The translations under genes were made by a program, and so were the position numbers. DNA of 33,068 bases, taken from Desulfitibacter sp. BRH_c19 (GTDB lineage Bacteria; Bacillota; DSM-16504; Desulfitibacterales; Desulfitibacteraceae). The stretch lies in the NCBI GenBank assembly GCA_001515945.1, contig LOER01000035.1:1-33068 (forward strand), given 5' to 3'. The notes under the pieces were generated by a model that had not been told where the DNA came from, did no database searches, and worked only from the letters and a program-made list of their open reading frames with translations. Positions 1-33,068 of this stretch are shown here, piece after piece. Every line of letters begins with the position of its first letter. The stretch's first letter is position 1.

Positions 1-53
1 CTGCTACATTATGGAAATAAGTTAAAAGGAGTGCCTAAGGATATGCACTCCAC
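1..53 (-). repeat. Intergenic element, copy 3 (partial, cut by window edge)
   Basis: Read on the minus strand, this is the first part of the element seen complete at 1331-1575 and 2670-2940: a GGAGTGC/GCACTCC hairpin with a T run, then the stretch around the GTAGCAG core. The rest lies outside the window. Like the other copies it sits downstream of a minus-strand gene. Confidence 0.6.
24..51 (-). terminator. Rho-independent terminator downstream of the 206-802 lipoprotein gene
   Basis: A perfect 7-bp stem (GGAGTGC at 28-34 with GCACTCC at 45-51) is followed on the minus strand by TTTT. It would end transcription from the lipoprotein gene, and it is also the first module of the repeated intergenic element. 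Confidence 0.7.
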
Positions 54-205
54 AAAAAATAATGATTTGATTTTACTTTGTGACGCATAGTATAAATTAT
101 GTTCAACTAACACTCTAAATATCTTCGATATAACTTAAAACTATATAATTTCCTTTCATTAAATTGTTTAATTTTAAAGATTATATTTCATCACAGAAGC
201 CATTA

Positions 206-802
206 TTAATTTTCTTTAAGTTTCAATAAATAATGGGTATATCCCTTTAAAGCATCATCTGTTTCTCCAAAGGATATAGTTTCCATGGCAACAAAAATAT
301 TGTCTTTTGTTATATAAAACGAAGGATTTGATAAAATCCCATCTTCTACATACATAATATAATGCTTGATTTCGTTAACATCTAATTCTTTTTTAATATC
401 ATCATAGTCAAATATAGAACCCAGACCCTGAAAATTTTCAATATCTTTTCTAACTAAGTCATCATAATATTTATCACCGTATTCCTTTATGGTGGTAAAT
501 TCAAAACCTTCTGATGGATTTTCTCCAAATGTTTTTGAACTTTCATAGAAATAACTCTCTCCTATTGAAAACTCTACATCTGTAAAAGTTTCTGTTACTG
601 CTTTTAAGTCATTTTGATATTGTTCTTCACTTATTGCAGAAGATTTGCGCATATATACTACTTCATCAAATGTGTATTCTCCATAAAAATCAGCTATATC
701 TAGAGATGTATTATCTATTTGTTTATTAGATGACACACACCCTATTAAAACTAAAATAATGATACTTAGCAAAATAATTATTATTGTATTCTTTTTATTC
801 AT
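206..802 (-). CDS. Putative lipoprotein of unknown function
   Basis: A 198-residue protein with an N-terminal lysine pair, a hydrophobic stretch (residues 8-20) and a lipobox LIGC with the modifiable cysteine at about residue 22. It should therefore be exported by Sec, lipidated and held on the outer face of the membrane. The mature part is acidic and rich in Tyr, Phe and Asp with no motif I recognise. A clear Shine-Dalgarno sequence (AAGGGAG) lies about 6 nt before the ATG. It is 143 bp downstream of a small membrane-protein gene and is followed by a terminator at 24-51. The function is unknown; the gene call itself is solid. Confidence 0.75.
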   Translation of the reverse strand: MNKKNTIIIILLSIIILVLIGCVSSNKQIDNTSLDIADFYGEYTFDEVVYMRKSSAISEEQYQNDLKAVTETFTDVEFSIGESYFYESSKTFGENPSEGFEFTTIKEYGDKYYDDLVRKDIENFQGLGSIFDYDDIKKELDVNEIKHYIMYVEDGILSNPSFYITKDNIFVAMETISFGETDDALKGYTHYLLKLKEN

Positions 803-945
803 TCTTATCTCCCTTCTTTTATACTTAGTATACTACTCTTTCTTTACACCATAATCTACCTATATGCTGTAATTCAATTTGTAACTTGTTTCGCCGTTAC
901 CATCTAATACGCTTTATAATTACCATCTATACACTCTTTAGAAAA

Positions 946-1293
946 TTATACGTTAAGCCTTATAAACATCTGCCATTTCATATATATCCAATAAATTCCC
1001 CAGATGAATATAACCACACCAGGTATTCTTATGAGCCACCATGCTTCTACAGATGTTACAGTTTTATTTCTAAATAGGCTAATAAAGAAGTCAGGTCTTA
1101 TTATCGCTATCAAATAGCCAGTCATTGCCGTACCTACAATAACTGTATAAGATATAGCTTCTTCAATACTATTATTTTCATATTGGTAAAATAGATAGCT
1201 TGAGATGGCTACACCTAGTAGTAAAAAAGCATAAACAACCCTATTAAGCTTGATATTAGCTCCCTCCTCTCTCAAAAAATCATGTGCCATCAT
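946..1293 (-). CDS. Small integral membrane protein, start uncertain
   Basis: The reading frame is open from 1461 to the stop at 946. Its first 35 or so codons lie inside repeat copy 1, so they are unlikely to be coding. The conserved-looking part begins near 1260 and holds three hydrophobic helices: VVYAFLLLGVAISSYLF, then a segment around VIVGTAMTGYLIAII, then VVIFIWGIYWIYM. The PDFF...LFRNK...WWLIRIPGV pattern recalls small DUF6199-like membrane proteins, but this is only an impression. A strong Shine-Dalgarno (GGAGGGAG near 1261-1270) is followed at about 6 nt by ATC (1252-1254) rather than ATG, GTG or TTG. The start given here is the nearest upstream ATG pair, which has no good Shine-Dalgarno. 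Alternatives are 1353 and 1461. The gene may have lost its start codon. Confidence 0.45.
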   Translation of the reverse strand: MMAHDFLREEGANIKLNRVVYAFLLLGVAISSYLFYQYENNSIEEAISYTVIVGTAMTGYLIAIIRPDFFISLFRNKTVTSVEAWWLIRIPGVVIFIWGIYWIYMKWQMFIRLNV

Positions 1294-1330
1294 AATAAGC
1301 AACCATACACACTTTACTGTACATATTAAA

Positions 1331-1575
1331 ATACTACTACTTATTAGTACCATAATGGGCTGTTTTGTTACACTTGAAAATAAAAAAATCCCTATTTCTT
1401 TGGGATTTAAAATATCGTTATGGCACAGGAGTATTGTGCACCAGCTTCGCATTATAGACACTATTACTACTGTTATATTTGAACATCTTCTCCATAAATT
1501 TTACATTTCCTGCAACATTAGGGAATAGGGCTGTAAAGCATTTGAAAAAGAGTGCAGATTGAACTGCACCCCTTA
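1331..1575 (-). repeat. Intergenic element, copy 1
   Basis: Minus-strand order: a GGTGCAG/CTGCACT terminator-like hairpin (1545-1573), a GCAGGAAAT core near 1510, the motif TGTCTATAATG (about 1450-1462), a GGTGCACA...TGTGCC hairpin (about 1422-1443), an AAATCCC/GGGATTT hairpin with a long T run (1382-1408), then GTAACAAAA and GGTACTAATA. It aligns over its full length with 2670-2940. The outer terminator stem differs in sequence between copies while remaining paired. Confidence 0.7.
1545..1573 (-). terminator. Terminator downstream of the 1608-2540 gene
   Basis: The GGTGCAG/CTGCACT stem (1551-1557 with 1564-1570) is followed on the minus strand by CTTTTTC. It lies about 35 bp past the stop codon at 1608 and forms the leading module of repeat copy 1. 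Confidence 0.65.
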
Positions 1576-1607
1576 AAATGTAATCAGTTTGAAATATTAA
1601 TCAATTA

Positions 1608-2540
1608 CTAATCTATCCATATGGATCTAATAACGCTACTTTGATTTAGTTCTTCCGTATCAATAAAAAATTCCATCATATGACCGTCTTCCAGAATAAA
1701 TGTATAATCCGAATACCAATAATGCGATGAATCGTCTAAATAATCATATTTAGACGCATAAAAATCTAATACCTCAATTGCATTATCACCAACCTTATAT
1801 CCGTCTTTTAATGGGAATTCAGGAGAATCTGTTCTCAAAAGACTGATACGGTTAGTATCTCTGACAAAAGCATCTAGACTACGAATATCAGAGAAAGGTA
1901 CTTTAATTGGGTCAACACTAATATCCTTAGATGCTTTATCTGGGAATTCATAAATTCTACCGTTTTCATAAATAAGATAATAATCTCGATCAAGCATACC
2001 AATGAGGGTTTCTATCCGCTCGCCTACTGTAAAGCCACCTAAGGTTTCAATACCACTCCCATAATCATATGAATTTTCTTCTTCATCGATTGTTATAAGA
2101 TCGGAACGATGTGCATATCCACTTATACCTCTACTATCGAGAACAAGGCACCAGGTTTCTTTTTCAGTTTGGACCTCATTAATCAGTTCAACAATAAGGT
2201 TCGGTTTATCATCCTCATAAACATATTGACCATAATCCTCATATATATAAGGAGCTTTGGAACTTGGATATACCCTTAAGGGTTCTTCTCCTATGTAATT
2301 TCGTAATCCGCTTGTTACAGGATATTTCATGCCACCGTAGCCTTGTATAAATGAATTGTCTTCCTGAACTATTCCATTTGCTTTTTCTGTTAATGCTTTA
2401 TGATCCTGGGTAAGGCTTTCGTAGTCATCTATCAACTGTTGATATTCTTTACTCTCATTTGAATTAATTAGTGCCACAATCAAAAACACATTAAGGATTA
2501 TTAAAACAACCATTATGCCGATCACCGTTTGTTTTTTCAT
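1608..2540 (-). CDS. Membrane-anchored exported protein with SH3-like region
   Basis: About 310 residues. An N-terminal uncleaved signal anchor (hydrophobic residues about 8-28) is followed by a short charged, coiled-coil-like linker (ESKEYQQLIDDYESLTQDHK) and then a region with the feel of a bacterial SH3 domain (PLRVYPSSKAPYIYED ... WCLVLDSRGISGYAHRSDL). The C-terminal half has two related modules, one beginning GGFTVGERIETLIGMLDRDY and one beginning DGYKVGDNAIEVLDFYASKY. Each is a VG(D/E)-helix followed by a Tyr-rich beta segment, as in many Firmicutes envelope lipoproteins. The start at 2540 is chosen because GGAG lies 6-7 nt upstream of that ATG; the ATG at 2552 has no Shine-Dalgarno. 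It is flanked on both sides by copies of the repeated element. An extracytoplasmic role is inferred; no function is known. Confidence 0.7.
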   Translation of the reverse strand: MKKQTVIGIMVVLIILNVFLIVALINSNESKEYQQLIDDYESLTQDHKALTEKANGIVQEDNSFIQGYGGMKYPVTSGLRNYIGEEPLRVYPSSKAPYIYEDYGQYVYEDDKPNLIVELINEVQTEKETWCLVLDSRGISGYAHRSDLITIDEEENSYDYGSGIETLGGFTVGERIETLIGMLDRDYYLIYENGRIYEFPDKASKDISVDPIKVPFSDIRSLDAFVRDTNRISLLRTDSPEFPLKDGYKVGDNAIEVLDFYASKYDYLDDSSHYWYSDYTFILEDGHMMEFFIDTEELNQSSVIRSIWID

Positions 2541-2669
2541 AATTTTCTCCATTCTTTTATTTAATTTGCCCCTTTTAATGAGGTACCCGCTTACTTATAT
2601 GATCCAGTTAGTAGGGTTGTGGGGCTAATTACTAGAAGCATTAGTTTTTTATTTGTACATCTTAGATTA

Positions 2670-2940
2670 ATATGCCTTCTACCTATTAGTACCAAAAGAA
2701 ACCCTTTTGTTACAGTCTAACATGAAAATAATCCTCTTTCTTTGAGGATTATTATTGCAAGCTTTCGATGGACATCTAGACCCACTATAATTGTGCTAAA
2801 TTGACTTTTACCAAGTTCCCATTATAGACATATCACAACCCATATTTAGACATTTTCTCCACAAGAATTTCAATTCCTGCTACTTTATGGGAATATGTTT
2901 AAACACAAAATAAAAAGGAGTGCGTATCACACCCCTTAAA
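2670..2940 (-). repeat. Intergenic element, copy 2
   Basis: The best preserved copy. Minus-strand order: terminator-like hairpin (2912-2937), TTCCCAT, GCAGGAATTG core, GGAGAAAATG, TGTCTATAATGGGAA, a variable middle, a 10-bp AATAATCCTC/GAGGATTATT hairpin (2727-2753), then GTAACAAAA and GGTACTAATA. TTCCCAT and ATGGGAA could pair to close a domain of about 80 nt. The element ends about 120 bp before the start of the 1608-2540 gene. Confidence 0.7.
2912..2937 (-). terminator. Terminator downstream of the DUF2284 gene
   Basis: The hairpin (AAGGAGTGC at 2915-2923 with the GGGGTG strand at about 2929-2936) is followed on the minus strand by TTTTTATTTT. It lies about 100 bp downstream of the stop at 3034. 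Confidence 0.65.
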
Positions 2941-3033
2941 AATAGAATTTTACATGTTTACTTCGTGGAGTAAGATACTTGGTCGACAAAATCTATTAAA
3001 GCTAGGTTAGTATTGATTATATAAAACCCATGT

Positions 3034-3522
3034 TTAATTAATCAAGACGAAGGCATACCAATTTTGTGTTTCATCTTTAGATTTAAGAACTTGAATAGGA
3101 AGATTTAAGTTCCTTACTGTCTGGAAGGTATCAATTCCAAAGGAATAGCAATAAGGTCTCCTATAGTCTGGATTGACACATGGACTTTCTTCAGAACGTT
3201 TGCATTGTTTGCAATGATAACATCCACATAGAGCATAGGCAAAATAATTGTCTTCAAGGAAGGCTATTTTTTCTATATATCTAGCTATCTTATTAATTAA
3301 GTACTTGTTATGCCCATGAATCAACAAAATTTCCGAGTACTTTTTTAACATTATTTTTGCCTCTTTATATTTAGGTTGATTAGGAGGGCACCGCCAAGTC
3401 CCAAATTCAGAGCAACTCATACACTTTAGATATGTTCTAGGGTCAAATACCAGGTCTTTACTAGTTACAATTATTGCATGAGTAGCTCCCATTTCCTGGG
3501 CTAATTCAATATAGTTTGTCAT
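3034..3522 (-). CDS. DUF2284 family predicted metal-binding protein
   Basis: A 162-residue cysteine-rich protein. Two cysteine clusters are visible: KCMSCSEFGTWRCPPNQP at about residues 33-50 and CGCYHCKQCKRSEESPC at about 98-114. The C-x2-C ... C-P-P arrangement and the second Cys cluster are the hallmarks of the DUF2284 (COG5423) family of predicted metal-binding proteins. The length fits that family, whose biochemical role is not established. An iron-sulfur or zinc site is the usual guess. The gene is divergent from a LysR regulator that starts 130 bp away, so it is the natural candidate target of that regulator. A GGGAG-type Shine-Dalgarno precedes the ATG. Confidence 0.8.
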   Translation of the reverse strand: MTNYIELAQEMGATHAIIVTSKDLVFDPRTYLKCMSCSEFGTWRCPPNQPKYKEAKIMLKKYSEILLIHGHNKYLINKIARYIEKIAFLEDNYFAYALCGCYHCKQCKRSEESPCVNPDYRRPYCYSFGIDTFQTVRNLNLPIQVLKSKDETQNWYAFVLIN

Positions 3523-3652
3523 GATTTAAAACTCCCTTCTTGTAGAATAAATTTGTTTTAATGATATATTTTAACTATACATTAGTCCAATGAATAGTTA
3601 TTATTATATACATGAATAATATTTCATGCATAGTGGAAAGGAGGCTTTTTTA

Positions 3653-4528
3653 TTGACTCTTTTACAATTGGAAATCCTAAAAACTGTAGTTGAAACTGGT
3701 AGCTTTACAAAAGCTGGAGAAGTGTTAAGTCTATCTCAATCGGCTGTAAGTCACGCTATTGCAAGCCTAGAAGAGGAGTTAGAAATATCCTTACTGCACA
3801 GAAGTAGGACAGGAGTTACATTGACTTATGCTGGTGAACAATTAATAATCAACATTCGTGCGGTACTTAACCACACACGGCAAATAGAGTACAAGGCTGC
3901 TAAAATAATCGGCCATGAAATTGGTAAGATTAGAGTTGGGAGTTTTCTAACAGCTTCTACTGAATTGTTTCCAGGGATGGTAAAACAGTTTAAAAGTATT
4001 TATCCCAAAATTGAAGTGGAACTATTTGAAGGGGGATATGATGATATAACAGAATGGATTTCTTCAGGAGTAGTGGACATTGGCTTTGTTATTTTGCCAA
4101 ATAAAAGTTTTGATATAGTATCGGTTATAAGTGACGAATATGTAGTTATACTTCCTCAAGGCCATCCTTTAGAGGATAGAGACACTATTGAGTTAATTGA
4201 TATAGCTAACGAACCGTTTATAATGCCGTTAGCTGGATGTGAGTTTTATATAGAACCCTTATTTTCTAAATATAAGGTTAGACCAAACATACAATTTAAA
4301 ATAGAACATACCGCTACTATTATAGCTTTAGTTAATGCTGGCATGGGAATATCTATTGTTCCAAGTTTAAGCTTTAAGCCACCTGGAATAGTTTCTGTTA
4401 AGTTAAAGACACTATTGCAGAGAAATATTGGTTTGGCGGTTAGCTCTTTTAAATTATCTTCTCCAGCAACAAAAGCTTTCTTGGCGCAGGCAAAAATTTG
4501 GTCGAGCAAGTATCTACTATATAATTAA
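3653..4528 (+). CDS. LysR-family transcriptional regulator
   Basis: About 291 residues. The N-terminal winged helix-turn-helix (QLEILKTVVETGSFTKAGEV followed by LSQSAVSHAIASLEEELE) is the canonical LysR DNA-binding domain. The rest is the two-lobed effector-binding domain, with a VVDIGFVILP strand and a late NAGMGISIVPS motif typical of the family. The TTG at 3653 is preferred because AAAGGAGG lies 8 nt upstream. The in-frame ATG at 3626 precedes that Shine-Dalgarno and is not credible. It is transcribed divergently from the DUF2284 gene with a 130-bp shared promoter region, the usual layout for a LysR regulator and its target. The effector is unknown. Confidence 0.9.
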   Translation: MTLLQLEILKTVVETGSFTKAGEVLSLSQSAVSHAIASLEEELEISLLHRSRTGVTLTYAGEQLIINIRAVLNHTRQIEYKAAKIIGHEIGKIRVGSFLTASTELFPGMVKQFKSIYPKIEVELFEGGYDDITEWISSGVVDIGFVILPNKSFDIVSVISDEYVVILPQGHPLEDRDTIELIDIANEPFIMPLAGCEFYIEPLFSKYKVRPNIQFKIEHTATIIALVNAGMGISIVPSLSFKPPGIVSVKLKTLLQRNIGLAVSSFKLSSPATKAFLAQAKIWSSKYLLYN

Positions 4529-4659
4529 TTATTCTAGCTAATGCCATGCTTAACTAACTTTATTGCATCTATCTTTAATGCCTTACATCTACTTTCCAGA
4601 AATTCTCTTTTACAATCTGATCTGTAACCTTTTTAACCGCTTAATTAATGGTATCAAAT
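4529..4659. other. Intergenic, nothing recognised
   Basis: This stretch lies between the LysR stop codon and the remnant of repeat copy 4. No convincing terminator or reading frame was seen. Confidence 0.4.
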
Positions 4660-4747
4660 GTAGTAGATTGTCCCAACCACCTAATGAAAGATCCCTTCTC
4701 ATTAGGATTTAAGTTGCCGTTATGGACAATTATGGGGTTCACCAGCT
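4660..4747 (-). repeat. Intergenic element, copy 4, split by a group II intron
   Basis: On the minus strand AGCTGGTG, then CCATAACG, TTAAATCC and GGGAT follow in the same order and spacing as in copy 1 (AGCTGGTG, CCATAACG, TTAAATCC, GGGAT). The other half of the element is missing, and in its place lies the 3' end of a group II intron. CCTAATGA/TCATTAGG (about 4680-4706) can form an 8-bp hairpin that competes with the terminator-like stem. Confidence 0.6.
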
Positions 4748-4822
4748 GTCGGCTAAGTCGGAGGGATTACTCCCTCCTTCTCGCCTAAGAACTGTACGTG
4801 TCCCTTTCAAGACATACAGCTC
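4748..4822 (-). ncRNA. Group II intron domains V and VI
   Basis: Domain V is 34 nt (4789-4822) with the expected form: GAGCTGTATG opening strand holding the AGC catalytic triad, a GAAA tetraloop, the AC bulge region and a CGTACAGTTC closing strand. Domain VI follows, with a GGAGGGA/TCCCTCC stem and unpaired A residues before GCC, where the branch-point adenosine would sit. The pairing is exact enough that this piece looks recently active. Confidence 0.85.
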
Positions 4823-4846
4823 AAGCTCTCATTTATCCGTTTATCT

Positions 4847-5527
4847 TTATGATACTTCTGCCAGTCTTAGCTGTCTTAAGGTTTTATACCCTTCTAGTTT
4901 TTGCTGGCTAGTTGGAGGCTCACCTTTTAGCGGAAACATTTTATAATATTGTCTGTTACAATATCCATGTACCAATTGTAAATTATTATATTTCCTTGTT
5001 CCGCCGTGTATAACTGGTATTTTCTCTTGTACTACCAGCCTTTCACTAAAATCTACAATACTCATTTTGCATATAGGGCATTTATATTTCTGCATTTTAG
5101 CCAGTTTCTGCTTGCTTTTAATGCAGTTTCTATCAAATTCCTTTTCATCCCTACGTTCAAAATATTCTTTAAGGCATGCATCGTATGGCGTTGCTCTGAA
5201 TTTAATTAGAACATGCCTGATTATCGGTATCCATGACATTTTAGTCAGTTGTTTATGCTCTTTTGGGTCCGTCAATATCCACCTATCTTTGCTTTGTCCT
5301 GTTATGTCTGGTTTATAGTACCTACCTATTATCCAGGTCTTACTTTTAGTTGGATGCAGATACTTTAGGAACTTAAATGTGCTCTTCCAGACGTGGTGGT
5401 CAATATGTGAATACGTCCGTTTTGCGACAGATGGCGACCAGTAGTTACCTATACCTCTAATTATGGGGTTAAGTTTCTCTATTACTGCATTGACGTTGTT
5501 GCCTTTCAGCTTCTGTACAAAAAGGGC
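4847..5527 (-). pseudogene. ltrA: Group II intron-encoded reverse transcriptase/maturase, C-terminal fragment
   Basis: Open from just after an in-frame stop near 5529 to the stop at 4847. Reading into it gives NNVNAVIEKLNPIIRGIGNY and YSHIDHHVWKSTFKFLKYLH, which match the maturase (X) domain. The C-terminal HNH endonuclease domain follows, with KCPICKMS and VHGYCNRQYY as its zinc-binding cysteine and histidine motifs. The whole palm and finger region with the YADD active site is missing, so the product cannot reverse transcribe. A TTG at 5275 gives a shorter apparent frame, but homology clearly continues upstream of it. Confidence 0.85.
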
Positions 5528-5530
5528 TTA

Positions 5531-5884
5531 AAGGAGTATGAACACCAAATAGTTGCTCTACTTAAGAATAGAGATAGTTTAGGTAATAGGCATAAGAAAT
5601 GGCTCCAGACAATTAATAATAATTATTTTGGTTTTGAGGATTTTAATGAAATTGATAGGACCCTTAATTACGATCCCAGGGAATGGTTTTATGAGGCAGT
5701 TGAAGCTAAAAAGCAGAGTGGCTTGAGGAATATAATTGGAAGCAAAGTATTGAATTCGTATGTGTTCAAAAGAATAGAAGGATTTAATAACTCTGATTGG
5801 GTTAAATTCATGCGGGCTGCAGCAGAGCATAAGTTTAGGGTAATACACAAAATCTTACCTGAATTAGATATTTATGTTGGTTAG
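5531..5884 (+). pseudogene. C-terminal fragment of an unknown protein
   Basis: A plus-strand frame of about 118 codons with good protein-like composition ends at a TAG at 5882. Readable pieces include KKWLQTINNNYFGFEDFNEI and WVKFMRAAAEHKFRVIHKIL. No start codon with a Shine-Dalgarno is present. The frame runs straight into the truncated end of the group II intron, so the 5' part of the gene was lost in the same event. I do not recognise the family. It could be a host gene cut by intron-associated rearrangement. Confidence 0.45.
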
Positions 5885-6348
5885 TTAAATATATAAAGGA
5901 ACAGAGCACCGGTTTATTTTTAAGAACAACTTACACCATTTGTAAATGATATTGTAAAAGTATACCACTTGAACCCATTTCGCTATTGAATTAGTTTACC
6001 ACCTAACATTAAATATTTTATGGGAGGGATAAAATCTGAGAAAGTCACATCAACCATAATTAAAACACCCTGTTATTCTAAGGTGTTTTGACTGTTAAAT
6101 TAACATATGGGTACAATCGGAGATAATCTATAACTTTTATCGTTATTTGAGATGCAATAATAACTCTTTGCATATCAAAACAGACTCCATTAAATATAAA
6201 TGAGACAGGTTAAGAAATTAGGTATTAGATATTAGATATTAGAATATATATAGTTTAATTTAAGAAGCTTGACACAACTTTTAGTGTTCTCCCAGAGCTA
6301 ATGACCCCTGATAAATCGCTTACAATATAAGATATAAATTAAATCTTT
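5885..6348. other. Intergenic region with one hairpin
   Basis: AT-rich with no credible coding frame. An AAAACACC/GGTGTTTT hairpin at about 6061-6089 could act as a terminator in either direction, including for the GGDEF gene on the minus strand. A short direct repeat of TAGATATTAGA type lies near 6226-6243. Confidence 0.4.
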
Positions 6349-7461
6349 TCAACGAGATGGAAACCTGTGATAGTGTTTTTCTTTCTTTTTTTGATACATA
6401 TTTATATCTGCAACATGGAGCAAGTCGCTTAGATTGTTTCCATCTGACGGAAATAAAGAATATCCCAAGCTCAAACCACGAAATGCTACGCCGGATTTCT
6501 TTTCCACAAATTCCAATTCTTCTATTTTACAGCAAAAGGAAGCAAGCTCATTACCCTCATATATAATAATAAATTCATCACCCGACATCCTATAAAAATT
6601 ATCTATCTTAAATGTTCTCTTTATTGTATTTACAAACTCAATAATATAGCAATCTCCTACTACATGCCCGAAACTATCATTAATACTCTTAAAGTCGTCC
6701 AGGTCAATAAAGATAATAGCAAAAGAAATACTATTATCTATTTTGTTAAGAGTATCCTCATACAATCCTTCACGGTTTCTTAATTTAGTAAGTGTGTCAA
6801 TCTTTACTCTTTCTCTCAGTATTTTTGCTGTCTCATTGACAGATATTAGCGAAAAAAATAGTTTATAGGATAAGGTAACATTGCATACTAAGAAAAGGAT
6901 TATTAATAATTCCAATGCGAAAGAAGTGCCTGCTACAAAGGTATAATTGATTAATATAATAAGAAAAAACCATAATAAACTTAGACCTAAAATAGTATCT
7001 ATTGTTTTATTATCCAGATTTTTAAGAATATAAGTGAGTTTTTCCCTTACAGATTTGAGAAAATAGGGGAGAGTAATTATATAGATAATAGTCTGAGTAA
7101 GAAATACAGATAAGCTCATCCAGTCCAGTTGCAAAAAATATCCTACACGAACAGATAAGGAAAAGGTAAGCATTGTATAGATCCAAGATGAACACATAAT
7201 TAAGATCGTATATTTTATAGACTGATCATATAAATATTTTAAAGGGATTATATATAAAAAGCCGGTTATCATAAACAAACCGCTTCCAAGTCCAGGGTTA
7301 GGTATTATATTTTGTATAGGACGCATAAAAGCAATAAAAATGAACGTGAAAATAACAAAAACTGTCCACGTAACCAAGGGTGAGTATTTCTTTTTCGAAC
7401 ACATATATGAGGTATAAATATTAACAAATAGCATTTGTAGGGCAATTAAAGTGTTGAACAT
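6349..7461 (-). CDS. Membrane-bound GGDEF-domain protein (putative diguanylate cyclase)
   Basis: About 370 residues. The N-terminal 200 residues form six or seven hydrophobic helices, a membrane sensor module without a named domain. The C-terminal third is a GGDEF domain: DTLTKLRNREGLYED, then FIDLDDFKSINDSFGHVVGD, then the active-site signature RMSGDEF and a final LGYSLFPSDG. The signature is SGDEF, which active cyclases tolerate. The product would make c-di-GMP from two GTP at the membrane. The allosteric RxxD site appears broken: the position four residues before the Asp is Phe (FKID). The start at 7461 is preferred because GGGGGA lies about 7 nt upstream; the ATG at 7476 has no Shine-Dalgarno. 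The nearby EAL gene makes the opposing enzyme. Confidence 0.85.
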   Translation of the reverse strand: MFNTLIALQMLFVNIYTSYMCSKKKYSPLVTWTVFVIFTFIFIAFMRPIQNIIPNPGLGSGLFMITGFLYIIPLKYLYDQSIKYTILIMCSSWIYTMLTFSLSVRVGYFLQLDWMSLSVFLTQTIIYIITLPYFLKSVREKLTYILKNLDNKTIDTILGLSLLWFFLIILINYTFVAGTSFALELLIILFLVCNVTLSYKLFFSLISVNETAKILRERVKIDTLTKLRNREGLYEDTLNKIDNSISFAIIFIDLDDFKSINDSFGHVVGDCYIIEFVNTIKRTFKIDNFYRMSGDEFIIIYEGNELASFCCKIEELEFVEKKSGVAFRGLSLGYSLFPSDGNNLSDLLHVADINMYQKKKEKHYHRFPSR

Positions 7462-7543
7462 AAGATTGTCCCCCATAGGATTTATGCTTATCCGCCTGCA
7501 TTAATAAATAGAACTAATGTTGTTAGAAACGGTAGTCTATAGC

Positions 7544-7729
7544 TTAGTTAGACTTGGCAGAAGTTATAATCTTCTCTTTATTTATTACATTATCCTCTAT
7601 TTTTCTGTAACATACCCTCCACCAAAGACCGCTGTCATTATTGAGTAGTTCATTTTTAAGGAAGTTTAATATTATATGAATAAATAATAGAAAGCATCCG
7701 TACTGGAGATTATGACTTTCTTCTCTCAC
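7544..7729 (-). CDS. Small hypothetical ORF upstream of the GGDEF gene
   Basis: A 61-codon frame starting at GTG with AAGGAAAT upstream. The composition is plausible (a hydrophobic stretch near residues 11-23 then a polar tail) but there is no recognisable motif. It lies 67 bp before the GGDEF gene on the same strand. It could be a real small membrane protein or chance; I lean slightly to chance. Confidence 0.25.
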   Translation of the reverse strand: MREESHNLQYGCFLLFIHIILNFLKNELLNNDSGLWWRVCYRKIEDNVINKEKIITSAKSN

Positions 7730-7982
7730 ATTATATATTTCCTTTTTTCTTTTTGTAGTCTAATTCAACTTTAAAGCCAATTTTTCACAAAATGTTTTAG
7801 TCTATTAATATGATCCCAGTCAACTCCTGATATCAATCCTGTGATAGTAGTAATCTGTTGCCCATTTGCAATTTTAAAGAGTTCTTCAAGAATAAGAGTT
7901 CATAACCTTTATTTATGTTTTTTGCATATATTTTTATCCATGGTATACTCACTAGAAAGATAAAATCTGAACTTAAATAGGG
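7730..7982 (-). other. Intergenic region with a possible gene remnant
   Basis: A minus-strand frame between about 7771 and 7905 reads EELFKIANGQQITTITGLIS and continues to HFVKNWL before its stop. It has no start codon and may be the tail of a lost gene. No other feature was seen. Confidence 0.25.
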
Positions 7983-8016
7983 TACAAAAAAGACTGATTA
8001 TTAATATATCAGTCTT
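7983..8016 (-). terminator. Terminator of the EAL gene
   Basis: A perfect 9-bp stem (AAGACTGAT at 7990-7998 with ATCAGTCTT at 8008-8016) followed on the minus strand by TTTTTT. It lies 44 bp past the EAL stop codon. Confidence 0.85.
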
Positions 8017-8059
8017 AGTAGACTTTAAACACTAATTGTTTAAACAAAATAATTGTATA

Positions 8060-8755
8060 TTAAAACATTTTATCTAGATCAATGGTTGGTTTGCCTAAAT
8101 AAAATCCTTGTGCATATGACACTTCTAAATCTTGAACTGTTTGAAGTTCTCTGCTGTTTTCAATGTTTTCAGCAATTACTGTACTTCCTATATCTTTACC
8201 AATTGCTACAAGGTGTCTAATTACAGAACGTTTAGTTGTACTCTGATCGCAGCCTCTAACTATTGGGCCATCTAATTTAATAAAATCTGGCGTGGAATTG
8301 ATTACCAAATGAATCCTATTATAGCCAGTAGCAATATCATCAATTGAATACCTGTAGCCCCATTTTCGTAGTTCCTTCAAAATTTTAAGGAAGCATTCCA
8401 TGTCTACAATCTCCTCTACTTCCGTTATCTCTAGAACTACCTTATCTTTTGGTATATTCCTCTTAAACCAATTTGTGTGGTTTTTGAATAATAGTATTAA
8501 TGTCGAAGGCCTAATATTCATAAAGAGTATACCACTAATTCTTGCTATATTTGAGATTGAGCTATTTATGCATTTAATATCGAATTCTACTGTTTTCCCT
8601 TCTTTTTCTGCTGTAGTAAATAGTTCTCCTGGTGAGAGACCTGTATGAGATCTAATCAAAGCTTCATACCCCATAATTTTCATATTATCTAAGGAATAAA
8701 TGGGTTGATAAGCTGAATAAACAAGCATATTTACTGAACGTGATAGAAATAACAT
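8060..8755 (-). CDS. EAL-domain c-di-GMP phosphodiesterase (stand-alone domain)
   Basis: A 231-residue protein that is essentially one EAL domain. The catalytic landmarks are all present: YEALIRS (the EAL), LFMNIRPS (metal-ligand Asn), VVLEITE (Glu), SIDDIATGYN (the Asp pair and loop 6), DFIKLDG (catalytic Lys), VIAENIE (Glu) and YAQGFYLGKP (Gln). Loop 6 is IATGYN rather than FGTGYS, a mild change. It probably opens c-di-GMP to pGpG in the cytoplasm. AGGGGAAAA precedes the ATG. Upstream on the same strand are a 45-codon ORF and a c-di-GMP-I riboswitch with terminator, so expression is likely set by its own substrate. Confidence 0.88.
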   Translation of the reverse strand: MLFLSRSVNMLVYSAYQPIYSLDNMKIMGYEALIRSHTGLSPGELFTTAEKEGKTVEFDIKCINSSISNIARISGILFMNIRPSTLILLFKNHTNWFKRNIPKDKVVLEITEVEEIVDMECFLKILKELRKWGYRYSIDDIATGYNRIHLVINSTPDFIKLDGPIVRGCDQSTTKRSVIRHLVAIGKDIGSTVIAENIENSRELQTVQDLEVSYAQGFYLGKPTIDLDKMF

Positions 8756-8802
8756 ACAATTTTTCCCCTATCTTTAATTTGAGTATAATTTCTAAAGCAT
8801 TA

Positions 8803-8940
8803 CTACTTTAAGAGTAGTATCTTTTTAAAACACTTAATGAACCCTTGTTTTCGAGATTTTGTTTCCATATTATTTTCTCGAAACGTATAGTATAAAAGCC
8901 TTTTTTCTTCTTCACTAAGATGCACCTCTATTTTAGCCAC
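8803..8940 (-). CDS. Small basic ORF between the riboswitch and the EAL gene
   Basis: A 45-codon frame with a GTG start and AAAGGGTGA about 7 nt upstream. It begins VAKIEVHLSEEEKRLLYYTF and ends with a lysine-rich tail (CFKKILLLK). It is the first frame after the riboswitch terminator and ends 47 bp before the EAL start, so the two would share a transcript. No family was recognised. It could be a regulatory peptide or small DNA-binding protein, or a leader ORF. Confidence 0.35.
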   Translation of the reverse strand: MAKIEVHLSEEEKRLLYYTFRENNMETKSRKQGFIKCFKKILLLK

Positions 8941-9070
8941 TTTTTAATCACCCTTTCGGAATTATTCTAAGTTAAATTATATTTAAATGGGCACCCTGCC
9001 CTATGCTGCTATATAGAACTAGCCTCTAATAACTAACTTTACAAATCTAATCTGAATCACTACTCTTAAT

Positions 9071-9112
9071 AATAAAAACATAGAGCTGGCAACATATCCA
9101 ACCCTATGTTTT
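9071..9112 (-). terminator. Riboswitch expression-platform terminator
   Basis: A 9-bp stem AAAACATAG/CTATGTTTT (9104-9112 with 9075-9083) plus an inner TGG/CCA pairing, followed on the minus strand by TTTTATTATT. The GGGTTGG inside its 5' arm can also pair with the CCAACC at the 3' end of the aptamer, which would give a mutually exclusive switch. Confidence 0.75.
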
Positions 9113-9130
9113 CATATTTAAACAAAATAA

Positions 9131-9225
9131 TGGTTGGTAGCCTGGCGATCATAGCTGCACTTAACAGTTTTAGACCCATAGCTTTGCAGTCACTATCTTT
9201 CAATAGTTTTGCCTTTTTCAACTGT
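9131..9225 (-). promoter_or_regulatory. Cyclic di-GMP-I (GEMM-I) riboswitch aptamer
   Basis: On the minus strand the conserved core is readable in order: AGGCAAAA, an ACTATT-GAAA-GATAGT hairpin with GNRA tetraloop, GTGACTGCAAAGC, then ATGGGTCTAA (tetraloop receptor side), then CAGCTATGATCGCCAGG and CTACCAACC closing the aptamer. This order and spacing are those of the c-di-GMP-I class. It is followed by an intrinsic terminator at 9071-9112 and then the small ORF and the EAL gene. The pairing between CCAACC and GGGTTGG suggests that ligand binding favours the terminator (off switch), but this is inference. Confidence 0.88.
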
Positions 9226-9239
9226 ACTGTATTGATTTA

Positions 9240-9549
9240 ATATAAGTACCACTAAATTCGATATTTCCTGTCTTTCCAGACCTTAATCGCATTTGGATTA
9301 ATCATTCATTTACTCATAATTATTTTACTAACCTTCGTACTATCCACACTTTTATATACATTTTATAATTATAAACCAATTTTCTTGTAAAAGGATGACA
9401 TATTTTGTCGAATCGCTAATAATTCAAGGATAGTAGCTTACGCTTCTCAATAAGTAGATGATGCTACACATGGACATGCCTTTACAGGGTTTCCCTATAT
9501 TAAACTCTAAAGTGGTAAACTTTTTCGGTAGCATAACCTGGTAAACTAC
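9240..9549. other. Intergenic region, no gene recognised
   Basis: It contains the presumed promoter region of the riboswitch transcript (a TATATT-like -10 near 9247 on the minus strand) and, on the plus strand, the motif AGGATGACATATTTTGTCGA at about 9393-9412. The latter resembles a short repeat seen near many clostridial intergenic elements. No coding frame was accepted. Confidence 0.35.
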
Positions 9550-9786
9550 TTGGTTGTTATTAAAGGCCGTGCTGATAATACCATAAAAGAATATCAAAAT
9601 CGAGAAACCAAGGCTCTTTTTATTTCTAGAAACAATAATCGTATTACTACAAGGGCCATACAAGACATTATCAAGAAGTATGTTAGTGCATCTGAATTGG
9701 ATCCAGCAGAGATTTCTGCCCACAAGTTAAGAAATACGGCAGCTACACTTATGTATAAATACGGTAAGGTTGACATTATAAATTGC
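9550..9786 (+). pseudogene. Tyrosine recombinase (integrase) C-terminal remnant
   Basis: The frame reads TKALFISRNNNRITTRAIQD and then SAHKLRNTAATLMYKYGKVD. The HKLRNT sequence matches the HxLRH(T) box of tyrosine recombinases, and the preceding helix matches their catalytic domain. Box I with the first catalytic Arg and the C-terminal box with the nucleophilic Tyr are missing. The homology stops at about 9786 and the apparent frame then runs antisense through the neighbouring gene, so the real C-terminus has been deleted. It is a non-functional relic of an integrated element. Confidence 0.6.
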
Positions 9787-9795
9787 ATTCAATTT

Positions 9796-10167
9796 TTACT
9801 TTCTCCAAAATTTAGTCATATCTTTTTTATCCTCAATATTATAAGCTACTATTTTATACAGCAAATCAAAATCCACTTTATCCGTCCATTTGATTCTAAA
9901 TAACCCTTGCGTATGGGAATATCCTGCCTCCTCAATCTCTTTTTCAAAGAGACTAATGACTACTGGCTCAGGAGCCACAGCTATATGCCCTTTAGCAATA
10001 CTAAAACCTATGATAAAAGTTCCATGGTTACTGAACATTGGCTCATTCCATTTTATCTCTTCTTTCAATTGAGGAAACTTCTCTTTAACATAATTTAAGA
10101 TATCATCCATTCGCTCTCTTTTATCTGGATCATCAATACTATCTAAAAACGTTTGAAAGTCTTTCAT
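9796..10167 (-). CDS. DUF1801 / YdhG (frataxin-like Fra) family protein
   Basis: A 123-residue protein with the DUF1801 pattern: an N-terminal helix, then FPQLKEEIKWNEPMFSNHGT, FIIGFSIAKGHIAVAPEP and a C-terminal RIKWTDKVDFDLLYKIV. The length and motifs match the Bacillus subtilis YdhG family, which includes the protein called frataxin-like Fra and proposed as an iron chaperone. Whether this member handles iron is not shown. A GGAG-type Shine-Dalgarno precedes the ATG. It lies downstream of an acetyltransferase gene but is separated from it by a terminator, so it is probably transcribed separately. Confidence 0.8.
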   Translation of the reverse strand: MKDFQTFLDSIDDPDKRERMDDILNYVKEKFPQLKEEIKWNEPMFSNHGTFIIGFSIAKGHIAVAPEPVVISLFEKEIEEAGYSHTQGLFRIKWTDKVDFDLLYKIVAYNIEDKKDMTKFWRK

Positions 10168-10210
10168 GTTTAACTACTCCTTTTCTAATAATTTTTGTTA
10201 AATAAGTATT

Positions 10211-10233
10211 AAAAAACTGCTAACTTAGCAGTT
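10211..10233 (-). terminator. Terminator after the acetyltransferase gene
   Basis: AACTGCTA/TAGCAGTT (10226-10233 with 10215-10222), an 8-bp perfect stem with a 3-nt loop and TTTTTT on the minus strand. Confidence 0.8.
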
Positions 10234-10265
10234 AAATCACCTATTTTTCTTTTATTATTTTTTCC

Positions 10266-10691
10266 TTACCATTTCCATACCATTGAATACTCCGTTTCCC
10301 TAGTATCTTCATTTTCTTTTTCTTTTTCTATTATAAATCCATGCTTTTTATAAAACTTTATCGCTTTCAAGTTTTTAGCATAAACATCTAATCTTAAAAG
10401 GGGATAATTTTGCTTACATTTTTCAACCAATTTACTTCCTATTCCATTAGAATGATACTGGCTTAACACAAATAGTCCTGCAATATATGATTTGTCCACA
10501 ATGCCTATAAATCCTTTTATTTCATTACCCTCTTCATAAATAAGAACTTCAGATTGTGGCAATAGTCTTTTTACAGAATCATAATTTTCCATCCAATAAT
10601 TTTCGGATATATAATCATGAGCTTTTATATTCTCTTCAAGCCAAATTTTCATTACATTATCTATTTTAGATATAGTAAATTGTTTTATCAT
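10266..10691 (-). CDS. GNAT-family N-acetyltransferase (YjaB-like)
   Basis: A 141-residue acetyltransferase. The acetyl-CoA-binding motif A is YHSNGIGSKLVEKC (Q/R-x-x-G-x-G/A form), preceded by the beta-4 strand YIAGLFVLS and followed by LRLDVYAKNLKAIKFYKKHG, the classical motif B with FYKKHGF. The layout with IWLEENIKAHDYISENYW near the N-terminus resembles Escherichia coli YjaB. The substrate is unknown. The start at 10691 is preferred (AAGGAGAA about 7 nt upstream); the ATG at 10730 has no suitable Shine-Dalgarno. Confidence 0.85.
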   Translation of the reverse strand: MIKQFTISKIDNVMKIWLEENIKAHDYISENYWMENYDSVKRLLPQSEVLIYEEGNEIKGFIGIVDKSYIAGLFVLSQYHSNGIGSKLVEKCKQNYPLLRLDVYAKNLKAIKFYKKHGFIIEKEKENEDTRETEYSMVWKW

Positions 10692-10901
10692 TACTAGTTC
10701 TCCTTGTTTAAAAAGCAGACTAATCTTCAAGTTGACCTATTATATTATACAACGATTATAATCACTATTGTTATACTATCAAATGTTCACCAACTCCTTA
10801 TTATAGGATTAATTCATGTTCCAAAAGAGGCAACTCCTGCCCATGATCTGGTACAAAGTAGTCATCAATCTACTTCTTTCACAATTTAAGAATGAGGTGT
10901 C

Positions 10902-11015
10902 TTAACTTTTATCTTTTTTGCCTAAACTCCAAATTCCAATTAGCATACAACACATGCTAATTCCCCAATATAATCCAGCAATCCCCAGAAGTAAGGAATT
11001 CTCTTCTGATATCAT
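10902..11015 (-). CDS. Possible small membrane peptide
   Basis: A 37-codon frame with one hydrophobic helix (LLLGIAGLYWGISMCCMLIG) and a basic tail GKKDKS, typical of a single-pass membrane protein C-terminus. There is no good Shine-Dalgarno before the ATG, and the frame is open a little further upstream (EIPQAM), so it may be the tail of a decayed longer gene. The remainder of 10731-11140 shows nothing else. Confidence 0.25.
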   Translation of the reverse strand: MISEENSLLLGIAGLYWGISMCCMLIGIWSLGKKDKS

Positions 11016-11140
11016 AGCTTGAGGGATTTCAGGCTTTAACTTTTATATCTAATTCTCTCGGACCAGCCAGCTATAAACTGCGGAACCCTAGAAAACTAGA
11101 CTCATAAAAACTTTTTCGTAATTCATAAGTTACATACAGA

Positions 11141-11172
11141 ACAAAAAAACCAGACCGAAAGTGATCTGGTTT
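11141..11172 (-). terminator. Terminator of the tRNA-Tyr/fMet/Thr unit
   Basis: AAACCAGA/TCTGGTTT (11165-11172 with 11147-11154) followed on the minus strand by TTTTTTTGTTC, 20 bp past the CCA end of tRNA-Thr. Confidence 0.85.
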
Positions 11173-11192
11173 ATTGGTACTATTATATTTTC

Positions 11193-11268
11193 TGGAGCCC
11201 ACAATCGGATTTGAACCGATGACCTTCGCCTTACCATGGCGACACTCTACCTGCTGAGCTATGTGGGC
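11193..11268 (-). tRNA. tRNA-Thr(GGT)
   Basis: 76 nt with an encoded CCA. The acceptor strands GCCCACA and TGTGGGC pair perfectly. The anticodon stem TCGCC/GGCGA holds the loop ATGGTAA, giving anticodon GGT. The T arm has the TTCAAAT loop. It is last of a three-tRNA unit. Confidence 0.95.
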
Positions 11269-11365
11269 CCATAATGAAAGGGGACACACCCCTCTTTATA
11301 CTCAATATCTGTGTTAGGGGAATATCCCCACCAAATTGTCCTTAAAAGTGTCTTAAAATAAAAAT

Positions 11366-11441
<76 letters not shown>

Positions 11442-11480
11442 ACGAATGTTGTTAGTACTTTTATTAAATTAGATTAAGAC

Positions 11481-11566
11481 TGGTGGAGAGGACTGGATTC
11501 GAACCAGTGAAGGCTGAGCCAGCAGATTTACAGTCTGCCCCCTTTGGCCAACTCGGGAACCTCTCC
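11481..11566 (-). tRNA. tRNA-Tyr(GTA)
   Basis: 86 nt, class II with a long variable arm and encoded CCA. The anticodon stem CAGAC... holds the loop CTGTAAA, giving GTA. The acceptor is GGAGAGG/CCTCTCC. It is first in the tRNA unit, 42 bp downstream of a strong promoter. Confidence 0.95.
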
Positions 11567-11608
11567 AAGTAGCTGTCAGCTGTTGTTGCTCGCTGACTGA
11601 CAAAACTT

Positions 11609-11637
11609 ATTATATCACGCTGTTAATAGTAAGTCAA
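11609..11637 (-). promoter_or_regulatory. Sigma-A promoter of the tRNA unit
   Basis: Minus-strand TTGACT (11632-11637) and TATAAT (11609-11614) separated by 17 bp. It lies between sigH and tRNA-Tyr. Confidence 0.85.
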
Positions 11638-11662
11638 CAATAATATGATGGCAATATCTGGA

Positions 11663-12307
11663 TTATGCTTCCCTCTTCTCAAGGTATCTTTCTAGCTTCC
11701 TTTTAACCCTTTGAAGGGCATTGTCGATGGACTTAACATGTCTTTTTAATTCAAATGCTATTTCTTGATAGGATTTGCCTTCTAAATATGACATTAAAAC
11801 CTTCCACTCAAGAGAACTTAATATTTCACCCATTTTTTCTTCAATATCACCAAATTCTTCTTGGCTAATAATTAATTCTTCTGGATCAGTAATTTTTGAG
11901 CCAGAAATAACGTCTAATAATGTTCTATCTGAATCTTCATCATAAATGGGCTTGTTAAGGGATACATAAGAATTAAGAGGAATGTGTTTCTGTCTTGTGG
12001 CAGTTTTAATAGCTGTGATAATTTGCCTGGTAATGCACAGTTCAGCAAAAGCTCTGAATGAAGAGAGCTTATCGCATCGAAAATCTCTAATAGCTTTGTA
12101 AAGACCAATCATGCCTTCTTGAATAATGTCTTCTCTGTCTGCTCCGATTAGAAAATACGACCTTGCTTTAGCTCTAACAAAATTTTTGTATTTAGTGATT
12201 AAATACTCCTGAGCTGCATCGTCTCCTGCCTGGGCAATTTCCACAATGTCTTCATCAACCAAAACTTCGTAGCTATGATAAATATTGCTTTGAGCATTTA
12301 CACTCAT
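11663..12307 (-). CDS. sigH: RNA polymerase sigma-H factor (stationary phase/sporulation)
   Basis: A 214-residue sigma-70 family factor. Region 2 is clear (YKNFVRAKARSYFLIGADRE, then DIIQEGMIGLYKAIRDF and SSFRAFAELCITRQIITAIK). Region 4 has EWKVLMSYLEGKSYQEIAFE and HVKSIDNALQRVKRKLERYL. The family and length match Spo0H/SigH, which directs early sporulation and transition-state genes and, in other Firmicutes, competence. The Shine-Dalgarno GGTGGAGG lies 7 nt from the ATG. It is the last protein gene of the conserved rlmB-rae1-sigH block. It has its own promoter and a structured leader with a terminator (12308-12508), suggesting attenuation control. Confidence 0.95.
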   Translation of the reverse strand: MSVNAQSNIYHSYEVLVDEDIVEIAQAGDDAAQEYLITKYKNFVRAKARSYFLIGADREDIIQEGMIGLYKAIRDFRCDKLSSFRAFAELCITRQIITAIKTATRQKHIPLNSYVSLNKPIYDEDSDRTLLDVISGSKITDPEELIISQEEFGDIEEKMGEILSSLEWKVLMSYLEGKSYQEIAFELKRHVKSIDNALQRVKRKLERYLEKREA

Positions 12308-12479
12308 GGCATCGCCTCCACCTGAAGTTTAAATAAAAAGGTATTTCTATGATAAATACCTTGAAAGTATATTTATTTATAAATACCCTCATCACAACTA
12401 TACGCAAGTCTTGTACACAACTTGCCTAAAACTTTACGGAGGCAAACAAATTAATTAGTTTGTCCATCTCACCGCCATA
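12308..12479 (-). promoter_or_regulatory. Structured sigH leader, candidate transcription attenuator
   Basis: Between the sigH promoter and gene lies about 170 nt of leader with three hairpins on the minus strand: GGACAAAC...GTTTGCC (12441-12465), GCAAGT...ACTTGC (12404-12425), and an intrinsic terminator (12333-12362) only about 25 nt before the ATG. A second GGGTATTT (about 12381-12388) can pair with the AAATACC arm of the terminator, giving an alternative fold. It matches no riboswitch class I know. Confidence 0.55.
12333..12362 (-). terminator. Intrinsic terminator inside the sigH leader
   Basis: A 9-bp perfect stem AAGGTATTT/AAATACCTT (12354-12362 with 12338-12346) followed on the minus strand by TTTATTT. 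It is downstream of the sigH promoter and upstream of its Shine-Dalgarno, so sigH mRNA must pass through it. Confidence 0.75.
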
Positions 12480-12508
12480 ATTATACATTAAAATGTGCAT
12501 GAAATCAA
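12480..12508 (-). promoter_or_regulatory. Sigma-A-type promoter of sigH
   Basis: Minus-strand TTGATT (12503-12508) and TATAAT (12480-12485) with a 17-bp spacer, just after the rae1 stop codon. Confidence 0.75.
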
Positions 12509-12519
12509 CTTTATTTTGC

Positions 12520-13035
12520 CTAAGGTTGTCTTCGGCGCCACTCTTCTAGCTTTTTTTTAACTTGATCCTGGAGGCGATCTTCAATTGATTTTACATTTAT
12601 ATCACTATTTTTAGTTTTTTCACTAACTATTTCTTCTGCTGCTGCCAGCCTATATAGTAACTCCCTAGAGGTCATCCTTAAAGCACCTTTGCCCATGATA
12701 ATCCTCTGCTCGTTCCAATCATTGGTTACAACTGTTATACTACTTCTTGCTGGGAGTTCTCCGATCATTCTTTCAATTAATGTGTCCGCTGTTTCCCCTG
12801 CTTTAGTATAAACAACCTGCACTTTACCTTGACTAGAGACATTCCTCATTTTTGCCTTTGACAAATAGGCATCATAAACAACAATTACATTTATATCCTG
12901 AGTTCCCTGATAGTTCTGTAACATCTCAACCAGTTTATCCCTAGCCATTTCTAAATTATCATTCTTAAGATTGATTAAGATAGGCCAGTTGTTTATAACA
13001 TTATAGCCATCTACTATTAGATACTCCACCAACAT
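12520..13035 (-). CDS. rae1: NYN-domain ribosome-dependent mRNA endonuclease (YacP/Rae1)
   Basis: A 171-residue NYN (PIN-like) nuclease. The acidic active-site motifs are visible: LIVDGYNVIN near residue 8, VVYDAYLSK near 52, AGETADTLIERM near 80 and VVTNDWNEQR near 104. The length and motifs match Bacillus YacP, named Rae1, which cleaves specific mRNAs in the ribosomal A site. The C-terminus is a basic, coiled-coil-like tail (QDQVKKKLEEWRRRQ). The gene lies 27 bp after rlmB in the conserved rlmB-rae1-sigH order and is probably co-transcribed with it. The start at ATG 13035 fits family length. Confidence 0.88.
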   Translation of the reverse strand: MLVEYLIVDGYNVINNWPILINLKNDNLEMARDKLVEMLQNYQGTQDINVIVVYDAYLSKAKMRNVSSQGKVQVVYTKAGETADTLIERMIGELPARSSITVVTNDWNEQRIIMGKGALRMTSRELLYRLAAAEEIVSEKTKNSDINVKSIEDRLQDQVKKKLEEWRRRQP

Positions 13036-13062
13036 AAATCACCACTTATTACCTCTCTGCTG

Positions 13063-13794
13063 TTATATTCTTTGCTTCAACGCCTCATATAAGCATACAG
13101 ATGCAGCGACAGACGCATTTAAAGAACTAATATTACCAACCATAGGTAATTTAGTCAGAAAGTCACACTTTTCCTGGACTAGACGACTAATACCCTTGCC
13201 TTCACCGCCAACCACTAGAACAAGTGGCATCTTCAAATCTACCTCATAGATAGTTTTTTCACCTGAAGCTTCACAACCAACTACCCAGAAACCCGCTTCC
13301 TTTAAAGCATCTATAGTTTGGGATAGGTTTGTAACCCGTGCAACTGATACGTATTCAACTGCACCAGCACTAGCCTTACTAACAATGCCAGTCAACCCAA
13401 CATTTCTTCTGTTGGGTATCACAACTCCCGCTACACCTACTGCATCACAAGTTCTAATTATGGCTCCCAAGTTGTGAGGATCTTCTATCCCATCTACCAT
13501 TAATATTATAGGCGATTCAGATAATGGTTTTTTCTGAATAATTTCTTCCAGGGAAGCATACTCTTTTGCTGCTACCATAGCTATGATGCCTTGATGGTTA
13601 TTAGTTTCAGCTAGGTCATTAATTTTTGTTTTACCAACATTTTGAACAGGGATCTTATTTTTTTTTGCAATACTTATTATTGTACTTAAAACCCTGTCTT
13701 TGGTAAGATTTTCACCTATGAATATTTTATTAACTTCTCTGCCAGCCTTTAATGCTTCTAAAACTGAGTTTTTCCCTTCAATAGTCTCATTCAT
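13063..13794 (-). CDS. rlmB: 23S rRNA (guanosine-2'-O)-methyltransferase RlmB
   Basis: A 243-residue SpoU/TrmH-class methyltransferase. An N-terminal substrate-binding domain is followed by the SPOUT knot motifs: motif 1 DPHNLGAIIRTCDA (residues 105-118), motif 2 VVGGEGKGI (194-202) and motif 3 ISSLNASVAAS (222-232). It methylates the 2'-O of a G in the peptidyl-transferase P loop of 23S rRNA (G2251 in E. coli numbering) using S-adenosylmethionine. It overlaps no neighbour and follows dfrA by 17 bp. A closely related assignment would be another TrmH paralogue, but the synteny with rae1 and sigH favours RlmB. Confidence 0.92.
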   Translation of the reverse strand: MNETIEGKNSVLEALKAGREVNKIFIGENLTKDRVLSTIISIAKKNKIPVQNVGKTKINDLAETNNHQGIIAMVAAKEYASLEEIIQKKPLSESPIILMVDGIEDPHNLGAIIRTCDAVGVAGVVIPNRRNVGLTGIVSKASAGAVEYVSVARVTNLSQTIDALKEAGFWVVGCEASGEKTIYEVDLKMPLVLVVGGEGKGISRLVQEKCDFLTKLPMVGNISSLNASVAASVCLYEALKQRI

Positions 13795-13811
13795 TTACTA
13801 CACCTCTATTG

Positions 13812-14327
13812 TTAGATTGGGCTAGTATTTTCCTTGACTTTATTGTTCACATATTTAACAAAGCTATATTGAATATGATCATAGTTTTTCATTTCACTTG
13901 TAGATACTTCTTCCCATGCCTCAAGTTTATCTAAATTAATAAAGTATTTATCAGCGACATATGTATTCTGAATTTTAGTCACGTAGGCTTGCGAACAAAA
14001 TGGTAGTAATTGAGCGTAAATTGATTCGCCCCCTATTACAAACACATCATCTATTGGGTAATTCGCAATAGTGCTAAATAATTCATCCAATGAGCGGCAG
14101 ATAGTTAGATTTTCATTTTCAAATTTCTCATTTTTGCTAAGCACAACATTTAGCCTATCCTTCAACGGCTTTTTCCCAGGTAATGATTCAAATGTTTCCC
14201 TTCCCATAATGACGACTTTTCCCAATGTCTTCTCCTTGAAGAACTTCAAATCTTCTGGAATCCACTGTAATAATTCCCCTTTGTAACCAATCCCCCAATA
14301 TAAATCAACAGCAACAATAGCTTTCAT
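13812..14327 (-). CDS. dfrA: Dihydrofolate reductase
   Basis: A 171-residue DHFR. It begins with KAIVAVDLYWGIGYKGEL and has the substrate-site motif WIPEDLKFFKEKTLGK (Asp26 is the catalytic acid), the NADPH site VIMGRETFESLP and a later VFVIGGESIYAQLLP. It regenerates tetrahydrofolate from the dihydrofolate released by ThyA, whose gene is immediately upstream with a 12-bp gap. A GGAG Shine-Dalgarno precedes the ATG. Confidence 0.93.
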   Translation of the reverse strand: MKAIVAVDLYWGIGYKGELLQWIPEDLKFFKEKTLGKVVIMGRETFESLPGKKPLKDRLNVVLSKNEKFENENLTICRSLDELFSTIANYPIDDVFVIGGESIYAQLLPFCSQAYVTKIQNTYVADKYFINLDKLEAWEEVSTSEMKNYDHIQYSFVKYVNNKVKENTSPI

Positions 14328-14339
14328 TAGGTTTCTCCT

Positions 14340-15170
14340 TTATATAGCCACAGGAATATTTCTTATTTGCGGGCCACTTTGATAGTTGTCTAAAACAAAG
14401 TCTTCTACTTTAAAATCATAAAAATCTCTTTTCTCTAAATTAATCAGCAATTTTGGGGCTGGATATGGGGTTCTTGTAATCAGTTCAGAAATTAGAGGTA
14501 TATGTCTATCGTATATGTGTGCATCTGCAATAACGTGAACTAGTTCGCCAACCTCAAGGTTGTTTACTTGAGCTAAGATATGTACCAAAATTGCATACTG
14601 CGTGACATTCCAGTTATTTGCAACAAAAATATCTTGAGAACGTTGATTTAGTATAGCATTTAGCTTTTTGTCAGTAACATTAAAATTCATACTATATGCA
14701 CAAGGATAAAGGTTCATCTCATGTAAGTCACTATGATTGTACATATTAACAATCATTCGTCTGCTATATGGATTATGCTTTAAATCGTACAGCAGCCTGT
14801 CTACTTGGTCAAATTCCCCCTCAGGATATTTATGCTTTATTCCTAATTGATAACCATATGCCTTCCCAATTGTACCATCCTTATTAGTCCAGCTATCCCA
14901 AATATTGCTATTAAGATTCTTAATGTTATTAGATTTTTTTTGCCATATCCAAAGTATTTCATCGATTGCGGCTTTTAAATTCGTCGGCCTTAATGTAAAA
15001 ATTGGAAACTCTTCAGAAAGATTATACCTATTAACAACCGCGAACTTTTTAATGGTATGAGCTGGGGTCCCATCTTCCCATTTAGCTCTTACGTTTTGAC
15101 CTTCAGACGAACTACCATTCTCAATGATATCTTTGCTCATTGCAATGAAAATATTATCAGCTATACTCAC
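14340..15170 (-). CDS. thyA: Thymidylate synthase (ThyA)
   Basis: A 276-residue ThyA of the Bacillus subtilis ThyA / phage phi3T subtype. The catalytic cysteine is C157 in NLYPCAYS. Phosphate-binding arginines are R137-R138 (YSRRMIV) and R177 in NQRSQDIFV, and DAHIYDRH (216-223) binds dUMP. It methylates dUMP with methylene-tetrahydrofolate, producing dihydrofolate for DfrA next door. The start is GTG with GAGGTAAG upstream. The gene sits between mrnC and rlmB, a place where many Clostridia carry flavin-dependent thyX. The loop around the active Cys is YPCAYS instead of the common PPCH, as in this subtype. Confidence 0.93.
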   Translation of the reverse strand: MSIADNIFIAMSKDIIENGSSSEGQNVRAKWEDGTPAHTIKKFAVVNRYNLSEEFPIFTLRPTNLKAAIDEILWIWQKKSNNIKNLNSNIWDSWTNKDGTIGKAYGYQLGIKHKYPEGEFDQVDRLLYDLKHNPYSRRMIVNMYNHSDLHEMNLYPCAYSMNFNVTDKKLNAILNQRSQDIFVANNWNVTQYAILVHILAQVNNLEVGELVHVIADAHIYDRHIPLISELITRTPYPAPKLLINLEKRDFYDFKVEDFVLDNYQSGPQIRNIPVAI

Positions 15171-15215
15171 ATAACTTACCTCGCTCTTTCAATTTACTTT
15201 TTTGCGCTTAGACAA

Positions 15216-15623
15216 TTATGCTTCCTTCTCTAAGTCTAACATATTTAGTATCTCCATTAACCTTTCCTTTTTGTTCTGTAAATATAAATATCCAAGAATG
15301 CTTTCAAGTCCTGTACTATATCGATAATCTGAAACATCTGCATTCTTTGGTACGGCTGACTTTGTGTTCCTACCCCTTTTCATTATTCTTATTTCATCCT
15401 CTGTAAGTTCTTCAGTAATTTTTCGCAGAAAATCAGCCTGTGCAGATGCCTTGACATATTTTACTGACTCACGATGTAACTGATTAACTTTTGATGGGCC
15501 TCTAGAAACCAAATGAGTTCTAACATATAGTTCATATACAGCATCACCAATATATGCCCATACTAGCGGATTCATTAAATCTGGATTAGCATCCTTTGTT
15601 AATATATTAAAATCTAAATCCAT
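15216..15623 (-). CDS. mrnC: Mini-ribonuclease III
   Basis: A 135-residue RNase III catalytic domain with no double-stranded-RNA-binding domain. The signature is PLVWAYIGDAVYELYVR (with the acidic pair of the active site), then KYVKASAQADFLRKI and RGRNTKSAVPKNADVSDYRY. It matures the 3' and 5' ends of 23S rRNA in Firmicutes. The start at 15623 is preferred over 15629 because GAGGAG sits 7 nt before the former and only 1 nt before the latter. It lies 12-18 bp after cysS and is probably co-transcribed in the cysE-cysS-mrnC unit. Confidence 0.93.
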   Translation of the reverse strand: MDLDFNILTKDANPDLMNPLVWAYIGDAVYELYVRTHLVSRGPSKVNQLHRESVKYVKASAQADFLRKITEELTEDEIRIMKRGRNTKSAVPKNADVSDYRYSTGLESILGYLYLQNKKERLMEILNMLDLEKEA

Positions 15624-15641
15624 TTTCATACTCCTCTTTTT

Positions 15642-17087
15642 TTACACTAATTTCCATTTGGTGCCCTGGGGACTATCCTCCACGACAATACCTTTTTCCT
15701 TTAGGGAATCCCTTATTTTATCAGCAATTGCCCACTGTTTTTGTTGACGAGCATCGGAACGAAGCTGTAATAGTATTTCCATTAAATCATCTACTAGACC
15801 ATCACTTGAATTTGAATTATCAGCTGTGTCTCCTTCTATATCAAATAGCAACCCTAAAACCGTGCCTCCAAGCTGTTCCAATGCTGAATCTGCTCTCCTT
15901 AGAGCGACCTTTGTTTTAGAGGTGAGTATAAAGGAAGCAGAATTTATAACACTATTCATTTCCCTAGTAAAGTCAAACAAAGCTGCAATTGCTAAAGCAG
16001 TATTAAAATCGTCATCCATTGCTTCAGAAAATTTTCTTTCTAGATCATCAACTATTGTAAATATTTCCTTTGTCTCATTTTCTTTTTGCTCTTCAGGGCT
16101 ATCCAGAAGTTCTGTTAAAGCTGTTTTAAGATTTTTAATCTTTTCTAAACTTTTAGTGGCAACCACAAGTTTTTGATCATCAAAATCCAATGGACTTCTG
16201 TAATGTGTAGCCAGTAAATAGAACCTAACTGCATCTGGAGAGAATTTCTCTAATATCTCCCTAACTAAAAAGAAATTCCCGAGAGATTTTGACATCTTTT
16301 CTTGATTTACTGTTATAAAGCCGTTATGTAACCAATATTTGGCAAACCCGCAGTCGCAAGCCTTTGATTGGGCTCTTTCATTTTCATGATGAGGAAATAC
16401 TAAGTCATGTCCACCACCATGAATATCAAAATGCTCTCCAAGGTACTTCAGAGACATGACTGAACATTCAATATGCCATCCCGGTCTACCCTCACCCCAT
16501 GGACTTGACCATGATAGTTCTCCCGATTTCGCTTTCTTCCATAATGCAAAGTCCAATGGATCTTTTTTTCGTTCATCAACCTGAATCCGAGCACCAGCCT
16601 TTAATTCATCCAAACTCCTGCCTGACAGTTTCCCATAGTCTTTAAAATGCCTTACATCAAAGTAAACATCTCCTTCTACTTCATATGCTTGTTCTTTTTT
16701 TATTAGTTTTTGGACCATCAGAATAATATCATCAATGTGATCACTAACCTTGGGATGGATGTCAGCCCTTCTTACATTAAGTCTATCTGCATCTTTAAAA
16801 TATGCTTGAATATACTTTTTAGCTAGCTCTAGTGGAGGTATTTTCTCATCCTTTGCTTTATTAATAATTTTGTCATCAATGTCAGTAAAGTTTTGTATAT
16901 ACATAACATTATATCCTTTATATTCAATGTAGCGCCTAATAGTATCAAAAACAACTATAGGTCTAGCGTTACCCAGGTGAATATAATTATAGGTGGTAGG
17001 TCCACATACATACATTTTAACCTTCCCAGGGGTAATTGTTTCCATTATTTCCTTTTTTCTTGCTAATGTATTATATAATTTAATCAT
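15642..17087 (-). CDS. cysS: Cysteinyl-tRNA synthetase
   Basis: A 481-residue class I synthetase. Zinc ligands are C28 (MYVCGPT), C208 (WHIECSVMS), H233 and E237 ([10 protein letters not shown]). The HIGH motif is HLGN (37-40) and KMSKS is at 264-268. It charges tRNA-Cys. The start codon lies 8 bp inside the 3' end of cysE, so the two are translationally coupled and share the Cys T-box leader at 17856-18215. When cysteine is short, uncharged tRNA-Cys would raise both cysteine synthesis and charging capacity. Confidence 0.97.
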
Positions 17088-17754
17088 TACTGCCTTCCTC
17101 CAGTTCTTTTATTCGGTTTTCCAGCTTACCTAGACGGTCTTCAAGACAGTCTATCATTTCCGAGATAGGATCTGGTAATTTACCATGGTTTAAATCTATA
17201 GAATGTTGAGTTGTTATTTCACTACAGTCAATCTTACTGCCATCCATCTTAACTATCTTACCAGGAACCCCAACTACTGTACAATTAGGGGGAACATCCT
17301 TTAGAACTACTGAGCCTGCACCAATCTTAACATCGTCTCCGATAGTTATGGAGCCTAAGACCTTAGCACCTGTGCTTACAACTACATTATTGCCAATTGT
17401 AGGATGCCTTTTACCCTTTTCCTTGCCAGTACCTCCTAGAGTTACTCCTTGGTATAGGGTAACATTAGAACCAATTTCTGTAGTTTCCCCAATGACAACA
17501 CCCATTCCATGATCTATAAAAAGTCCATCCCCAATCTTTGCACCTGGGTGAATCTCTATACCAGTAAAAAATCTACTTATTTGTGAAAGAAATCGTGACA
17601 ATACCAAAAAGTTCTTTTTATATAGATAATGGTTAACCCGATGCATTAAAACTGCATGTAATCCAGGGTAATTCAATATTACTTCTAAGACACTTTTTGC
17701 TGCAGGATCCCTTTCAAAAACTATCTGAACATCTTTTCTGACTCTCTTAAACAT
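17080..17754 (-). CDS. cysE: Serine O-acetyltransferase
   Basis: About 224 residues. An N-terminal helical domain is followed by a left-handed beta-helix with hexapeptide repeats: [20 protein letters not shown], then [20 protein letters not shown] and further turns, ending in VGVPGKIV. The active-site His (IDHGMG) and the [15 protein letters not shown] loop are intact. It makes O-acetylserine from serine and acetyl-CoA, the first step of cysteine synthesis. The start at 17754 is preferred (GGGGGA about 5 nt upstream); the ATG at 17766 has no Shine-Dalgarno. It is the first gene behind the Cys T-box. Confidence 0.93.
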
Positions 17755-17855
17755 AGAATCCCCCATTTTTTGAGATTAATTAGCTTCTCCCCGTATTCTT
17801 CTAACATTGGCTTCATACCAGCTTCGAGATGCTAGAAGTATGTCCCCAACTATAC

Positions 17856-18215
17856 AAAAAAATCCTTCGCTTATTTCAGAGGCGAAGGATTCCCGCGGTT
17901 CCACTCTGTTTGGATAGAAAACATCCCAACTTATTAGCCAATAACGAGGCTAACCGCAACTGCCTATAAACAGGATTCTTGACTTCAGGTGGAGTGTTTA
18001 CTCCATTTGAAGGTTAGAAACCGTTATCCAGGGACGTAGCACCGCTTATCTCCCACTTACGCCAAAAGCTAGCGGTGATAGTCATCGGACAAAATCCATT
18101 TTCAGCAGTTAGGTTTCTAGGTGCATTCGTCGGCTTAGACCGGATCCTTTCAGCCAAAAGGGATCCTCTCTGTAGGTTATAGACCGATTACCCTCCTAGT
18201 CATTACCTTTAGTGA
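17856..18215 (-). promoter_or_regulatory. T-box leader, specifier TGC (Cys), controlling cysE-cysS
   Basis: The minus strand carries AGGAGGGTAATCGG in stem I and a specifier loop GAATGCACC with the codon TGC at 18123-18125, which reads cysteine. The T-box sequence AGAGTGGAACCGCGGG lies at 17893-17908 and an intrinsic terminator at 17856-17892 (AATCCTTCGCC/GCGAAGGATT with TTTTTTT). The specifier agrees with the downstream cysE-cysS genes. Uncharged tRNA-Cys should stabilise the antiterminator. Confidence 0.95.
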
Positions 18216-18228
18216 TTTTTTGTTTCAC

Positions 18229-18257
18229 ATTATAAGGGTTTAGATACTACATGTCAA
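18229..18257 (-). promoter_or_regulatory. Sigma-A promoter of the Cys T-box operon
   Basis: Consensus TTGACA (18252-18257) and TATAAT (18229-18234) with a 17-bp spacer, just upstream of the T-box leader and 45 bp after the gltX stop. Confidence 0.9.
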
Positions 18258-18300
18258 CAACTTTAGCTATTATAATATATTATTTATTTTCTACTTATTA

Positions 18301-19755
18301 TTATATTTGAGACATGGAGTTTTGTATCCTATTTGCTATTCTTTCTGGTCCTAAAAGGGGAATCAAATCATGCATTTCTGGTCCTTTAGTCTTTCCTGTG
18401 AGGGCAACCCTAACCGGCATGAAAACCTTTTTACCCCCAAGGCTTAAATCTGTGCAGATTTCTTTTAACATAGCTTTTACGCCTTCTGGATTTAGTGCTC
18501 CTTTTTCAATCTTTCTCTGTAAAAGCTGGAGAACTTGTGGTACTTGCTCACCCTTTAATGCTTCGATGGCCTTATCATCCTCTACTTTAAATTCATCATT
18601 AAAATAAACATCCACATGCTCTGTAATCTCAGCCATATAGGCAATATATTTTCTAGCTACACTTACAACCCCTTGGAGCCACATCTCCTTCTCTGAGTCT
18701 ATGTCTGCATGGATATATCCAGCTTCTTGAAGGTAGGGTATTGCCATTTTGGTAATCATGTCAATAGCGGTGTTACGAATATAATAACCATTAAGATGAT
18801 TTAACTTCTCAATATCAAATACTGCAGGGCTTTTCGAGACCCTATCTAATGAAAATTTTTCAATAAGTTGTTCCATTGAAAAGATCTCCTCTTCCCCTTC
18901 AGGGGACCAACCCATCAAAGCTAAGAAATTTATAAGGGCTTCTGGTAAATAGCCTTTCTTTCTATATTCCTCTACTGAAGTATCCCCATCTCTCTTACTC
19001 ATCTTGGAGCGGTCTTTACCCAAAATCAAAGATACATGAGCAAATGTAGGTATTGGTAACCCCAGGGCTTTATATAGCAGAATTTGACGAGGTGTATTTG
19101 TAAGGTGTTCCTCACCCCTAATAACATGGGTTATTTCCATAGTGGCATCATCTAAAACAACTGCGAAATTATATGTAGGTATCCCATCAGACTTTACAAT
19201 AATAAAGTCACCAATGCCATCCGATTCAAAAGTTACAATACCTCTAACCTTATCATCTATTCTAATGGCCTCACCTTCTGGTACCCTAAAACGGACTACG
19301 CTTTTACGATTTTTTGCAAGTTCTGCCCTTTCTTCTTTCGTCAGACTTCTACATTTGTTAAGATATCTAGGAAGCTCTCCATTTTGTCTACACAATTCCC
19401 TTTGTTCCTCTAACTCTTCCTCTGAACAATAGCATTCATAAGCCTTACCAGAGTCTAATAACTGTTTAACATATTTATCATAGATACTAAGTCTCTCAGT
19501 TTGCCTATACGGCTCATAAGGACCTCCAACATCTATCCCTTCATCCCAGTCTAATCCCAGCCAATTTAACGAGCCTTTAATATTATCTTCTGACTCCCTA
19601 CTGGAACGTTCTAAATCCGTATCTTCAATCCTTAGTACAAGGGTGCCCCCTAAACCCTTTGCAAATAAGAAATTAAAGAGAACTGATCTGGCACCACCAA
19701 TATGTAAAGGTCCTGTTGGACTAGGTGCAAACCTTACCCTGACCTTTTCTTTCAT
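18301..19755 (-). CDS. gltX: Glutamyl-tRNA synthetase
   Basis: A 484-residue class I synthetase. The HIGH motif lies in PSPTGPLHIGGARS (residues 11-24) and the KMSKS motif is SKMSKRDGD at about residue 255. A cysteine-containing zinc-like knob (YECYCSEEE, then CRQNG, then NKCRS) sits in the connecting peptide. It attaches Glu to tRNA-Glu and, in organisms using the Gln amidotransferase route, also to tRNA-Gln; which applies here cannot be seen. The start is ATG with GGAGGAAT upstream. It follows ispF by 82 bp and has a promoter overlapping the ispF 3' end. Confidence 0.95.
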   Translation of the reverse strand: MKEKVRVRFAPSPTGPLHIGGARSVLFNFLFAKGLGGTLVLRIEDTDLERSSRESEDNIKGSLNWLGLDWDEGIDVGGPYEPYRQTERLSIYDKYVKQLLDSGKAYECYCSEEELEEQRELCRQNGELPRYLNKCRSLTKEERAELAKNRKSVVRFRVPEGEAIRIDDKVRGIVTFESDGIGDFIIVKSDGIPTYNFAVVLDDATMEITHVIRGEEHLTNTPRQILLYKALGLPIPTFAHVSLILGKDRSKMSKRDGDTSVEEYRKKGYLPEALINFLALMGWSPEGEEEIFSMEQLIEKFSLDRVSKSPAVFDIEKLNHLNGYYIRNTAIDMITKMAIPYLQEAGYIHADIDSEKEMWLQGVVSVARKYIAYMAEITEHVDVYFNDEFKVEDDKAIEALKGEQVPQVLQLLQRKIEKGALNPEGVKAMLKEICTDLSLGGKKVFMPVRVALTGKTKGPEMHDLIPLLGPERIANRIQNSMSQI

Positions 19756-19831
19756 AATAATTCCTCCTTGTATACTTGTCTGTCTGCCTCATAACTGGGC
19801 ACCTAATATCACAATTTTGAAGTCAGAAATA

Positions 19832-19860
19832 ATTATATCATCTGCCATCTATCGGTACAA
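19832..19860 (-). promoter_or_regulatory. Putative sigma-A promoter of gltX
   Basis: TTGTAC (19855-19860) and TATAAT (19832-19837) with a 17-bp spacer. It overlaps the ispF stop-codon region. Confidence 0.6.
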
Positions 19861-20320
19861 CAGATGCTATGGACATAACTGCGATTCCTTCTTCTTTTCC
19901 CACAAAACCTAGCCCTTCAGTTGTGGTGGCTTTCACATTTACACAATTCTCCGGTACATCAAGACATCTGGCAATATTATAAATCATTTTAGGTATAAAG
20001 GATGCTAACTTTGGTTTCTGACATAAAATGGTTGTATCCAAGTTGTTAACCTTGTAGCCTTCTTCTAAAAGTATTTTATCCACTTTATCTAATAGCATCA
20101 AACTATCTGCACCTTTGTATTTTAAATCTGTATCCGGAAAATGATGCCCTATATCTCTTGAGGCTACCGCCCCTAACAAGGCATCCATTATAGAGTGGAG
20201 AAGTACATCTGCATCGGAATGTCCATCTAGACCCTTAGGATAATCAATCCTCACTCCACCTAGAATAAAATCTCGACCTTCAACTAATTTATGTACATCA
20301 TAACCTATCCCAAAACGCAC
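19838..20320 (-). CDS. ispF: 2-C-methyl-D-erythritol 2,4-cyclodiphosphate synthase
   Basis: A 160-residue IspF. Metal ligands D8 and H10 lie in GIGYDVHKL and H42 in [30 protein letters not shown] forms the C-terminal nucleotide-binding segment. It cyclises CDP-methylerythritol phosphate in the non-mevalonate (MEP) isoprenoid pathway. The start is GTG immediately after the ispD stop codon, with an AGGAGG Shine-Dalgarno inside the end of ispD, so the two are translationally coupled. Confidence 0.96.
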
Positions 20321-21016
20321 TTATAATATACCTCCTTGCTTTACTAGGTATTCTGCATAATCTAGATCTTCCTTGGTAGTAATTTTAATATTTCTATACT
20401 CTCCCAGAACTATCTTGACTAGATGGCCATATGCTTCCACCAAGGAAGCATCATCTGTTCCTTGAAATCCTTCCTTAAAAGCGTTATTGTAGCACTTTTC
20501 CAATAAACTTTTAGAAAAAACCTGAGGTGTCTGTACTGACCACAGGGAACTTCTTTCTAGTGTGTTTTGAACATACCCATCAGGCTTAGCTTGCTTTATA
20601 GTATCCTTTACGGGTACAGCAACTATTGCAGCACCTTTTTTAATCCCTGTCTCAATGGCCTCTTCTAGAACCTTCTGGGATAAAAAAGGTCGTGCACCAT
20701 CATGCACGACCACAAATTCTGAATCCTTAGGTACAGCTTGTAAGCCATTATATACTGATGCCCCTCTGGTATCTCCACCTGATACAACATTTAAGACTTT
20801 TTGTATGGAGTATTCTTTTATTAGACCTTTGCAGAAATCGACATCAGTTGCTGGAACCACTAGAACCGTTCCATTAATCTTGTCTTGTTTTTCCATTACT
20901 TCTAATGTGTATATCAGTAGTGGTTTATTATTTAGAGTTAGGTACTGTTTTTTAACCTGAGTCCCCATTCGGCTACCAAAGCCAGCTGCTACCACTATAC
21001 TAGTTACGTAAGGCAC
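20321..21016 (-). CDS. ispD: 2-C-methyl-D-erythritol 4-phosphate cytidylyltransferase
   Basis: A 231-residue nucleotidyltransferase. The N-terminal signature is VVAAGFGSRMGTQVKKQYL, with KKQ where PKQ is usual, followed by VVVHDGARPF and VPVKDTIK. It activates methylerythritol phosphate with CTP, the step before IspE and IspF in the MEP pathway. The GTG start overlaps the 3' end of the yacL gene by 17 bp, so the three genes form one operon. No other MEP gene is in the window. Confidence 0.95.
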   Translation of the reverse strand: MPYVTSIVVAAGFGSRMGTQVKKQYLTLNNKPLLIYTLEVMEKQDKINGTVLVVPATDVDFCKGLIKEYSIQKVLNVVSGGDTRGASVYNGLQAVPKDSEFVVVHDGARPFLSQKVLEEAIETGIKKGAAIVAVPVKDTIKQAKPDGYVQNTLERSSLWSVQTPQVFSKSLLEKCYNNAFKEGFQGTDDASLVEAYGHLVKIVLGEYRNIKITTKEDLDYAEYLVKQGGIL

Positions 21017-22136
21017 CTGCTTTCACCTCTCCCCAGGAAGACTTGGTACCATTGTTATTCTTCTCGGCACCCTTTGGTTTAGCAAAAATCATTCTACCAG
21101 CAGCCGTTTGTAAAACACTTGTCACTATAACATGTATAGTTTGGTTAATATATTTTCTTCCATTTTCAACTACTATCATAGTACCATCATCAAGATATGC
21201 TACTCCCTGACCACTTTCTTTACCGTCTTTTATCACTTGAACTACCATTTCTTCTCCAGGTAGAACAATTGGTTTTACTGCATTAGCAAGTTCATTAATA
21301 TTTAATACCTTTACACCTTGCAATTCTGCAACCTTATTTAGATTGTAGTCATTTGTAACCACCTGACCATTTAGCATCTGAGCAAGTCTGACAAGTTTAC
21401 TGTCCACTTCTACCACATCCGCAATATCTTCCTCATAGATTTGAACCTTAATATCCAGTTCTTTGCGAATTTTATTGAGGATGTCTAAGCCTCTTCTTCC
21501 CCTATTCCTTTTTAATGCATCAGACGAATCAGCAATATGTCTCAATTCTTCAAGTACAAAACCAGGGATAAGAAGAGTTCCCTCAACAAAACCAGTTTTG
21601 CAAATGTCTGAAATACGGCCATCTATAATGACACTTGTGTCTAGTATTTTATATCCATCATTTTTGGATACTGACTTAACTTGCTTGTCTTTCCCAAACT
21701 TAAAAATATTTGTTACGGAAAGAATTTCATCTCTTTTCTTTGTTCCTACACTCCAACCTACATAACCAAATACAACACTAGTAATCATTGGTATATAGTC
21801 CCCAACGAAAGGGAGCGCAGAAAATGAAACGCCTAATAAATTGGCTATAATAAGTCCAATAATAATACCTATAACACCTGCAACTATATCATACGTAGGT
21901 GTTTTTTGCAGTTTCACTTCAAGCCATTCTGTTAATTGAATTATGCTATTGATGATTAATGGTGCAATGGTAAAACCAATTAATGCTGTGACTATGGTGA
22001 TAAGGCCTGCTATTGCCCATTTTACCTGCTGGGGTATGTCACCTGTGAAGTTTAAATCTAATACATACACAGTTACGGAAAAACTCACAGCCGCAATGAT
22101 TAATGCAATAATTATTCTAGCTATTTTTTTGAACAT
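21000..22136 (-). CDS. yacL: PIN/TRAM-domain membrane protein (YacL family)
   Basis: A 378-residue protein. Four hydrophobic helices occupy residues about 5-28, 38-66, 83-107 and 108-128. A PIN nuclease-like domain follows, starting ILDTSVIIDGRISDI at about 165 with the conserved acidic residues. A C-terminal TRAM-like RNA-binding beta-barrel spans about 295-350 (PGEEMVVQVIKDGKESGQGV). It matches YacL, conserved next to ispD in Firmicutes. It presumably acts on RNA at the membrane, but no substrate is established. The Shine-Dalgarno AAGGAGGTG precedes the ATG. It has its own promoter and lies after a terminator, so it leads the yacL-ispD-ispF unit. Confidence 0.9.
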   Translation of the reverse strand: MFKKIARIIIALIIAAVSFSVTVYVLDLNFTGDIPQQVKWAIAGLITIVTALIGFTIAPLIINSIIQLTEWLEVKLQKTPTYDIVAGVIGIIIGLIIANLLGVSFSALPFVGDYIPMITSVVFGYVGWSVGTKKRDEILSVTNIFKFGKDKQVKSVSKNDGYKILDTSVIIDGRISDICKTGFVEGTLLIPGFVLEELRHIADSSDALKRNRGRRGLDILNKIRKELDIKVQIYEEDIADVVEVDSKLVRLAQMLNGQVVTNDYNLNKVAELQGVKVLNINELANAVKPIVLPGEEMVVQVIKDGKESGQGVAYLDDGTMIVVENGRKYINQTIHVIVTSVLQTAAGRMIFAKPKGAEKNNNGTKSSWGEVKAGALRN

Positions 22137-22177
22137 TAGTTCACCTCCTTCTTATAGTTTAACTAGCTACTGCAACT

Positions 22178-22206
22178 ATTATACAAATATCTGGAAATAG
22201 GTGCAA
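22178..22206 (-). promoter_or_regulatory. Sigma-A promoter of yacL-ispD-ispF
   Basis: TTGCAC (22201-22206) and TATAAT (22178-22183) with a 17-bp spacer, 42 bp before the yacL start. Confidence 0.75.
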
Positions 22207-22231
22207 GAAGTATCTGTTTCTTTAGACAAAT

Positions 22232-22259
22232 AAAAAAAGGAACTGTTAGTTAGTTCCCT
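22232..22259 (-). terminator. Terminator of carD
   Basis: AGGGAACT/AGTTCCT stem (22252-22259 with 22238-22244) followed on the minus strand by TTTTTTTATTTG, starting right at the carD stop codon. Confidence 0.85.
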
Positions 22260-22260
22260 T

Positions 22261-22737
22261 CTAAGCTAACACTTTCTGTATCATAGTTTCCACTTGTTCT
22301 TCACCCACATCATTGACTAATACTAGTTCACTAACCAGAATACGTTTGGCACTCTCTAACATCTTTCTTTCACCTGTGGATAAACCCTTATCTTTGTCTC
22401 TAATAGCTAGATTTCGCACGACCTCGGCGACTTCAAAAATATTTCCACTTTTTATCTTATCCATGTTAGCTCTAAATCTTTTATTCCAACTAACATTCAT
22501 CGTGCTATTTCGGTCTTGTAGAATTCCCATTACTTCAGACATCTCTTGTGAATTTATAACTTGACGCAACCCAATATCCTGAACATTATCCATGGGAACC
22601 ATAACCTTCATTTCGCCGATTGGAATCTTCATTATATAATAACTTCTTATTTCTCCTAAAACTTCTCTCTCTTCAATGGATTCTATTATTCCTGCCCCGT
22701 GCATGGGATATACAACCTTGTCGCCGACTTTAAACAT
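22261..22737 (-). CDS. carD: CarD/CdnL-family RNA polymerase-binding transcription regulator
   Basis: A 158-residue CarD_CdnL_TRCF protein. The N-terminal Tudor-like domain (FKVGDKVVYPMHGAGIIESI, then YYIMKIPIGEMKVMVPMDNV) is the module that binds the RNA polymerase beta subunit. The helical C-terminus (KSGNIFEVAEVVRNLAIRDK, then ERKMLESAKRILVSELVLV) binds DNA upstream of -10. Family members stabilise open complexes at rRNA and housekeeping promoters. It is monocistronic, driven by two tandem sigma-A promoters and closed by a terminator. GGAGGT precedes the ATG. Confidence 0.93.
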   Translation of the reverse strand: MFKVGDKVVYPMHGAGIIESIEEREVLGEIRSYYIMKIPIGEMKVMVPMDNVQDIGLRQVINSQEMSEVMGILQDRNSTMNVSWNKRFRANMDKIKSGNIFEVAEVVRNLAIRDKDKGLSTGERKMLESAKRILVSELVLVNDVGEEQVETMIQKVLA

Positions 22738-22773
22738 TCGTTTACCTCCATGGGGTAATCATAGTATATCATA

Positions 22774-22842
22774 AGTATACCAGTTAGGATGAATTTATGT
22801 CAAATAGCAATTATTATATCATAAGCATTAAAAACCTGTCAA
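22774..22842 (-). promoter_or_regulatory. Tandem sigma-A promoters of carD
   Basis: The upstream promoter has TTGACA (22837-22842) and TATAAT (22813-22818). The downstream promoter has TTGACA (22798-22803) and TATACT (22774-22779). Both have perfect -35 boxes and 18-bp spacers. Confidence 0.8.
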
Positions 22843-22964
22843 TCAGCCTAACGCTATTTTTTTTGCAGTTATTTAATGCAAGTTAATACTGGGTTTAATC
22901 ACATATCTTTGAATTCAAATAATATGCATCTTTTAAACTGGTAATATCTTATTCTTTCATTTCA

Positions 22965-22994
22965 TTGACAAGACAAGTCTTTTGTCAGTATAAT
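22965..22994 (+). promoter_or_regulatory. Sigma-A promoter with embedded inverted repeat, for the 23057 gene
   Basis: Perfect TTGACA (22965-22970) and TATAAT (22989-22994) with an 18-bp spacer. TGACAAGAC and GTCTTTTGTCA form a hyphenated inverted repeat that spans the -35 box and spacer, the right place for a repressor operator. Confidence 0.75.
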
Positions 22995-23056
22995 TAAAAT
23001 ACAAAAGCTATTGAAGCAATTTCAAGCAAGGATCAACCTAGCAAAGGAGTGAAAGA

Positions 23057-23452
23057 ATGGATCAGGAAATATGTAAAGATTTTCAAGAAACAGTTGCGCA
23101 ATTCACAATAAGACACAAGAGCATTCTTGATATACTATCTAAGACAGATGAGGCAAGTGCTAAGGTTAACCGTGCTACAATTAAAGCAGTTACTCAATGC
23201 GGATGTATCGAAATTGAAGCTAAAAAACACCAATGGCCTGAAGAAATAGATATTCTGGATCTCAAAAATATGCTTGCCAATGATTTATGTGGACAACTAT
23301 GTCCTGATTGTCAGGATATTATTGAGACTGAGGTTGGCAAACTTCTGTTTTATATTACAGCTCTTTGTAATACTCTAAAATTAAATCTAGATGATATTCT
23401 AGTTAAGGAAAACTCAAAGGTACTTACTCTGGGAAAGTTTAATTTTAGATAG
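23057..23452 (+). CDS. Conserved-looking cysteine-containing protein of unknown function
   Basis: A 131-residue soluble protein, the only plus-strand gene in the core block. It starts with a helical segment (DFQETVAQFTIRHKSILDIL), then SAKVNRATIKAVTQCGCIEI with a CGC motif. It then has LCGQLCPDCQDI with a C-x3-C-x2-C cluster and a C-terminal helix pair (GKLLFYITALCNTLKLNLDD) that resembles the MazG-like helical fold, ending LGKFNF. The cysteines could bind zinc or an iron-sulfur cluster. I recall similar proteins next to radA/carD in other Clostridia but cannot assign a family. AAAGGAG lies 8 nt before the ATG, with a strong promoter and its own terminator. A nucleotide-pyrophosphohydrolase role is only a guess. 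Confidence 0.8.
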   Translation: MDQEICKDFQETVAQFTIRHKSILDILSKTDEASAKVNRATIKAVTQCGCIEIEAKKHQWPEEIDILDLKNMLANDLCGQLCPDCQDIIETEVGKLLFYITALCNTLKLNLDDILVKENSKVLTLGKFNFR

Positions 23453-23465
23453 TATTAGTACATAT

Positions 23466-23494
23466 AAAGGTTCATATTGTTATGGGCCTTTTTT
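23466..23494 (+). terminator. Terminator of the 23057 gene
   Basis: AAAGGTTC/GGGCCTTT (23466-23473 with 23484-23491, two G-T pairs) followed by TTT. It lies between the convergent ends of this gene and radA and may serve both. Confidence 0.7.
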
Positions 23495-23498
23495 GATT

Positions 23499-24848
23499 CT
23501 ACCCACCAAAAATTATATTAAGTGCTTCTTCAACTCTATTTACTCCAATTAACTCTATTTTCCCAGGGTTAATATTATTGAGATTTCTTTTTGGCAAAAT
23601 GCACCTTTCAAAACCTAATTTTTCCCCTTCTATTATCCTTTTTTGGGCGTCTACAATACCTCTTATTTCACCGGTCAAACCTACTTCACCAAATATAAGA
23701 GTATTAGGATCTACCACCTTGTTTTTAAATGCCGAAGCAATCGCAATACAAATACCAAGGTCCAGGGATGGCTCACTTGAACGTATTCCTCCAGCTATAT
23801 TAAGATAAACATCTTCAGTAGCAAGATTAAGTCCTACTTTTTTGTCTAGAACTGCAATCATAAGTAGTGCTCTGTTTAATTCTATTCCAGTACATAACCT
23901 CCTCGGATTTCCGTAAGGTGTAGAACTGACCAATGCTTGGATCTCTAGTAAAATTGGCCTAGTTCCTTCTAAAGAACATACTACCGCAGTACCACTACTA
24001 CCTAATGGTCTTTCTGATAGAAATAGCTGTGACGGGTTGTAGACTTCTTCTAGGCCAACTTCAGTCATACTAAAAACTCCGATTTCATTTGTTGATCCAA
24101 ATCTATTCTTTACTGAGCGCAGAATTCGAAACTGATGGTGTTTATAGCTTTCAAAATATAGCACAGTATCAACTAAATGCTCTAAAACCCTCGGCCCAGC
24201 AATACTTCCTTCTTTTGTAACGTGGCCAGTAAGAATAATCGGCGTGTTTAATTGTTTTGCCAGATGCATCAGCTTGGCTGAGCATTCTCTAACTTGACCT
24301 ACGCTTCCAGGAGCACTTGGAAAGTCAGGTAAAAATACCGTTTGAATCGAATCCACAACCACCAAACTGGGGGCAACCTCTTGAATCAATTCTATTACTA
24401 CTTCAACATTATTCTCTGCAGAAATCAGCAGAGTCTCTGACTCGATTTTTAGCCTAGTAGCCCTAAGTTTTATTTGACTAACGGATTCTTCAGCGGAAAT
24501 ATAGAGAACCTTCCCATAACTGGTGGCTACTTTACCACAAGCTTGTAATACTAATGTTGATTTACCTATTCCAGGATCTCCACCGACTAACACCAAGGAA
24601 CCTGGTACAATCCCGCCACCAAGCACTCTGTCTAATTCAGGGATATTGGTAAGAAATCTTTCGTCTTCATTAGCAGCAATCTCAGACAATGAAAGTGGTT
24701 TAACTGCTGTAGACACCACTTGTTTATTTGTTTTTGCAAGGGGCATTTCTTCAACAAGACTATCCCACTTATCACAGTCAGGACATTTTCCCATCCATCT
24801 CGGGGATACACTTCCGCATTCTTGACAAACATACCTTACTTTTTTCAC
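23499..24848 (-). CDS. radA: DNA repair protein RadA (Sms)
   Basis: A 449-residue RadA. The C4 zinc finger is YVCQECGSVSPRWMGKCPDC (C8, C11, C22, C25). The Walker A motif is GGDPGIGKST (89-98), followed by the RadA-specific KNRFGSTNEIG. The C-terminal half is a Lon-protease-like domain with an altered catalytic site. It is a hexameric helicase-like ATPase that promotes branch migration of recombination intermediates. It follows the clpC terminator by about 100 bp, as is usual in Firmicutes (clpC-radA). It converges with the unknown gene at 23057. Confidence 0.97.
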   Translation of the reverse strand: MKKVRYVCQECGSVSPRWMGKCPDCDKWDSLVEEMPLAKTNKQVVSTAVKPLSLSEIAANEDERFLTNIPELDRVLGGGIVPGSLVLVGGDPGIGKSTLVLQACGKVATSYGKVLYISAEESVSQIKLRATRLKIESETLLISAENNVEVVIELIQEVAPSLVVVDSIQTVFLPDFPSAPGSVGQVRECSAKLMHLAKQLNTPIILTGHVTKEGSIAGPRVLEHLVDTVLYFESYKHHQFRILRSVKNRFGSTNEIGVFSMTEVGLEEVYNPSQLFLSERPLGSSGTAVVCSLEGTRPILLEIQALVSSTPYGNPRRLCTGIELNRALLMIAVLDKKVGLNLATEDVYLNIAGGIRSSEPSLDLGICIAIASAFKNKVVDPNTLIFGEVGLTGEIRGIVDAQKRIIEGEKLGFERCILPKRNLNNINPGKIELIGVNRVEEALNIIFGG

Positions 24849-24951
24849 CCCACAACCCCCATCTGTTTCCTTTTCTTATAGACTAACAAAATACCTCGTA
24901 GAAATAAAGTGAAACTTGGAAATCATGCCCACAGAGTGCATCCTTGATAGA

Positions 24952-24987
24952 TAGACTAAAAGCACCTCATTTAAGGTGCCTTTAGTC
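24952..24987 (-). terminator. Terminator of the ctsR-mcsA-mcsB-clpC operon
   Basis: A long stem (AGACTAAAGGCACCT with AGGTGCTTTTAGTCT, one bulge or mismatch) starting at the clpC stop codon, with T-rich sequence within and after the 3' arm. Confidence 0.85.
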
Positions 24988-27479
24988 TATATCTTTTCTA
25001 ACTCCAATTTATCGTCTACCACTTTAATAAATACCTTATCTCCTGGTTGATATTTACCTTCCAATAAGCCTTCAGATAAATTGTCCTCTACTAGTCGCAA
25101 AATAGCTCTTCTTAGAGGCCTTGCTCCAAACTTTTCATCAAATCCTTCTTCGGCTATCTTTTTCTTACCTTCCTCTGATGCTTCAACTAGAAAACCTTTC
25201 TCTTTCAACCTCTCATTAAGCTCCTCAAGCATCAAATCAACTATCTGCAAAATATGCTCCATCTTTAGTGAATGGAAGACTATAGTTTCATCTATTCTAT
25301 TTAAAAACTCAGGTCTAAATGTTCTCTTTAAGTCTTCCATTATTCTTGATTTCATCTTTTCATAGTTGCTCTCATCTGACTGAACAGCAAACCCCATAGT
25401 AGCTTCTTTACGAATTAAATCAGCTCCCACATTAGAAGTCATGATTAATACAGAGTTTCTAAAGTCTACAACTCTTCCTTTAGCATCAGTTAATCTTCCA
25501 TCTTCTAAGACCTGAAGTAATATATTAAATACTTCAGGATGTGCTTTCTCGATTTCATCTAAGAGTACAACACTATATGGTTTTCTTCTAACAGCCTCTG
25601 TAAGTTGACCTCCTTCATCGTATCCCACATACCCTGGAGGAGCTCCAATCAATCTTGAAACTGTGTGCTTCTCCATATACTCTGACATATCCAGCCTTAC
25701 TAGTGAAGCTTTATCTCCAAATAATGACTCAGCTAGTGCACGAGCTAGCTCTGTTTTGCCTACCCCTGTAGGCCCCAGGAAAATAAAGGAACCAATCGGC
25801 CTCTTGGGGTCTTTTAATCCCGCCCTTGCCCTCCTTACAGCTCTGGCAACTGCTTTTACAGCTTCATCCTGTCCTATTACTCTTTCATGGAGTATTTCCT
25901 CTAATTTAAGAAGTCTGTCTGTTTCTTCTTGCTTAAGATTAGCTACAGGAACTCCAGTCCAGCTCGAGACAATTTGTGCTATATCTTCACCAGTAACCTC
26001 CATGGTGTCTTTACCCTTTTTGGCAATCCATTGAGTTGACATTTCTTCCAATTTTTCTTTGATTTGTTTCTCTTGATCCCTAAGGTTGGCTGCTTTTTCA
26101 AAGTCTTGACCGTTTACAGCTTCTTGCTTTTCCTGTTGGATAAATTCTAACTTGTTTTCAAATTCCTTCATTTCTGGTGGAGCCATATAAGATGCCAAAT
26201 GCACCTTAGAAGCAGCCTCATCTATCAAATCTATTGCTTTGTCTGGTAGAAACCTTTCTGTAATGTATCTATCTGACAGCTTAACAGCAGCCTCTATTGC
26301 TTCATCCGTAATTTTAGTTTTATGGTGTGCTTCATATTTATCTCGCAAGCCCACAAGAATCAGTACAGCTTCTTCCTTGGAAGGTTCATTCACCTTAACA
26401 GGTTGAAATCTCCTTTCCAAAGCTGCATCCCTCTCGATGTACTTTTGGTATTCATCTAAAGTTGTAGCTCCTACACACTGCAGCTCACCTCTTGCTAATG
26501 CTGGTTTTAAAATATTTGCAGCATCAATGGCACCTTCAGCAGCTCCGGCCCCAATTAACGTGTGTAGTTCATCAATAAACAGAATCACATTTCCTGAATC
26601 ACGTATCTCCTGCATTACTTTTTTTAATCGTTCCTCAAACTCACCCCTGTATTTAGACCCCGCAACCATGCCAGACAAATCAAGGGTAATTACTCTCTTA
26701 CCTTTTAGAAGCTCAGGAGTTTCACCAGAAGTAATCTTTTGTGCCAAACCCTCAGCTATTGCCGTTTTCCCAACCCCTGGTTCACCTATTAGTATGGGAT
26801 TATTTTTAGTTCTACGACTTAAAATCTGAATAATTCTTTCAATCTCCTTGCTTCGTCCAATTATAGGGTCTAGCTTATCTTCCTTTGCCAACTGTGTTAA
26901 ATCTCTTCCATACTGATCTAAGGTAGCAGTTTTTGTTCCGTTACTCCCCTGATTAAAGCTATCATTGTTTTTAGCCTGGTTATTGCTAAAAATATTCCCA
27001 AATGGGCCTTGCAATCCTTGATTCCCTCCAGAATATCCTCCAAAACCACCAAGCAATTTCATTACCTGCATTGTAAGCTTCTCATCATTCACATGTAATT
27101 TAGCAAGCACTTTCGATGCTACACCTTCTCCTTCCTTAAGTAATCCTAAAAGAAGATGTTCTGTCCCAATATATTTTACACCCAGGTTTCTAGCCTCTTC
27201 CGATGCCAATTCAATTACTTTTTTTGCCCTTGGCCCAATATGAATCTCTTTCCCGGGAGTTATAGGATTTTTTTGCCCTGCAAGCTGTATTGTTTCTTCT
27301 CTAACAGTTTCTAGATCTACTCCTAAAGAACTAAGAGCTTTAGCTCCAATACCTTTACCCTCCTTAAGAATCCCTAATAGCAGATGTTCAGTATCTAATG
27401 TGCTTTGACCTATAGCAGCAGCCTCCTTATGTGCAAGGCGCAAAACCATTTGGGCTTTTTCTGTGAATTTATTTAGCAT
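24987..27479 (-). CDS. clpC: ATP-dependent Clp protease ATPase subunit ClpC
   Basis: An 830-residue Hsp100 unfoldase. A double N-domain (two repeats beginning TEHLLLGIL and TEHLLLGLL) is followed by a short Asn/Gly-rich linker, the D1 AAA domain with Walker A GEPGVGKT, a middle domain with a UVR-like helix ([20 protein letters not shown]), and the D2 AAA domain with GPTGVGKT. The C-terminal R-domain ends LELEKI. It unfolds substrates, including arginine-phosphorylated proteins marked by McsB, and feeds them to ClpP. It is last in the CtsR operon, 6 bp after mcsB. Confidence 0.97.
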
Positions 27480-27485
27480 TTCATA

Positions 27486-28526
27486 TTACCTCCTTAACAA
27501 ATCTCTAATTATTTGTGACCTATTGATATCTCTTTCCATTGGTGACATTTCCTTACCCATGGAGTACTGAAGATATGCGGGCTGCATGCTAACCATGGCT
27601 TTAGTAAAAATGGTAGGATCAATGCCCTCCAAAATTTTCAAATCAATTCCCAGTTTCATATCAGACAATAGTGATAATGCTTCCTCAGAGGTTATTACCC
27701 GCGCATTAGTCAATATTCCATAAGCTCTACAAACTTTATCAGAAAGAATAGGTTCAATCTCTCTTGCTAAAAGCTCCCTAGCTGCTTTTTCTTGATCAAT
27801 AATTTTTAGAACAACACTATACAGGTTATTTATAATTTCATCTTCGCTTCTGCCTATGGTTATTTGATTTGAAATTTGAAAAAGATTACCTACTGCTTCT
27901 GTCCCCTCTCCATAAATGCCCCTTACCACAACACCAACCTGTGATAATGCGGATAGAATTCTACTGGCTTGTTTAGTTAATACTAACCCGGGCAAGTGTA
28001 GCATTACTGATGCTCTTAATCCAGTACCCACATTTGTTGGACACGATGTTAGGAAACCATACTTTTCATTAAAAGCTATATCCAACTTTTCTTCCATTAA
28101 GTCATCTATTTGATCTGCAATTTTATAAGCTTCAAATAAATCTAATCCAGGCAAAATAGCCTGAATTCTTAGATGATCCTCTTCAATAACCATGATGCTA
28201 ATTGATCTATTTTCATTAATTAGAACTGCACCCTTACCACTATCAGCATGTTCTGGGCTAATAAGATGCTTTTCAACTAATATCCGTTTTTCTAAACTAT
28301 TTAGATCTTTTAATAGCCAAAAATCTAACTTTGGTTCTATTGCTTCAATCGTCTTTTCAATCATATTAAATTGTATATCAATATCTTCCTGTTTCATTAG
28401 ATGTGGAAAGGGTAAATCTATTAAATTTCTAGCTAATCTTATCCGAGTTGAGACTACAACATCCGAGTATTGACCTTCCCCTGCGATCCACTTTTCTTCT
28501 AAAGAAATCAATTTTTCTTTATGCAT
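27486..28526 (-). CDS. mcsB: Protein-arginine kinase McsB
   Basis: A 346-residue phosphagen-kinase homologue. Conserved blocks include VVSTRIRLARNLIDLPFPH, IEEDHLRIQAIL and CPTNVGTGLRASVMLHLPGL, whose cysteine is the active-site one. It phosphorylates arginines on damaged proteins, tagging them for ClpCP, and inactivates CtsR under stress. The start codon overlaps the mcsA stop by one base (TAATG), so translation is coupled to its activator McsA. Confidence 0.96.
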   Translation of the reverse strand: MHKEKLISLEEKWIAGEGQYSDVVVSTRIRLARNLIDLPFPHLMKQEDIDIQFNMIEKTIEAIEPKLDFWLLKDLNSLEKRILVEKHLISPEHADSGKGAVLINENRSISIMVIEEDHLRIQAILPGLDLFEAYKIADQIDDLMEEKLDIAFNEKYGFLTSCPTNVGTGLRASVMLHLPGLVLTKQASRILSALSQVGVVVRGIYGEGTEAVGNLFQISNQITIGRSEDEIINNLYSVVLKIIDQEKAARELLAREIEPILSDKVCRAYGILTNARVITSEEALSLLSDMKLGIDLKILEGIDPTIFTKAMVSMQPAYLQYSMGKEMSPMERDINRSQIIRDLLRR

Positions 28527-29056
28527 TATATTTCCCCTTTCGGTTCAATACTTTTCTCCAAATCCCTAATTTTATCTCTTACTTCTACGGCTTTTTCAAA
28601 CTCTTCTTCTAATACAAGGCTTTGTAGTTTGTTTCGCAAAGATTTAATTTCCTGCTTTATACGTAAGTCAGAACCTGTCCTCTTGGGAAACTTTCCAGCA
28701 TGTATATTACTGCCATGCACTCTTTTTAATAATACATTGATTTTATTACCAAAGCTGTCATAGCATTTTGCACACCCAAATCTACCACTTTGCTGGAACT
28801 GCCTATAATCAGCACCGCATTTTTCACATTTGACAGTTTCCTGCAATTCCTCTCCCATACTAGCATCATTTCCGCCTGCTTCTAAAAGACCTGTTAAAAA
28901 TTTATGAATGGAAAAATTATCAGCAAAACTAAAACCTAGTTCTTGTTGATACTTTTTTGCACATTCCTCACATAAGTTCACTTCTGACTTCGCACTATTT
29001 ATAATTTTTGTTATATGAACAGCAGCGGGCCTCTTTTTGCACTCGTCACAAAACAT
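28526..29056 (-). CDS. mcsA: McsB activator McsA (zinc-binding, UVR domain)
   Basis: A 176-residue protein with two pairs of CxxC motifs: MFCDEC and NLCEECAKKY in the first zinc finger, VKCEKCGADY and FGCAKCYDSF in the second. A C-terminal UVR motif follows (LVLEEEFEKAVEVRDKIRDL). It binds and stimulates the McsB kinase. It is the second gene of the operon, with 171 bp separating it from ctsR, longer than usual and carrying a palindromic element. Confidence 0.95.
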   Translation of the reverse strand: MFCDECKKRPAAVHITKIINSAKSEVNLCEECAKKYQQELGFSFADNFSIHKFLTGLLEAGGNDASMGEELQETVKCEKCGADYRQFQQSGRFGCAKCYDSFGNKINVLLKRVHGSNIHAGKFPKRTGSDLRIKQEIKSLRNKLQSLVLEEEFEKAVEVRDKIRDLEKSIEPKGEI

Positions 29057-29129
29057 TTACAAAACCTCCTATCTAATTTGCCTAAAGCATCCAAAATATA
29101 ATTTAAACTGACGCAAAAAATTTATCCAA

Positions 29130-29227
29130 ATATTCTACAAGATCCCCACTTCTATAAGTGGGCTCTCTAAATCAGGTGGAGTAGAGTCTGCATCTGAGTT
29201 CCCAATGTTCAGCTTGGCTGAATGAGT
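29130..29227 (-). repeat. Palindromic element between ctsR and mcsA
   Basis: A CCCACTT/AAGTGGG hairpin (29145-29151 with 29156-29162) sits next to conserved-looking text on the minus strand: GATGCAGACTCTACTCCACC and then GATTTAGAGAGCCCACTT. The style recalls the right end of IS200/IS605-type elements or a derived MITE, but no transposase is present and I am not sure. It does not act as an obvious terminator because no T run follows. Confidence 0.35.
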
Positions 29228-29695
29228 TTACTGAAATTCTTTTCGCAATAATGTTATGAGCATCGCTTTTATAAGTTTTGCCCTTATTTCTTCTTTATTA
29301 TCAAATTTTTCACCAAAAGTTTCTCGTTGAACTAGGACTTTCATTAAAATCATTTCTCTTTTAGTTAAGAGTCCTTCTTCATGAAGTCTTTTGAGTAATT
29401 CTAAAGCTGCATGTTCAGAAACATTTGTATCAATTGATTGATTAATTAAGTGTAGTAGTTGTTCTTTTATTAAGGGTAACTTAATTATTCTCAAGTAACC
29501 CCCACCACCCTGCTGGGATTCCACAACGTAACCCTGTTTCACTCCAAACCTGGTTCTAAGTACATAATTTATCTGGGAAGGAACACATAGAAATTGTGCT
29601 GCTAACCTACTTCTTTGTAATTCAATATATCCATCATTACTATTTGCTAATAATTCTTTTATATACTTCTGTATCTGATTTGCCAGACTAGACAT
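29228..29695 (-). CDS. ctsR: Class III heat-shock repressor CtsR
   Basis: A 155-residue CtsR. The winged helix-turn-helix includes SRLAAQFLCVPSQINYVLRT and the wing has GYVVESQQGGGGYLRI, whose glycine-rich tip is the DNA-recognition and heat-sensing loop. The C-terminal helical domain contacts McsB and ClpC. It represses its own operon by binding direct repeats of GGTCAAA type, which are visible at 29717-29751. GGGAGGA lies 7 nt before the ATG. Confidence 0.96.
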   Translation of the reverse strand: MSSLANQIQKYIKELLANSNDGYIELQRSRLAAQFLCVPSQINYVLRTRFGVKQGYVVESQQGGGGYLRIIKLPLIKEQLLHLINQSIDTNVSEHAALELLKRLHEEGLLTKREMILMKVLVQRETFGEKFDNKEEIRAKLIKAMLITLLRKEFQ

Positions 29696-29716
29696 GTATA
29701 TATCCTCCCGTCAAGG

Positions 29717-29751
29717 TTTGACCTTCCTTAACCTTTTGACCTTATCTGACC
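29717..29751 (-). promoter_or_regulatory. CtsR operator (three heptads)
   Basis: Minus-strand GGTCAGA (29745-29751), GGTCAAA (29735-29741) and GGTCAAA (29717-29723). The first two are separated by exactly 3 nt, the classical CtsR tandem. The third is shifted by 11 nt. All lie between the -10 box and the ctsR start codon. Confidence 0.88.
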
Positions 29752-29759
29752 TTACATAT

Positions 29760-29789
29760 ATTATGACCATCATTACAAAATTTATGCAA
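29760..29789 (-). promoter_or_regulatory. Promoter of the ctsR operon
   Basis: TTGCAT (29784-29789) and CATAAT (29760-29765) with an 18-bp spacer. The CtsR heptads begin immediately downstream. Confidence 0.6.
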
Positions 29790-29812
29790 GTTCAAAATTT
29801 TCTTGAATAACG

Positions 29813-29838
29813 CAAAAAAGGAGCATATAGCTCCTTTT
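29813..29838 (-). terminator. Terminator after the Gate-protein pair
   Basis: AAAAGGAGC/GCTCCTTTT (29830-29838 with 29816-29824), followed on the minus strand by TTGCG. It directly abuts the stop codon at 29840. Confidence 0.85.
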
Positions 29839-29839
29839 A

Positions 29840-30346
29840 TTACGCTTTATTCACTTCATGCAAACCATTAGTTTTCTTAGCTTTAATTCTTTTGATAAAG
29901 CAAATAATATTTTCAAAATACCTTGCAAGCAAAAAGGTTATTATGAGAGCAGAAATAAGCCGTATGCTGATTAATGTAACAGCACTCGCGCCAACTATTA
30001 CAAATAAAAAAGTATCCTCTAGCAAAGAATGACATAAAGCCAAAAATACATTTACAATAATCAGGTCTTTGTTAGATAAGTAACCCGCACGAGCAGCTTG
30101 AATAATTAACCCTGCTCCAAATGTTAACCCAAAAATCAATCCGGCCATCAAAGGAAGAGCTGCTTCCTTTGGAAGTTTAAAAAGTTTAAGTAAGGGCTCA
30201 ATTAAAAAATATATTTTTTCAAGGATAGATAATGCCTTCAGAACTTCAATAACGACCATAATAGGAATTATAATCATGGCTATTTTAGATACACTCTTTA
30301 AACTGCCTGATAATCCGGCCAATGCTGTTTCTAATATAAATTCCAT
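29840..30346 (-). CDS. Nucleoside-recognition (Gate) domain membrane protein, second of pair
   Basis: A 168-residue membrane protein with four or five hydrophobic helices and a basic tail (RIKAKKTNGLHEVNKA). The IMIIIPIMVVIEVLKAL segment and the LMAGLIFGLTFGAGLIIQAA stretch with small residues fit the Gate (nucleoside recognition, PF07670) fold found in FeoB, SpmA and SpmB. It lies 10 bp after another Gate protein on the same strand, the layout of SpmA/SpmB or YvoD-type pairs. The transported substrate, if any, is unknown. A true SpmB assignment is possible but not supported by a motif I can quote. Confidence 0.75.
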   Translation of the reverse strand: MEFILETALAGLSGSLKSVSKIAMIIIPIMVVIEVLKALSILEKIYFLIEPLLKLFKLPKEAALPLMAGLIFGLTFGAGLIIQAARAGYLSNKDLIIVNVFLALCHSLLEDTFLFVIVGASAVTLISIRLISALIITFLLARYFENIICFIKRIKAKKTNGLHEVNKA

Positions 30347-30356
30347 AAAGCCACCT

Positions 30357-30776
30357 CTATAAGATAATATTTAAGATAACGCCACTAATAAATGCTATGG
30401 TTATCCTCAAAATAGCTATTCCTAGAATTGGTATGCCTGTTTTTTTTGCCACTCCTAATTCTACTGGTAGAGAATGTGAAAATAGAAGCATTACAGCAAT
30501 AATAGTCACCTGTTTCATATTTATTCCAATGGCAACAATTACACCTAAAGCCGCGTAGATATTTATTGCATTTCCCAATACCAGAGCTAAAGACATTTCC
30601 CCTGGTAACCCAACTAATGCCATAACAGGTTCAGCTAAAACAGCAATTTGTTGTAGTATTCCTGTAGCCTCTAGAAAACTTAAAATAATATAGATTGGCA
30701 CAATAATTTTTGCAATATCATACGTAACATAAACACCTTGAAGCAAGCCTTTTCTTACTGCATTTATTAAAATCAT
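30357..30776 (-). CDS. Nucleoside-recognition (Gate) domain membrane protein, first of pair
   Basis: A 139-residue membrane protein with four helices. IAKIIVPIYIILSFLEATGI matches the Gate-domain first helix, followed by LVGLPGEMSLALVLGNAINI, with the conserved LPGE...GN pattern, and LLFSHSLPVELGVAKKTG. Its partner is the next gene, 10 bp downstream, and the two halves probably assemble into one complex. Both are terminated before ctsR. AAGGGTG precedes the ATG. The function is not assigned. Confidence 0.75.
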   Translation of the reverse strand: MILINAVRKGLLQGVYVTYDIAKIIVPIYIILSFLEATGILQQIAVLAEPVMALVGLPGEMSLALVLGNAINIYAALGVIVAIGINMKQVTIIAVMLLFSHSLPVELGVAKKTGIPILGIAILRITIAFISGVILNIIL

Positions 30777-30827
30777 CTAGACACCCTTCTTGACCTTTTC
30801 TCTTCCCAACATCTATCATTTTACTAT

Positions 30828-31016
30828 AGAGCGAAACTTAATTCACTAGTGAATTTCTAGCTGAGCTAATCCAGGAGCTGTTCAGTTCTAAATCCTGCAG
30901 TTTGGGATTTATAGAACTGTTAGCTATCGGGCAGAGCGAAACTTAATTCACTAGTGAATTTCTAGCTGAGCTAATCCAGGAGCTGTTCAGTTCTAAATCC
31001 TGCAGTTTAGGATTTA
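30828..31016. repeat. Tandem direct repeat of an 84-bp palindrome-rich unit
   Basis: Units at 30828-30911 and 30933-31016 differ at only one position I can see, and repeat with a 105-bp period. Each contains the perfect 16-bp palindrome AATTCACTAGTGAATT and an AAATCC...GGATTT hairpin. In the first copy that hairpin extends to CAGTTCTA...TAGAACTG. The units lie between the OpuAC-gene terminator and the Gate genes. Confidence 0.9.
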
Positions 31017-31021
31017 GAAAA

Positions 31022-31059
31022 AGAAACAGATCCTTATTAAATGGAATAATAAGGATCTG
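31022..31059 (-). terminator. Terminator of the OpuAC-family gene
   Basis: A 13-bp perfect stem CAGATCCTTATTA/TAATAAGGATCTG (31047-31059 with 31027-31039) followed on the minus strand by TTTCTTTTTC. Confidence 0.9.
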
Positions 31060-31099
31060 CAAATTACAGTAATTTAATTCAGGTAATACACATTTTTGA

Positions 31100-32035
31100 C
31101 TAGATTAATCCATTTTCCTGAAGAAAATCTTTAGCTACTTCATATGTTTCTTCACCATCAACATCAACTCTCTTATTTAACTCCATCAATGTTTCATTAT
31201 CTAATAGAGCCGAAAGCTCATTAATAATATCTGCAATTTCTGGATAAGCTTCCATTATATCTCCATTAACTGTTGGTGCAGGATTATATACTGGGAAGCA
31301 ATTCTTGTCATCTTCTAATGATTCTAAGCTAAAAGCAGCAACTCTACCATCTGTAGAAAAACCAATACCAAAGTCAGCCTGTTTTTCTCTAAGAGCATCA
31401 TAAGTTAATCCCATTGCTAGAAACATTGGATTAATATTGTCTGTGTTTAAATCATAAACATCAGAAAATCTAGCAAGACCATCTTCTCTTTCAAACCACT
31501 CATCTAGCATAGCAAATTTCAAATCGTTATCAGGATTATTATTAGTGTACTCTACAAAGTCAGAGACTTTTTCAAACCCATATTCTTCCATTATGCCAGG
31601 TCTGGCAATAAATTCATATGTGTTATTACCAGGAGCATAATCCAACCAAACTATATTATTTGTATCTATATCCCAATTTTTTACAGCTTGATAGGCTTCC
31701 TCTGCATCAAACATCCCAGGTTGCTCCATTTCAGTCATTAGTACAGTTCCTGTATATTCATAATACATGCTGATTTCTCCTGATACAAGAGCAGGTCTTA
31801 ATATAGCAGTTTCACCTAAACCTACCTCATTCTGTACTGGATAACCATGGTATTCCAACAATTCTACAAGCATTTCACCTAGGAATATACTTTCAGTAAA
31901 TGTTTTTGAAGAAACAATTATAGTTGGTCCACTTTCTTCACCGTTTTCACTAGTCCCCCCACCACAACCAAAAACACTAAACATTAATAAAACTACCAAT
32001 AGGCTAACAAGCAAAATACTAGACTTTCTCCTCAC
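31100..32035 (-). CDS. OpuAC-family glycine betaine/choline-type substrate-binding lipoprotein
   Basis: About 311 residues. An N-terminal signal peptide ends in the lipobox VFGCGGG. The mature protein starts PTIIVSSKTFTESIFLGEML, the signature of the OpuAC/ProX/OsmF binding-protein family for quaternary amines. Further family blocks are LVSGEISMYYEYTGTVLM, FAMLDEWFEREDGLARF and QADFGIGFSTDGRVAAF. It would deliver an osmoprotectant such as glycine betaine, carnitine or choline to an ABC permease. The GTG at 32035 is preferred (AGGAGG about 9 nt upstream); the TTG at 32041 lies too close to that Shine-Dalgarno. No permease or ATPase gene flanks it in this window. Confidence 0.9.
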   Translation of the reverse strand: MRRKSSILLVSLLVVLLMFSVFGCGGGTSENGEESGPTIIVSSKTFTESIFLGEMLVELLEYHGYPVQNEVGLGETAILRPALVSGEISMYYEYTGTVLMTEMEQPGMFDAEEAYQAVKNWDIDTNNIVWLDYAPGNNTYEFIARPGIMEEYGFEKVSDFVEYTNNNPDNDLKFAMLDEWFEREDGLARFSDVYDLNTDNINPMFLAMGLTYDALREKQADFGIGFSTDGRVAAFSLESLEDDKNCFPVYNPAPTVNGDIMEAYPEIADIINELSALLDNETLMELNKRVDVDGEETYEVAKDFLQENGLI

Positions 32036-32041
32036 CTTCAA

Positions 32042-32433
32042 ACTCCTCCTTTTAAAATCATTTCCTTTAAAAACTTACTGCTATATAACTACACTTACAC
32101 CTCCTTAAAAGAAAAACCTTGGTATTACTATCAAGTAATTTTCAATCTGTGCATAAAAGTAGAAATATATTTTAAATAATACTACTGATGTTTGTTTAAA
32201 TGGCAATAGCTATTTTTTCATTAAATGCCAATTATATTATACAAAAATTCCTTCTATTTTATTACATTAAAGCACTATTATAGCACTCCTTTAAATTGTT
32301 GTATAGTTATTTATTTATATTTTACTCTTTTATTAATATAACATGTTAAGTTTAACTTTTGCAAGATAAATCACTAAATAGTGCGACTATGGAATTTCTT
32401 GAATGGCATGTCCCCCTTATTCTTCTATAGAAT
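32042..32433. other. Intergenic region between the tRNA-Asn terminator and the OpuAC-family gene
   Basis: Strongly AT-rich. The promoter of the OpuAC-family gene must lie here. Several TATAAT-like boxes exist on the minus strand (around 32230-32285) but none has a clear -35. No gene or repeat was seen. Confidence 0.4.
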
Positions 32434-32459
32434 CAAAAAACTAGCTCAGACGGCTAGTT
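32434..32459 (-). terminator. Terminator of the rRNA operon
   Basis: AACTAGC/GCTAGTT (32453-32459 with 32439-32445) followed on the minus strand by TTTTGATTC, 11 bp past the CCA end of tRNA-Asn. Confidence 0.88.
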
Positions 32460-32469
32460 AAAATTCAAA

Positions 32470-32544
32470 TGGCTCCCCGGGCTGGACTCGAACCAGCAAC
32501 AACTCGGTTAACAGCCGAGTGCTCTACCATTGAGCTACCAGGGA
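32470..32544 (-). tRNA. tRNA-Asn(GTT)
   Basis: 75 nt with an encoded CCA. The acceptor TCCCTGG/CCGGGGA has one G-T pair. The anticodon stem CTCGG/CCGAG holds the loop CTGTTAA, giving GTT. It is the last gene of the rRNA operon, directly after 5S. Confidence 0.96.
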
Positions 32545-32596
32545 ATATGGTAAAGCCTAAATCATTTAAGATTTAAGCTTCGCTTTTAAAAATTAA

Positions 32597-32707
32597 TTCG
32601 GCAACGACCTACTCTCCCAGGAAAACCTAGTACCATCGGCGCTGGAGGACTTTACTTCCGTGTTCGGTATGGGAACGGGTGTTACCCCTCCGCCATCGCC
32701 ACCGAAA
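32597..32707 (-). rRNA. rrf: 5S ribosomal RNA
   Basis: Clear 5S text on the minus strand: GGTGGCGATGGCGGAGGGG, ACACCCGTTCCCATACCGAA, CACGGAAGTAAAG, CAGCGCCGATGGTACT, and GGGAGAGTAGGTCGTTGCC. Ends are placed by the helix I pairing and could be off by a few bases. Confidence 0.96.
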
Positions 32708-32804
32708 ATCTATAGAGTTTTTTAGCAGTTTTAAAAATTCCTTAGAATTTTAAAACTTGCGTTATTCTCTGAAAACTACACAGCGTATTCTACCTGCAAG
32801 GCTA

Positions 32805-32899
32805 GATGTCTGATGTCAGATGTCCGAAGTCCGATTGTTGTTACAATTGGTTTACCAATTGCTTCTAAATCTAACCTCTGATTTCTGACCTCCGACTTC
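32805..32899 (-). repeat. Large inverted repeat in the 23S-5S spacer
   Basis: Arms at 32805-32836 and 32868-32899 are about 70 percent complementary over 32 bp. They are built from short GTC(A/C/T)GA-like heptads, and the loop contains AATTGGT/ACCAATT. A processing stem (RNase III or mini-RNase III) or a mobile small repeat are both possible. Confidence 0.6.
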
Positions 32900-32910
32900 T
32901 GTTTTTTAGA

Positions 32911-33068
32911 TCAAGCCCTCGACTTATTAGTACCGGTCGGCTACAGACATTACTGCCCTTACACCTCCGGCCTATCTACCTGATGTTCTCTCAGGTGTCT
33001 TACCTGGTTACCCAGTGGGAAATCTTATCTTGAGGGGGGCTTCGTGCTTAGATGCTTTCAGCACTTAT
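32911..33068 (-). rRNA. rrl: 23S ribosomal RNA, 3' end (continues beyond window)
   Basis: The minus strand ends with GACCGGTACTAATAAGTCGA and GGGCTTGATC, the universal 23S 3' terminus. Only the last roughly 158 nt are inside the window. With 5S and tRNA-Asn it shows the tail of a complete rRNA operon on the minus strand. Confidence 0.95.

Follow-up and report, generated by a model that had tools for sequence, protein, structure and literature searches.

We consider it moderately probable that sigH of Desulfitibacter sp. BRH_c19 is controlled at the level of translation by sequestration of its Shine-Dalgarno (SD) sequence, possibly with some weak transcription attenuation in this genus. The gene encodes the sporulation and transition-state sigma factor SigH, which gates entry into sporulation. 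When analyzing the window (the whole stretch of 33,068 nucleotides examined here), we found that the untranslated leader of sigH carries, near its 5' end, the hexamer GCCTCC, which matches the SD GGAGGC base for base as its complement, and, still closer to the predicted transcript start, a second hexamer, GGACAA. Neither had been mentioned in the first-pass annotation of this DNA. Comparison with other sigH loci supports a conserved, structured, sigH-specific leader with a promoter of its own, the elements of which are collected in Table 1.

Table 1 Features of the sigH locus and its leader in the window (positions on the whole stretch)
Feature	Position	Strand	Basis
sigH, sporulation/transition-state sigma factor	11663-12307	-	NCBIfam TIGR02859/NF006148
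sigH SD GGAGGC, predicted to pair with 12443-12438	12314-12319	-	low predicted accessibility; opening cost
AAACUU, 3' partner of AAGUUU	12325-12330	-	predicted fold
Terminator-like hairpin AAGGUAUUU/AAAUACCUU with U-rich tail	12331-12362	-	dG -6.7 kcal/mol; P = 0.14; conserved in genus
GGGUAUUU, competitor for the terminator 3' arm	12381-12388	-	conserved in congener
Hairpin GCAAGUU/GACUUGC inside the long-range loop	12404-12425	-	identical in congener
AAGUUU, inner half of the long-range helix, pairing with AAACUU 12330-12325	12429-12434	-	predicted fold; retained in L003
Anti-SD GCCUCC	12438-12443	-	37/180 leaders; only with SD GGAGGC; genome-wide mainly sigH
Alternative 5' hairpin AUGGACAAAC / GUUUG-CC-UCCGU, holding the anti-SD before the SD is transcribed	12436-12467	-	stepwise folding; same in congener L002/L003
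GGACAA, about 8-13 nt after the predicted start	12460-12465	-	76/180 leaders
Sigma-A type promoter TTGATT-17-TATAAT, directly after rae1	12480-12508	-	near-consensus counterparts at other sigH loci
rae1/yacP (YacP/Rae1 NYN protein), upstream neighbour of sigH	12520-13035	-	

The promoter with a 17-bp spacer described earlier directly after rae1 is indeed present, and the transcript is predicted to start near 12473 (minus strand), which gives a leader of about 165-170 nt from the predicted start to the gene. Matches of this kind numbered 5 against 5.5 expected by chance in 2 kb; a near-consensus promoter lies at the same place in nearly all of about 190 sigH loci from other genomes, and the first-pass annotation had named relatives devoid of promoter and hairpins alike as evidence against its attenuator. 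From the -10 element to the ATG, the leader of the window is 92% identical to that of the congener L003 (161/175 columns), compared with 74.5% for rae1 DNA, 90% for sigH DNA and 83% for the promoter. Since the untranslated leader is more conserved than the neighbouring coding DNA, a function along its whole length, and not in the promoter alone, is indicated. The leader together with the start of sigH also folds better than its shuffled versions (z = -2.5, with 4 of 200 shuffles equally good), and the several hairpins that had been noticed between promoter and gene were recovered. No Rfam family reached its gathering score within the leader, and no conserved ligand-binding aptamer was found: outside the genus just GGACAA and GCCUCC recur, in flanks of near-zero information.

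To judge the anti-SD, the leaders of relatives were compared with dinucleotide shuffles. GCCTCC is present in 37 of the 180 leaders, against 2.4 expected, and usually follows GGACAA at a distance of no more than about 30 nt. A tally from genome handles places it upstream of sigH genes from at least 16 GTDB families; most of the sigH leaders examined lack it. Of the 92 leaders with the SD GGAGGC, 37 contain it, compared with 0 of about 64 with another classified SD, a contrast that is partly confounded by phylogeny. The relatives' leaders are not independent of each other, and the shuffles ignore kinship. One leader, L035, has the SD GGGGAC and a matching GTCTCC, that is, a double change. When 11 genomes were searched throughout for GCCTCC-N90-120-GGAGGCGAT ahead of a start codon, 6 of the 7 matches were at sigH, and the reversed control gave 0; in Moorella-type genomes the corresponding short-leader pattern matched sigH in 8 of 8 and few other places.

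Folding predictions point in the same direction. In the window, the predicted accessibility of the SD is 0.001, compared with 0.34 after shuffling of the upstream leader, and the cost of opening it is 6.2 kcal/mol (8.4 kcal/mol in the congener). Ranked for SD accessibility against shuffles of the same leader, 17 of 37 GCCTCC leaders fell in the lowest decile (3.7 expected), as did 24 of the 123 leaders outside this set (12.3 expected). In the sister family represented by L007, GCCTCC has been lost and the SD is predicted to be more open (accessibility 0.30). Covariation across relatives, a check that the first-pass annotation had proposed, was at null level in the bases flanking the anti-SD core, none of which exceeded shuffled partners, and the 6-bp core itself is invariant across the GCCTCC set. 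For this reason the anti-SD/SD helix is deduced from complementarity, co-occurrence, enrichment and folding. Different geometries were seen in some other leaders. In L130 and L259 the anti-SD CCUCC occupies the 7-nt loop of a hairpin, and its contact with the SD would then be of the loop-to-SD (pseudoknot) type. In L074 and L079 (Desulforudis-type), GAGCCTC, located shortly after the start of the sigH coding sequence, may be the partner of the SD instead.

The second hexamer, GGACAA, was found within 30 nt after the -10 element in 76 of 180 leaders, with 1.1 expected from dinucleotide shuffles, and 75 occurrences fall into a single 10-nt bin, +10 to +19 after the -10. This tight placement near the start would also be expected if the leader hairpins were incidental and a DNA-binding protein at GGACAA controlled the sigH promoter, and the reverse sequence TTGTCC, looked for as a sign of an operator, is mildly present near some sigH promoters; in B. 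subtilis, moreover, AbrB represses sigH (PMC9931155). Such promoter control nevertheless seems quite unlikely to us, because conservation extends through the leader (92%) beyond the promoter (83%), TATAAT-GGACAA is not enriched genome-wide in 10 genomes, as a regulon or general promoter motif would be, and GCCTCC would be left unexplained.

As an RNA element, GGACAA has no conserved pairing partner among sigH leaders. When the window transcript was folded stepwise, the anti-SD was predicted to be held first in the alternative 5' hairpin and to shift to the SD once this was transcribed, and the congener behaved likewise. A general role of GGACAA as partner of the anti-SD was rejected, since their pairing was at null level over 30 leaders from other families; the 5' hairpin switch may therefore hold for this genus only. 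We also considered a leader peptide (AUGGACAAA...) that would control sigH through coupled translation across the anti-SD, given that a 13-codon open reading frame (ATGGACAAACTAATTAATTTGTTTGCCTCC...) spans the anti-SD in the window. This frame is not conserved, being shifted in the congener by a deletion of 4 nt, and T precedes GGACAA in just 52% of 61 non-redundant leaders; we discarded the peptide as a most improbable explanation.

The first-pass annotation had interpreted this region as the layout of a riboswitch or protein-controlled attenuator, with a perfect 9-bp terminator about 25 nt before sigH. Of this interpretation, a conserved, structured leader with its own promoter is supported; the intrinsic terminator as its business end found little support, and the element with the wider backing is the one that would act at the ribosome-binding site. 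The hairpin AAGGTATTT-ATCATAG-AAATACCTT at 12362-12338, is indeed present, its tail TTTATTT lies 24-30 nt upstream of the sigH ATG (12307), and its 9-bp stem is perfect. However, the stem contains 2 G-C pairs, two of its pairs lie inside the U tract, its dG is -6.7 kcal/mol, and when the leader is dinucleotide-shuffled, about 1 shuffle in 7 attains the same terminator score (P = 0.14). Higher-scoring terminator-like sites on the minus strand of the window mostly have a dG of -10 to -18 kcal/mol. Conservation of the stem in aligned relatives was confirmed within the genus, where a single stem change keeps the pair (A-U to G-U), but goes no further, as L007 of the sister family has a hairpin without a U tract at the same place.

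The proposal that an extra GGGTATTT at 12388-12381 can compete for the terminator arm AAATACC was corroborated by a mutually exclusive antiterminator fold, which is predicted in the window and kept in the congener. In the window, the terminator and antiterminator forms hardly differ in energy (-32.3 and -32.9 kcal/mol), compared with -32.2 and -35.9 kcal/mol in the congener, and at the decision point their predicted probabilities are 0.71 and 0.29 in the window versus 0.01 and 0.97 in the congener. A transcription attenuator in which the hairpin terminates unless GGGUAUUU captures its 3' arm would account for the retention of both forms, and strong terminator-like hairpins do exist in other sigH lineages. 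Yet the hairpin here is weaker than most other terminator-like sites of the window, the congener strongly disfavours the terminator form, and the sister family lacks the U tract, so we regard attenuation as the main control of this sigH as unlikely. Given the weak stem, its isoenergetic competitor and the tail-less hairpin of L007, attenuation in this genus is possible, and it is just as conceivable that the hairpin serves as a structural branch within the long-range fold.

Alternatively, the hairpin could simply mark the end of the rlmB-rae1 transcript, with sigH transcription passing passively through it; it is the sole terminator-like site detected in the rae1-sigH spacer. In most relatives that share this gene order a terminator is missing there, and the whole leader is conserved, both of which make this explanation very unlikely.

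Terminator-like hairpins were also surveyed in the leaders of other sigH genes. As a general feature they were rejected, with 48 found compared with 40 in one shuffle set. Chance was exceeded by the strongest hairpins only: those with a score of at least 25 were present in 13 sigH leaders against 3.6 expected, mainly in Desulfotomaculum-type and G014-type families. Given these strong hairpins, the attenuator idea may apply better to some other sigH lineages than to the present one. Terminator-like hairpins between promoter and sigH were observed in L091, L096, L101 and L106 (Sporomusa-type), in L040 and L044-L047 (Desulfotomaculum-type), in L157 and in L006/L120/L131; they are candidate real attenuators, an example being GCACTAA..TTTAGTGC followed by U-rich sequence.

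Elsewhere in the window, a c-di-GMP-I riboswitch (71 bits) was identified at 9133-9223 (minus strand), upstream of and on the same strand as an EAL phosphodiesterase gene (8060-8755), with a good terminator-like hairpin nearby that ends at 9078; a GGDEF cyclase gene (6349-7476) lies further on from the EAL gene. A Group II intron domain match at 4748-4824 (minus strand) adjoins an open reading frame with an HNH endonuclease domain (4847-5275, minus strand), possibly an intron remnant.

Taking SD sequestration as the preferred reading, the following mechanism can be proposed. Transcription would start about 165 nt upstream of sigH and yield a leader that acts in cis on translation. In the OFF state, GCCUCC near the 5' end would pair with the SD GGAGGC, aided in this genus by AAGUUU/AAACUU, so that the long-range helix would close around two or three hairpins and ribosomes could not load. 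In the ON state, UGGACAAAC would retain the anti-SD in the 5' hairpin, either before the SD is made or when this hairpin is stabilised, and the SD would be free. Temperature, a protein, an sRNA, a metabolite or ribosome supply are candidate signals that might shift the balance. The sequences themselves show the promoter, the conservation of the leader, the excess of the anti-SD and its joint occurrence with the matching SD, and the specificity for sigH. Occlusion of the SD and the alternative 5' hairpin are predictions from RNA folding; that the pairing lowers sigH translation, and that it is regulated, we infer.

Sequestration of the ribosome-binding site of a sigH gene has a precedent. In Staphylococcus aureus, the 5' UTR of sigH contains an inverted repeat that traps the ribosome-binding site and so represses SigH translation (PLoS Pathog 2012, PMC3486894). 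Both cases share a sigma-H gene, a 5' UTR structure that sequesters the ribosome-binding site, and translational repression, the last two being predictions here. In S. aureus, however, a perfect 13-base inverted repeat lies locally beside the start codon, while the present leader has a 6-bp anti-SD near the 5' end of the transcript, at a distance of about 120 nt (in the Moorella-type leaders, about 35 nt), together with the conserved GGACAA; as modelled, it would thus represent a long-range, conserved variant of a known principle. For B. subtilis spo0H, Healy et al. (1991; cited in PMC3426417) reported post-transcriptional control, a likeness in that sigma-H is controlled after transcription, as far as the cited title indicates. 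Translational riboswitches and RNA thermometers resemble the leader in the mutual exclusivity of anti-SD and SD and, in this genus, in the alternative anti-SD hairpin, but differ from it in that neither a conserved aptamer nor an Rfam match was found here. Terminator-type attenuators share the order of promoter, leader, terminator and gene as well as the competing strand, but the terminator here is weak and restricted to the genus. A search of the open literature, with most subscription journals outside its scope, found no papers on this sigH leader RNA or on any in Clostridia.

In a bolder and much more tentative reading, which we put forward with low confidence, GGACAA and GCCUCC would together define an undescribed class of cis-regulatory RNA leaders dedicated to sigH in many families of spore-forming Bacillota. 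A signal sensed at the 5' end (a protein, an sRNA or a metabolite) would decide whether the SD is covered, and lineages would swap SD sequestration for terminators as the output. The 6-nt anti-SD, present in at least 16 families, offers a concrete target for mutation in genera that can be cultured, among them Moorella with its leader of just about 75 nt, and the step from a starvation signal to SigH production would become directly testable outside Bacillus.
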